From positions 1 through 64,000 of the forward strand of contig JAPDOI010001860.1 of NCBI GenBank assembly GCA_029168955.1: a stretch of DNA of 64,000 nt, given 5' to 3'. The stretch's first letter is position 1. Each line of letters begins with the position of its first letter. Shown piece by piece: positions 1-64,000 of this stretch. This DNA is from Aplectana chamaeleonis. Lineage: Eukaryota; Nematoda; Chromadorea; Rhabditida; Cosmocercidae. The notes under the pieces were generated by a model, which was given only the letters and a program-made list of their open reading frames with translations, did not search any database and was not told the DNA's origin. The position numbers and the translations under genes are program-made.

Positions 1-65
1 TTACCAGCTATGCTATCGACGGAGTTCTAGCACTTTTAACAAGCCATTGAGAACTGCTTAAAGCT

Positions 66-1535
66 GTTGGGCGTTGCTGGATCTCCACCAAGGCATTTTG
101 ATACGGTTAACCTTGGAGTCCTGTCAAGCAACATTCTGGAGTCGTCAATACCATCTTGGCAGAAGCGCTGGATATCGGCCTTTATTAAAGGTCGGCGGCG
201 AGCAAGAGTCATGTTTCAGGAACCATGTGCTCCAACAGTATTCCTATGGCAGCTGGAGTCCCTCAGGGTGGAGTTCTATCGCCAGCCCTCTTCAATCTGT
301 TACCTCGAAAGATATGCCTGAGCCTCCGCTTTCAGGACATCAAAGGTCGTCGCGTATGCCGATGATGCATAGCAACAATCATGTGGGTCGAGATCCCGGG
401 ACTTACAGGTGGCCGCCAATAAAGTGATCAACGAGTACCTCGATCACACTGAAAGAGCTTTTTTCTACCGCAAGATGCTAAGTATCTCTGCAGCCAAGTC
501 GTCAGTGTCCGTTCTCACGACGGACCCATCCGAGCACAAGCGCTCTTCATCCGGATGTCGTGTGGATGATGGAGACCGTTTGCCTGCTAAGCTCGCTTCC
601 CCAAAGCTGCTCGGTCTTGTGCTCGATCCCGTCATCAGCTCCAAGTTTCATAAGAATACCGAGCAGAAGCAGGCAGTCGTTAAAGCTAAGCTCAACGTTC
701 TCAGGGCCCTGGGCGGCACTTCGTGGGGTAGCAGCAAAGGAGACCTCATACTCACAACGTATAAAACGGCAATTCTGGGCAGCCCACGCCCTGGAGTACG
801 CGCCGCACCGGTTTGGCAGCATCCTCGTCTCCAGAATCCTCCTGGACAAAGATGCAACGATGTACAAAATGCTGCTCTCCGTATCGCCACCGGATGTGCA
901 AGAGGTTCCCCAATCGAGCACCTGCATGCTGGAGACCCTGCTCTATTACACAGTGAAGCGAGCACGCTGTCGGCTCGCAGTCCCAGCAATTCCGCATTGC
1001 ATTATAAAGCAACCAAATCACCCGTCGTGGAAGTGTTAAACCCCGTGAGAGAGAGAAAGTATAAGAAAGCCATTCGCCGATGCTCCAAACAAAGTCAATT
1101 TGCAAAGATGGCACGACTCACAGCAAGAACGACTCCGTCTTTTTGCGCGAAGGAGCACACCAGAAGTTCGTACGGTGTCATCTTGTGAAGCGTGGCACAT
1201 AAATCCTATACCTGGGAGATATACCGCCCCCCGTCTGCACCTGCCTCTGAGTCTCAACTCGGAAGAAGGGCGAGATGCACGCTTCGCATCATTACGCTGT
1301 GGTCACTCTCTACAATGCTAATGTCTTATGTCAGCAAAGATTGACAGCAGCAAATCTGATGTGTGCCCGGACGCTGCGGTATCGTCATTGCCATGATACC
1401 GCACATTTATTCAACTGTCCGGAGAGACCTACCACGCGCACTGACACCAATGGACCTATGGACGAATCCACTACTGGTCGCCCAGTTCCTCCGCCTATGA
1501 CAAAACCCTCTATGTGGCTGCAAAGAAGAAGAAGA
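66..1535 (+). pseudogene. Family A LINE, 5'-truncated decayed copy (A1)
   Basis: This is the RT C-terminal half and 3' end of a family A non-LTR retrotransposon. Conceptual translation in shifting frames gives the RT stretch around SSIPSWQKRWISAFIKGR, then the post-RT region (LRALGGTSWGSSK, ATGCARGSP), then the remains of the C-terminal Cys/His finger region near 1395-1440. It ends in the family's 3' signature TGGCTGCAAAGAAGAAGAAG at about 1516-1535. It has many frameshifts and no intact catalytic YADD box, so it is dead. Close relatives are the copies at 15.4-18.8, 20.6-24.1 and 31.4-33.3 kb. Its left part is cut by the window edge or by truncation. Confidence 0.85.
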
Positions 1536-1540
1536 TCAAG

Positions 1541-2705
1541 AGAGACGTATTCTCCTTCTAAAACTATTGATGCTACCAACGATTCATTCATTAGTAACAC
1601 CATGAGAGACCAGTGGTGGACGTTTTAATAACGGCTCTGTCACTTATTCCTCCTGCAGTAACCGACGCCCCATAACTTACTAGGCATACGCCCTCCTACT
1701 CCGCATTTTTAGCGCTTTGGTATCGAATGTTCGAAAAGCAAATCAGCGGTGAAAAAGGTAATGGTAAAAGTTCTGTTCCCAATGAAAAACGAAGAACATC
1801 AAGGATCGAGGGACAAATGCATTATACCCGGCATGGCAAAAAGAAAATCTTTAAGCCAAAATAGAAGTGATTGGAAACTGCTGGCTGAGAAAGCAAGAAA
1901 AACTTACCCTGTAGAATGGAAATAAGATTACCGTGGTGAAAATCGAAAATATGAGGAGGTTTGGTAGAGCAACGGGTGGTGACGGATTCAGCTAAGGGGA
2001 AGTGTTTATGACGGTAAACAGATCCGCGAAAGCGACTTGTATTGTTAGTATCTCTTTGGTTTTCCTTAGTAAAGCTGTGCAGTATCCCACCCCGAGGTGC
2101 AGGTGTCAAGAAGATGCAAGCTTGAAACGGTGGTTTTTTGTGTGTTTTGCATACCTTCCAAGGCGCGCATTGGGTCTTCTTTGGAGAATCCGGGAACGGA
2201 CACGTCATAATTGTGTTCAGCGCTCAAAACTACACCCCCTGAGCGAAGTTTGGGTGACGGCTTATTTTCCAAACTTCGTACAGACTGGTAGGGTTTTGGA
2301 CTTGTACGGATTTTCGGTTGGGTGTCTATTTACACCAATTACAGAGCTCTGAAAACATTTCGGAAAAAATGTTTCAGAATTTGACATCTGAAAATCCTCC
2401 CAAGAGAGGTTAATCCCGGGGCAGTGATCACGAATATGTGGAGCCTATCTGCTGACTTCACAAAGCTCTCGGCTAAGATCGTTCAAAGTGTTCAATCAAG
2501 GGAAATCTGAGTGGGAAACGCGACTTCTGACGATTCCTGGAACGCTACGATAGAAATGGCTCATAATATTTCTCTATGGGTTATTCGGAGTGCTAGACAC
2601 GAATCTGGAGTCCATCTATCTATTCATGACAGATTACGCTAGATTACGGCGAGCATACGGTAGCTTGGTCAAAATCTCAGACTTGACTCGAAATCAGTAT
2701 ACGTA
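1541..2705. other. Unassigned spacer
   Basis: I see no recognisable gene or repeat here. A 128-codon minus-strand open frame (1822-2208) shows no domain, and no convincing splice context surrounds it. Confidence 0.4.
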
Positions 2706-2707
2706 TA

Positions 2708-2852
2708 ACATCGGCATGGATCGGGAAGAGACTTCGCGTGCATTCTTGAAGGTTGGCGCCAGCTCGGTGCACCTATGTTATAGCACATGGCACCGAGTTT
2801 GCGCCAACTTTCAACAGTGAACGCGAAGTCTCTTCGCGATCCATGCCGACGT
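2708..2852. mobile_element. P foldback MITE, copy 1 (TA target site)
   Basis: This is a 145 bp near-perfect hairpin. Its arms start ACATCGGCATGGATC and end GATCCATGCCGACGT, and it is flanked by TA on both sides (2706-2707, 2853-2854). Other copies lie at 50510-50654, 51051-51965 (interrupted) and 57057-57199. The TA duplication suggests mobilisation by a Tc1/mariner-type transposase; no transposase is present. Confidence 0.85.
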
Positions 2853-2858
2853 TAGGTA

Positions 2859-3137
2859 CTGTGCTTATCTGAGTCAAATTCCGGTCCGCAACTGCGTTTC
2901 GATACGCTTTGCGGCCGCGCGCGCTCGAGGCAGTCGAGTTTCCAGCGCCAAAGCCGGCTCGGTATGGCTTTCTTATACAGTTTTCTTCTATTTTGTTTAG
3001 TTTCCAGTTTCTAAAACCCACCTAGTGTCAACAGGTCGGCGGCTGCGGCGCTGGAAACTATTCCGATTCGAATGCGCGCGGCCGCAAAGCGTGTCGAGAC
3101 GCAATTGCGGACCGGAATTTGACCCAGATAAGCAGAG
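2859..3137. mobile_element. Q foldback MITE, copy 1 (TA target site)
   Basis: This 279 bp inverted-repeat element has arms beginning CTGTGCTTATCTG and ending CAGATAAGCAGAG, flanked by TA (2857-2858, 3138-3139). The arms carry GGTCCGCAA and TTTGCGGCCGCGCGCG blocks around a T-rich centre. It sits 6 bp from P copy 1. Other copies are at 5704-5945 (left end missing) and 58677-58954. Confidence 0.85.
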
Positions 3138-3533
3138 TATATATAGTGGGTTATTCAGGGTGGCGAGTACGAATTTAACGTTCGTTTGTCGATTTTTGAA
3201 AAACAGGTAGGTTTTGCACCCTAAATGATTTGGTACCTACCGTAACCTACAGTAAACCTCAGAATTCTGACAAACAGACACCAGATTCGTGTTCACCACC
3301 CTAAATTCCCCATACAATCAAGTTTTGAGCAATATCCAAGATTTTTTTTACGCCCGAAAAAATGGCTGATGGGGGCGACCTAGTCTTTCGCGAAGCTTGA
3401 AAAACGCTCATAACTTCTTGGAATCGGGGCGGAATACTTTTTCTATTGAAGCGCTAAAGATACTGGTTCTTATTTGTATCTCTTGCTGAAAGGGGGTTAA
3501 GCGCCCACTTTCGTGCCGCTGACCTATCACAGG

Positions 3534-3645
3534 AGATTTAGATCTTTTGCTGGGAGGAGACTATCCGCCAATTTTCTCGCAGTCGGCCTATCACGCCAGT
3601 GAGAAAATGGGCGGATAGTCTCCTCCCAGCAAAAGATCTAAATCA
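3534..3645. repeat. Short perfect hairpin (about 110 bp)
   Basis: The arm GATTTAGATCTTTTGCTGGG and the following GAGGAGACTATCCGCC are repeated in inverted orientation at about 3603-3644, around a short spacer. It is probably a small foldback element. The flanks 3140-3533 and 3646-3839 hold nothing I recognise. Confidence 0.7.
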
Positions 3646-3839
3646 GTACCGAGATACTATCAATACTAGTCGCGTTCGCAGATGCGTTTACCACTAAAAA
3701 CATTTCGAAAAGCGTTTCCGTTCTTTGTTGGAGTATGGGACCTGTGTTCATGCGCAGCATAAGCGGAGCTGAGTAAGAAAAGCTTGAGTAAGAAATTCCA
3801 ATCTCCCATGTATTCTGGTTTCGAAACTGTTGTCAGTCG

Positions 3840-4012
3840 GTGTCTTCAACAAGAATCAATCGTGTCACGTTGTGTTTTCATAAGCGTTATTTTTTTATTT
3901 GTTTTGGAAACATTGTTTTTGAATTCATCGTGTTTATTTTTTTTGATTTTGTGTCTTTGACCGTTTTTTCATGTCTCATGTGCCTAAGCACGTGTAATGA
4001 ATTTGAATTCGA
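3840..4012 (+). mobile_element. CR1-like 3' UTR remnant
   Basis: A T-rich stretch ends in a 7-bp hairpin (CATGTGC-CTAA-GCACGTG, about 3978-3995) followed by TAATGAATTTGAATT. It matches in layout the hairpin plus AATAAA plus short tandem tail that closes the CR1 copies at 13.9, 19.5 and 35.3 kb. No RT sequence remains, so the assignment rests on this terminal structure only. Confidence 0.45.
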
Positions 4013-4114
4013 AAATCAACGGTTCTGCAGGGAAATCAGCGAATTTGCGCGTAAAGGCGCGCGTTTTGTGTGCGTCTACACCACACGCATTTTATTTTAC
4101 GCGTGAGTCCCGAT

Positions 4115-4748
4115 GACCTCCGACACTGGCAGCGGACTCCTGCAGGAGAAAACGACGATCGCGGTCTCCCGCAGGAGCTGTTTTGTCCTGTGGGAGACCG
4201 AACTAGAGCGAAGCGGTCTCCTACAGGACATGCTGCCGCATCGCTTCCACTGGGTCTCCTACAGGACAAAACAGCTCCGGTAGTTGTCCTGGAACGCGCA
4301 CGTTGAACCATTAATCGAACCCGCGCGGTGTACGATACGCGTGTGCATGGGGTGGAGAGCTGATGTGCCCGTGCAGGCTCACAGTCGCCCCTCTCATTGA
4401 TTGATTGGGGTGCTTAGGAGCCGAATTTCCTCCGTGATGAAAAGTGAGGGAGGAATGTAATGGGGCTTAATGCCCTACACTAATTTTTGCCGTTTACAAA
4501 ATCGTTAACGAAGAAGTGTGAAAATCATGCTTCGATTTAAAAGAAATTCGAAAAGAAGGCGGTTTTGGCTTGGTTCCAGCAAACGTTATTTGAAATTCCC
4601 TCCAAGCTACCGTACAAGTTCCGGTCTCCTACAGGAGAAGGATAGGACTCCTACAGGAGTACCACAGGAGAAAACCAGGACTCCTGTTGCAGGGGAGACT
4701 AGGACTCCCAGCCGACTCCTGTAGGAGTCCGCTGCCAGTGTCGGAGAC
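4115..4748. mobile_element. Foldback element rich in TCCTACAGGAG
   Basis: The outer inverted repeats (GACCTCCGACACTGGCAG at 4116 and its complement ending near 4748) enclose many copies of the self-complementary motif CTCCTACAGGAG and CTCCTGCAGGAG variants. It lies about 230 bp upstream of the GLTP start codon. I find no coding capacity and no clear target-site duplication. Confidence 0.65.
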
Positions 4749-4976
4749 CGAGGCGTCTGCGAGGATTAAGCCTGTGTAGAGAGCCCCTGTCCCGCCCGGC
4801 CTCATCTGAGCAAGCCTGATTTTATGCTCCGAAATTGACGCTTTGACGATATCTAAAAAACAAAAAAAAGTGGGACGAATGCAGCTATTTTGAACACCGT
4901 CCTAAGCCAATGTTGAATTTCGGCATCTTGCACGTTGCTTCACGAATCTGAGCGCTCCGCCACAGCCAGTATTTTT

Positions 4977-4982
4977 AGTGCA
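4977..4982 (+). promoter_or_regulatory. Probable trans-splice acceptor of the GLTP gene
   Basis: TATTTTTAG ends at 4978, four nt before the ATG at 4983. In nematodes an acceptor this close to the start codon usually receives a spliced leader. This favours ATG 4983 over the in-frame ATG/TTG codons upstream (4935), which would read through the acceptor. Confidence 0.55.
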
Positions 4983-7900
4983 ATGGTGGTGGATCACAAA
5001 AACGATTCCAATGAAGAGTGCAAGAAGTTCAGGATTGAGGTGGTAATAAAAAACCTTGAAGCGTCGTCTGAAGACCACATTGAAGATGTGGATTTAGCAT
5101 GTTTCGTCTGTGCCTTTGAGGAATTGAATAAGTCAGTTTGAAATAGTGTATTTTTTATAACTTTTATGCTGTTGAACAGTATTATTTTCAGATTTATTGG
5201 TTTGCTGGGTAAAATATTTCAATTCGTACAAGCGGATGTTCGTGAGAAGACCAACAAACTTATTTCGCTCCGTGAGAAGGATCCTGAATCCTACAGCAGT
5301 GTGAGGTCAATGGTGACGTTCGAGAATGAGAAACAACACTATCCTGGTTCAAAAGCCCTTCTCTGTCTTCACAGGTTGGTGCGCTTTGTGCTTCTTTGCT
5401 CTCAATCTATCCATTTGTAACAATTGAGCTAATTATCACATTGTCATACAGTGCGTTGAGAGAAATCTAACGCTTGATCGCCTGAATATGGAAATCAGGC
5501 CGAATCAAGAAACTGATTCATTTGACTTGATTCTTTCCAATAATTATGATATTCATGCCTTCACTGTAACATACAAGCCTCTCTAACACACCGGTCAACG
5601 CTTCGTGGTTACGGTAACGTGGCGTGTTGCAGCGGACTGTACAGAAGTGCATGGGCGCCGCGCGCGGCTATCATTGGATTCTTTAGTGTTCCGGCACTTT
5701 TCAACGTCGACACGCTTTGCGGCCGCACCCGCTGGAGTCAGTCGAGTTTCCAGCGCCAAAGCCGACTCGATATGGCTTTTTTATACAGTTTTCTCCAATT
5801 TCGTTTTCTTTCCAGTTTCTGAAACCCACCTAGAGTCAACAGATCGGCGGCCGCGGCGCTGGAAACTCTTCCGACTCGAATGCGCGCGGCCGCAAAGCGT
5901 GTCGAGACGCAATTGCGGACCGGAATTCGGCCCAGAGAAGCACAGTATTGTTGCTGCCTTGAGAGTAGTGCCGTATGCATGAAAGTTCAACGTTAGGTTG
6001 CCGTAAATTAGGGTTTTCCCGAAAGCAAGTTCTGTTTTAAACTTAAAGGTACAATATTCATCGCGATGCTGCGTTACCTCCAGCAAAAAATCCTGTTTGA
6101 AACGTTACTGCGAAGGCTGTCAAAAATAGGCTCACGTGCTCACAAAAGCAGCCTTGCTTTATCCTATCTGAACCACAACAGCTACGAATACATTACGAGC
6201 GTAAGAAATGTAGCTTCTTTTCTCGAAATCGTACGCTTTTCTCTTGAAATACGCATGAAATAATCGATACGGAAACGTGCTCGAATAACAGCCGTCACGT
6301 GCGCCGCCCTTACACCTCTGTACACTCCGGGGCAACACGCCACGCTACCGTAACCACGAAGCGTTGACCGGTGTGTTAGAGAGGCTTGTCTGAAACATGG
6401 CTCAAGTCTAGTCATTCGGTTGCGTCCTTATTGGGAAATTTCTCTCCAGACTATGAATTCAAGAGGTGTGATCGCGTTAGGAAGTCAGACGGCGGGGTGA
6501 TGTTGTTGGTGCATCGAAGGCTCTTAATATCTGTGGTTTTCTCTGAGTCGGTGGAACATGCTCATGAGATACTTTGTGCCGACCTTTACCATGAAAGTTC
6601 GAGCTTTAGGGTGGTGGTTGTTTACAGGGCCCCGTTTTGTGATTCTGCTGGAACCGAAATGCTAGTCAAAGTTTTGAGTGATTTGGTAGCGTGTGAACTC
6701 CACACGATCATCGTGGGGGACTTCAATTTGCCGGACTTCGCTCAAAGGAGTGAAGGGGATGTGGTGGCAACGAATCCTGTTTGGAGGAGCTTGTTTACTG
6801 TTACGACCTGTTCCAATTTGTTCATGAACCTACTAGAGGTCATAATTGGATCTAGTGTTCTGCACCCATGAAACTCTACTGGAAAACCTAGAAATTTTGC
6901 CTCCGGTGAGGTTAAGCGATCATAATAGCATTTCATTTGATATTCAATGTTGTGAAACGGGCTCTTCACCGGTCTATCGCAGGGTTTACGCAAAGTGCGA
7001 CTATGCAGCCGTCAATGGATATCTTAGCCAAATTCACTGGGTCAGTCTGTTAGAATCTACCAACAGCGTAAATGAGAAATATGAACTTTTCTTGTCAATT
7101 AACCAAGCAGCTATTGATCTTCTCTTCGTCTAATCACATACGATCGTTGCGTGAGGATATAGAACGTGATAGGTGTATTGTCATAGCTGGTGTCCCCGAG
7201 TTGAGGGGCCAGCCCCGCTGTAGCAGATTATCACAGGATTTTTCGAGAGTAGGCCAGATTCTCGGACATTTGGATGTCGATTGTAACCCTATTGGTGTTT
7301 ATCGGATGGGTCCTCGTCACCATTCGCATGATCGCTTACTTAAAGTTGTTTTTCCTAGCTCATGCTTCGCTAGTCGTGCTGTACGTAATGCTCCTCGTTT
7401 GAAATCATTTCCTTTTAAGAAAGGTATTTTTGTTCGTCCTTCACTTCCGCGTGAAGAACGCGCACGGCTGAGTGCGGAAATAATGGCTCGTCGTAACAAT
7501 TCGCACAAAGCGCGCTCCACCTCTAATACCGTTGTTGATGTTAATGACTCTCTTACCCAGTCGCCTAATCTAGTTGTGCCTGATGTTCCCTGCGAAGTTT
7601 TCAGTTCTGTTGTGCCTGAAATTGCCTGCGAAGTTGTTGTCAGTTCTTCGCAAGTTCAATCTAGTTTAAACATATAGACATTCCTCGGACTTCTGATAAC
7701 GATATATGGTGTCTATCCACGAATATTCGATCTGTATCTAAAAATATTAACAGTTTGATCGGACTAATTCAACAATTTGGCTTTGGCATAATTGCGCTGT
7801 CGGAAACATGGCTCACCCCAATTGTCACTGATGCTTCGCTATTCGGTGGTTTATGCTCTCAGTTTGACCTGCTTAGATGTGACAGACCGCACAAGAGGGG

Positions 7901-10900
7901 CGGGGGAGTGGCCCTCTTGTTGTGTAAATCTATTTGTCCAAGGTTAGTTTACGAAGAGTTTTTCGGAAGGTTATGAGTTACTTTGTGCTGACATAGTGGT
8001 TAGTAATAGGACGCTGAAAATAGTTGTTGCTTACAGGGCGCCTGCTTGCCCTGCTGCCTCTTTTGAAATTTTTACTAAAACTTTAGGCGACTTTCTTTCC
8101 TGTAGACAGTCCTGTATTATTACGGGCGATTTCAATTTACCAAATATATCGTGGGAACAGCTTGTTCCTACAGCTACCAACCCGAGTAGTAAGCAATTTC
8201 TAGATATGTGCGCGTCGCATAATCTTACCCAGGCTAACGTTGTGGCTACACGAGGTAGTAATATTTTGGATCTGTTACTGTCCAATGAGGATGGGTTGAT
8301 TGTAAAAGTGGATACTCTGGCCCCTTTGGGCACTAGTGACCATGCCTCTATAGTATTTGAGCTGAACGTGCATATCGACGTATCTGATACCAAAATTTAC
8401 AATAGAGTATACAGTAAAGCGGATTTTGCATGTATAAACGAATACCTGGGTAGTGTTGATTGGTATGGCTCACTGAGTACTCTGGATACTGTGGAAGCTA
8501 AATATGAACTGTTTCTTTCCATTCTTGACCACACCATTGACTTATTTGTTCCGAGTAGCCTGGTGTCTACGAAGAAGGCGTTTCTCCCAGAGCACTTGAA
8601 AAATCTTTCTCACTGGAAATCTCAAGCTTGGAACATGGCAAATGGTAGTAATAGGGCCGATGATTGGTGCGAGTACAAAAGAGTTACTGCATTATTTGAA
8701 AAACGTTTGAAGAAGTATAATAGCAATAAGGAAAGGAAAGTTACCGAATCTAAGAATAAAAACTCATTCTATAGGCTACTTAATTCGAGGCTCAAGAGTA
8801 AATCTGAGGTTGGATGTCTTGTGAGAGAAGATGGTTCCAGTGCAGTCGAGGACGGCCATAAAGTTCAAGTTTTGGCAAATGCGTTTAGGAAGGCTTTCCT
8901 TGAGGATACTGACCTGGATGAACTTGTTAGTCCTTCTCTTTTTCCTGTCATGCCTGACTCTGTATGGTTTCACCCCGGGGAATTGTTGGAGCTACTAGCC
9001 AAATGGCCTAATTCGTTTTCTGATACGCCTGATCACATACCATTATGTTTCATTAAAAAGGTGATTGATATCATAGTTAGCCCACTTGCACATATTTTCA
9101 ACCTGAGTTTTATGCGTGGAGATGTTCCGAGTAGATGGCGTACATCCTTTGTTACTCCTATACCAAAGAAGAAGCCATTTTCTGATCCCAACAATTAAGT
9201 ACCGTCCCATCAGTATTACGTCTATTTTTGCAAGGCTTTTCGAAAAAGTAATAAAAAAAAAGAATTATGGCTCATCTAGAGGAGCACTCCATCATTTCGG
9301 AACACCAACATGGTTTTCAAAAGGGTAAATCGACAATTTCGGCTATGCTGGAGTCACTTGATGATTGGACGCGTGCGCTGGACAAGGATATAGGTGTGGA
9401 TGTTATTTACCTTGATTTTTCCAAGGCATTTGACAGAGTTTCTCATCGCAAATTAGTAAACAAACTGGAAATAGTGGGTATCCATCCACGTATAGTGGCT
9501 TGGATTCGTGCTTTTCTCACGGGTAGAACTTTCAGGGTCAGGCTTAATAGTACGTTCTCCTCTCCCTTTGCAGTCCTTAGTGGTGTTCCCAGGGAAGTGC
9601 TTTCACCAATTCTCTTTAATATCTATACGTATGAACTTCCCTCGATCATATCCTTGAACAACGTCGGCTGTTCGGCATTCGCTGATGACTTTAAGTTGTA
9701 TAAACCTATTTTGACAATGGAGGATTCGGAGTGTTTGCAAAAAGCTCTCAATGATGTAGCCAAATGGTCGAATGAATGGAAATTGCCGCTTTCCAGCGAA
9801 AAGACTAAAGTGATGAAGCTTGGTAAGAGGCGAGTGAGTGGCTTCTATACTATCGACGGTTTGCAGTTGAGCGAGGTCAGCGAGATTAAGGACCTTGGTT
9901 TTCTTATCAAGGACGATCTTAATTTCGATGATCACTGCCTCCAGGTTGCGTCCACGGCTAATAGGATGATGCACTGCGCGTTTCGAGCATTATCAACTAC
10001 TAATGCAAACGTGCTGACCGAGGTGTCCACTAATGGAGTATGGTACGGTAGTTTTTAATCCATACAAAAAAGGATCCATAGACGCGCTTGAGAAAGTCCA
10101 GAATACTTTCACACGTAGAGTTCACTTCCGGACATCGTGGTTTCAGACGAATCGCAACGTGTGTCATGTCACCAGAAACGCCAAACTGGGCCTAACCACT
10201 CTAGAGCGCAGGAGAAGAAGGTTTGATATGATATTGATGTATAAGATCATTCATGGGAGTGCTGGTATCAAGGCTAGCCGGCTGTTCAACCTTAGACCAT
10301 CAACCACTAGAGGAGCACCGGTGAAATTGGGCCTCATTGGGGCCAGGCGGAACGTACGACAGCACTTCTTCGTCAATAGAGCGGGGTCTGAATTCAATAA
10401 ACTACTTCGGTCAGGTTTGATGGTGGGGAAACTAAGTGAATTCAAAAAGACACTTGAGTGTTATCTGTTGTTCCAGGAGTAATGTTTGCTCTTCTTCTTC
10501 TTATCAGCCACATCGGAGTTTCTTCTCATAGGCGTAGAAAGGTGGCCACATCACACGGCTTGTTCCACATATCACGAGCAGACAGAGAAGTAGGTCTGGC
10601 AGAGCATGAAAATAGATGTAGTGAATCATGACCAGTATTTTGACAGTCGGGACATTTATCCGGGACCGATTCGTCGATCCTATGTACGTAGGCTTTGAGG
10701 TACGAAGAGTGACCGCAACGTAGACCCGCTAGAGTGACGCGGGAGCGTCTGGGCAGAGTCTTCTCGCTGTCATCGACCGTAGGAGGCACTGTACCAAGGA
10801 TGGGATTTGGAAGGGCACAGGACAGGTATTCAGACACGAATCTGGTGTGTTCAATTTGCTGCAGCCTCTTCCTTGTGAGCTCAGAGGTAGCCCATCTTTG

Positions 10901-13900
10901 ACGATCCAATGTAGAAATAACAATATGGAGCGGTGTGTGAATATTACGGGGATGAGGATCAGATGACAGGAGTGGGTAGTTGGGATGTGCGGCATTCTTG
11001 ACTATGCCAATGTGAAACTGTTGCGACTGCAGTTGGCAGTGCTGTTTTACAGGAAGTACGGCGCATTCTTGATGAAGATGGGATATAGGTGTAGACTTTG
11101 GGCAGCCAGTGATGACACGTAGTGCAGTATTTTGTACACGTTGAAGCTTGCTCCAAGAGGCATCCGACAGGTGTCTAGTCCATATCGGAGCTCCATACTC
11201 CAGAGTAGGCTGTATCATGGCCTTATACGTTGTGCGTAGAACTTCCTTTGTGCTACCCCAAGTGGTGCCCGCCAGAGCACGGAGGATGTTATTTCGCGTG
11301 TTAGCAGTTGCGGCTCGAATGCGCGTGTTTTCGTGAAAGCGCAGTGAGGGGTCTAGGAAGACTCCAAGTAGCCGAGGGTGCTTAGACAAGGGCAGCCGAT
11401 TGCCTTCCCAGAGAACCCCGGGATGCAGTTGATGCTCAGCCGTTGCAGTTGTGCACAGAGTAACGCTAGACTTTGGAGGAGAGATCTTTAGCTGCTTCGA
11501 TTCGAGGAACTTGGCCAGGCTGCAGAGGTATTTGTTCATCTCCGCAGTGGCACGGTCGATAACAGGGTCTGTACATTCAATTGTGATGTCATCAGCATAC
11601 AGACATAGATGGATGTTGGGTGGCGGCTTCGGAATATCGGATAGATACAGAGAGAATAGGCTTGGTGACAAAACTCCACCTTGAGGAACGCCTGCCTTCA
11701 GGGGAACCGACTTCGACAAGTGTCCGTCGAACTTCACACGTATGGAGCGGTTCTTGACGAAGTTGTCAGTCCATCGTTTACACCAGTCGGGCATATTATT
11801 ACAGTCCAGTATCGATTTTGACAACAATGAAGTGCTGACATTGTCGAAAGCGGAAGTCAGATCGACTGCTACGACCAGACTTCTGCCGGCGGGAGAATCC
11901 TATTGAAACCGGCGATGATGTGTTCAGTAATTGACGTTAGTGCGGTGATGGTGGAGTGCGCCTTTTTGAAGCCATGCTGATGGACGTTCTGCTGTAGTGC
12001 GCCTTGGAGATGCGGATTTATGATTTTTTCCGCCAGCTTAGCGATAGGGGATAATAGGGATATGGGACGATGTGACGTGGCTTTATCCTCTGGTTTGCCA
12101 GGCTTGGGGATGGGGAGAACAAGAGCTTGTTTCCATCGAGCAGGAATAATACCACTACTAAACGACGAATAGATAAGATCACTGAGTAACTCGGCATATT
12201 GTTCCGGCAAATGCTTCAAGTGAACGGCTGAAATGCCGTCAGGTCCCTCTGCCTTTGAGTTCTTCATTGATTTGATAATCGCAGTGACAGTAGAAGCAGT
12301 AATAGCAGGTACGTCCTGGCGACGGAGTTTCCTGATAGCACGTAAGGTACATCTGTGTTGCTTATCGCGTCGTGAAGAGGCAGAAGCATAGAGTTTTCCA
12401 AGCTGGCAGGCAGCTTTATATCCGAATTCAAATCTGCCCGAGGGGAATTCAAGCATGTTGCGCGCAGGTGCAGACTTCTTCCCAAATAGTCGTTTGAGGA
12501 TGCTCCACGCCTGTTTGCTATCAGTCGCAAAGTTGATGAATTCGGTGTACTCTCTCCAGCGTTTCTGCTTGTGGTCATTCAGCACTTTGGAGATCTCCTC
12601 GGATAATTGAGAAATGCATTGATCAGAGGGGTCACTTCTGCGTCGGTCGTCCCGTTGAGTAATAAGCTCCAGGGCTTCCTTTGGTACATTAGGGTGGAAC
12701 GTTCTAACGCGACCGGTCGGGATGGCTGTTCTGGAGGCATCGGATATGGTGTCGACGACGAATTTCTCCTTGTCATGTACCGAGCCAGCTAGCGGATAGT
12801 TGGCTACCCGGCTGAGTAGCACCTCTTTAAACAGGACCCAGTTAGCCTTACGATAGTGTAACATTTGCTACGGGAGCCAGAAAAAAGGTGCAAGCTGACT
12901 ATTAAGAGAAAGATCCAATGATGTGCAAATAGGTACATGATCACTGCCCATTGCCACAGATGTGGACCAGCTGCAAGACATGACAAGAGAAGAGGAAACA
13001 AACGTGACATCGGGTGAGGAGGGTCTGCCCGTCGACGGTAGACGAGTAGGAGAGTCCTCGTTTATAGGTATCAGGTCACAATCTTCCGCAAAAAGCTCAA
13101 GTAGTTCTCCTCTGTCATCGGGATCTAGGGAGGAGAACCAGGAAGAGGAGTGAGCATTAAAGTCACCAGCCATGACAACAGATGAAGACGAGAGGATTGC
13201 ATATACATCATATAGATATGGAGTGGGGTCAAATGAATTGGGACAAGAAGTGGATGGGGGAATGTAAACATTGATAATGACAAGGGGACAACTTTGCAGT
13301 ACAACATGAACTCTTATACATTCAACAACATTATCATTAGTGAGTGCAATAAGATGAGATGGAATAGATGATTTTACAAAAGTCGACACGCCACCGCCAT
13401 GCGATGTACGGGGAATATGGTATGACGTATAGCCGGGGAGGCGGGGCTGAGAAGGGGAGGACACGCTAAGCTTGGTCTCCTGTAAGAGGATGACATCAGG
13501 TTGTGAGCGTTCAATGTACAATGTAAGTTCTATAAGTTTGGCACGCAAGCCATTAATATTGAGTTGAAAAATGTTGAGACTATGAAGAGGAACCGTAGAA
13601 GGTAAATTAATGCAAGACATACAACAATAGGCATCAATGTAATCATTATAGCTAGTTAACCCCGAACACTTGAGGTGTACCCAGCCAAGGCAACCACCGC
13701 ACTGGATGCTCGCGTGTTGTGCCGACAATCCACAATGACGGCATGGATATCGTGGAGTCTTGTTTCGCGGTCCGTAATGTTTGTAAGATCTCTTTTCTTG
13801 ATGGTGCCGATGTATGCCTAATAGTCAGTTGATCCATTTGTTTATTGTTGTTCGACTGATTTTAGTGCTTTTATTATTCTGTTGTTGTCTTTGACACGGT

Positions 13901-16900
13901 TCTACCGTGTAATAAATCAAATCAAATCTGCATGTGCCGTGGAAGCTTGTGTCCTCTATTAAGTCTATTCGCCTGCCTGCTCACTTGCAAAAAATGTCTG
14001 AACATCGTGAATGCCTATTTTATGAAGTAAGGCGCGCTGGAAATTGGGAAACATATAACGCATTCGCGAAAAAGTTCCATTCTCAGCTGGTTAGGTATAA
14101 CCGTCATTTGGAGAAGAAAAAGATAGAGTCGGGAGATAAGAACTTCTATCGTTATCTGAATTCCAAGTTAAAGGAAAGGAGTAGTATTGGCTGTCTTAAG
14201 AACGGAGACCTTCTTGCAACATCGGCCAGTGATAAGGCAAACATGTTGGCGGATCATTTCGTGAATCAATTCCAAGAAGATGACGGAAATTGTCCGTCTT
14301 CATCCTTCTCAGGTATTCAGCCTATGACTGATTTTCCGTGGTTTCATTCTATGAAGTTGCAGGATTTGTTAGTAAAGTGGTCTAAATCTTCCTCGATCAC
14401 CCCGGATTTCATTCCTCTGTTTTTTATTCAGAAAATTGCACCCGTTATTTGTGGTACCTTGGCCTATATCTTCAATCAGTCTCTTATCTATGGTGAAGTT
14501 CCAATCCGCTGGAAGCACTCTTTTGTAACACCAATTTTGAAGAAAGAGCCGGCCACTGATCCAGGAAGTTATAGACCAGTTAGCATAACCTCACTCTTCT
14601 GCAGACTGTTCGAGAAGGTCCTAAAAGAGCACATCGTCCTACATCTGTTTTCGAATAACATCATTCCCAGGAACCAACATGGTTTCGTACCTGGAAGATC
14701 GGTAGAAACGAACCTTTTGGAATGCATAAACGATTGGACCGAGGCCCTTGACAAGAAATGCAGTTGTGATGTCATTTACTTTGACTTTGCAAAGGCATTT
14801 GATCGTGTCTCACATTTGAAAACTACGGGATCTGGGATTTCATCCGATTTTGATAGAATGGCTCGCCCAATTCTTGTTGGATAGAACGTTTCAGGTGAGG
14901 GTCGGGGATTGTTATTCCAAGGTGAGAAACATAGCGAGCGGGGTCCCACAAGGGGGTGTATTATCACCAATATTGTTTAGTATTTTTACAGCTGACATTC
15001 CTATCATTTTTCCAGACAAAAATGTTTCTGTGAAATTTTACGCGGATGATATAAAGCTCTACAAAGTCATTTCTGAGCCATTAGACAACCAAGTGCTGCA
15101 GGAGGCGATTAACCTGATGGTTGACTGGGCGAAGGAATGGCAGCTACCTCTAGCTCCGCAAAAAACCGTATTTATGCGGGTTCATTTGAGTCCGGCGTCG
15201 ACGGCCCATTCATATACATGTGCTGGTGTCGCGCTCCCAGCGGTAGACGCGGTTCGAGATCTTGGTTTTAACTACGATAGGAAGTTGGATTTTTCTAGCA
15301 TGTCAAAATCAAATGCCAATCGGCTCACAGGCGGATTTTTCAGATTTAATAGGGTATCTCCACTAGAAACAAACAGGTTCTTCTTCTTCTTCTGCAGCCT
15401 CAAAGTGGTTTTTGTCATAGGTTGAGGAACTGGGCGGCCTTCACAGGATTCGTCCAAAGGTCCATTGTTGTTAAGGAGGTAGGTCTCTTCGGGCACATGA
15501 ACAAGTGCGCCGTGTCGTGTCTGGGAGCACCACAGTCCGGGCATGCGTCTGGTCGGCTGCTGTCGATCTTGTTGACGTAAGACATGAGCAGAATAGAGTG
15601 ACCACAGCGCAGCGATGCAAGAGCACATCTGGCTCGTCTGCCGAGTTGAGACTCGGACTCACGCAAACCCGAGGCGGCACCGTTCCCAAGATAGGGTTCA
15701 CAGCCGCCTTTGCTAGATATCCTCGAACAAATTGCGTGTGCTCCTCACGCAGAAGACGAAGCCTTTCCATGTTGAGTCGGCCCATCTCTGTACATCAACT
15801 TTACGAGGAGCATCGGCGAACGGCGTCCTAATCGACCTCTCTCTTATGGGCTTCATGATTCTCTTTGACGGATGATTCGGCTGCCTCAGAACATTAATAT
15901 ACATCTGCTGTGCCTGGAGTTCACAATGCTCCTTGACCGGCAATATGCAGGCCTCCGCGTGAAGATGCTCCACCGGGAGCTCCTTGCACAACCGGTAGCA
16001 ATTCTAAGCGCAGCATTCTGTACACGCTGCAGCTTATTCCAGGAGCTGTCAGACACCAGGTGCTGCCACACTGGTGCCGCATATTCCAGAGCCGGCTGAA
16101 GTATTGCTCTGTAGGTTCTCAATATAGTCTCTCTGCTGCTTCCCCATGATGTTCCTCCGAGAGCTCTCAAGATATTAAGTCTAGCCTTGACGACTGTTTG
16201 TTTCTGTTCCGCGTTTTGTGGAACTTCAGTGAGGATCAAGAATAAGGCCAAGCAGCTTGGGAATTTTGCTGCTGGCAACAGGTCACCATCCCATTTGACA
16301 TCTGGATGGGCACTGTGTTCCTGGTGTTCGTTGTGAACACTGAAACAGAGGATTTTGCGGCAGAGACTGTGAGCATCATTTTATCGAGGAAGAGCTTCAA
16401 CTCGACGAGATAGGCGCTGATCTTGTTAGCGGCTATCTGCAGGTCACGATCCTGGCACATGATGGTGATGTCGTCGGCATACATAACAATCCTTACATCA
16501 TTGGGAGGCTCGGGAATGTCCTCAAGATACAGGCTGAATAGGGCAGGGGACAACACTCCGCCTTGCGGAACACCGGCTGCTATTGGAATGCTATCGGATA
16601 CATGATTCTGGAACAGAACCTTAGCACGGCGGCCTTTAGTGAACGCTGCAATCCATCGCTTCTGCCATGATGGTAGCGACGACTTGAGCAGTTTCTCGGA
16701 CAGCAGTCCCAAGTTAACAGAGTCAAACGCTTTGCTCAGGTCGAGGGCGACGGCCACCGTTCTCAGGGCTTTCTCATGTTGAACCCATCGACCGCAAAGC
16801 TCACGATCTCCAATAGAGCTGTAGTAGTGGAGTGAAGTTTCCTGAACCCATGCTGATGCTGCTGTCGCTCATTTTGATCAGCCAGGTCCGTCACGATCAA

Positions 16901-19900
16901 CTTTTCAGCTAATTTAGCGACGGGCGATAACAGGCTTATTGGTCGAAAGCCCATTGCCGTGCTTTGGGACTTGCCTGGCTTTGGCAACGGTATCACATTG
17001 GCTGTCTTCCAAGCTTGGGGTAGAGTGCAGGTCCGGAAAGAAGTGTTAATGATATCTGCAAGCATCGGTAGAAGTTCCGTGGGAAGCTTCTTCAGGATGG
17101 CTGGGGAGATACCGTCAGGTCCGATAGCCTTCGAATTCCGCATTTCTTTGATAGCCTTCTCTACTTGCGTGAGAGTAAAGGCCTCAGAAGCGTTCATGAG
17201 CGGCAACCGGCTCAGTTCTCTAACCGTGACTCTGTTCTGCACGCCTCGCTTGGCACGTGTGATGAAGAAGTTCTTGCCGAGCGCATAAGCAGCCGCTTTC
17301 CCTGATTTGAAGACGTTCTCCTCGAACTCAATAGCGGAGCTCATCGAGGAGCGGACTTGCCGGAAATTTTCCTCAACACTTTCCACGTCGTAGTTCCGTC
17401 AGCCTTGAAATTCAGCTTTTCAGTGAACTTCTCCCAGCATTCCTTCTTGTTCTTATCCAGATCCTGCCTGATCTCGTTATCCAGCACAGCTATGTCCGGG
17501 TCTAGATGGTCTGCGGCTCTCTTCTCATCTCTGGTTCTTATCTTCTGCAGTATTTCCCTGCTGACATTTGGAAAAAAAGGTCTTGACACGACCCTCAGGA
17601 ATTGCTGCTTTCATGGCCTTGCGGATGGCACTTGTTAGATGGCGCTCTTTCTGATGAACATCACCATTCCATGGGTAGTCGACCGCATGGCGAAGTGCAA
17701 CATCTCTGAACAGGGTCCAGTCTGCTAGGCCTAAATTAAGATAAGTACGATGACGAAAACCAGAGTAAGGGGCAAGAGAGTCAGAGATCAATATAGACAA
17801 AGACGGGAATGTGATCGCTGGAGAGTTGTGGATGTGGACCACGTGCAAAGCATTAGAGATTGGATGACACAAGAGAGATGTCTGGGCTAGAAAGGTCGGC
17901 CGTTGGCAGGGAGACGAGTGGGCTGGTCATCATTGAGGATAACCAGGTCACACTCCTCAGCCCATTCTTCGACATCTTCCCCTCTGGCGTCAGAATCAAG
18001 AGCGGAACAGAACGTGTGAGCATTGAAGTCACCCGCAAAGACAGCTGAAGGGGAGAGTGAGCAGTCGTACAACTGCTTAAGGAGGGGAATAGGATTATAA
18101 GAGGGGACAAGATGATATAGGAGGAATATATATGTTAAATAGAGATAAAGGGGTTTTGAGGGGAGGTGGACAGGAATGTACTCGAGAGTACCGTCCTTAG
18201 GAGTATTAGGGATAATATGAGAAGGTAAGGCAGATTGAACGAAAGTAGACACTCCGCCCCCAAGAGCTGTCCTTGGCATGTGATAGGCAGGTGTAGCCCG
18301 GAATGTTAGGTTGAGGATAAGTGGTAGATGGAGAGAGCTTGGTTTCTTGAACCATGATCACATCCGGTTGATGAGAACGTGCGAATAGAGAGAGTTCAGA
18401 TAACTTGTTGCGAAGGCCGTTGAGATTAATGTGAACAATGGAGAGGGGGCGGTTGGTAATTGAGGAATCAGAGTTGTTGGGGCAGAGCATAGAACACAAC
18501 GAAAGGATGAGTCATGATGCCTCACAGAACTGAGGCCCGAACAGGAGAAGTGCACCCACCTTTGGCATCCGAAGCACTGGACACTTGTTTTATGCCAGGT
18601 AACATCCTCGCCGCAGGTGGCACATGGATACTTCCGTGCTGGACCTGGATTCCTCTCGACGCCGGCCCTTTGTAATAAAATCCTCAGGAGAGCTGCGGCC
18701 GACCAGCACCTCTCCCATGACAAAAACCCTCTTCTCGGAGGGGTTGACGTCGGTTTGCACGGAGGCGATCTTCTTTCCTCCACACTGCCACGGCACGAAC
18801 GTACGACATCTCGGCAGCAAACAGGTTCTGCTCCGAGCATATAAGACTTATATACGACCCATTGTGGAATCTGGAACATCAGTATTCGCTCCGCACAAGA
18901 AAAAGGATATTGACGCGCTCGAAAAGGTCCAGAATAGTTTCACTCGCAAACTGTTGATTCGCATCGGTAGTTTCCTGAATTCCAAGATACCCAGGGCCCA
19001 TTTAAGGAACAAATATTTTGGGTTGCCAACGCTGGATTATCGGCGCAGAGTATTCGACCTTTGCATGGTCCTTAAACTTCTGGAAAACAGCAGTATTTTC
19101 AGGCTTGCACCCTATTTCAAACTAGTCACATCGAGAACTAGAGGTGAAATAATGAAAATATTTCTCGGGCGGCCAATTACCAGTGTTAGGGTTAGGTCTT
19201 TTCCACATAGGGCGGGTAGCGCATACCTGAAAATCGCTAGAAGAGTCACCGGCGCTGCTTCCTTGGGCCAGTTTAGGCGACGGGTATCCCAAATGGTTCT
19301 TAGCTACGAAACATAGCATTTTCGATTGTTTCTTCTTTTCTAGAGATGGATCTTCGTTTGTTTGATTGGTAGGGTGTATGAAGAACAGGAGTATTTTTGC
19401 TCAAGTTTGCTGTCTCTTTTTTCCTTCTCCCGGTCTTGTTAGTTTTTCTGTGCATCTCTTCTTATTATTATCACGCATTTGCCTTATGTGAGAGTAATAA
19501 ACATATACATATACATATAATCTATAGCTATGTACCGCACTATAGCCTATCTCCCTCATTTTGAGATGGTCGAAGTTAGGCTTATCGGGCTTATCATGTC
19601 AAAATCTCCTTATCACTGTTATATTTGACCGACCGCTCAACTGCCTACTCCTCTCGGACTCATCCGAGCAAGCTAGACTTTATATAGCGTGCGGAAACCG
19701 AAGCAGAATTAGGATTCATAACTTTTCCCGTAATCACTAAGTTGACTTCCAAATTTAAATGTTTGAGGATGTATCGCAATATATGTACTGTCGTTCTCAG
19801 AGTCCTTCTGCAGCCACAGAGAGGGTTCTGTCATAGATTCAGGAACTGGGCGACCAGCTTGGGATTCGTCCAGAGATCTATTGTCGTCAATGAAGTCGGT

Positions 19901-22900
19901 CTCATCGGGCAGTATAAAAGGTGCTGCCGAGATGTCGTACGTTCGTGCCGTGGCAGTGTGGAGGAAACAACATCACCTTCGTGCAAACCGACATCACTCC
20001 CTCCACCGAGAGGGTTCTCGTCATGGGAGAGTCGCTGGCTGGCCTCAGCTCTCCTGAAGATTCTACTACAAAGGGCTGGCGTCGAGAGGAATCCTGGACC
20101 TGTGCAGAAGTATCAATGTGCCACCTGCAGCAAGAAAGTCAACTGGAATGGAACAGGCGTCCAATGCTTTGGATGCCAAAGGTGGGTGCACTTCTCCTGT
20201 TCAGGTCTTAGTTCTGTGAGGCATCACAACTCATCCTTCCGTTGTGTTCTGTGCTCCGCCCCCAGCAACTTTGATTTCTCATTCACCAACCGCCCCCTCT
20301 CTATTGTACATATAAATCTTAACGGCTTTCGCACCGAATTGTCTGAACTCTCACTCTTCGCACGTACTCATCATCCGGATGTTATTATGGTTCAAGAAAC
20401 CAAACTCTCTCCCTCCACCACTTATTCCCAATCAAACATTCCAGGCTACACTGCCTATCACATCCCAAGGACAGCTCTTGGAGGCGGAGTTTCTACGTTT
20501 GTGCTTTCTAACTTACCTTCTCATCTAATTCCAAATGTTCCTAAGGACGGTACTCTCGAGTGCGTTCCCGTTCACCTCCCTCTTAAACTCCACTATCTCT
20601 ATTTAATATTTACATGCTGCCGAGATGTCGTACGTTCACGCCGTGGCAGTGTGGAGGAAAGAAGATCACCTCTATGCAAACCGACGTCACCCCCTCCACG
20701 AAGTGTTTTTGTCATGGGAGAGGTGCTGGCCGGCCGCGTCTCTCCTTCGTATTCTCCTGCTAAGGGCCGGCGTGGAAAGGAATCCTGGACCCGCTCAGAA
20801 GAAGAAGAAGTACCTATGTGCCACATGCGACAGAAATGTCACTTGGAATGGGACCAGCGTCCAATGCTTTGGATGCCAAAGGTGAGTGCACTTCTCTTGT
20901 ACGGGTCTCAGTTCTGTGAAGCATCATAACTCTTCTTTTCGCTGTGTTATATGCTCTTTACCTACCAACTCTGATTCCTCTTCCTCATATCGCCCCCTTT
21001 CCATTGTACATATCAATCTCAACGGCCTTCGTGCCAAACTTTCTGAGCTCTCTCTCTTCGCACGTACTTACCATCCAGACGTGATCATGGTTCAAGAAAC
21101 CAAGCTCTCTCCATCCCCTACCCGTCCTCATCCTAACATCCCGGGCTATACCGCCTTCCATGCTCCAAGGTCAGCTCTTGGCGGAGAAGTTTCAACCTTT
21201 GTTTTATCTTCTCTGCCCTCCCACCTCATACCCAACACCCCCACGGATAGTACTCTCGAGTACCTTCCAATCCATCTCCCCCTTAAAACACCCCTTTGTC
21301 TTTTCAACATATATATTCCTCCCATTACCTCATGCCCCCCATCTTACGATGCTATTTTTCTACTTAAGCAGCTAAACGACTGCTCCATCTCATCTTCGGT
21401 TGTCTTCGCGGGCGATTTTAATGCTCACACCTTTTGTTCGTCACTTGATTCTGACGCTAGAGGAAATGACGTCGAAGAATGGGCAGGGGAGTGTAACCTG
21501 GTCATCTTAAACGATGATCAGCCCACTCGCCTCCCTTCCAACGGCCGATCTTCCAGCCCAGACATATCTCGTGTCTCGTCCAACCTCTCTAACTCTTGCT
21601 CATGGTTCGCCTCGACCACTTTGCCAAGCGACCATGTCCCCATCTTTATCCATATCGATCTCTCCAACTCTCTCGCTCCTTATTCTGGTGTTCGTCAACG
21701 TTCTTATCTTAGTTTAGGCCGAGCAGACTGGAGCCTGTTCAGTGAAGTTGCGCTTCGCCTGTCGGCAAATTACCCGTGGAATGGCGACGTGCACCAGAAA
21801 GAGTGTCATTTATCTGACGCGATCCGCAGAGCCATGAAAGCGGCTATTCCTGTCGGCCGCGTCAAGACTTTCTATCCAAATGTCACTAGGGAGATCCTCG
21901 ATAAGATCAGGACAAGAGATGCCAGGAGAGCGGTCAACCATCTGGACCCCGTCGTTGCTGATCTTGACGATGAGATCAGAAAGGATTTAGACAGGCACAA
22001 GAAAGAAGAGCGGGAAAAGTTCACCGGGCAGTTGGATTTCAAGACGGACAGTGCAGCCACTTGGAAGGTATTACGAAAGCTTTCGGGTAAGAGCTCATCT
22101 GCTACCGTTTCCACAATCGAATTCAACAACGGTGTATTCAAATCAGGAAAAGAAGCCGCTTATGCGCTCTGTAGAAGTTTTTTCATCACTAGTGCAAAGC
22201 GTGGTCCGCAGAACAGAGTGACTCTACGAGAGCTGTGCCGCCTCACGCTTACGAGCACGGCCGAAGCGTTCACTTCGACGCAAGTTGAGAAGGTTATAAA
22301 GGATATGCGGAATTCAAAAGCGGTTGGTCCAGACGGGATATGTCCTGCTGTCTTGAAGAAGATACCGAATGAAATCCTACCGCTTCTCACTGATTTGATA
22401 AACACCTCGTTCAGATCGTGCACCATCCCACAAAATTGAAAGACAGCTAACGTTGTGCCGCTGCCCAAGCCGGGGAAACCTCAGGCCTCAGCAAAGGGAT
22501 ACAGACCCATTAGCTTGCTGTCCACGTTTGCAAAGGTAGCCGAAAAACTGATCGTAAAGGATCTTACAGAGCACAATGAGAACCAGGTGTTTGAGCACGG
22601 ATTCAGAAAGTTGCATTCCACCACGACAGCTCTATTGGAAATTACAAGTTTTGCCATCGATGGCTTCAATGCCCAGAAGCCACAGAGAACTGTGGCTGTT
22701 GCCTTGGATCTTACCAAGGCATTCGACACAGTAAACCATAAAGTTCTGTCAAGCAACTTACTGATGTCATCAATACCGCCGTGGCAGAAACGCTGGATAT
22801 CTGCATTCATCAAGGGCAGACGAGCCAGAGTTATGTTCCAGAACCATGTATCTAATAGTATTCCTATTGCAGCTGGAGTCCCACAGGGCGGCGTTTTATC

Positions 22901-25900
22901 GCCTGCTCTCTTCAGTCTGTACCTCGAATACATGCTCGCCCCTCCCCAGGATATCAAGGTGGTCGCCTATGCCGGTGATATGACAATAATGTGTCGGGAT
23001 CGAGATATAAATGTGGCCGCCTCCAAGATCAATGAGTACCTGGCCACAGTGAAAAGCTTTTTCGACCGCAAAATGCTAAAGATCTCGACATCCAAATCGT
23101 CGGTATCCGTACTCACAACGGATCCATCAGAGCACAGCGCCCACCCGCATGTCGAGTGGGACGGAGATCGATTACCTGCTGCTCGCTTTCCCAAACTGCT
23201 CGGTCTGGTGCTCGATCCATCGCTCAAGTTTCACAAAAACACCGAGCAGAAGCAGGCCGTCGTCAAAGCGAAGCTTAATGAGCTTAGAGCCTTGGGCGGT
23301 ACATCATGGGGCAGTAGCAAGGAAACTATTATCAGGACCTACAAGGCCATACTTCAGCCCGCTCTGGAGTACGCTGCACCGGTGTGGCAGCACTTGGTAT
23401 CAGAAGCCTCCTGGACCAAAATGCAGCGTGTACAGAATGCCGCACTTCGTACAGCTACCGGATGTGCAAGAAGTTCCCCAGTCGAGCACTTGCATGCGGA
23501 GACACGATTATTGCCAGTAAAGGAGCACTGTCAGCTCCAGGCCCAACAATTCATCAATATCATAAAGCAACCCACCACCCCTCATGGAGAGTGCTGAACC
23601 CCGTCAAGGAGAGAGACATCAGAAAGCCATTCGCCGATGCTCCAAGCAAAGTCAATCTGCAAAGATGGCACGATTCACAGCAAGAACGACTCCGTCTATT
23701 GCGCGAGGAGCACACACAATTTGTACGGTGTTCTGGAAAGGGCTGCGGTAAATCCCATCCTGGGAGTAGCGCCGCCCCGTGTCTGCACATCCGAGTCTCA
23801 ACTCGGAAGGAGGGCCAGATGCACCCTGGCATCGCTGCGCTGTGGTCACTCTACTATGCTTATGGCTTACGTCAGCAAGATTGACAGCAGCAAATCGGAC
23901 GTTTGCCCAGACTGTGGATGCCAAGGCCACGATACTGCACATCTGTTTAATAGTCCGGAGAGACCAACCACGCTGACCACAATGGACCTATGGACGAATC
24001 CATTACTGGTCGCCCAGTTCCTCAACCTATGACAAAACTCTCGACGTGGCTGCAAAGAAGAAGAATATTTACATTCCTCCCACCACTTCTTGTCCCCAAC
24101 CTACACCCCCATACCTCTTCTTAAGCAGTTGCATGACTGCTCTCTCTCCCCATCAGCTGTCTTTGCAGGTGACTTCAATGCTCACACCTTCTGTTCTGCG
24201 CTTGAGTCCGACGCCAGAGGGGAAGACGTCGAGGAATGGGCTGACGAGTGTGATCTGGTTATCCTCAACGATGGTCAGCCTACTCGTCTCCCTTCCTACG
24301 GCCGACCTTCTAGCCCGGACATCTCCCTCGTTTCATCCAATCTTTCTAATGCTTGCTAATGGTGCACTTCCACAACTCTTTCCAGCGACCACATTCCCGT
24401 CTTTCTCCATATTGATCTCTCAAACTCTCTTGCCCCTTATACTGGTATTCGTCAACGTTCTTATCTCAATTTAGGCCTTGCTGACCGGGTCCTGTTCAGA
24501 GAGGTTGCGCTCCGCCAGGCAGCTGAATATCCATGGAATGGCGATGTGCACCAGAAAGAGCGTCATATATCTGATGCCATCCGGAAGGCCACAAAAGCGG
24601 CCATACCTGAAGGACGTGTGAAAAGTTTCTACCCTAATGTCACCAGGGAGATTCTACAGAAGATCTGGACAAGAGATGAAAAGAGAGCTGAGAATTATTT
24701 GGACCCTGAGGTGGCCAAGCTGGATGAAGAGATAAAAAAGGATCTGGACAAGCACAAGAAAGTTGGGAGAAGTTCACTGAAAGGTTCAGTTTTAAAACCG
24801 ACGGAACAACTGCGTGGAAAGTATTGAGGAAGATATCTGGCAAGTGCGCCCCCTCCTCGAACTCTACCATAGAGTTCGATAACAGCGTCTTAAAATCAGG
24901 AAAGGCTGCCGCATATGCTCATGGCAAAAATTTCTTCATCACAAGTACCAAGCCAGGCATATAAAACAGAGTCATGGTAAGAGAACTAAGCCGTCTGCCG
25001 CTGATGAACGCCACTGAGGCCTTTACTCTTGCTCAAGTGGAGAAGGCTATCAAGGAAATGCGGAACTCGAAGGCTCTCGGACCTGATAGTATCTCACAGC
25101 TATCCTGAAGAAGCTTCCCACGGAACTTCTACCGATGATCGCAGATATCATAAACACTTCTTTCCGAACCTGCACTCTACCTCAAGCATGGAAGACCGCC
25201 AATGTGATACCCCTGCCTGAGCCAGGCAAATCGCAAAGCACGGCGAAGGGCTATCGCCCTATTAGCCTGTTATCACCGATCGCGAAAGTAGCCGAAAAGC
25301 TAATCGTAAGGGACCTGGCAGAGCAGAATGAGGCACAGCAACATCAACATGGGTTTAGAAAGCTTCACTCCACCACCACTGCCCTTCTGGAGATTGTTAG
25401 CTATGCGGTCGATGGGCTCAATATCAGAAAGTCTCTAAGAACAGTGGCCGTTGCCCTCGATCTAACCAAAGCATTTGATTCTGTTAACCTAGGACTTTTA
25501 TCCGAGAAACTATTGAAGTCCTCGCTACAACCGTGGCAGAAGCGTTGGATCGCAGCGTTTACGAAAGGTCGTCGGGCCAAAGTGCTATTCCAGAGTCACG
25601 TCTCCGATATCATACCTGTAGCAGCCGGTGTGCCGCAGGGTGGAGTTTTGTCACCTGCCCTCTTCAGCCTGTATATTGAAGACCTACCTGAGCCTCCTGA
25701 AGATATAAAAATTGTTGCGTATGCCGACGATATCACCATCATGTGCCGTAATCGTGACATACAGGTAGCCGCAAACAAGGTCAGCGACTATCTCGTCGTG
25801 CTTAAAAACTTTCTCGATAGTATGATGCTCACAGTTTCCGCGGCGAAGTCTTCTGTTTCGGTATTCACATCATACCCAAAGGAACACAGCGCCCAACCTG

Positions 25901-28685
25901 TTTTCAGGTGTTATGGTGACCTCTTGCCCACTGCGCAATTTCCCAAACTGCTGGGCCTCGTTTTGGACCCATCGCTGAAGTTTCACAAAAATGCTGAACA
26001 GAAGCAGGCAATTATCAAGCCAAAGCTTAATGTGTTGAGAGCTCTAGGAGGAACGTCCTGGGGTGGCAGCAGAGAGAAATCTTGACGACATCGAGCTATT
26101 CTGCAGCCTGCATTGGAGTATGCTGCACCTGTCTGGGAGCACATCGTGTAGGACAGTTCCTGGACTAAGTTGCAGCGAATTCAGAATGCTGCACTTCGAA
26201 TAGCCACTGGATGTGCAAAAAGCTCACCGATTGAGCACCTTCACGCCGAGGCCCGTATCTTGCCAGTGAAAGAGCATTGTCAGCTCCAGGCTCAGCAGAT
26301 GTTTATTAATGTCCTTAAAGGCACAGTCCAACCTCAGAATAGATTTTTCGTTTTTCTGCCTATCTTGGGGAAAATTTTACGCTGATCACAATGGTGTCTC
26401 CAGAATAGCTCAGAACTCACTACGAACGGGGTTACGGCTCCTCAAAAATTTCAATTTTGAACGGCTAGAAGTTCGCGGACGAGTTGTCTCGAGCCTGTAT
26501 TTTCTCGTTACTCGCAGCCATCGTTCTGAAGCAGGCCACAATTCAAAGCCAGACAAAAAACAAATCGAAAAACATAGGTTTTGATTAAAATCATCCGCGC
26601 GTCTCTTCCCTATTGAGGTCGGAAACCTGTCAGTGGGCGTTACCCCTTTTTTATTTCAAGGGGCGTGGCCGACTTTTTCCTCGCTTATTTGAGCGAATTG
26701 AGATTTCGCGCTTGGCAGGGTTGCTATAGGCGGCGACCGGACCATAATATCAAAATTTTTGATATTTTAGTCCGGTCGCCGTATATAGCAACCCTGCCAA
26801 TCGCGAAATCTCAATTCGCTCAAATAAGCGAGAAAAGGCTAGGAAAAAATCGGCCACGCCCTCTTGGAAGAAAAAATGGGTTACGCCTACTGGCAGTTTC
26901 CGACCTCAATAGAGAAGAGGCGCGCAAATGATTTTATTCAACATCTATGTTCTTCCTTTTGTTTCCGGTCTGGCTTTATATTGTGACCAGTTTCAGAATG
27001 ATGGCTTCGAATAACGAGAAAATACAGGCTCGAGACAACTCTTCCGCGAACTTTTACCAGTTCAAATTCAAATTACTTGAGCAGCCGTAGCTCAGTTCGT
27101 AGTGAGTTCTGAGCGATTCTGAAGACACTATTGTGATCAGCGTGAAATTTTCTCCAAGATGGGCAGAAAAACGAAAAATCGATTCCGAGCTTGGACTGTG
27201 GCTTTAAGCAACCTAATCATCCGTCTAGAAGACTATTAAATTCCGTAAGAAAGAGATCGATCAGAGTGCCGTTTGCCGATGCCCCGAACAAAGTTAATGT
27301 TCAGAGATGGACCGACTCGAATCAAGAACGGCTTCGTCTCTTACGCGCGGAGCACACCCTGATCGTGAAGGATCATCTCGCCAAAGCGGCCGTCAACCCT
27401 ATTCTCGGTGATGTGCCGCCAGGGTATGTGATACCGAGTCCGAGCTCGGTAGGCGCGCGAGGTGCATCCTCGCTTCGTTGCGCTGCGGATATTCTCCATT
27501 GCTTATGTCTTACCTGCACAGGATCGACAATAGCCAGCCTGACGTGTGCCCGGACTGTGGAAACCAAGGCCACGACACTAAGTACCTATTTGATTGTCCG
27601 AAAAAGCCAACAACGCTCAGTACAACAGACTTGTGGACGAATCCAGTGCTGGTCGCCCAGTTTCTCAACTTGTGACGAAACCCCTCTCAGTGGCTGCAAA
27701 GAAGAAGAAGAAGATATTCGAGAAGACGTGATCAGCATCACGTCTTCGCGTGATTCTTTGAGAAACACGAGGACGATATAAACACCACGTCCTCGCGTGC
27801 ACTTTCGAGAAAGGATTTCAAATTTATCATTTTCGTTTTCCTATGGGTCGAAAAGCTATACTTTTCAATGTGTTCAAAATTATGCTAATCAAGCGCTTGC
27901 CACCATAAAACTGTTAATTTGAAATCTGAAACACTGGCAACTTGCTTATGCAAAAAATCAAATCCAAAAATTGATTCACATCCTCAGATATGGAATTTGA
28001 AAAGTCTAACGACACAATCTTACTATTATGAGCAAGTTTGAGCAGGACGTTTCGCCAATTTTCTGCGGAGCTACAACCCCCCCCCCCCGTTGATGAAAAT
28101 CCTGGAAATTTTTTTACTACCCCCCCCCCCTTGAAAAATAGACATCAAAATTGCATTCAGCACACCGAATAAACTCAGGGCGACTATTACTATCTCATTT
28201 CAGCTTGAAAGGTGGTTTGGAGGAAATTACCTTTTTCCTCGAAAATTTTACCAGCCCCCCCCAATTTTCATTTTTTTTTTCAGAAGTGTTCCAAAATTTT
28301 TACGACCCTCGTTGTGCCGAGTCGCAACTGTGCCAAACCCTGATTATGAGCTCAGCATCGGTGTCCGCACCCTAATACTTATAGGCGCAGGACAACAATT
28401 CGGATCCCCAGTTTGCACTCATGATTTCTTAGTTTATACGTCACAAATTTTGAGTAGTTTTGTTCCAGAGCGTTGGAGTTCATAGCATCTTTCATTGGAG
28501 CCATAGCGGAAAGTACGAACGAGGACAGCGTTTCATCAATATGTCGGAAAAGCTACGAGGAGACGCTATCAAGGTTCGCTTTCGTTTCCATGCTCAGGAT
28601 CTTTTTTTGCTGTACAGACTTTTCTGAGGCAGTATTAGAGAAAGCAATAAAATTAATATTTTCTAAGTTGAAACAGTCGGGTTAG
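4983..28685 (+). CDS. GLTP-domain protein (CPTP-like), split by a 23 kb intron
   Basis: The gene joins 4983-5131, 5192-5374 and 28469-28685, giving 182 aa. GLTP-fold proteins carry single glycolipids or ceramide-1-phosphate between membranes in the cytosol. Exon 1 gives helix 1 (residues 16-49). Exon 2 gives FIGLLGKIFQFVQADVREK (51-69), with the family's Asp (D65) and Lys (K69) head-group pair, then YSSVRSMVTFE and KALLCLH. Exon 3 continues RALEFIASFIGAIAES to the C-terminus. Intron 1 is 60 bp (GTCAGT...TTTTCAG). Intron 2 opens at GT 5375 and closes at TTCCAG 28468, and codon R111 (AG|A) is rebuilt exactly across it, giving the family-typical LHRAL. Compared with human CPTP the C-terminal helix is short. 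The usual His near the C-terminal third is not evident, and one of the helix arginines is Cys (C108). A divergent or weakened binding site is therefore possible. AATAAA follows 73 nt after the stop. Confidence 0.82.
5573..6389. mobile_element. Mutator-like non-autonomous element (9-bp TSD) in CR1-a
   Basis: Terminal inverted repeats of about 70 bp start ACAAGCCTCTCTAACACACC (5573) and end with the complement at 6389, with few mismatches. The flanks are CTGTAACAT (5564-5572) and CTGAAACAT (6390-6398), a 9-bp duplication with one mismatch. Nine-bp duplications with long inverted repeats are typical of Mutator-like elements. The interior holds a truncated Q foldback and no transposase. Confidence 0.75.
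5704..5945. mobile_element. Q foldback MITE, copy 2 (left end missing)
   Basis: It shares the Q arms (TCGACACGCTTTGCGGCCGC, GCGGACCGGAATTCGGCCCA) and the right end AAGCACAG followed by TA at 5946. The outer ~40 bp of the left arm is absent. It lies wholly inside the Mutator-like element, so it may be part of that element's interior. Confidence 0.75.
7134..10490 (+). pseudogene. B1, CR1-like LINE (ORF1 C-terminus and ORF2)
   Basis: 7137-7677 encodes the C-terminal half of an ORF1-type RNA-binding protein (DRCIVIAGVPELRG, VYRMGPRHHS, SFPFKKGIFVRPSL). ORF2 follows: endonuclease motifs LSETWL (7797), VVAYRAPACP, TGDFNLPNISW and SDHASIVFE; a linker; then RT with RPISITSIFARLFEK, DVIYLDFSKAFDRVSH and the active site SAFADDFKLYK (about 9676). 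Frameshifts are visible near 7965 and at 9198-9203. The usual GVPQGG is GVPREV here. The C-terminal region runs to the stop at 10480. Its 3' UTR was cut off by insertion of C1 and resumes at 13836. It is itself inserted in CR1-a. Confidence 0.88.
10491..13835 (-). mobile_element. C1, family C LINE (PHD, endonuclease, RT, Cys/His finger), nearly intact
   Basis: Reading leftwards: a PHD-like finger (PCRHCG..., IQCGGCLGWVHLKCSGL; 13610-13745); an endonuclease (LNINGLRAKL, LLQETKLSV, GGGVSTFVKS, MAGDFNAHSSSW; to 12868); RT (GPDGISAVHLKHLP, HRPISLLSPIAKL, HQHGFKKAHST, then GVPQGGVLSP and the active site LYADDITIEC at about 11580); a post-RT domain; and the C-terminal finger CPDCQNTGHDSLHLFSC. It ends with TAAGAAGAAGAAG at 10491. 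Only one TAG stop (about 12868) and one frameshift (about 11890) break the frame, so it is young. No NPGP motif is seen upstream of the PHD finger, and the 5' end looks truncated. It lies in the 3' UTR of B1. Confidence 0.88.
13836..13927 (+). mobile_element. B1 3' UTR and tail
   Basis: This holds the end of the CR1 copy B1 after the C1 insertion. A perfect 6-bp hairpin (ACACGG-TTCTA-CCGTGT, 13894-13910) sits directly before AATAAATCAAATCAAATC. The CR1-a coding frame resumes immediately afterwards. Confidence 0.75.
13928..15381 (+). pseudogene. CR1-a LINE, segment 2 (linker and RT)
   Basis: A linker (KNFYRYLNSKLKERSSIGC) is followed by RT with RPVSITSLFCRLFEKVLKE, HGFVPGRSVETNLLE, DVIYFDFAKAFDRVSH, a frameshift near 14820, GVPQGGVLSPILFS, and the catalytic YADD in VKFYADDIKLYK (about 15040). 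It stops at FRFNRVSPLETNR, where A2 is inserted. The 12-bp duplication CAAACAGGTTCT lies at 15370-15381 and again at 18818-18829. Confidence 0.85.
15382..18817 (-). mobile_element. A2, full-length family A LINE (2A, PHD, endonuclease, RT)
   Basis: This 3.44 kb element has 5' end CTGCCGAGATGTCGTACG at 18817 and (AAG)n 3' end at 15382, with a 12-bp target duplication. In order on the minus strand: a 2A-like motif LLRILLQRAGVERNPGP (18640-18690); a PHD finger (PCATCGED, QCFGCQRWVHFSCSGL, RCVLC); an endonuclease (INLNGLRNKL, MVQETKL, FAGDFNAHTF); RT (IGPDGISPAILKKLP, FRPISLLSPVAKL, HGFRKLHSTT, ALDLSKAFDSVN, GVPQGGVLSP, MYADDITIMC at about 16480); a post-RT domain; and CPDCGAPRHDTAHLF. It carries several frameshifts and is probably inactive. 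The 5' AUG frame, slippery site and hairpin are described separately. Confidence 0.9.
18640..18817 (-). promoter_or_regulatory. A2 recoding region: AUG leader, -1 slippery site, hairpin, 2A-like peptide
   Basis: The first AUG (about 18809-18807) opens a 41-codon frame starting MSYVRAVAVW that stops at TGA in the middle of the 2A leader. In that frame GAG GGT TTT contains GGGTTTT (18723-18729 on the plus strand as AAAACCC), a canonical X XXY YYZ heptamer. A -1 slip there gives GGG TTT TTG TCA, which is exactly the frame of SWERCW...GVERNPGP and the PHD-RT polyprotein. Seven nt downstream GGAGAG pairs with CTCTCC, with an inner GCTG/CAGC stem. The polyprotein frame has no AUG of its own before the PHD finger. 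Confidence 0.55.
18819..19515 (+). pseudogene. CR1-a LINE, segment 3 (C-terminus, 3' UTR, tail)
   Basis: Translation resumes with LLRAYKTYIRPIVESGTSVFAP, then EKVQNSFTRKLL and the CR1 C-terminal domain to the stop after QMVLSYET at 19316. The 3' UTR ends with an imperfect hairpin, GTAATAAAC and ATATAC repeats (to about 19515). This closes the element begun at 5450. Confidence 0.85.
19516..19802. other. Unassigned spacer
   Basis: No gene is recognised. CATCCGAGCAAGCTAGACTTTAT (19657-19679) weakly resembles CATCTGAGCAAGCCTGATTTTAT near 4803-4825, hinting at a shared low-copy repeat. Confidence 0.3.
19803..19920 (-). mobile_element. Family A 3' fragment, inverted, abutting A4
   Basis: Reading leftwards this is the last ~115 bp of a family A element, including the final WTNPKLVAQFLNL-like codons, the stop and CTGCAGAAGGA. 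It ends within 2 bp of the 5' terminus of A4 (19923), which points the other way, giving a head-to-head junction. Confidence 0.7.
19923..20604 (+). pseudogene. A4, family A LINE, segment 1 (5' end, 2A, PHD, endonuclease start)
   Basis: The 5' end GCTGCCGAGATGTCGTACG is followed by the 2A-like LLKILLQRAGVERNPGP (about 20050-20102), a PHD finger (CATCSKKVNWNG, VQCFGCQRWVHFSC) and endonuclease (MVQETKLSP, GGGVSTFVLS) to LHYLYLIF, where A3 is inserted. The slippery-site equivalent reads GGGTTCT, but the downstream hairpin is kept. The element continues at 24075 and 27208. Confidence 0.85.
20616..24063 (+). mobile_element. A3, full-length family A LINE inserted in A4
   Basis: This 3,448 bp element is flanked by the perfect 11-bp duplication AATATTTACAT (20605-20615, 24064-24074). 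From ATG 20625 one frame reads MSYVHAVAVW through the 2A motif LLRILLLRAGVERNPGP and the first PHD cysteines. It is stopped only by TGA at 20883 where the family has TGG. Endonuclease and RT then run openly to a second TGG-to-TGA change at 22437, and on to a frameshift near 23580. Motifs are AGDFNAHTF, GPDGICPAVLKKIP, YRPISLLSTFAKVAEK, LDLTKAFDTVN and GVPQGGVLSP. The RT active site reads YAGD instead of YADD (about 22968-22979), so the enzyme is dead. The C-terminal finger CPDCGCQGHDTAHLF and tail AAAGAAGAAG close it. Confidence 0.92.
24075..26314 (+). pseudogene. A4, family A LINE, segment 2 (endonuclease, RT)
   Basis: After A3 the endonuclease continues (FAGDFNAHTFCSALES, SSPDISLVSSNLSNAC). 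The linker and RT follow (GYRPISLLSPIAKVAEKL, HGFRKLHSTT, ALDLTKAFDSVNLG, GVPQGGVLSP, AYADDITIMC at about 25720). The catalytic YADD is intact, but frameshifts and stops occur near 24770, 25100, 26085 and 26150. It ends at MFINVL, where a TTAA element is inserted. Confidence 0.85.
26319..27203. mobile_element. Long palindromic element with TTAA target site, in A4
   Basis: This 885 bp element has ends AGGCACAGTCC and GGACTGTGGCT, flanked by TTAA (26315-26318, 27204-27207). The two halves are inverted copies almost to the centre (about 26760), where the loop is only a few bases. Removing it and one TTAA restores the family A codons for NVLKQPNHP. TTAA duplication suggests piggyBac-type mobilisation; no transposase is encoded. 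Confidence 0.85.
27208..27713 (+). pseudogene. A4, family A LINE, segment 3 (C-terminus and tail)
   Basis: QPNHPSRRLLNSVRKRSIR leads to the C-terminal finger CPDCGNQGHDTKYLFDCP (27550-27600) and the end WTNPVLVAQFLNL, stop, then TGGCTGCAAAGAAGAAGAAG. A frameshift lies near 27480. Confidence 0.85.
27714..28468. other. AT-rich intron end with hairpin and poly-C tracts
   Basis: GAAGACGTGAT-CAGC-ATCACGTCTTC (27722-27747) forms a perfect 11-bp hairpin. Two long C runs lie at about 28078-28088 and 28121-28130. No coding sequence is seen before the GLTP acceptor. Confidence 0.45.
28469..28685 (+). CDS. GLTP gene, exon 3
   Basis: The acceptor is TTTTGTTCCAG (28459-28468). The frame stays open from the first base to TAG at 28683-28685 and encodes 71 residues (ALEFIASFIGAIAEST...). 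It supplies the second half of the GLTP fold, which exons 1-2 lack. On its own it has no start codon and would be missed by a single-exon gene finder. Confidence 0.8.
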
Positions 28686-28757
28686 GAGTTCTGGTAAGGC
28701 TGGATGAAAATTATTATGAGCGCACCACTACTGAATTGATATTGATATTTATTGGAA

Positions 28758-28763
28758 AATAAA
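28758..28763 (+). terminator. Poly(A) signal AATAAA of the GLTP gene
   Basis: AATAAA lies 73 nt after the GLTP stop codon. LINE copy A5 begins about 35 bp further on, so its insertion lies at or just beyond the transcript end. Confidence 0.6.
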
Positions 28764-30041
28764 AAAGTGCGGCCATCTGCCCCATCGGATGAAGACCTTC
28801 TTCTTCTGCAGCCTCAAAGTGGTTTTTTGTCATAGGTTGAGGAACTGGGCGGCCTTCACAGGATCCGTCCAAAGGTCCATTGTGGTTTAGGGGGTAGGTC
28901 TCTTCGGGCACATGAACAAGTGCGCCGTGTCGTGTCCGGGAGCACCACAGTCCGGGCATGCGTCTGGTCGGCTGCTGTCGATCTTGTTGACGTAAGACAT
29001 GAGCAGAATAGAGTGACCACAGCGCAGCGACGCAAGAGCACATCTAGCTCGTCTGCCGAGTGGAGACTCGGACTCGCAAACCCGAGGCGGCACTGTTCCC
29101 AAGATAGGGTTCACAGCCGCCTTCGCTAGATATCCTCGAGCAAACTGGGTGTGCTCCACACGCAGAAGACGAAGCCTTTCCATGTTGGAGTCGACCCATA
29201 TCTGTACATCAACTTTACGAGGAGCATCTGCGAACGGCGTCCTAATCGACCTCTCTCTTATGGGCTTCATGATTCTCTTTGACGGATGATTCGGCTGTCT
29301 CAGAACATTAATATACATCTGCTGTGCCTGGAGTTCACAATGCTCCTTGACCGGCAATATGCAGGCCTCCGCGTGAAGATGCTCCACCGGGGAGCTCCTT
29401 GCACAACCGGTAGCAATTCTAAGCGCAGCATTCTTTACACGCTGCGGCTTATTCCAGGAGCTGTCAGACACCAGGTGCTGCCACACTGGTGCCGCATATT
29501 CCAAAGCCGGCTGAAGTATTGGTGCCTTGCGGAACACCGGCTGCTATTGGAGTGCTATCGGATACGTGATTCTGGAACAGAACCTTAGCCCGGCGACCTT
29601 TCGTGAACGCTGCAATCCATCGTTTCTGCCATGATGGTAGCGACGACTTGAGCAGTTTCTCGGACAGCAGTCCCAAGTTAACAGAGTCAAACGCTTTGCT
29701 CAGGTCGAGGGCGACGGCCACCGTTCTCAGGGGCTTTTTCATGTTGAACCCATCGACCGCAAAGCTCACGATCTCCAATAGAGCAGTAGTAGTAGAGTGA
29801 AGTTTCCTGAACCCATGCTGATGCTGCTGTCGCTCATTTCGATCAGCCAGGTCCCTCACGATCAACTTTTCAGCTAATTTGGCGACGGGCGATAACAGGC
29901 TAATTGGTCGCAAGCCTTTTGCCGTGCTTTGGGATTTGCCTGGGTTTGGCAACGGTATCACATTGGCTGTCTTCCAAGCTTGGGGTAGAATGCAGGTCCG
30001 GAAAGAAGTGTTAATGATATCTGCAAGCATCGGTAGAAGTT

Positions 30042-30244
30042 GCAGGATCCGAGATGCTCAACCTACGCGTGGTGGATCTGTGGAGTCGACTACCAAGCCG
30101 GCTCATCAACCGAGCATCAACTACTCCTCAAGGAGTTTTTTCGAAATGGGAGTGTGAATGGCTGGCTGATGCACTTCTTCCGTGTGACGTCGCCGCCTTT
30201 TTGGGCCTATGAGAAGAAGTTGCTGTGGCTGATAAGAAGAAGAA
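30042..30244 (+). mobile_element. Short family C 3' fragment in A5
   Basis: This 203 bp insert is flanked by GTAGAAGTT (30033-30041, 30245-30253). It ends with codons for CDVAAFLGL, a stop and GATAAGAAGAAGAA, matching the C-terminus and tail of family C. It is a heavily 5'-truncated copy. Confidence 0.7.
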
Positions 30245-30840
30245 GTAGAAGTTCCGTGTGAAGCTTCTTCACAATGGCTGGGGAGATACCGTCAGGTCCG
30301 ATAGCCTTCGAATGCCGCATTTCTTTGATAGCCTTCTCTACTGAGTGAGAGTAAAGGCCTCAGAAGCGTTCATGAGCGGCAACCGTCTCAGCTCTCTAAC
30401 CGTGACTCTGTTTTGAACGCCTCGCTTGGTACGTGTGATGAAAAAGTTCTTGCCGAGTGAATAAGCAGCCGCTTTCCCTGATTTGAAGACGTTCTCCTCG
30501 AACTCAATAGCGGAGCTCATCGAGGGAGCGGACTTGCCGGAAATTTTCGTCAACACTTTCCACGTCGTAGTTCCGTCCGCCTTGAAATTCAGCTTCTCAG
30601 TGAACTTCTCCCAGCGCTCCTTCTTGTTCTTATCCAGATCCTTCTTGATCTCATTATCCAGCGCAGCAATCTCCGGGTCTAGATGGTCTGCGGCTCTCTT
30701 CTGATCTCTGATTCTTATTTTCTGCAGTATTTCCCTGCTGACATTTGGAAAAAAAGGTCTTGACACGACCCTCAGGAATCACTGCTTTCATGGCCTTGCG
30801 GATGGCACTTGTTAGATGGCGCTCCTTCTGATCCCGGTGC

Positions 30841-30913
30841 TGGACGAACCCGGTGCTAGTGGCCGAGTTTCTGAACCTATGGCAGAACCCTCTCTGTGGC
30901 TGCAAAGAAGAAG
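30841..30913 (+). mobile_element. Family A 3' fragment (about 75 bp) in A5
   Basis: TGGACGAACCCGGTGCTAGT to CTGCAAAGAAGAAG is the last ~75 bp of a family A element on the plus strand, opposite to its host A5. It resembles the end of A7 (50785-50862) most closely. Confidence 0.65.
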
Positions 30914-31387
30914 ATTAATTGAGATAAGAACGTTGAAGAATACCAGTATAAGGGGCAAGAGAGTTTGAGAGATCAATATGGAGAAAGACGGGAATGTGGT
31001 CGCTGGAAAGAGTTGTGGAAGTGGACCATGTGCAAGCATCAGAAATATTGGATGAAACGAGGGAGATGTCCAGGCTAGATGGTCGGCCGTAGGAAGGGAG
31101 ACGAGTAGGCTGATCATCGTTGAGGATAACCAGATCACACTCCTCGGCCCATTCTTCGACATCTTCCCCTCTGGCGTCAGAATCAAGAGCAGAACAGAAC
31201 GTGTGAGCATTGAAGTCACCCGCAAAGACAGCTGAAGGAGAGAGTGAGCAGTCGTGTAACTGCCTAAGGAGGGGAATAGGGATATAAGAGGGGGACAAGA
31301 TGATATAGGAGGAATGTAGCTGTTAAATAGAGATAAAGGGGTTTTGAGGGGGAGGTGGACAGGATTGTACTCGAGAGTACCGTCCTT

Positions 31388-33320
31388 CAAGATGCCGCTT
31401 ACGCTTTGGGCAAGAGCTTCTTCATAACATGTGCGAAGCGTGGCCCGCAAAACCGAGTGACAGTAAGGGAGCTGTGCCGCCTTCCGCTTATGGGCACGGC
31501 TGATGCTTTCACTCCTGCGCAGGTGGAGAAGATTATAAAGGAAATGCGTGATTCCAAAGCCATTGGGCCTGACGGAATCTGTCCAGCAGTCCTAAAGAAG
31601 CTCCCCAGTGAATTTCTCTCGCTGCTCACCGATTTAATGAACGCATAATTCCGAACCTGCACATTGCCACAAGACTGGAAAACGGCAAATGTCATTCCTC
31701 TGCCTAAGCCCGGTAAATCGCAGTCATCAGCGAAAGGATACAGACCCATAAGCCTTTGTCACCTCTAGCCAAGGTTGCTGAAAAGCTTATCGTCAATGAT
31801 TTGGCTCAACATAATGAGAAACAACATCACCAGCATGGCTTTAGGAAGCAACATTCCACCACGACGTCGCTTTTGGAAATCGTTGGCTATGACATCGACG
31901 GCTTCAACATGAGAAGGCCCCTCAGGACCATTGCTGTAGCCCTGGACTTGACAAAGGCATTCGACAGTGTTAATCTGGGTATTCTATCGGATAACATACT
32001 GAAGTCCTCTATTCCACCGTGGCAGAAGCGTTGGATAACAGCATTCGTCAAGGGCCGTCGAGCAAAAGTTATGTTTCAAAATCATGTCTCTAAAAGTATC
32101 CCCATAGCTGCCGGTGTTCCGCAAGGCGGAGTCTTATCGCCCGCTCTGTTCAATCTGTACTTAGAGGACATTCTGGCACCTCCCCAGGACATCAAAGTTG
32201 TCGCCTACGCTGATGATATGACTATCATGTGCCAAAACCGCGACATACAAGTGGCCGCGAGCAAGATCAACGAGTACCTGATTGATTTGAAAAGCTATTT
32301 CGATATCAAGATGCTCAGGGTCTCAGCTGCCAAGTCTTCAGTATCAGTTTCCACAACAGACCCCAAAGAGCACAGCGCCCATCCCGATGTCAGCTGGGGT
32401 TGAGATCGCCTGACTGCTGCTCGATTCGTCAAACTACTCGGCCTTATACTCGATCCGTCGCTGAAGTTTCGCAAGAACACCGAGCAAAAGCAAGCAATTG
32501 TAAGAGCTAAACTCAATGTGCTAAGGGCACTGGGAGGTACGTCATGGGGCAGCAGTAAGGAAACTATTCTGACCACGTATAAAGCTATTCTGCAGCCCGC
32601 CCTAGAGTATGCTGCACCGGTTTGGCAGCACTTAGTGTCGGACTCATCCTGGACTAAGGTGCAGCGTGTACGAAACGCTGCTCGTCGGATTGCCACCGGA
32701 TGTGCTAGGAGTTCGCCAATCGAGCATTTGCACTTCGAGACACGGGTGCTACCAGTAAAGGAGCACTGTCAGCTACAGGCCCAGCAGCTGTACATTAACA
32801 TCGTCAAGCAGCCCAACCACCCATCTTGGAGAGTACTTGAGCCTGTCAGAGAGAGAGAGAGAGAGAGAGAGAGGCATCAGAAAACCTTTTGCCGATGCTC
32901 CAGATAAAGTCAATCTGCAAAGATGGCACGATTCACATCAAGAACGCCTCCGTCTTTTGCGCGAGGAGCACACCCAGTTCGTCAGAGGGCATCTGGAAAG
33001 AGCGGCTGTTAATCCTATTCTGGGTACTGTGCCGCCTCGAGTTTCTGAGTCTCAGCATAGTAGACGTGCCAGATGCACTCTAGCCTCGTTGCGCTGTGGG
33101 CACTCAACGTTCCTGAAGTCCTACGTGAACAGGATCGACAATAGCACTCTCGACTTTTGCCTGGACTGTGGTGGTCCTAGCTACAATACCCTACACTTAT
33201 TCAACTGTCCAAAAAACCCTACAACATTGACTACAATAGACCTTTGGATGAATCCGACGCTGGTCGCCCAGTTTCTGAACCTATAGCAATTACTCTCTTC
33301 GCGGCTGCAAAGAAGAAGAA
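31388..33320 (+). pseudogene. A6, 5'-truncated family A LINE inserted in A5
   Basis: It is flanked by AGTACCGTCCTT (31376-31387) and AGTTCCGTCCTT (33321-33332). It encodes the linker end (DAAYALGKSFFIT), RT (GPDGICPAVLKKLP, HGFRKQHSTT, ALDLTKAFDSVNLG, GVPQGGVLSP, AYADDMTIMC at about 32206) and the C-terminal finger (CLDCGGPSYNTLHLF). YADD is intact. Stops at about 31646 and 32401 and a frameshift near 31750 disable it. A run of about 13 GA units (32848-32873) has grown inside the coding sequence and shifts the frame. Confidence 0.88.
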
Positions 33321-33512
33321 GAGTTCCGTCCTTAGGAGTATTAGGAATAATATGAGAAGGTAAGGCAGATTGCACAAAAGTAGACGCTGGTCGCCCAGTT
33401 TCTGAACCTATAGCAATTACTCTCTTCGCGGCTGCAAAGAAGAAGAAGAAGAGTACCGTCCCTTGGAGTATTAGGAATAATATGAGAAGGTGAGGCAGAT
33501 TGCACAAAAGTA
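33256..33512. repeat. Tandem duplication across the A6/A5 junction
   Basis: A unit of about 127-130 bp starting GACGCTGGTCGCCCAGTTTC occurs at 33256-33382 and again at 33383-33512. Each unit contains the A6 3' end plus the adjoining A5 endonuclease sequence, so the duplication occurred after A6 inserted. Confidence 0.85.
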
Positions 33513-33699
33513 GACACTTGCCCCCAAGAGCAGACCTTGGCATGTGATATTCGGTGTAGCCCGGAATGTTAGGCTGGGGGTAATTGGTAGATGGAGAGAG
33601 CTTGGTTTCTTGAACCATGGTAACATCCGGGTGATAAGAACGTGCGAATAGAGAGAGTTCAGATAATTTGGTGCGAAGGCCGTTGAGATTAATGTGAAT

Positions 33700-34086
33700 T
33701 ATACTTGGGCATCGAATAATTTCGAATCATCCGATAAATGAATTTTTCTCGTCAATTTTACAACGAATCGAGCTTTCTCTATTTTTCGGACAACAACTAG
33801 GGGGGAATCTTCTCATAAGTTAGGTTAGAGTAGAATCAGCTGCATTCATTGAATCACAATCATCAATTATTCGAAAAAAATAGTCGACTTCGACTAATAG
33901 TAGACTTATTTCCTGAAAAACTGATATTTGTGATTTTGTGAATGCACAGAATTCTACTTTGCCATAAATAATGAGAACACAACCCCTAACTTGAGGCCTG
34001 AAAACCAAAATAGCTCAGATCATTCTGACTCCAGAAAGAAAAATTGATTTTTCGGATGATTCGAAATTATTCGATGCCCAAGTATA
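33700..34086. mobile_element. hAT-like MITE in A5
   Basis: The ends are TATACTTGGGCATCGAATAA and its complement CCCAAGTATA, with about 35 bp inverted repeats. The flanks ATGTGAAT (33692-33699) and ATGTGAAC (34087-34094) form an 8-bp duplication with one mismatch. The empty site matches A2 (TTAATGTGAACAATGG). The interior is AT-rich and non-coding. Confidence 0.7.
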
Positions 34087-34689
34087 ATGTGAACAATGGA
34101 GAGGGGGCGGTTGGTAATGGAGGAATCAGAGTTGCTGGGGCAGAGCATAGAAAACAACGAAAGGATGAGTCATGATGCCTCACAGAACTGAGGCCCGAAC
34201 AGGAGGGATGCACCCACCTTTGGCGTCCGAAGCACTGGACACTTGTTTTATGCCAGGTAACATCCTTGCTGAAGGTGGCACATGAATTCTTCTGCGCTGG
34301 ACCTGGATTCCTCTCGACGCCGGCCCTTTGTAGTAAAATCCTCAGGAGAGCTGCGGCCGACCAGCACCTCTCTCATGACAAAAACCCTCTTCTCGGAGGG
34401 GTTGACGTCGGTTTGCACGGAGGCGGTCTTCTTTCCTCCACACTGCCACGGCACGAACGTACGACATCTCGGCAGCCGTACCTACGACACGTACTTAACG
34501 TACGACATTTCAAAGTGTCACAAGAAATACCATAGCTTTCGAGTTTCAGAAATAGTTTTGGATGAATAACTGTGCCGGAAGCTCTAGCATAGTTCAGTTC
34601 AGTAGTGTTTGTTCGCAGCTGAACATCAGTCTTGGAACGAAGATACCAGCTGAGATAGTATTGATCTACCAGGCTTTCTTCTAGTTAAA

Positions 34690-35335
34690 TCGTCAAGATC
34701 GAAAGATCCGAAGTTGCTGGTAAAGGCTTATAAAATTTATGTTCGCTCAATGTTGGAGTATGGCACTTGCGTTTTTGGGCCCTGTAAACGTCAGATCGTT
34801 GAAAGGTTGGAGAGGGTTCAAAACAGCTTTACAAGGAAAGTCTTTATTCGAACACTTGGATTCACATATGCCAACATTCCTAGGAGTTATCTGAGAAATA
34901 AAAGGCTACAGCTCGACACTCTTGCTCTCCGTAGGAGAAGAAATGATTTATTCTTAATTTTCAAAATGTTGAATGGTCTCGTGGGTCTGAAACTATCTGA
35001 GTTCTTCACCTTGAGACGTTCTAATACTAGAGGTCAGGGGTTCAAACTCAGCTTCTCTCAGCCTCGAACTCGCTTAAGGCGAAATTTTTTCACAATTCGT
35101 GGGGGATTGGAATATCTGCGCTTCAGTAAAAGGCTCTTGGTGCCTAGTTCATTCAGTATTTTTAAAAGACAGGTTGACCGGTATTTGCAACAGGAACCGT
35201 TTATTGGCTCTAGTAGGACCTAGTTTTCTTATTGTTTGCTGTTGGTTATGTTTTAATGTTTTTCCATTCGCTTTTTTTGTTTTGTTATGCACATGTGCTG
35301 ACGCGCATGTAATAAATGTAAATGTAAATATTGCG
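34690..35335 (+). pseudogene. CR1-like LINE, C-terminal domain and 3' tail
   Basis: LVKAYKIYVRSMLEYGTCVF to the stop after FIGSSRT (35221) aligns with the C-terminal domains of CR1-a and B1. The 3' UTR closes with the hairpin ACATGTGC-TGAC-GCGCATGT (35291-35310) directly before AATAAATGTAAATGTAAAT. It is strongly 5'-truncated. The 210 bp before it (34478-34690) are unassigned. Confidence 0.8.
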
Positions 35336-35341
35336 CCCGGC

Positions 35342-36152
35342 TGAGGTGGTCATTCGATGCAAGATGGGAGAGAACGCAATCCTTGATAGTGATTTCAAGG
35401 ATTTTACATACTGAGGGGCCTAGACTGAAGGGCTGCTTGATCGAAACCTGAGCAGCCGGCGCCTTTTTGAAAAGGGGGGGTTACATTCGCAGTTTTCCAT
35501 GCGGACGGTACAATTCCAAGAACAAGAGTATGTTTGAAGATGCACAAAAAGGATACCATAACCAGTTAGCGGCCAAGTAGGAAGGCACTGAGTCCGTGGT
35601 TAGAGAAATATCGTTGGTCAGTTTCGTTATAGTATCCATTATATATTCGTGGTTGATAGGTCCAGAGCTTAATTTTTGAAGACGTTTTGGGGAAAATAGG
35701 GGGAGGGGTAGCGCCGTTGTCGTGAGTAAGTATACTCTGTCTCAAACGAGTTGGCAAGCGAAGATTCCAAAGAAGCAGTGCTCCCTCTGCGTCTCTGACG
35801 TTTCGCAACGCAGCATCTGTCTTAGCGTAATTCAAAAAACGGCAGAGACGCAGAGGAAGCTCTGCTTCTTTGGACTCTCCGCTTGCCAACTCGTTTGGGA
35901 CAGAGCATACCCTCGAGAAATAGTCCGCGAAAATTCCTTGCTCTTGCTGATCATTGACAGTGATTTTGCTCTTTTCATCTTTCAGGGGAGCGATACCCTT
36001 ACACGTCATCTTCGAATTCATGTACTTGAAGAAGTTTTTTTTTGACTTCCAGACTTGATGAGGCGTTTTTGGCATATTGTTTGCATACCTTTTGGAAATC
36101 CCTAGCGCACTTATTCAAGGTAACTCCGTCCACCCGGCTTAAAACGATCAGA
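35342..36152 (-). pseudogene. L2/CR1-like LINE fragment (linker and start of RT)
   Basis: On the minus strand DFQKVCKQYAKNA, KNFFKYMNSKM and IFADYFSRVCSVP are followed by IFKHTLVLGIVPSAWKTANV and a degraded RPLSM segment. This is the order of linker plus RT motifs 0-2 of the CR1/L2 group. It is a different subfamily from B1. It is interrupted by a hairpin MITE and bounded by the hAT MITE at 36153. Confidence 0.65.
35731..35909. mobile_element. Hairpin MITE with TCTGTCTCAAACGAG ends
   Basis: Arms TCTGTCTCAAACGAGTTGGC and GCCAACTCGTTTGGGACAGA, with matching inner blocks (CAAAGAAGCAG, CTCTGCGTCTCTG), fold almost completely. TA flanks both sides. It sits inside the L2/CR1-like fragment. Confidence 0.7.
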
Positions 36153-36395
36153 CTGGGTTGAGCAGGCCGTTGCGACCGGTGACCAAAAATTTACGACCCC
36201 CCCTTTGGTGACCAAAATTTTCACGAACTCCCCCCCATGGAATGGAGAAATGGCTACCTTCCCGAGTGATTCGGAGATAAGCCCCATTTTTCCCAAAATT
36301 TTACGAACCCCCCTCAAAAAAAAATTTTTTTTCGAAAAGTTTCCGAAATCTTTACCGACCCCCGTTGCGACCGGTCGCAAGCCTGCCCAACCCTG
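36153..36395. mobile_element. hAT-type MITE with perfect 8-bp TSD
   Basis: This 243 bp element is flanked by CGATCAGA on both sides (36145-36152, 36396-36403). Its ends, CTGGGTTGAGCAGGC and GCCTGCCCAACCCTG, are inverted repeats that extend into GTTGCGACCGGT. The middle carries several C runs (GACCCCCCCT type). Eight-bp duplications are the hAT hallmark. Confidence 0.8.
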
Positions 36396-36403
36396 CGATC
36401 AGA

Positions 36404-36521
36404 GTAACTTACTTCGTTTTTTTGCCTTTACCCAAGTGTTCTACCTCATATATGCTCGTCGGATATATAAGCTAAAGTAATAAGGGGACGGCGAAAAGAC
36501 CTAAGTAAGTTACTTTGTTGC
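36404..36521. repeat. Small inverted repeat (AAGTAACTTACTT)
   Basis: GTAACTTACTTCG near 36405 and CTAAGTAAGTTAC near 36508 are inverted copies around AT-rich sequence. It is a candidate small MITE with no clear duplication. Confidence 0.45.
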
Positions 36522-37481
36522 TGAAATTCATCAAGAATCTTCGTATGATGGGTTAGGTGGTGAACAGGTCTGCATAGAAGTTGTCAGGCATTTCGATGTT
36601 TGCTTTCACGGCGTTAACACATTTGCCGGTTCTCGGGCTCTATTCTATCCTTCGGCTATTTTCGCTACGTCTTCCTCGGGCTTCAGAAACTTTGCCGCTC
36701 CCCTGTAAATTGGAAAAAATCATTCTTCGTGCTAGGCGCTGCCTCTCCCCATGTGCTGTATTTCAAGCGTTCTCTTACGTTTCGTTTTTGATTTCCGTTC
36801 ATGACTGACCCAGTATTTTCATTTTTTGTTTCACAAAACTTTCTTTCGCGATTATCATGATGGATCATTGACACTGCTTTAGAGATTTCAACGCAGAACA
36901 GCACTATTTGTATCAGTTTAAGGTTTCATAACTGGGTAATACGTAAGGCTGTTGGTTTGGCGTCGTATACTCTTCCATCTCGAGGGCATTTAATTTCGAC
37001 CATTCAAGGTGAAGTGCCCGAGGAAGAACATCTTCGATCTGTTCTTAAGAACGTTGTAGCCAAAACACAAGTTGTATATAGCCGTGTTAATTGTATATAC
37101 TCTGAATATAACCTCCACACGCTAATGTGATTAGTGCCTTTTATTTCCGGGTATTTACATAAGCGGCATTTAGTCCTTGGTGCAATTAGCATTTGCTGAT
37201 CATGTATTTCTAAGAACTATATTTTTGTTACATTGGTTAATTGCAAAGCTTTTATATTCGTTTTCGTTCGTTACTCTGACTCTTATTCGATTGTTGTGTC
37301 CTCCCGTACATTTAATGTTCTCTGGGTTAACGCTAATCTTGTCACAGTCGTGCGAGTATGTATAGAATCAGAATAAAAACTTCATTCCCTAAGTTCTTCT
37401 GAAGACAGAAGTCGTTAGCTTCATGTGTACATTGAATAGTCACCTTTGTTCTGAAAATATTGACTTATATTTAGTTTTGGC
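36522..37481. other. Upstream region of the WD40 gene
   Basis: I see no gene or named repeat. By position it should hold the WD40 promoter and any outron. Open frames here (36581-36808, 37177-37365) show no domain. Confidence 0.35.
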
Positions 37482-37485
37482 AGTC
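37482..37485 (+). promoter_or_regulatory. Probable trans-splice acceptor of the WD40 gene
   Basis: TTTTGGCAG ends at 37483, two nt before ATG 37486. A spliced leader is expected to join here. The same arrangement is seen for the GLTP gene. Confidence 0.55.
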
Positions 37486-40400
37486 ATGTCATCCCACACT
37501 AGTGACTGGGAGGTGAACTGCATTCGGAACCTAGCCATTGGTTGTGCTGCTTTCGATCCTACAAATGCGTAAGACCTTTTCTTGCTACACCTTTTGACTT
37601 TTCTTCCTTTCGTTTACATGTGTAGGCTATAAAAAGGCGAAATTCACTTGGTTCCTACGCGTGCTGGTGCGGAGCGGAGGTTAGAGACAGTGAGAGAGCG
37701 TAGGGCAGACGGAGGCCGAGGCGTCGCGCGCGCCGCTCGCGCTTCAAATGATGTGAATAACGACGTTTTATAGGGGGTATGTTCTCAAAAATAAATTGGA
37801 GATAGAGGCATGTCCTTTTCTGTCCTCCTTTCGTACTGTCCCTTTAACGTAATTATGTTCAAAACCATCTGGTATTCGCTTAATAATTTGAAACGTTTCT
37901 AACATGTTCGCACTTATTTGGTTTTAAGTCTCAATCTTCATCACATCCTTGATCTTGAAGGCACAGTAATCCCAGGAAAACATCGCTTTAGTAACTAGGA
38001 CAATGAAATTTAGAAAATCGCGTGTTTATGTGGGACAATTTTTGTTCCTGGCTCCTAAGTGTTATATTTCAATTGTTTATGTCTAATGCATGTGAAAAAA
38101 TTACTTCATTGAGAACCTGCTTCGCTTACACTACAACAGCACGAAGAAAACCCGTTTTTTGTGAAAATAGAAAGATTTTTATTCATTTTTGGCACTATGA
38201 TCAGGTAAAAACAAAAAATGCCCAAGGAATAGAGTAATGAGTCGGACGACATCGAGAACATAATGGTTTATTATAGCAATATCACAGCAACACGAATAAG
38301 TGGGCGTGGTCGATGTCGAGCAGGGCGAAGTGGATCGTGGGGCCCGAGGTGACGAGAGGAGAGGCGAGGCGGTTGGCAGTCGTGGAGACGGGAGGTGACG
38401 GTGCTGTCCGGATTGAGCGAGTGATGATGGGGCGGTGCCTCCAGTCCCTTAAATAGCCGAGTTGGGTTCTGCATTAGGAATGATAACGCAATCCACTCGG
38501 GACCTATTGGCTATGTGCTACAAGGTATCTCGTCCTTAAGTACCTCCCTGATTCAACTCGAACTCGACGTTGCACACAAATGTAGTCTATCCTCATGGTT
38601 TCGTTATCCTGTCCTTGGTAACGACGTTCAAAGTACAATATATCTTGATGAAAGGGCTAGCTTTGATCGTTGAATTTGTCGAGATGCGAATCAATGATAT
38701 GAACTCTCAGAGGCGTTCTGCATCCCATTATGGCGTAATTCTTCATGAGAGTGCACCAACTCCACATAGCTTCGGGCTTTGTGATCACCTAGGAAGCCGT
38801 GAACAACTGCAAGGAAATTGCTCCAAACCGTTCTCTCCGTCCTGTTCAACAGCTTTGCGAAATCCTCACATTTTACGATCCTCTTTATCTGTGGTCCGAC
38901 GAGTCTCCATCCCTGACCTTAGCCTCGGACGGAGTCGTCACCAAGGACAGTATAACGAAAACATGATGAGAGACTACATTTGGTTGCAACTTCGACAGAG
39001 TGATTCACAGTGCAATCGTAAATCTAGGAAATCTACACATTTCTGAACCTTGTTGAGTGCTTTCCGAATGTGTTTGTCTATTCCTTGCGCATTTTTTGTT
39101 TTTATCTGTTCATAATGCCGGAATTGAATAAAAATCTTTCTATTTTTAGAAAAAACGGGTTTTCTTCGTGCTGTTGTAGTGTAAGCGAAGTTTGTTCCCA
39201 ATGAAGTAATTTTTTCATATACTTTGGACATGACTTACTTGACTTAAACGGTTGGCTTTCGCCTGACACTGTCATTCCGCATCTTCACCGAGGTGTGCTG
39301 TCCTAGTAGTTAGCCGTGTCCATTTGTCACGGTCCTCAGCCACAATTTGACCACAATCCATCCATTGGTCGCTGTTCCACTTCCTGCGAAGTAAAACATC
39401 GCGCCTGAATTGCCTTTTAATGCCCTACGCCCAGGTGGCCGTTTCCAGACAGGACTTGGAAGCATCCTAAGAGCGTGTTGGACAAGACGATCTGGCGGTC
39501 TCCTCAAAATATGCCCCAACAGACGAAGACGACCTTACGTTACCGCTTGAGATGGCATTGGGAGATGTTGGCATCTCCCTCGTGTCAAACGTTGTGTAAG
39601 GCGTCAATCTCGTCGTAGAGATCTTCGTTGTGGCACATCCGCGGCCAGAAATATCCGAGCAAACGTCTAAACCGTAGAGTGTTGGAACGAATAATTTTTT
39701 TTGAATATTAGAATAAACGAATAATTCGAATAATCCACTTCTTCGAATATTAGATTATTCGAATAAACGAAAATTTCACTTTGAATATTCGATTATTCAA
39801 ATAACCCGAATAATCCACTTCTTTGAATATTCGAATTATTCGAATAAACGAATATTTGGGCAACACTACTAAACAGCTTCCTCTCCGTGCAATCCAGCCT
39901 TTCCATCTGCGTCTTCGGTGCTGCCCACCAGGCCATCCAATCCACTCGGGCATACTGGGGCATCGACAACAGGTTGAGAAGTTGTCATTTCATAAGCTGC
40001 ACCCTCTTGACAACTCAAATCGCTCGCATTGTAAGCCTGACAACTGCCCGTTGCCCAGCGACGTCCGCCTGTTGTCGGGCTGTTGACATTTTGACCTGTC
40101 GCGTTTAGCGGCCTATTTAGCAGCGTTTCACATCCTGTCAGACCTTTATGTGGCTTAGGAACTACTTTGCACCGACCCGCCTCGCGGTCGGCGCATCGAC
40201 ACGCATCGCGGTCAGCACACCTACACGCATCGCGGTCGGCACACCGACACGCGTAGCGGTCGGCGCGTCGACACGCGTCGCGGTCGACACACCGACACGC
40301 AGCGTGGTCGGTATACCCACGCGTCGCGGCTGGGTCACCCAACCTCCACTGAGGCCGCCACCAGATGGGCAGGGCTTCCAGATGCTGAGCGGGGCCAATG

Positions 40401-43400
40401 TACCGCATACTTGGGTATTTGAACCGGCTGCACTCTTGTCACTTTAATTCAGCATACACGCTCGTAAACGTTGTTGAGATACTAACTACGGAAGTTGAAT
40501 GGCATGGCTCAGAACACAACGCCTACGCATTCTGAAGCGTCGAAAACGACCAAAAGTGACGCTACACGACTGAGGAGTCGGCCCCTCACCTGTATCAGCC
40601 CGCCCCTCTATTTGCGTCCTCCCCCAAACAGGAGTGCTGGGCCATTCCCAGCATCGTCGATGTGTATGGCTCACTTATTGTACTCATTGTACCACCCACA
40701 AGCGTCGCCGATGGTGGGAATGGCCCAGCACCCCTTTTTTTGGAGGAGGACGCAAATACAAGGGCGGGCAGATACAGGGGCGGGGCCAACTTCTCACTCG
40801 TGTAGCGTCATTGTGGGTCGTTTTTGACGCTTCAAAATGCGTAGGCGTTGTGTTCTGAGCCATACCATCATATTTCTGTAGTTATCTCAACCACGTTTAC
40901 GAGCGTGTACTCTGAGTTTTGGCCGAGAAATAGCCGCGAAACAGACGCAAAATGCCTTTTTCCCGAGTAATAGTCGCGAAATAGCCGCTAAATAATGCTG
41001 GCTGCGAAATAGTCGCCAAATAATGCTCGCCGTGAAATATTCGCAAAATACCCGCTAAATTGCCGCCAAATTTGGGGTCTGCTTCGGTCTAGTTTGGTTT
41101 AGCCTAAATGAGTTCAGTTGAGTTATGCGCGGTTTATGCGATGGCGAACTGCCTAGTGCTGCTTAGCCGTGCCCTACTCCGGAATCTCAGCGACAATGCG
41201 AAAAAACTCAGCGACAATTCGTAGTTAGTCGTTGAGACCGACACCATGTCACTGGGAACTCGCCGTGTAATATCTCGCTTCCCAGTTCCATGAAACGTCT
41301 GGGCAACAACAGACGTTGAGTGGCTCAGGATCTGGCACGAACTTGAGACTACATCCAGCTGGTCGTCCTAGGTGGCTGGAAACCATCGAATTCCACGTCC
41401 AGCATTATGGAAGGAGAGAACTTGGGCTTTTGCGTCAGAATTCAGGTGAAGTTCACCGGGAAAGTAGACAAATAGCATCACCTCGAACCAGTTTCATGAA
41501 AATACACATGAAAAGGGCTCATTCTGGCCATCATCGTGAGAAATTTCCATTTTGCTCAAGTGTTGCTATACTTATGCGTCGCTCAAGATTTAAACTTTTC
41601 TCTATAACTGAAGGTGAAATAGGCATTTCTAGCGTTTTGACAAAATCCTACGAGCGATTTAATATATTAGAAATACCTGCTATAAGTAACTTTATATTTA
41701 TGAGATACTGAAGAATTGTGAGAAATTAGTAGTCACTACGCTAAGATGTTTGAAATGTAAAATCAGGGCAAAATGGAGTGCGATCTTGTCGAATATTCAA
41801 ATTATTCGTGCTGAATATTCGAATAAACTGAGTATTTCACTTCTTTGAATATTCGAATAAACGAATATTCCACTTCTTTGAATATTCGATTATTCGAATA
41901 ACCCGAATAATCCACTTCTTTGAATATTCGAATATTATTCGAATAAACGAATATTCGGGCAACACTACTAAACAGCTTCCTCTCCGTGCAATCCAACCTT
42001 TCCATCTGCGTCTTCGGTGCTGCTCACCAGGGCTGTGCGTAATTACGAATTACGGTTTTGGGGGTGTGTATACAAGTCTGTTGGTACCTGCTCGTTGGTG
42101 CCCCTGCTTCTACTGAACCCAGCAGACGTTTGAGTGTACACAGGGAACGTTCGAGCGATATAGCGTGCACAACTATATCGCGAAAGTATCCCGCACATTG
42201 CATAAAGGTGTCGCCGTCCGGCACACTAAGGCCTCTGGTCCATAACACCTTAGGATCCGTACCTAGGGAGTCATGGAGTCTTTGGCCACAGTGCCACAAT
42301 TTCGCCACCCTGAACCGTCGATCGCTGTCGAGTGATATCCAAAAAACTGCGCTATCCAGACTTCTGAGCTATTTCCATGCAACTGTTTGCTGCTTTGCAG
42401 GAAACCCGCCTCAAGGATAGACCCGTCATCAGCGTCGGAGAGTACACCATCTACTGCGGTAACGCTGACGATAGGAGAGTGGGAGGCTGTGCAATAGCTG
42501 TAAGGAAGGATTTCAATGGTATGGTCAAGGAGTTCGGCTCAACGTCGTGTCGGAATGCATTCGTACGACTGCGGGATCACAGAGGATTCAATCTGTGGAT
42601 AGTGAGTGCTCATGCGCCCACTGAAACCGCCGAAGACAATTCGAAGGATGCGTTTTATGAGGAACTCAATACGTTGCTGGCCAGGATACCTTGTCAACAT
42701 GCTGTTGTCGTGGGGATTGACGCAAATGCGAAGATGGGACTTGATCAGGAATCCGGAAGTACTCGGTAAATGGTTCTACCCAGTGGAGCAAACATCGGAC
42801 AATGGCTACCGCCTTGTCGACTTTTTGTGAACGCAGTGGTCTGATTATTGCATCGACATTCAAGAGGAATCATCGCCGCCATCAGCTTACGTGGCAGGGA
42901 CCAACCCGGCTATCTCCAGAAGAGCAGCGGAAGCGGAAGATGACAACTTTGAAACTACAGCTTGACTATGTCCTGACGAGGAATATTCCAGTATCGGACA
43001 TTCGAAGATCTAGAGCTGTGTGGGATGTCGCATTCGATTCGGATCACCGTCCTGTTATGTTGAACTTCACTGCGAGGATTCATAAGAGGAAGCGAGGGGC
43101 TCAGGCTCTCCAGAGGATTGACATGACAAGTCTCAGAGATGAAGAGTGCAGAAGGAATTTCCGACAACGCGTTTCTATTCACATCGGAGTACGGACTAAG
43201 AAGAAACTTTGCGACGCGGATTCTTTTGTCAAATGCATCCAGGACGCTTCGAAAGAGGCACTCCCGGTTGTACAGCCTAAGAAGAAGTTCGCCTACGTCT
43301 CAGAAGAAACAACATCTACCTACAACAGAGTATGTGCTCTCCGAACTGCAGGAAACTTCGTGGAGGAGAAGCGTCTGAGGAGGAAGTTGCGTCGGCAGCT

Positions 43401-46400
43401 TCAAAGTGACCGCGAACGAGAGTGGACGTGTAGAGCTAAGGAGTTCGAGAAGGCTTGGGGAGGAGAAGAACTGAGGAAAGCCTACACGTTGCCGCGACAG
43501 TATAGCGGGAAGATGAAGAGATGTTCTCCTGTCTTGAACACTACCAATGGAGTTGCAGTTGGTGACGCGACGCTGCCAATATGGGAAGGATTACTTCAGT
43601 TCACTACTGAATCGTCCAGCGCCATCAGTACCTGAGCTCCCGCATGTTCAGAGAGCACATTACGATGTCAGTGAGGAACCGCCGACTGAGTCTGGAAGTT
43701 TTGGATTGTGTCCGGAAAATGAAGAATGGAAAGGCAGGTGGAGATGACAACATCACTGCTGAAATGCTGAAAGCTCTTCCTCCGTCTGGGATTCGTGAAA
43801 TGACCAACACCATCCGTGCCATATGGATGAGCGAAAGGATACCCGATTCGTGGAGACATGCGATCATCGTACTCTTCACAAGAAGCTATCCGTCACGGAT
43901 CCTAAGAACTACAGAGGAATCTCTCTACTTCGTGTCATGTACAAGGTTTTAGAACGTATCATTCTCGAGCGACTTATCAAACATCGTGAAGGAACGACCA
44001 GAGATGAGCAAGCCGGTTTTCGACCTGGAAGATCGACCATCGACCAAGTGTTCGTCGTGAGAAGAGTAATTGAATCGTGGCAGCGGTTTTCGAAGCCATT
44101 ACAGCTTGCTTTTTGGACTTTGAAGCCGCGTTCGACTCTCCTCATCGTGATCGATTGCTCAATGCTCTGCGAGCAGATGGAGTCCCGGAAAAGTATGTTC
44201 GGTTAATCGAGGACATGAACAAAGGAACAACAGCAGCAGTTCGTACACCTGTCGGATTTACGTCAGCTTTCGAGGTGAAAACAGGAGTAAGGCAAGGAGC
44301 CGTTGCAGGACCTTTTCTTTCAACTTCGCCGTTGATGACATCATGCAGAGTTGCAGAACAGTTTCCTGCGGATGTGATCCTAACACCATCAGGACGCCCC
44401 TTGTCGACCTGGAGTACGCCGACGACATTGTGTTATTCGCTGAAAACAACGCAAAACTGCAAAGGATTGTGAACCTCGTTTCGGAAGTATGCCTGCAGCC
44501 TATGGACTTCTGTCTTCGTCCCGACAAATGCAAGCAGATGTGGGTCTCTCAGAGGCCTTCAACTGGAGTTTGTGGACGGACAACGTATCGAACTGGTGGA
44601 CGATTTCTGTTATTTGGGCTGTTTGCTGATGAACGATGGTAGTTATGCAGCGGATATTCGACAACGATGTGCGAAAGCTACGTCTGCATTTAATTCTCTA
44701 ACCAAGTGTTTGTGGTCTACCACCATCGCGAAGGAAGTCAACTTGCGCGTCTACCTATCCGCTATTCGCCCTATCATGATGTAACGGATCGGAGACGTGG
44801 GCAGCACCGAAAACGCAGGTGGAAAGGTTGATTGCACGGAGAGGAAGCTTTAGGCGTTTGCTCGGATATTTCTGGCCGCGTGTATGCCATAACGAAGACC
44901 TTTACAAGGAAATCGACGCAGTACATCAACGCTTGACACGAGGGAGGTGCCAGCATCTCCTAACGCCATCTCAAGCAGCAATGGAAAGTCGACTTCGACT
45001 GCTCGGGCATATACTAAGAAGAACGCCGGATCGTCTCGTACAACACGCTTTAAAAATGCTTCCAAATCCTGTCTGGAAACGGCCACCTGGGCGTAGGCGA
45101 AAGTTCTGGACGGATGTGGTTAAAGAGGATTTAAAGTCACTCGGCATCGAAAGACAGTTCAGGCGCGATGTTTCGTTTCGCAGGAAATGGAATAGTGACA
45201 GCTGGATGGAATGTGTTCAAATTGTGGCTGAAGACCGTGAAAAATGGACACGGCTGACTACTAGGACGGCACACCTCGGTGAAGATGCGGAATGACCGCG
45301 TCAGGCGAAAGCCAACCGATTAAGTCAAGTAAGTCACGGTTTACGATTTACGAATTACGAAATTTGGGACCAAAATCGTAACGAATCGTAACAAATCGTA
45401 ATAAAACGTGAAAACGCGGGTAAACGAGCAATGCGAATTTGCGGTCTAGTACAAATATAAATTTAACACTTTCAATACAACACAGCTTCAACACTTTTGA
45501 ATTTAACACACTCCTAATATTTGATTACTCTTCAAAATTTCAATTTTCGGTGAGCCCGTGCCCGTGCATGCCCGGCCGGTCGAAGTTATCAGTAGGTCAG
45601 TCATGGAGAACTATAATTGTTGATAACGAGCTTTAGGAATGACCAATCGCTCCCCTTCTCATTCTGACGGACCCAAGCTTATTATTTGGTTCCAACCTTT
45701 CCTTGCCCCAAGCCGAGCCAGGTCGGTAGCTTCACACCAATTTACTTCCATGGAATGCCCTTGTCACATGATGAACACCAGAGACGCAGACCTTTGATGG
45801 AGCTGCAGTCTATCGGACCAAAATTTTGGTCCGCAGTTGCAGACAACCGCTGTTGCAACACGTACTGCAAACAGAATCATGCTGTGATCCCGATCAGGGA
45901 TGTGCGTAAATGAAATTTCAAATTTCGTAAATCGTAATTACGACAAAACCATCGTAAATCGTAAACCGTAAATCGCAAATCGTAAACAGCAAATAATAAC
46001 AATAACCACTAATAATATTTCACTATGGTGAAACAAGAGAAACTATGTACCTACCGTCCTACTGTCCACCGTTGCACGTAATAAGCACATACATATTAGA
46101 TTGCGTTCAGTATTTGACAGCTAACTGCGTTTAAGGGGTATGGTATACTTTGTCGCTGTCATGAGCGACAGGCATGAAATCTAGCACCAATCGCGGCGAG
46201 ATCCACATCGGAGCAACGGCATCGGTTCTCGTAGGAGCAGTTATCGCGTGTGAGCCGCAGCGAAATGTCGCGGAGGGCTGACATACATAAGCCTGTCGCT
46301 GCTCTGCGCGCGGTAGCGACAGGTTCAGAAGGCGGAAACTCCACGACGGGCGGGCGCTGTCGTTGTGCAGAGTGACGCGACCGTGTCTCGTAAAAGTATA

Positions 46401-49400
46401 CCATACCTTTAATGGGACCGCCTTACCCGTATTTCTCTGCTTTCCCTTATCACTCATTCCACAACTTCTTCCTAGGTCTTGAAGAATCCGCGTGCCCGAT
46501 TCAGCTGTCCGAGTACCTGCTAGGCAACAGGGTCACAAATATACTCTTAATTCCTTTCCCGAAACGCCAACGCCATTGTAAGCATTAAAACGAGCTAAAA
46601 TTACCGTATCTGAGCGATTTCCTACGGCCTGGTTTGAGAACTCCTCTCTTTTGCTAGCGGAACCGCAACACCGATTATGCATTCGGTAAGGATTGCACTG
46701 TTATGTACTTCGAGTTCCCTACTGAAGGTTGGTTCAAACTCGGTGCACGTACGTCGAAAACTATGGAACCGAACTTGCACCAACGTTAAATAGAGATCGC
46801 AAAGTATCAGTCCGACCCGTGGCAACTCTGTATTATCTAGAGCCGAGAATCGGTCGCCCAGCGCAAATTATTTTTTCCCATATCTTCTATGTACCTTGCA
46901 GGTTCATAGGTTTATGGTTTCTAAAATTTGCCGCTTTGTGTAGTTTAGCTCCCATAGTGAAGGAATCTTGCCAAGGCGCCCCAGCATTTCGCATTTGTTA
47001 GAGATGAAAGAAAAGTGCGAAGATGGGCGTTTAAACTAGCGCTCACTCCTTTTCTGAGTGTCCGCTTGCCGCGGACGAAGAGAAGTTAACTGGAGGCAAC
47101 GACGTTGAGAGTCAAACTTCTTAAGTGAAAAAGGACGCCCCGCTTGTTGATTTTTGCCGGCTCAGAGTAGACATAATCTACTAAAAAGGCGGGCCAAGAG
47201 CAGTAATTGAAGCAATTTTGGGATAGCTCAGACTGCCTCGCTCGATGTTTTGGCGCTAATCCAGTAGTAGGAATCACAACAGTTAATCTTTATGAAAAAC
47301 TCGAAAACAAAGTTCCTCGTGAAGAGTGCTTTCAGACTGCGTTTCGTCGTAGGCGGCAGCTAGTGAGACGTGCGCGGCACCCAACGCGGATCAGTTATCC
47401 AGCGCCTCTAACTCCGACCATGTGTCCCGCTTTGAAACGATAGAATCGCGTCAAAGAATGATAATGGGATCGTGTTGTAGTCACACGCCTGGGTTGGTCC
47501 CATCTCCTTACCAAAAATATTAGTATACGCAAAGTGGGATTAGAGCAGGTCAATTGGAGATATCTTGTTATTAACTTCGATTGCATGTATTTTTATTTAC
47601 GAAAAATTACGATTTACGGTCCAAAATGTCGTAAATCGTAAACCGTAATTACGAGTCCAAAAAACACCGTAAATCGTAAAATCGTAAATCGTAATTACGC
47701 ACACCCCTGATCCCGATGTCCTGACATGATTGATATTCGTACCAGCACCACTATCTTCTAGCTCTCTGTAAACCTCTAAAGCGGTCGTCTGCAACTGCGG
47801 ACAGCGATTCCATTCCGATATAAATAGACAGTAAAGATGGGGATCGGCTCTAAGGACCTGGCTGGCTCATGGAGCAAATAAAGGTTGGAATCCAATATAA
47901 ACTTCATTGCAGAATTTTGCGGAGATATCAAAAACAAACTTCCCTACGCATCCATCTTTAGCGGTTGAAAAGATTCAAGCAAAAAAGAGGAACTTCGTGA
48001 ATTCAAATCTGCCGGAGAATCGGGAAATTATTCTACTAACCTCTAAACATTATTCGAAAAAAGATTTTTACGGGGACTCCCAAATTAACCTTTGATGTCT
48101 ATCTCGAGAGGCTACGAGAGGAGAGGGGTAATTTGAGAATTGGGTTTGAAACATTTCTAAGAAATTATGGTTGCAGAGTCTCCTTCTTTTTCAAAGAGTT
48201 TTGAAATGTTTTAATAATGAGGAGCAAATTCTGAACGCAAAAAAAGAAGATGGAGAACCTACTTTTTGAATAGCACAGATTTTGAGGGAGCCCTCACCAT
48301 TTTGCATTTCAAAATCCTAATCAACCTTCACCACTCAGACCGCATTTGTGCACCACTGCAAATGCTGAGCACAAACTGCATCCCAAGGTTCTATGGGGAA
48401 GGAATCTGCTGCCCCTATCTAAGCACCCTCGTCTACTTGGTGTGTTCCTGTACCCTTCATCGCGTTTTCACGAAAACACACGTATTCGAGCTGCTACGGC
48501 CAACACGCGAAATAACATCCTCCGTGCTCTGGCGTGCACCACCTGGGGTAGCACAAAGGAAGTTTTACGCACAACGTAAAAGACCATGATACAGCCAACT
48601 CTGGAATATGGGGCTCCGTTATGGACCAGACATCTGTCAGAGGCGTCCTGGAACAAGCTTCAACGTGTACAGAACTCTGCACTACGTGTCATCACTGGCT
48701 GCTCAAGGTCAACGCCCATGTCCCATCTCCATCAAGAATGTGCAGTACTTCCTGTCAAACAACACTGCCAGCTGCAACCTCAACAGTTCCACATTGGCAT
48801 TATTAAGAACGCCGCACATCCCAACTACCCACTTCTGTCATCTGATCCACATCACCGTAATATTCGCACACCACTCCATGCTGCTATTTCTACATTGGAT
48901 CGTCAAAGATGGGCCACCTCTGAGGTCACACGAAAGAGGCTACAACAAATCGAGCACACTAGATTTGTGTCTGAGTACCTGACCTGCGCCCCTTCCAACC
49001 CGATCCTTGGTGCCGTGCCTCCCACGGTTGATGATAGTGAGGAAGGTCTGCCCAGGCGCTCCCGCGTCACTCTGGCAGGTCTACGTTGCGGTCATTCTTC
49101 CTACCGCAAAGCCTACGTACACAGGATTCACGAGTCGGTGCGAGATAAATGTCCTGACTGTCAGAATACTGGACATGATTCATTGCATTTATTTTCATGC
49201 TCCGCCAGACCTACTTCTCTGTCTGCTTGTGATATGTGGAACAAGCCGTGTAATGTAGCTGCCTTTCTACGCCTATGAGAAGAAACTGCTGTGGCCGATA
49301 AGAAGAAGAAGAAGACCGCCGTCTCCACCCCAACAAACTTACGCTTATGTGGAGGAACGCTTATAACTCCGCTCAGAGCAACGCTTAACAAATTTAGAGC

Positions 49401-52400
49401 GTACTCGTTTTCTGCGTGAAGAAGTGGTTTGGTAAATGTATATCCCCTTTGGGATGGCCACCTTATCCAAGCATCCTTCCTCAAAAGGTTAAGGCTAAAA
49501 CTCTCCAACCGTGAATTTTTTCTCATCACACTGTTGCCCTCCTTGGCATCAACTGAACTGTGTTTGGTAGAGCGATTTTTATTTATATTTATGTATTTAT
49601 ATGAAATACATCCGCGGATGCGGATGTGACCCTGATGATTCCCTATGCTTTCCCTGACCCGATGATTCCCTATGCTTTCGTATTCAAAAGCTGGGCGAAA
49701 ACTGGCACAGGTGTGGTACTTAATAATACTTAGAGTTTCCATTTTCCCTATTAAAGGCAGTGTCCACGATAAAAATCGTTTTTCTGTTTTTCAGGCTATC
49801 TTGAAAACGGTCCCATGCTGATTCCAACGATGTCTCTGAAATCGTACACGACCTTCTGGGAACGGAGTTATGGTCTCTCCAAAATTGAGCTAGAGAAGCA
49901 TGGTGGACGAGTTTTTCAAGGCTTGTAACTTCCGTCTTTTGCCACCGATGTAAGCGAGCTGTCCTGAGTAAAGAGAGAAGTCGAGAACGAAGAGAAGAAC
50001 GTGACCAATAATCGGAAACCATCGCTCATCTCACGATTTCAAGCTTTCATTCGTTCACGTCGAGAAACTCGACCGCGAGCGAAAGGGCTAGCGCGAGCGG
50101 ACTTCGGAGCCGTATGGAGCTCTTTCTTGCTCGTTTTCGTTTGTTCTTTCGACCCCAGTGCTCCAATGAGACTGAACTTTCGATTTCCGGCGAAAAACCG
50201 AGGACGAAATTTATCGTGGACCCTGCCTTTAAAGTCGTTCCTATCCCACGTATGTGTACTGAATATTTATTCGCTGCTGCTCTAAAAATGTCACTTTGAA
50301 ACCCAACCCCCTGCCTACTTCGATATTGAAACACCTCATCACTGAAATGCTACGGTTGATGCTCATTTGCTTTGCTCATTTGAGCAGAGTTGCCATAAAC
50401 TCCATCCTGGGAGTCGCACCTCCGAAGGTCACCGAGACAGAGATGGAACTTGGCAGGCGTGCCAGGTGCACCCCCGCATCGTTACGCTGTGGACACTCCC
50501 CCATGCTTAACATCGGCATGGATCGGGAAGAGACTTCGCGTGCATTGTTCAAGGTTGGCGCCAACTCGGTGCACCTATGTTATAGCACATGGCACCGCGT
50601 TTGCGCCAACTTTCAACAGTGAACGCGAAGTCTCTTCGCGATCCATGCCGGCGTTATGTCATATTTGCATAGGATTGACAACAGCAAACCTGACGAGTGC
50701 CCTGATTGCGGTAGTTAAGGGTATACTACTGCGCACCTGTTCCATTGCCCGAAGAGACCGACTACTTTAACGACAATGGATCTGTGGACGAACCCTGTGC
50801 TAGTGGCCGAGTTTCTGAACCTATGACAGAACCCCTCTCCGTGGCTGCAAAGAAGAAGAAGATGCTACGGTGTTTCCACATCGAATGAGGTTTGGGTCAT
50901 GTGTGGGCTTATTACTCATCAGTTACGATTTACGAATTACGAGGAATTTCAAAAATTACGATTTACGAAATTACAAAATTCGGTTACGCACAGCCCTGCT
51001 GCCCACGTCTCCGATCCGTACATCATGATAGGGCGAATAGCGGATAAGTATGATCGGCATGCATCCTCTCAGATAATAACACCGGCTGAGCGGGCGGAGA
51101 AGTAGGGTCGCCGGCTGAGCGGGCAGGCTTATTTTGGGGGCGGAGCGTCTTACCGGTTGAGCGGGCGGGCATGCGTTTTACCGGCTGAGGGGCATGGCTT
51201 TACCGGGTCAGCGGGCGAACATAAATCCACGGCGGAGCATGTCACCGGCTGATCGGGCAGACATAGCATTACCGGCTGGGGGCATGGCTTTACGGGGTGA
51301 GCGGGCAGACATCAATCAATGGCGGAGCATATCACCGGCTGATCGGGCAGACACTAAAGCGAACCAGGCTCATGTACGGCACGAGCAAAATGGGCTTCGA
51401 GCTGATTCGGGTGTTGGCATTCGAACGGGTGGTCATCCACACGATTTGGATCATTGACCCCTCATCCCTTACGGTTCGTTGTGGCCGTGGGGACGTGACA
51501 GCGGGTCAGTTCTTGATTTTTGAAGCAAGGTAAGGCTTGCGCTTCAGAAATGAAGCGCAAGCCTTGAACTTGCTGGGGAATAGGGAGAGCCTACTAGGGG
51601 CTTTATCTACTCTTGCAGATCGATATCATTCACGTGGTAAACAACTAATACCGGCAGAGCGGACCTCCATTTACCGGCTGAGGGGGCAGTGAACGCGGTG
51701 TGAGGGGGCCAACACTTGTCGGCTGAGCGCTCCACCATTTACCGGCTGAGGGGGCAGTGAATACCGGGGCTTGCCCGGGTACAATGTTTAGTCAGCCGGT
51801 ATTGCCTGCCCCCTCAGCCGGCGTTACTGCCTGAGCTGAAGAGACTTTGCGTCCCCTATTGGAGGTTGACGCAAACTCGGTGCACCTATGTTATAGCATA
51901 TGACACCGAGTTTGCGCCAACCTTCAACAGTGAACGCAAAGTCTCTTCCGGATCCATGCCGACGTTAGTCGCGCAACTTGACTTCCTTCGCGAAGGGGTG
52001 GACCACAAACACTTGGTTAGCGAATTGAATGCAGACGTAGCTTTTGCACATCGTTCTTGAAGATCCACTGCATAACTACCATCGTTCTTCAGCAAACAGC
52101 CCAAATAACAGAAATCGTCCACCAGTTCGATACGTTGTCCGTCGACACAAACTCCCTTTGAAGGCCTCTGAGAGACCCACATCTGCTTGCATTTGTCGGG
52201 ACGAAGACGAAGTTCATAGGCTGCGGCATACTTCGAATTGAGTTTCGCAATCCTTTGCAGTTTTGCGTTGTTTTCAGTGAATAACACAATGTCGTCGGCA
52301 TACTCCAGGTCGACAAGGGCGCGTCCTGATGGTGTTAGGATCACGTCCGCGGGAAACTGTTCTGCATTTCTACGCATGATGTCATCAACGGCGAAGTTGA

Positions 52401-55400
52401 ATAGAAAAGGTCCTGCTACAGCTCCTTGCTTTACTCTGTTCTCACCTTGAAAGCTGACGTAAACCCGACAGGCGTACAAACTGCTGCTGTTGTTCCTTTG
52501 TTCATGTCCTCGATTAGTCGAACATACTTTTCCGGGACTCCATCGGCTCGCAGAGCGTTGAGCAATCGATCACGATGAGGAGAGTCGAATGCGGCATCAA
52601 AGTCCAAAAAAGCAAGGTGTAATGGCTTCGAATACCGCTGCCCTGATTCAATTACTCTTCTCACGACGAACACTTGGTCGATGGTCGATCTTCCAGGTCG
52701 AAAACCGGCTTGCTCCTCTCCGGTCGTTTCCTCACGATGTTTGATGAGTCGCTCGAGAATGATACGTTCCAAAACCTCCTACATGACACGCAGTAGAGAG
52801 ATCCCCTATAGTTATTGGGCTCCGTGACAAATAACTTCTTGTGAAGAGGTACGAGGATCGCATGCCTCCACGAATTGGGTATCCTTTCTCTCATCCATAT
52901 GGTACGGATAGTGTTGGTTATTTCACGAATCCCAGACGGAGGGAGAGCTTTTAGCATTTCAGCAGTGATGTTGTCATCTCCACCTGCCTTTCCATTCTTC
53001 ATTTTCCGGACACGATTCAAAACTTCAGCCTCAGTCGGCGGTTCCTCACTGGCATCGTAATGTGCTCTCTGAACATGCGGCAGCTCTGGTACTGACGGCG
53101 CTGGACGATTCAGTAGTGAACTGAAGTAATCCTTCCATAATGGCAGCGTCGCATCACCAACTGCAACTCCATTGGTAGTGTTGAGGACAGCAGAACATCT
53201 CTTCATCTTGCCGCTATACTGTCGTAACAACGTGTAGGCTTTCCTCGGATTCTTCTCCTCCCAAGCCTTCTCAAACTCCTTAGCTCTACACGTCCATTCT
53301 CGTTCGCGGTCACTTTGAAGCTGCCGACGCAACTTCCTCCTCAGACGCTTCTCCTCTTTAAACTTTCCTGCAGTTTGGAGAGCGCATACTCTGTTGTCGG
53401 TAGATATTGTTTCCTCTGAAACGTAGGTGAGCTTCTTCTTGGGCTGTACAACCGGAAGTGCCTCTTTCGAAGCGTCCTGAATGCACCTGACGAAAGAGTC
53501 CGCGTCGCAAAGTTTCGTCTTAGTCCGTACTCCAATATGAATAGAAACGCGTTGTCGGAATTTCCTTCTGCATTCTTCATCCCTGAGACTTGTCATATCA
53601 TCCTCTGGAGAGGCTTAGCCCCTCGCTTCCGCTTATGAATCCTCGCAGTGAAGCTCAACAGAACTGGACGGTGATCCGAATCGAATGCGACATCCCACAC
53701 AACTCTAGATCTTCGAATGTCCGATACTGGAATATTCCTCGTCAGAACATAGTCGAGCTGTAGTTTCAAAGTTGTCATCTTCCGCTTCCACTGCTCTTCT
53801 GAAGATAGCTGGGTTGGTCCCTGCCACGTAAGCTGATGGCGGCGATGATTCCTCTTGAATGCCCATGCAATAATCATACCTCTGCGTTCACACAAGTCGA
53901 CAAGGCGGTAGCCGTTGTCGGATGTTTGCTCCATTGGGTAGAACCATTTACCGATTACTTCGGATTCCTGATCAAGTCCCATCATCGCTTTTGCGTTGAT
54001 TCCCACGACAACAACATGTTGGCAAGGTATTTTGGCTAGCAACGTATTGAAGGCATCTTTGGAATTGTTTTCGGCGGTTTCGGTGGGCGCATCACTATCC
54101 ACAGATTGAATCCTCTGTGATCCCGCAGTCGCACAAATGCATTCCTACACGACGTTGAGCCGAATTCCTCGATCATGCCATTGTAGTCCTTCCTTACAGC
54201 TATTGCACAGCCTCCCACTCTCCTATCATCAGCGTCACCGCAGTAGATGGCGTACTCTCCGACGTTGATGACGGGTCTATCCTTGAGGCGAGTTTCCTGC
54301 AAAGCAGCAAACGGTGCATGGAAGTAGCTCAGAAGATTGGACAGCGCAGATTGTTGGATATCACTCGACAATGACCGGCGATTCGGGGTGGCGAAATTGT
54401 GGCTTGTGGCCAAAGACTCCATGAACTCCCTAGGTACGGATCCTAAGGTGTTATGGACCAGAGGCCTTAGTGTGCCGGACTACGACACCTTTATGCAATG
54501 TGCGGGATACTTTCGCGATATAGTTGTGCACGCTATATCGCTCGAACGTTCCTTGTGTACACTCAAACGTCTGTTGGTTTCAGTAGAAGCAGGGGCACCA
54601 ACGAGCAGGTACCAACAGACTTGTATACACACCCCCTTTTTGGACATGAGAAATTAAATTATAACACTTAGAAGCCAGGAACAAAAATCGTGTTACATAG
54701 TGTTATCATCCTGTTCGGTGATGCAACAGCCGCTGTCCGCAAATGCGGACCGGAATATGGCCCCGAATACGACGATGCAAAGATGTAGCTTTTATCTGCC
54801 TATGTGTGAGCTGACTTGTTAAAGCACCTTTTCTCTGTTACACTTCAATATCTCTGAAATCCAGTCTCAGTGCATGATCCATTGATAATTTTCAGGACTA
54901 TAGCAACGTGTTCTGGATCGGAGTGCATTTTGTACACCACATCAGATGGGAAGCGTACCACTGTCCTTGAGCACGCGGATGTGTTGGTGTCAGTCTTTTT
55001 CATGGAAAGAGATAAGGTTAGAGTTATAGTTCTTGAGTTCACCATGTTTTGTGTTATGTTAATCACGTTTGTGCTGGATAACTGAGATTTGTAGCTCATC
55101 ACTGTAACCAGAGGAGGTGAAATCGTGGAGTGGAGTCGGTGTGCGGAAACATTCCAGCTGGTGTCCTCTAACAAAGTCACTCCTTTTCCAATAGTGTGAG
55201 GGTATTTCGGCAGACTATAGAGTTCTTCCGCCTCACTCTCCGCGGTGTTGCTTTAGGAGAGCATTCTACATTCCCGAGGATGATCGTTGTGTGATAATCG
55301 TGGATCATGGCTCCCACATTAGTGTTGACTCTATAACACGAGATAATTCTCTTGTCAACATTACACAACTCCCGACTGGAATTGGTTGCCATCAGGTTGC

Positions 55401-55591
55401 AGTGACGGTATGTTTTGTTTCAACGAATCGCTGCGTTCGGCTATCCAAATCTTCACGAAATGTCTCCAAAATTCCAGAGCAATTATATAGCGTACTGCAG
55501 CGGCAAGGAGGTCTTTATTGTTCCTACGGATGAAAATGCGTTCATAGAGGCGGACAGTTACGTGTATAAAACTCATATTGAAGGTAATTGA
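37486..55591 (+). CDS. WD40-repeat protein gene, split by a 17.3 kb intron
   Basis: Exons are 37486-37568, 54896-55016, 55095-55195, 55257-55407 and 55478-55583 or beyond. Exon 1 (MSSHTSDWEVNCIRNLAIGC, then AAFDPTN) ends GC and joins G of exon 2, rebuilding Ala: AFDPTNATIATCSGSECILY. The next block, HADVLVSVFF to LITVTRGGEIVEW, is a typical WD40 blade (H...V..V.F...L.T....G.I..W). A second, less regular blade follows, ending HQVAVTSNYIAYCSGKEVFI. Exon phases match at every junction (2, 0, 2, 0). Small introns are 78, 61 and 70 bp with GTTAGA, GTGAGG and GTATGT donors. The 3' end is unclear: the frame stops at 55589, unless GT 55584 is used. The layout resembles the N-terminal propeller of WDR75/Utp17 nucleolar proteins, but I hold that loosely. 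It is possibly incomplete. Confidence 0.75.
38080..39232. repeat. Widely spaced inverted repeat pair
   Basis: The segment 38080-38225 (TGAAAAAATTACTTCATTG, CACGAAGAAAACCCG, TTTTTATTCA) recurs in inverted orientation at 39087-39232 with about 90% identity. The 840 bp between them include a GC-rich block (38290-38475) that I cannot assign. Either this is a large foldback element or a pair of flanking repeats. Confidence 0.55.
39233..39947 (-). pseudogene. D3, RTE LINE 3' fragment split by a MITE
   Basis: On the minus strand MGHILRRPPDRLVQHALRML, then VWKRPPGRR and the 3' end TTAAGTCAAGTAAGTCA (39226-39245) match the C-terminus and tail of D1 (45000-45337). A MITE (39678-39872) interrupts the codons near CTAAAC. 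Confidence 0.8.
39678..39872. mobile_element. TATTCG-rich MITE in RTE D3
   Basis: It is bounded by CTAAAC on both sides (about 39670-39675, 39871-39876). The ends (GTAGAGTGTTGGAACG and GGGCAACACTA) are partly inverted. The interior is made of AATATTCGAATAA-type repeats. A near-identical MITE sits at the identical RTE position at 41800-41965. Confidence 0.6.
40170..40335. repeat. 24-bp minisatellite
   Basis: About seven tandem units of CGACACGCATCGCGGTCGGC plus ACAC, with 1-5 substitutions each. The unit length is a multiple of three, so open frames on both strands are by-products. Confidence 0.8.
40457..40907. mobile_element. X foldback MITE (TA target site)
   Basis: The ends CACGCTCGTAAACG and CGTTTACGAGCGTG are flanked by TA (40455-40456, 40908-40909). 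The arms of about 190 bp (ATGGCTCAGAACACAACGCC and complement) fold around a loop near 40680. It is non-coding. Confidence 0.8.
40925..41075. repeat. Degenerate tandem repeat CGAAATAGCCGCTAAATAATGC
   Basis: Six or so diverged units of about 20-23 bp (GCGAAATAGTCGCCAAATAA type). The following 41076-41790 holds no feature I recognise. Confidence 0.55.
41800..41965. mobile_element. TATTCG-rich MITE at the truncated end of RTE D2
   Basis: AATATTCGAATAAACG repeats end in GGGCAACACTA followed by CTAAACAGCTTCCTCTCCG, the same MITE and same RTE junction as at 39872. The left side lacks the RTE continuation, so D2 lost its 3' end here. Confidence 0.6.
42057..45337 (+). pseudogene. D1, near full-length RTE LINE
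   Basis: It is flanked by ACGGTTT (about 42049-42055, 45338-45344). Endonuclease: NFATLNRRSLSSDIQ, QETRLKDRPVISVG, SAHAPTETAEDN, GIDANAKMG, FDSDHRPVML. Linker. RT: GKAGGDDNITAEMLKALPPS, ERIILERLIKHREGTTRDEQ, CFLDFEAAFDSPHRDRLLNA, GVRQGAVAGP, EYADDIVLFAENN (about 44410). The C-terminus RLRLLGHILRRTPDRLVQHA runs to the stop at 45293, with tail TTAAGTCAAGTAAGTCA. Several frameshifts (about 42765, 43590, 43890, 44100, 44330, 44775) make it non-functional. It is inserted in hAT-1. Confidence 0.88.
45895..47709. mobile_element. hAT-2 element with perfect 8-bp TSD
   Basis: This 1,815 bp element is flanked by ATCCCGAT (45887-45894, 47710-47717). Its ends CAGGGATGTGCGTAA and TTACGCACACCCCTG match hAT-1. 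The subterminal regions carry clusters of TCGTAAATCGTAA (45935-45985, 47610-47695) in inverted orientation, as expected for transposase-binding arrays. The interior is non-coding apart from a nested TTAA element. It is a non-autonomous relative of hAT-1. Confidence 0.85.
46135..46408. mobile_element. TTAA-flanked MITE in hAT-2
   Basis: The ends GGGGTATGGTATACTTT and AAAAGTATACCATACCT are flanked by TTAA (46131-46134, 46409-46412). The arms share further inverted blocks (GTCGCTGTC, GCGACAGG). It is a different sequence family from the other TTAA elements in the window. Confidence 0.75.
48315..49312 (+). pseudogene. C2, 5'-truncated family C LINE
   Basis: The RT end (LPLSKHPRLLGVFLYPSSRF, RAATANTRNNILRAL), post-RT domain (QPTLEYGAPLWTRHLSEASW, NKLQRVQNSALRVITGCS) and C-terminal finger CPDCQNTGHDSLHLFSC to the stop at 49276 are followed by GATAAGAAGAAGAAGAAG. 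It matches C1 closely. A single stop occurs at about 48578. Confidence 0.85.
49755..50228. mobile_element. TTAA-flanked MITE (AGGCAGTGTCCACGATAAA ends)
   Basis: The ends AGGCAGTGTCCACGATAAA and TTTATCGTGGACCCTGCCT are flanked by TTAA (49751-49754, 50229-50232). Its termini resemble those of the element at 59875-60421 (AGGCAGTGGTCGCGATAAA), so the two are one family. Confidence 0.8.
50380..50862 (+). pseudogene. A7, family A LINE 3' fragment carrying a P MITE
   Basis: AINSILGVAPPKVTETEMEL, then LGRRARCTPASLRCGHSPML, is interrupted by P copy 2 at 50510 and resumes as SYLHRIDNSKPDECPDCG..TTAHLFHCP to AEFLNL, stop and CTGCAAAGAAGAAGAAG. One in-frame TAA lies in the finger. Confidence 0.8.
50510..50654. 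mobile_element. P foldback MITE, copy 2
   Basis: It is 145 bp, flanked by TTA on both sides with TA as the minimal duplication. Deleting it restores the family A sequence CATGCTTATGTC. It closely matches copy 1. Confidence 0.85.
51051..51965. mobile_element. P foldback MITE, copy 3, with GC-rich interior
   Basis: TA flanks (51049-51050, 51966-51967) and the restored RTE sequence GATAAG-TA-GTCGCGC show that the whole block entered D2 as one P element. The left end is decayed (TGATCGGCATGCATCC), and the right arm 51845-51965 is typical. The interior 51067-51830 is a GC-rich repeat of ACCGGCTGAGCGGGCAG-like units, including two copies of a unit of roughly 100 bp starting GGCATGGCTTTAC (about 51190, 51281). 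Confidence 0.7.
54720..54790. repeat. Half copy of a foldback repeat
   Basis: GATGCAACAGCCGCTGTCCGCAAAT and following bases match one arm of the hairpin at 57950-58150. The other arm is missing. It lies between RTE D2 and WD40 exon 2. Confidence 0.5.
54896..55407 (+). CDS. WD40 gene, exons 2-4
   Basis: Exon 2 (54896-55016; acceptor TTTTCAG, donor AAG|GTTAGA), exon 3 (55095-55195; acceptor TTTGTAG, donor AGT|GTGAGG) and exon 4 (55257-55407; acceptor TTGCTTTAG, donor ACG|GTATGT) carry 124 codons in one consistent frame once spliced. Each exon alone is too short to stand out in single-frame translation. Confidence 0.75.
55478..55591 (+). CDS. WD40 gene, exon 5 (end uncertain)
   Basis: The acceptor is AAAATTCCAG (55468-55477), and the frame gives SNYIAYCSGKEVFIVPTDEN and on to YKTHIE. 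It reads to TGA at 55589-55591 if unspliced. A donor GAAG|GTAATT at 55584 could continue to later exons, or to 55615-55667 across an unusually short 31 bp intron (V..VKTLYAYSGKLEIRAP, stop). Confidence 0.6.
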   Translation, partial: SNYIAYCSGKEVFIVPTDENAFIEADSYVYKTHIEGN

Positions 55592-55689
55592 TTACCTATG
55601 CTTATTTGATTTAGTGGTAAAGACGCTGTACGCATACTCAGGCAAACTAGAGATCAGAGCGCCGTAGAATACGTCAGATATGGATTGGG

Positions 55690-55765
55690 TTTGCGGACAG
55701 CCTGTGCACCGGCCGAAAGTGCCAGCGCTGGCTTTTGGCCGGCAGGCTGTGCGAGCGCAGGTATT
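55690..55765. repeat. GC-rich hairpin downstream of the WD40 exons
   Basis: ACAGCCTGTGCACCGGCCGAAAG is followed by CTTTTGGCCGGCAGGCTGTGC in inverted orientation. It may be a decayed foldback element or a 3'-end structure of the WD40 transcript. Confidence 0.5.
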
Positions 55766-55926
55766 CAGCCGGCAGCCTGATGGACAAGTTCGCGCGTGTG
55801 CTGTGGCCTCATTGATCGACATTTTCTTATCAACTTCTGTTAACTCGTCATAGCATTATTTCTCTCGTACATTCTCCCACGCGCCCTCGCGCTCGTTTTA
55901 TACTTTCTGTTTGCTCGTTTTGTATT

Positions 55927-56728
55927 ATGTACAATACCCGCGCTAAGTTTTGTAAAAACGGGGAGCATCTGGCAAACTTGGCAAAAAAGCGTCCGATGCA
56001 TGCAACTTTTTTGAATGAAGACTTTTTTGAAATCTGAAAACGCTATCATATTCACAGATCAAATTGCTACCTAATTATGTGACTTGTGTGCCGAAGTTCC
56101 CTAAGAGCACTTTGTTTTTGAAGGAAATATTTTTTGCAATCGTTTTTCAAAAAACGTCGCGCGCGGCGAATGCGGCGAAACTTTGAGCAGTATTTGTACA
56201 AGTAATTGAAGAGCAATTGGTATGTTTTGTTCAAAAATTGAGTGCAGGTGGGGGAATCTCAAGGTTTGTTTAGGTTGAGTTTTTGAAATCCTTCATTTAT
56301 GAGTCCGGGGATTTCGCAACAAAATTCTGGCTTTTCAGGTAGTTCTCAAGCGTGTTTAATTGAGGGTTTCGAAAATTCAACCTGAACAAACCTTGAGATA
56401 CTCTCACCTGCACTTAATTTTCGAAGAAAACATACCGATTGCTCTTCAATTACTTGTACAAATACTGCTCAAAGTTTCGCCGCATTCGCCGCGCGCGACG
56501 TTTTTTGAAAAACGATTGCAAAAACTATTTCCTTCAAAAACAAAGTGCTCTTAGGGAACTTCGGCACACAAGTGACAAAATTAGGTAGCAATTTGATCTG
56601 TGAATATGATAGCGTTTTCAGAATTCAAAAAGGTCTTGATTCAACAAAGTTACATGCATCGGACGCTTTTTTGCCAAGTTTGCCAGATGCTCCCCGTTTT
56701 TACAAAACTTAGCGCGGGTATTGTACAT
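55927..56728. mobile_element. 802 bp near-perfect palindrome
   Basis: The arms of about 370 bp start ATGTACAATACCCGCGCTAA (55927) and end with its complement (56728), around a spacer of roughly 60 bp near 56290-56350. Differences between arms are few. Open frames in each arm mirror each other and are by-products. No target duplication is certain. Confidence 0.8.
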
Positions 56729-57056
56729 CATTCGAAACTGAGGTATGATTTGTATCCCATCTCTAGGGAGCCGCGTTGTAGCTATTTTCTCACGAGCGAA
56801 GCGGTTATCTCCTCATTCTCATCACCGTGATTTCTTGAAAAAAAAGAACCGATTCTATGATGAAGCTATCATAGCACCGTCGCGGCTTCCCCTCCCCTCT
56901 AGATTGACGATAGGTGTTGCTCGAGCCTCATGAGACAGTTTTATCATATGTGTCCATTGTTTAGGAAGACACAGCTAAGCGACATACATGGCACGATCGG
57001 AAGCGAAGGTATCATTATCTCATCAATGATATCATCGCTTCGGCGTGTGCCACATA

Positions 57057-57199
57057 ACGTCGGCATGAATCGTGAAGAGACTTTGCGTTCACTGTTGAAG
57101 GTTGGCGCAAACTCGGTGCCACATGCTATAACATAGGTGCACCGAATTCGCGCCAACCTTCAACAGTGAACGCAGTCTCTTCCGAATCCATGCCGACGT
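57057..57199. mobile_element. P foldback MITE, copy 4
   Basis: 143 bp, ends ACGTCGGCATGAATCG and CATGCCGACGT, flanked by TA. Around it, 56729-57056 and 57202-57945 are AT-rich with no recognised gene. Confidence 0.85.
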
Positions 57200-57949
57200 T
57201 AGGTGTGTCACGACTTCCTTCGAAAACAACACAGAGATTACCCTAACAATGATGATTATTTGAGGAAATTTATAGTTTGGTATTCTCGGTTTATTCGGGA
57301 ATCTCAATCTCGGTTTTTTTCCGAATATTTTATTCATTTGGCAAACCACATTACTCGTGTTTACGTTACGCTAAGTAAATACGTTCAGTATTTGCTACGT
57401 GCACAAATTTTAATTATTCGGCTTTCCAAATCTTCGATTCATTCAGGATTTCAAGATAATGAGTTTTTTAAATAACCGGTCTAGTCGGGAGTTTGAAATA
57501 CCTCATTTTTTTCAGTATTCGGCGATTTCGGGTGAGAACTTTCATTGCGAACTGTAAAGAATGTTCAATGTTTTCATAAAGTAATCGGGAACAGTTTGAA
57601 ATCTCGAATTTTCAATTAAAATCTCGGAGGAATTTTCCGAACACTCATACGAATCAACTAGGAGACAGCTCTTCAAATTTGCTCATTTATTTAAAAAAAT
57701 ATAGATCTTTCCTTTTTGACCTTATTCAGATCACTTCAAAAAAATTTTTTAAAAAAATCTCGGCCAAAAATTTCTATAATTTGGAGAAGTAGAAAAAGCC
57801 TCATTCGTACACATACATGCATTCGGTAAATATGGAAAGGCTATATTAGAAATTTGAATTATTTGAGCTTTTTTCAAGAGAGAATGTCCGATTTACTCAT
57901 TCATTCAATGGTTTATTGAAATACGATATTCGGACCCCTCTTTCACCTA

Positions 57950-58150
57950 GCGCCGAACGCCCTTGTACTGCCGTTGTCTCAGCGAGATTCTGTCCGCACT
58001 CGCGAACTATGGCTGTTGCATCATGCGACACGTGATAATCATCTTGAGTTAAAGGTGTATCGTGCAGGGACCAAATGGTTCCAGCACTATTACCACGTGT
58101 CGCGTGATGCAACAGCCGTAGTCCGCAATTCGGCCCCGAGAACGACAGTA
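57950..58150. repeat. Hairpin repeat (GCTGTTGCATCATGCGACACG)
   Basis: Arms CTGTTGCATCATGCGACACG and CGTGTCGCGTGATGCAACAG fold around about 55 bp. The arm also occurs alone near 54740. Confidence 0.7.
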
Positions 58151-58283
58151 CGCAAAAACATCTAGTCCTTCCAGCTTTGAATTGGGGGGATTATATTCAA
58201 ATGGGGGGTTCACGATAGACTTCACTTTAGCGTTCCCCCCAATATTCGAAAGTTCTGGGGCTTCATAGAGTAAGGTATGATCT

Positions 58284-58435
58284 AGTTCCGCAATCGCGTT
58301 CAGTCCGCAAAGTCTCATTATCACAATCGTAGAAGCGGAGCGGTTGTTTTGAGAATGATTCTAGTTCAATTTTTTACGAACAACCGCTTTGCTTCTACGA
58401 TTGTGATAATGAGGACTGAACGCGATTGCGGAACT
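58284..58435. mobile_element. Foldback element (AGTTCCGCAATCGCG ends)
   Basis: AGTTCCGCAATCGCGTTCAG (58284) and its complement ending 58435, plus internal ATTATCACAATCGTAGAAGC arms, make a 152 bp hairpin. TCCGCAA(T)TGCG blocks resemble those in Q, suggesting a related family. Confidence 0.75.
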
Positions 58436-58676
58436 GAACTATATGTCTAAAAACAACCCGAATGTAGGGTTTTGGGCTAGAATAGAGCCACCTTGTTCTT
58501 ATTGACTTCTGAGAGTGTCCGAAATGATCGCTGAGAGAAAATGGTACACATCAATGCAATTAATCGTTATATCTCAATTGGCAGTACCTTCTTGATTTGG
58601 TTATTTGCTGTTGCCACATTATCAAGTTGTCATTTGTTCACGTCGAGGGGGCAGAAAGGGGGCGTGAGGCGTTTTA

Positions 58677-58954
58677 CTGTGCTTATCTGGGCCAAATTCC
58701 GGTCCGCAATTGCGTCTCGACACGCTTTGCGGCCACACGCGCTCGAGTCAGTCGGGTTTCCAGCGCCAAAGCCGACTCGATATGGTTTTTTTTATACAAT
58801 TTTCTCTAATTTTTCTTAGTTTCCAGTTTCAAAAGCCCACCTAGAGTAAGCAGATCGGCGACTGCGGCGCTGGAAGCTCTTCCGACTCGGGCGTGCGGCC
58901 GCGAAGCGTGTCGAGACGCAATTGCGGACCGGAATTCGGCCCAGACAAGCACAG
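58677..58954. mobile_element. Q foldback MITE, copy 3
   Basis: The ends CTGTGCTTATCTGGGCC and GGCCCAGACAAGCACAG are flanked by TA (58675-58676, 58955-58956). It is 278 bp and the best-preserved Q copy. Confidence 0.85.
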
Positions 58955-59291
58955 TAAAGACTAAAAAAAACTTGTTTGCAGTCATGTTTCTGCCATTCCT
59001 GGCTCGTTTTCCGCCATTCTTGCGACATTAAGATTCAAAGATCCTTTTAGTCTTTCAATTCACTGTAGAACTCAACGATAATGGTGATCGCGAACGTTGC
59101 ATTTGAGCTGAATTTTGCACTAGATTGAAATCAGAGTGGGGTCGAGTTGTACAGTCGGTTGTGAAAGATATTCAAAACCTGTGCAACCTCAGAAACGGTT
59201 TTGTTTCCAGGGATTCTTGTCGTCCTGAAATAGAGCAATTTCCGCTGACGGGCAATCCGCGTTCAAAGCACAACTGCCGCTGAAACTGGTG

Positions 59292-59535
59292 TGGATCAAA
59301 GGCGTATCCATCATCGTTCAGAACGGTGAGATGTTTCCTCCATATTTCTGATCAAATTTTGCGCACTCAACAATCCTCTCGATTTTCGACTTACTATTTC
59401 GTTGGCTTGCATGTTCTGCACCAAATAACGGTCAGTAAAATTTCCCTTGTCCGTTTGTGATCCTTCGACCAGGTGTGGTATACCATTCGAGAACATAACT
59501 AGTCCTCTATCTTCTCGAAAAAACTCGACTGCCGT
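59292..59535 (-). CDS. Candidate host exon(s), unknown protein
   Basis: On the minus strand AACGGCAG (acceptor, about 59530) is followed by an open frame EFFREDRGLVMFSNGIPHLV, then EGSQTDKGNFTDRYLVQNMQ, ending ANEI at a strong donor ATA|GTAAGTCG (about 59405). After an intron of about 113 bp a TTTCAG acceptor opens a second frame RQLCFERGLPVSGNCSISGR to about 59180 in matching phase. The splice signals are good but I recognise no family, and the frame upstream of the second acceptor is also open in part. It may belong to a gene continuing beyond both ends. Confidence 0.45.
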
Positions 59536-59787
59536 TGAATTTCAATTTGAAATTTAGAGAAAATTCTGGGCACCAAAAATGTTTTAATGCTTTTCGTTCT
59601 CTTATTTATATTCGTCAAGACCGCTCAAGTGTATGGAACACTTGAACCCATAAATACTGGTTCACAACACCAAAACGGGTTCGCGAAATCTCTCCAGTAG
59701 GGGTAACTCGCATTTTTCGAAATTTTGGGGTCAAAGCGGGCAAGCAGATCGTACTGGGCAATGAAAAGAATAATTTTTTGTCATGTT

Positions 59788-59862
59788 TTAGATTCGATCG
59801 GAAAGCATCCTGAAAGCATTAATAATATTCTTCTCAAGCTCAATGTCTTCAAGAATGTCGGC
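59788..59862 (-). CDS. Candidate host terminal exon, unknown protein
   Basis: The minus-strand frame DILEDIELEKNIINAFRMLS then DRI and TAA is charged and helix-like, and follows a possible acceptor TTATCTAG directly next to the TTAA MITE at 59875. It could be the last exon of a gene whose upstream exon lies beyond that MITE. Low support. Confidence 0.3.
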   Translation of the reverse strand, partial: ADILEDIELEKNIINAFRMLSDRI

Positions 59863-59874
59863 TAGATAACTTAA

Positions 59875-60421
59875 AGGCAGTGGTCGCGATAAAAAAAATG
59901 CTTGTATTCTTTTCTCTCTAAACCCTTCTCTGGGTTTAGAGTAGTGGGACCAATGAGGAAAAATCGCGAAAAACCACTGTTTTGGGCCAAATTTGGAGCC
60001 TGAACTTTCTTGTCTTTTGATGGTGGACGAGCCCACTCCACATCATCGGCACCGATGATCTCTGATATCAAGAAGATCAGCTGGCTTGAAATTGAATTTC
60101 AAGCAATGAACATTATCCTTCGGACTCGTCTAGGCAAAAACATTGACTGAATTGCTTGCTTTCATTTGTCAACTCTTTTCATTACTTGCATTTGCATTTA
60201 CCTCTTCCTCTGAATGTCGATGATTTTTGACTGCTCGGCATGAGGCTGCGATCTTTTTTTGCTGCGCTGTGCACGTGTGCACGAACTAGCATCTTTGGGC
60301 CCTAGAAACTCTAACTGTAGCCCGTTTTTCACCGCACTACCTTCATATTTTTTCAGCTGTTTTCTATCTAAGCTGATTTTTATAGTTTTTTAGGTAACGT
60401 TTTTCATCGCGACCACTGCCT
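59875..60421. mobile_element. TTAA-flanked MITE (AGGCAGTGGTCGCGAT ends)
   Basis: 547 bp with ends AGGCAGTGGTCGCGATAAAA and TCATCGCGACCACTGCCT, flanked by TTAA (59871-59874, 60422-60425). Same family as 49755-50228. The interior is non-coding. Confidence 0.8.
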
Positions 60422-60425
60422 TTAA

Positions 60426-61985
60426 CAGTATACATAGCTCCGACTATAACATTCGTGTTCGACTTCGCGAATATACTTTTGAAGCGTCAGAAGCGAGTCA
60501 AAACTACTAAATTTGAGCAATATCAAGTCAGAAATTTCGGTAACTCCGCCCTGAGATTCGTGATCTCCACCCCCCCCCCCCCGATACAAACTCGTCGAGA
60601 GATCGTTTGAATACGGTGTTTTAGCTAGTTTTTGAAGCTTCCGACGGAGTAAACATTCCAGTATAGGCTGTGAAAAGGCCGGCTTTGCTCTTTTTCAACC
60701 GTTTTGTCCCTAAAATTCGCTGTTTCAGCCGCGCGAGCATGCTGCGGTGTAATTCGTCCCCTCTACAATTCGTCTGCCCATAAAAAACAAACCGTCGTTA
60801 CACTATTTCGTTCAGTTAGCTTCTGTATTTGTGTGCGCTAAGAAACGGGATGAGCGGTGCGCTATGAAACTTTTCCCGCGCGGGAAACAACTGTTAAATC
60901 TCTGGTGGCGGCGCCAGGGCGATGTGGGTTTATGTTGGGCCTCAGCTGTGACATACACAGGCTTGCATTTACGTATACTGTGGCGTAGGATAGTCCTAGA
61001 ATTATTTATGTTGGAGTAGACCTAAACTTAGACGCGAGTATTGATTCAAATTGTGGAACCGTGACGGCGGTTCGGGCGGTGCCGCTATGGCGGTGCTGGA
61101 TGGGAGGCACGTGCAACCCGCGCGTGTAGCGCGGGTAAAAGTTTCATAGTCCACCGCCTGTCCCGGGCGCCTGCTGCGCTCGCGTTGAGGACTACGAAAG
61201 ATGCCTAATGCAAGTGTGAAATTGAGCTCAGCTCTACGCATGCAGTTCAGGTTATGCCCTAAATTTTACAATCGCACCCTGTCATACAGTTTAACAACAA
61301 CCAAGCTACAATAGGAGATAGAATTTTGGCTCTTAATCCGACGATTGAGAGGTTAAGAGAGCTAGTATCGATTTTCTTCACCAAAAGTTAGGACCTGTGG
61401 TTTTTATGATTCATAAAACAAATGCAAAATGTTCTCTGATTTTCCCTGAAGGATCGGTGCCCCAGGGGGGGGGGAGAAAATATGGAATGGGTGTGAAATT
61501 ATTCTTCGACCTCCCCCCCCCCTCTCCCCCACTGTCAAAACTAGTTCCGGAAGAACATTGTAATAAAGCGATGAGGGGAACATCATCAAGTAGATAAACT
61601 GTCGCATATTTCTTAAGAAAATACGGAAACTCCTTCGCTCCTTCGCGACAACTTCCCCATTTTTAGCGCAAGAAGCATTAATGCTACATGGCAGCCGGAT
61701 ATTTTTGCATTTTTTCAGATGCGCCACTTCTTCAACGGAATGTGCAAGGTTGAAGATACAGTGAGGAGAAGGCGGAACACGCTACATTCGCTGTGATTGA
61801 GTTACGAATCACCTTTAATGGTTGACGCTACCATTACTTTTCGTGTCTATGTTGGTGTTTGTGGCTCGATGAGAAAAATAAAAGATTCTTGGAAACTTCT
61901 GTCCATTCTTATTACATTGTATGGTTTTCCCTCACATGATTAGAGACTTCGAAAGCAGCTGTAGGGTCGAAAAAGCCCGAGAAGG
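60426..61985. other. Unassigned region with homopolymer C and G tracts
   Basis: C run of about 14 at 60570, G run of about 10 at 61465, C runs at 61512-61535, and a short hairpin CCCGCGCGTGTAGCGCGGG near 61118. No gene is recognised. Confidence 0.4.
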
Positions 61986-61989
61986 GCCT

Positions 61990-62265
61990 TAAACGGCGGC
62001 AACAGAGGCATCCTAAAAGCGCCGGAGCAGGGGAACGGAACGCGGCAGCAGGGGCACCTTAAAAATGCCGGAGCAGGGGCATCGAACGCAGCTGCAGGGG
62101 CACGTTTAAAGTGCCGGAGCAGGGGCGCCGAGGGCGGCAGCAGATGCATTTTAAAAGAGCTGGTGCTGGGGCACCGAACGCGGCAGCAGGGGCACCTTAA
62201 AAGTGCCGGAGCAGGGGCACAGAACGCGGCTGCAGGGGCACCTACGGCAGCAGCAGGGGGAACGA
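61990..62265. repeat. 46-bp minisatellite
   Basis: About 5.5 units of GGGGCACCTTAAAAGTGCCG, then GAGCAGGGGCACCGAACGCG and GCAGCA, each 46 bp with scattered substitutions. The length is not a multiple of three, so the 171-codon minus-strand open frame over it is unlikely to be a real protein. Confidence 0.85.
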
Positions 62266-62385
62266 CTCCGCCCTTTTTAGCTGTCGAAGCCGACGTCCTC
62301 GACCGCTCCGACGGCTGTCGAACGGGGTTCCGATCCCCAGTTTGCCTGAGTATTTGATATGTGGAGTAGTAATGTGTCAATTCAG

Positions 62386-62482
62386 GTATCGGCGAGAAGA
62401 ATGCGGAAAACGTTTTCGTGAGGCTTACTGCTTTGGGAGACACGATTGCTGCCACCCTTGCAATTGGAAGGGTTTACGTCTG
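62386..62482 (+). pseudogene. C2H2 zinc-finger exon, one zinc ligand lost
   Basis: The acceptor is TGTCAATTCAG (62375-62385) and the donor CTG|GTAAGT (62483). The exon reads YRREECGKRFREAYCFGRHD and CCHP. After the second Cys the spacing (C-x3-F-x5-F-x2-H-x3-H) is that of a C2H2 finger, but the first Cys of the usual Y.CEECGK.F is Arg. It may be a single surviving exon of a host or domesticated zinc-finger gene. A hAT-like end starts 8 bp after it. Confidence 0.45.
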
Positions 62483-62490
62483 GTAAGTAC

Positions 62491-62620
62491 CAGGGCTGTG
62501 CGTTATGACGTTAATGCGGTTTTTTTTTTGAAAATTAGCGATTAACGCTCAACGAAAAAGTTCTAAAATCACGTTAATTTGGGTTCGTTAATTGCGGTGG
62601 AATTACGGCACTGATTGATC
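62491..62620. mobile_element. hAT-1-like end with variant subterminal repeats
   Basis: CAGGGCTGTGCGTTA (62491) matches the hAT-1/hAT-2 terminus. Following GACGTTAATGCG and ACGTTAATTTGG motifs replace the ACGATTTACG repeats of the others. A matching right end and 8-bp duplication are not clear. Confidence 0.5.
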
Positions 62621-62769
62621 TGCTCCAATGTCAGATTTAAAAACTGGGGCCATGCACGTCGAAACATTCTTGCTTGTTGTGAAATATATTGCAGACCTCA
62701 ATGTTTTCCATTCCATTGTTTATCTATTTCAGTTAAATCTTCTCAATATTGAAGAATTCCATTTCGTGC

Positions 62770-62835
62770 TCTTCTTCTTCTTCTTGTCAGCCATGAACAG
62801 AGCAGCGCATCAGAGGCGTAGAAAGCTTGGTGCTC
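62770..62835 (-). mobile_element. Family C 3' end fragment
   Basis: On the minus strand TTTCTACGCCTCTGATGCGC, then GCTGACAAGAAGAAGAAG, is the terminal ~65 bp of a family C element. It is extremely 5'-truncated. Confidence 0.6.
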
Positions 62836-62859
62836 TAAAAAGGAAATGTGAGGTCTAAT

Positions 62860-64000
62860 CTACCATTTTGCGGTCGAATAAGGCACCGCTTTTATGGAGG
62901 ATCGCCTACTCGTTGGCAAGAGCGTACGCGGAATCAGAAGTCGTCTACAACTGCGTTCATCCTTTCGAAGTCAAAGGTCCTCAACTATACCTCCCAGAAT
63001 TCACTTTTCACGAGTCCTGGAGCCAATTTTTTCGGTTGCGGGTCAGCATAAACCGGCGCTGCTGATCCGTTGTCTACTCATCCGTGCCGGAATTGAAGCA
63101 AACCCTGGACCCCCTCGTCGGATTCGATGGCCCTGCACCCAGTGTGGTACCTCAGCCGCTGCAGGGAGCGTCCAATGTATCAAGTGCAGGAAATGGACTC
63201 ATGTGAGGAAATGTTCCGGTCTCAAGTCCTTCAAGGATGCGGACGGCTCATACGTGTGCCCGAACTGCGTAGCCGTGCCGGCATCTCAACCTCAACGTTC
63301 AAGTCCCGTTTCTCTGAAGATAATCCAATGGAATATCAATGGTTTTCGCAACAAATCAGCTTAACTAGAAGCTCTCGCATACCGTATAGGAGCTGAAATT
63401 GTGGGACTTCAAGAGACTAAACTGGACCCAAATCACGGATCACCGGTTGTTCGAGGTTACACCTGCCTGAGAAACGACAGGACGAGCTCTGGAGGAGGTG
63501 TGGCTTTTCTGGTTAGAAACGACTTACAGTGCAGTGTGATCACTCCAACAACTAGCGATGGTGCCACGGAATGCATCTCCATAGCTGTGGAAACGAATGC
63601 TGGATCTGTTCACATTCACAACCTCTACTCTCCGCCAAGATCCTCATGCCCACCCTCATACGAGCTGTCTATCGCCCAATTCCCGACATGCGGGAAATCC
63701 ACAATCGTCATGGGAGATGTCAACGCGCACAGTCCTCTTTGGTCTGAGGATGAAGAGGACCAACGTGGACAGGACCTCGAAGAGGAGATAGCGCAATCCA
63801 ATTTCTTGATTCTCAATGATGACCCTCACCCTACTAGGAAGCCGATATATGGAAGACCCTCATCACCACACCTCTCGCTGTGCTTACAGGACTCAACATC
63901 GTCAGCAGTTTGGGACACCGTGAACACAGGGGCGAGTGACCACCTCCCGATCCTGATGGAGTTCAAAAGCGAGACCCTCCTATCTTCCTCACCGAGAACC
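62860..64000 (+). mobile_element. Family F LINE 5' part (2A, PHD, endonuclease), runs off the window
   Basis: From ATG 62894 one frame gives a basic leader (MEDRLLVGKSVRGIRSRLQL...), the 2A-like motif LLIRCLLIRAGIEANPGP (about 63058-63111), a PHD-like finger (PCTQCG, VQCIKCRKWTH, RKCSGL, YVCPNC) and LKIIQWNINGFRNK. A single TAA at 63362 then interrupts the endonuclease, which stays open to the end: EIVGLQETKL, SSGGGVAFLV, VMGDVNAHSPLW, SDHLPILMEF. Catalytic Glu, Asp/Asn and His positions are present. It is the least decayed LINE start in the window and distinct from families A and C. Unlike A2 and A5, the AUG and 2A are in the same frame. Confidence 0.85.

What the first reader, a model, noticed from the sequence alone, without database searches (positions are those of the whole stretch)
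18640..18817. Family A LINE: predicted -1 frameshift site feeding a 2A-like peptide
In A2 and A5 the 5'-most AUG frame (MSYV...) ends after about 41 codons, inside the 2A leader. The frame carrying GVERNPGP, PHD, endonuclease and RT has no AUG before the PHD finger. The AUG frame contains GGGTTTT in exact X XXY YYZ register; a -1 slip lands in the polyprotein frame. Seven nt on, GGAGAG/CTCTCC plus GCTG/CAGC form a hairpin kept in A2, A4 and A5. In A3 the heptamer is gone, a 2-nt deletion fuses the frames, and the inner stem has decayed. Sequence, register and hairpin are seen directly; that frameshifting occurs is inference. Combining -1 recoding with 2A at the head of a LINE would be unusual.
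Basis: partly seen in the sequence, partly recalled or inferred. Interest (0 to 1): 0.87.

Follow-up and report, generated by a model that had tools for sequence, protein, structure and literature searches.

The report
Ribozyme-headed LINE with misframed start codon
The front end of an abundant LINE retrotransposon folds like a self-cleaving ribozyme, its only early start codon lies inside that ribozyme in the wrong reading frame for the 2A-led replication protein, and how ribosomes reach the right frame (a slip at GGGTTTT or a start without AUG) is unsettled.

Summary
In A2 and A5 the AUG frame ends after 41 codons, GGGTTTT is in register, and the -1 frame carries 2A. In the window's own genome the mismatch is shared: 20 of 20 A2-type copies read, heptamer included; 36 of 39 A4-type heads by match length only; 39 of 39 A3-type heads without net indel. 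The frame fusion at 20616 looks private.

The predicted cleavage site equals the TSD-defined 5' end of two copies. The AUG sits in helix P2; in that relative and in a second 2A LINE (62888) it is in frame.

For frameshifting: no synonymous change over heptamer and hairpin between A2- and A4-type, nine in the next 16 codons. Against: the A3 copy reads GGGTTCT, the hairpin is no stabler than shuffles, and about half of the relatives aligned have a VF-like motif there. AUG-less initiation is slightly favoured; frameshifting stays open.

The parts
18746..18818 (-). HDV-like ribozyme fold at the 5' end of copy A2 (nt 1-73): P1 1-6/30-35 with G1.U35, P2 9-15/67-73, P3 17-19/27-29, L3 20-26, P4 36-42/54-60, J4/2 GTGCAAAC
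   Evidence: 16 of 16 core pairs; descriptor scan; covariation with 30045
18684..18809 (-). AUG ORF (MSYV..., 41 codons and TGA); its AUG (18807-18809) is inside ribozyme helix P2
18723..18729 (-). GGGTTTT heptamer in register with the AUG frame; in the 2A frame the codons GGG TTT at the VF-like motif position
   Evidence: motif
18687..18715 (-). GGAGAG..GCTG..CAGCTCTCC hairpin 7 nt after the heptamer
   Evidence: arms also in A3 and in the heads of L019 and L029
18640..18663 (-). 2A/StopGo core GVERNPGP, preceded by LLQRA
18487..18624 (-). PHD finger (below the Pfam cut-off: 22.2 bits against 24)
15382..18818 (-). LINE copy A2 (2A-PHD-EN-RT), TSD candidate AGAACCTGTTT directly before G1
34404..34476 (-). 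same ribozyme fold, copy A5; heptamer at 34381-34387
19923..19995 (+). same ribozyme fold, copy A3 (P2 pair 11-71 U-A instead of U.G); heptamer position reads GGGTTCT
20616..24063 (+). LINE copy A4, inserted in A3 with 11-bp TSD AATATTTACAT; ribozyme 20616-20688; a 2-nt deletion, probably private, puts AUG and 2A in one frame; TGA at two conserved Trp codons (20883, 22437)
30045..30236 (+). D: about 190-nt internally deleted element with ribozyme fold (30045-30118), leader with VF motif in the AUG frame, LINE-like C terminus FLGL and stop, GAA-rich tail, TSD candidate GTAGAAGTT with three bases (GCA) between it and G1
62888..62982 (+). C: HDV-like fold (weaker case) at the head of a second 2A-PHD LINE; AUG at 62894, GIEANPGP at 63089-63112 in the same frame

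Best explanation
Family A is a LINE whose first 73 nt are an HDV-like self-cleaving ribozyme; [quoted passage not shown] The AUG at nt 10 is part of ribozyme helix P2. The 2A-PHD-endonuclease-RT polyprotein lies in the -1 frame, open to the element's first base and without AUG. I think the polyprotein most likely starts without that AUG, in the 2A frame, by ribozyme-linked or near-cognate initiation; the GUG at nt 36-38 (context AGUGUGG) is the only near-cognate codon upstream of the heptamer that A2, A5 and A3 share in that frame. 2A then releases the leader from PHD-EN-RT. Shown: anatomy, fold with covariation, frame mismatch, conservation. Inferred: cleavage, initiation mode, StopGo activity.
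For: Ribozyme (I put the fold alone at about 0.9): a strict descriptor, written after seeing family A, gives 7 window hits, 6 with a 7-bp P2, against means of 0.51 and 0.03 in 100 shuffles (the sixth was not identified). D has 16 of 16 core pairs with seven two-sided compensatory changes; 0 of 200000 shuffles of D reach that (best 14), and slid registers give at most 10. The TSDs of A4 and A2 end at the base before G1. A U and a G in L3 and C-A in J4/2 are present in A and D, features named for such ribozymes in PMC3774820 (passages 94; sections 12 and 15 read). No AUG: 2A frame open to nt 1 in A2, A3 and genome copy L018. A2 and A3, both mismatched, are at EN-RT dS 0.89 with omega 0.11. The A3 copy lacks a slippery heptamer, and 39 of 39 other A3-type heads scored match it without net indel. 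Upstream of the heptamer the 2A-frame peptide of A3 resembles a relative's leader (P0015, p=0.007 among 12 uncorrected tests).
Against: In D and C the ribozyme AUG is in frame with the leader or 2A, which suggests that this AUG is a real start codon in the clade. The block without synonymous change over heptamer and hairpin is not explained by AUG-less initiation as such. GUG is a weak start, is out of the 2A frame in A4 and D, and may be conserved only for the ribozyme. Codon-position tests on the leader do not separate the frames (p 0.26-0.30 for the 2A frame; 74; N/S 0.49 against 1.38 was not tested). In one search A3 in the AUG frame also gave p=0.03 and A2 in the 2A frame p=0.24. The heptamer of the 39 A3-type genome heads was not read. 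Rfam finds no HDV family (14, 16), though its models hold no pseudoknots.
Confidence: 0.45

Rival explanations
1. One reading: ribosomes start at the AUG inside ribozyme P2, read about 29 codons, and a fraction slip -1 at G GGU UUU, helped by the hairpin, into the 2A polyprotein; the rest end at the TGA.
For: Heptamer and mismatch in 20 of 20 A2-type copies read; heptamer in 2 of 4 A4-type heads read (L019 and L029 yes; window A4 and the decayed L042 no). Window A4 is about dS 2 from A2 in EN-RT. A2 against the L019 head: 0 synonymous changes over 9.3 sites in nt 90-131, 9 over 13.0 in nt 132-179; Fisher p 0.0017. A3 changes the bulge and loop but not the arms. G_GGU_UUU is listed among the shiftiest heptamers, and -1 frameshifting next to StopGo is known in cardioviruses (PMC5009743 passages). 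The ribozyme AUG is in frame in D and C.
Against: The A3 copy reads GGGTTCT and has no other in-register heptamer. Shuffles give a heptamer in 2.9%; hairpin z near 0. The block boundary was set after looking and rests on one pair of subfamilies; swapping of 5' ends between subfamilies could give the same. VF-like codons may explain the Ts.
Confidence: 0.35
2. AUG and 2A in one frame is the working state; out-of-frame copies are dead or parasitic.
For: A4 (20616), D and C have the AUG in frame, and so has the second head in L029 through an extra C; relatives' predicted proteins run through 2A from a Met (40), though gene callers force that.
Against: 20 of 20 A2-type copies and, by length, 36 of 39 A4-type heads are out of frame; L018 keeps 925 codons open after NPGP in the 2A frame; 1 of 39 A4-type heads has the length class of A4.
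Confidence: 0.1
3. The full mRNA carries an upstream AUG in the 2A frame (transcripts starting in flanking DNA, or splicing) and the ribozyme is inactive or slow.
For: The 2A frame is open to nt 1, so an upstream start would read through.
Against: The 5' flanks of the window heads differ from each other while the heads begin at the same base, which argues that the copied RNA starts there.
Confidence: 0.08

Closest known systems
L1Tc/ingi LINEs of trypanosomatids (Pr77 HDV-like ribozyme, 2A near the N terminus) and their short internally deleted partners NARTc/RIME
   Same: 5'-terminal HDV-like ribozyme, 2A-headed protein, and a short element keeping both ends (D) beside the LINE (PMC4035085: background section read, and passages; 2A in L1Tc from a reference title seen)
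   Different: Animal-like relatives, PHD finger, AUG inside P2, polyprotein out of frame with it; the L1Tc 5' UTR is said to reach beyond Pr77
R2 elements and other LINEs with HDV-like ribozymes
   Same: Fold, cleavage at or near the 5' end, proposed link of ribozyme and translation initiation (PMC4908430 passages; PMC3774820 sections 12 and 15; Ruminski 2011 seen only as a reference). That R2 has no clear AUG is recalled.
   Different: R2 uses a different endonuclease and has no 2A (recalled)
APE-type LINEs with N-terminal 2A (Odon et al. 2013, seen only as a reference; paper not held)
   Same: 2A before PHD-EN-RT; 43 of the 120 listed relatives have NPGP near the N terminus
   Different: Relatives at hand are protein predictions, so their start frame and any ribozyme could not be seen
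Cardiovirus -1 frameshift beside StopGo; HeT-A frameshift
   Same: Recoding near 2A; frameshift in a non-LTR element (PMC5009743 passages)
   Different: In cardioviruses the slip follows StopGo and diverts ribosomes; here it would precede 2A and feed it

Membership tests
HDV-like self-cleaving ribozyme | Nested double pseudoknot P1-P2-P3-P4 | tested here: met
   16 of 16 core pairs in A2, A5, A3, A4 and D, P4 in each; seven compensatory pairs; P1-P3 in C
HDV-like self-cleaving ribozyme | P1.1 of one or two pairs | tested here: inconclusive
   C22-G36 in all five; second pair A-U in D, U.U mismatch in A
HDV-like self-cleaving ribozyme | Catalytic C with an A after it in J4/2; U and G in L3 | tested here: met
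   GCAAAC in A, TCAACC in D, TCAAA in C; L3 residues; features, exact HDV numbering recalled
HDV-like self-cleaving ribozyme | Cleavage site at the element 5' end | tested here: met
   TSDs of A4 and A2 end at the base before G1; in D three bases lie between
HDV-like self-cleaving ribozyme | Match to an Rfam HDV model (not a defining feature) | tested here: not met
   No family at gathering level in the window; near the head only an unrelated sR47 hit at E 3.8
HDV-like self-cleaving ribozyme | Self-cleavage | not testable with these tools
   needs RNA
2A/StopGo | (D/G/C/N)(V/I)ExNPGP with L-rich upstream ending (A/G/S)G | tested here: met
   LLQRAGVERNPGP; motif from PMC12846837 section 10, read
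2A/StopGo | Peptide-bond skipping | not testable with these tools
   needs a translation assay
-1 programmed frameshift signal | X XXY YYZ heptamer in the zero frame | tested here: met
   A2, A5, 20 of 20 A2-type copies, 2 of 4 A4-type heads read; not in the A3 copy
-1 programmed frameshift signal | Stimulatory structure 5-9 nt downstream | tested here: inconclusive
   Hairpin at 7 nt with conserved arms, but MFE no better than shuffles
-1 programmed frameshift signal | Frameshift product | not testable with these tools
   needs reporter or peptides
L1Tc/ingi clade | RT phylogeny in that clade | not tested
   no tree was built; only Pfam domains and protein relatives

The most novel reading that the evidence does not exclude
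A start codon built into a helix of a self-cleaving ribozyme begins a short ORF, a -1 frameshift at GGGUUUU then feeds a 2A StopGo, so three RNA or peptide devices in the first 180 nt set and trim the output of one LINE polyprotein.
Probability: 0.33. Interest if true: 0.88.

Novelty: new variant of a known kind. Interest (0 to 1): 0.7.

Why it matters
HDV-like ribozymes and 2A are each known in LINEs, but how ribozyme-headed LINEs start translation is, as far as I know, open. Here a very abundant family keeps an AUG inside the ribozyme and puts the polyprotein in another frame, with relatives in the same window that have the two in frame. That gives natural matched constructs for testing frameshifting against AUG-less initiation. 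I found no paper on this combination, but only asked for ribozyme and 2A together (0 papers); searches took other pairs of terms, and the library holds open-licence papers only.

Tried and rejected
Dead-copy reading: from the window alone I first thought heptamer copies were dead and A4 intact. Rejected: the A2/A5 deletion is private, A4 has two further frame-changing deletions near its 3' end, and A4's fusion looks private.

Coding tests on the leader and leader similarity by frame were too weak to decide. N-terminal protein searches found nothing. Viral collection scans found no relative. An 18-base pattern in genome contigs gave 4 exact hits in bacterial records, taken as chance and not followed. 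Family C came from a relaxed scan that listed 7 places with a 7-bp P2 (90) against a mean of 0.61 and a maximum of 5 in 200 shuffles; the AT-rich hit at 39841 was set aside as a likely false one, and the 6-bp hit at 48537 was not followed. In 200 kb of arbitrary genome stretches (20 of 10 kb) one decayed A4-like head without heptamer was found. Genome-wide pattern counts of GGGTTCT against GGGTTTTT heads, the best remaining test, did not complete.

Full report
WHAT IS THERE. The finding lies at the 5' end of LINE copy A2, minus strand, 18818 downwards. Four copies in the window keep a 5' head: A2, A5 (34476, minus), A3 (19923, plus) and A4 (20616, plus). All start at the same GCTGCC. The AUG at nt 10 opens a 41-codon ORF in A2, A5 and A3. 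The frame with GVERNPGP and the PHD finger is -1 to it and has no AUG before PHD. Pfam sees PHD (below cut-off), endonuclease and RT. The genome is an unnamed one of 1.04 Gb in 2087 contigs; relatives include proteins of Diaphorina citri and Sergentomyia, so an arthropod is likely (inference).

THE FRAMESHIFT SIGNAL. GGGTTTT is in register in A2 and A5; A3 has GGGTTCT; A4 has GTGTTTT and a 2-nt deletion. In-register heptamers occur in 581 of 20000 shuffles; hairpin z-scores are -0.10 (A2), +1.09 (A5), +0.96 (A3) and +0.48 (A4). In the 2A frame GGG TTT falls on a motif about 25 residues before NPGP that reads VF or IF in 16 of 31 aligned heads (counted by eye; the call took the 30 of 43 NPGP-bearing relatives with NPGP at residue 25 or later, and family C). 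The 43 are of 120 listed out of 302 proteins found. The consensus of 18 full sequences also shows VF.

GENOME COPIES. The A2 head has 2504 first-look candidates of which 40 were scored: besides the window itself, 39 heads at 98-100% and one 95% fragment. Of the 39, 20 copies were fetched, all chosen for head similarity; 18 align to A2 over its whole length, L029 to nt 3359 and L027 to nt 1693. All 20 have GGGTTTT, the 41-codon ORF and the -1 2A frame; in the first 252 columns one column varies, in one copy. L018 stays open 925 codons past NPGP. A4-type: 39 other full heads scored; by match length 36 of 39 differ from window A4 by 2 modulo 3, that is they are in the A2 frame class, 2 are in the third class and 1 is like A4 (lengths only, sequences not read, and the indels are assumed to lie between AUG and 2A). 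Four A4-type heads were read: L019 and L029 have GGGTTTT, window A4 and the decayed L042 do not. The L019 head is split by an A2-type insertion; the L029 head has an extra C after the hairpin that puts its AUG in frame with 2A. A3-type: 39 of 39 others match over the whole 278 nt with no net indel and one common score, which I take as about three differences from the window copy; their heptamer was not read. Two of A3's differences from A2 fall in the heptamer stretch, so I think GGGTTCT is probably the A3-type state, but this is inference.

SELECTION. EN-RT: A2-A3 dS 0.89, omega 0.11; A2-A4 dS 1.98; A3-A4 dS 2.53 (saturated values are rough). Yet nt 1-46 differ by 1 to 3 bases among A2, A3 and A4. 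Between A2 and the L019 head nt 90-131 have 0 synonymous changes over 9.3 sites and nt 132-179 have 9 over 13.0 (Fisher p 0.0017). For A2 against A3 the figures are 1.5 over 9.8 and 6 over 12.8, for A3 against L019 1 over 9.8 and 6.5 over 13.5. The boundary was chosen after looking, and exchange of 5' ends between subfamilies is an alternative. A3 differs there mainly by nonsynonymous changes in the bulge and loop, with the arms kept. So the head seems constrained as nucleic acid.

THE RIBOZYME. Nt 1-73 fold as an HDV-like double pseudoknot. Core pairs (P1, P2, P3): 16 of 16 in all four A copies and in D at 30045, which differs on both sides in seven pairs; 0 of 200000 shuffles of D reach 16. 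The strict descriptor was written after seeing family A: 7 hits in the window, 6 with a 7-bp P2, against 0.51 and 0.03 on average in 100 shuffles; four of the six are A copies and one is D. D is a short element with leader and LINE-like C terminus, GAA tail and a TSD candidate, like the internally deleted partners of L1Tc. The TSDs of A4 and A2 end just before G1; in D three bases lie between. A relaxed scan also finds the fold at the head of a second 2A LINE, C, at 62888 (weaker). The A AUG is nt 10-12 in P2; in D it is at the same place and in frame with the VF leader; in C it is at nt 7 and in frame with 2A.

HOW IT WORKS. The ribozyme would free the RNA at G1. For translation two models remain. 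AUG-less initiation in the 2A frame fits the A3 copy, the frame open to nt 1 and the published proposal that such ribozymes take part in initiation (passage). Frameshifting fits the conserved heptamer-hairpin block and the in-frame AUGs of C and D. I give them 0.45 and 0.35. In either case 2A would shed the leader. Nothing here shows cleavage, frameshifting or StopGo.

NOVELTY. Each device is known; the layout, with an AUG in P2 and the polyprotein out of frame, was not found in the searches named under Why it matters, which are narrow.

Noticed in passing
73-1532: A 3' fragment of family A with 62 indels against A4, almost all small insertions; looks like uncorrected read errors rather than decay.
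   Followed up: no
33700-34083: A5 is interrupted by a short element with inverted ends ACTTGGGCATCGAATAATTTCGAATCATCCG (MITE-like).
   Followed up: no
30045-30236: Short internally deleted element D with ribozyme fold, leader and LINE tail, inserted in a family A copy.
   Followed up: partly
20883 and 22437: Two in-frame stops of A4 are TGA where all six relatives compared have tryptophan.
   Followed up: partly
L019 and L029: Family A heads are themselves targets: L019 holds an A2-type copy inserted inside the heptamer stretch of an A4-type head.
   Followed up: partly
55917-56738: Inverted repeat with 381-nt arms, 94% complementary, 60 nt apart.
   Followed up: no
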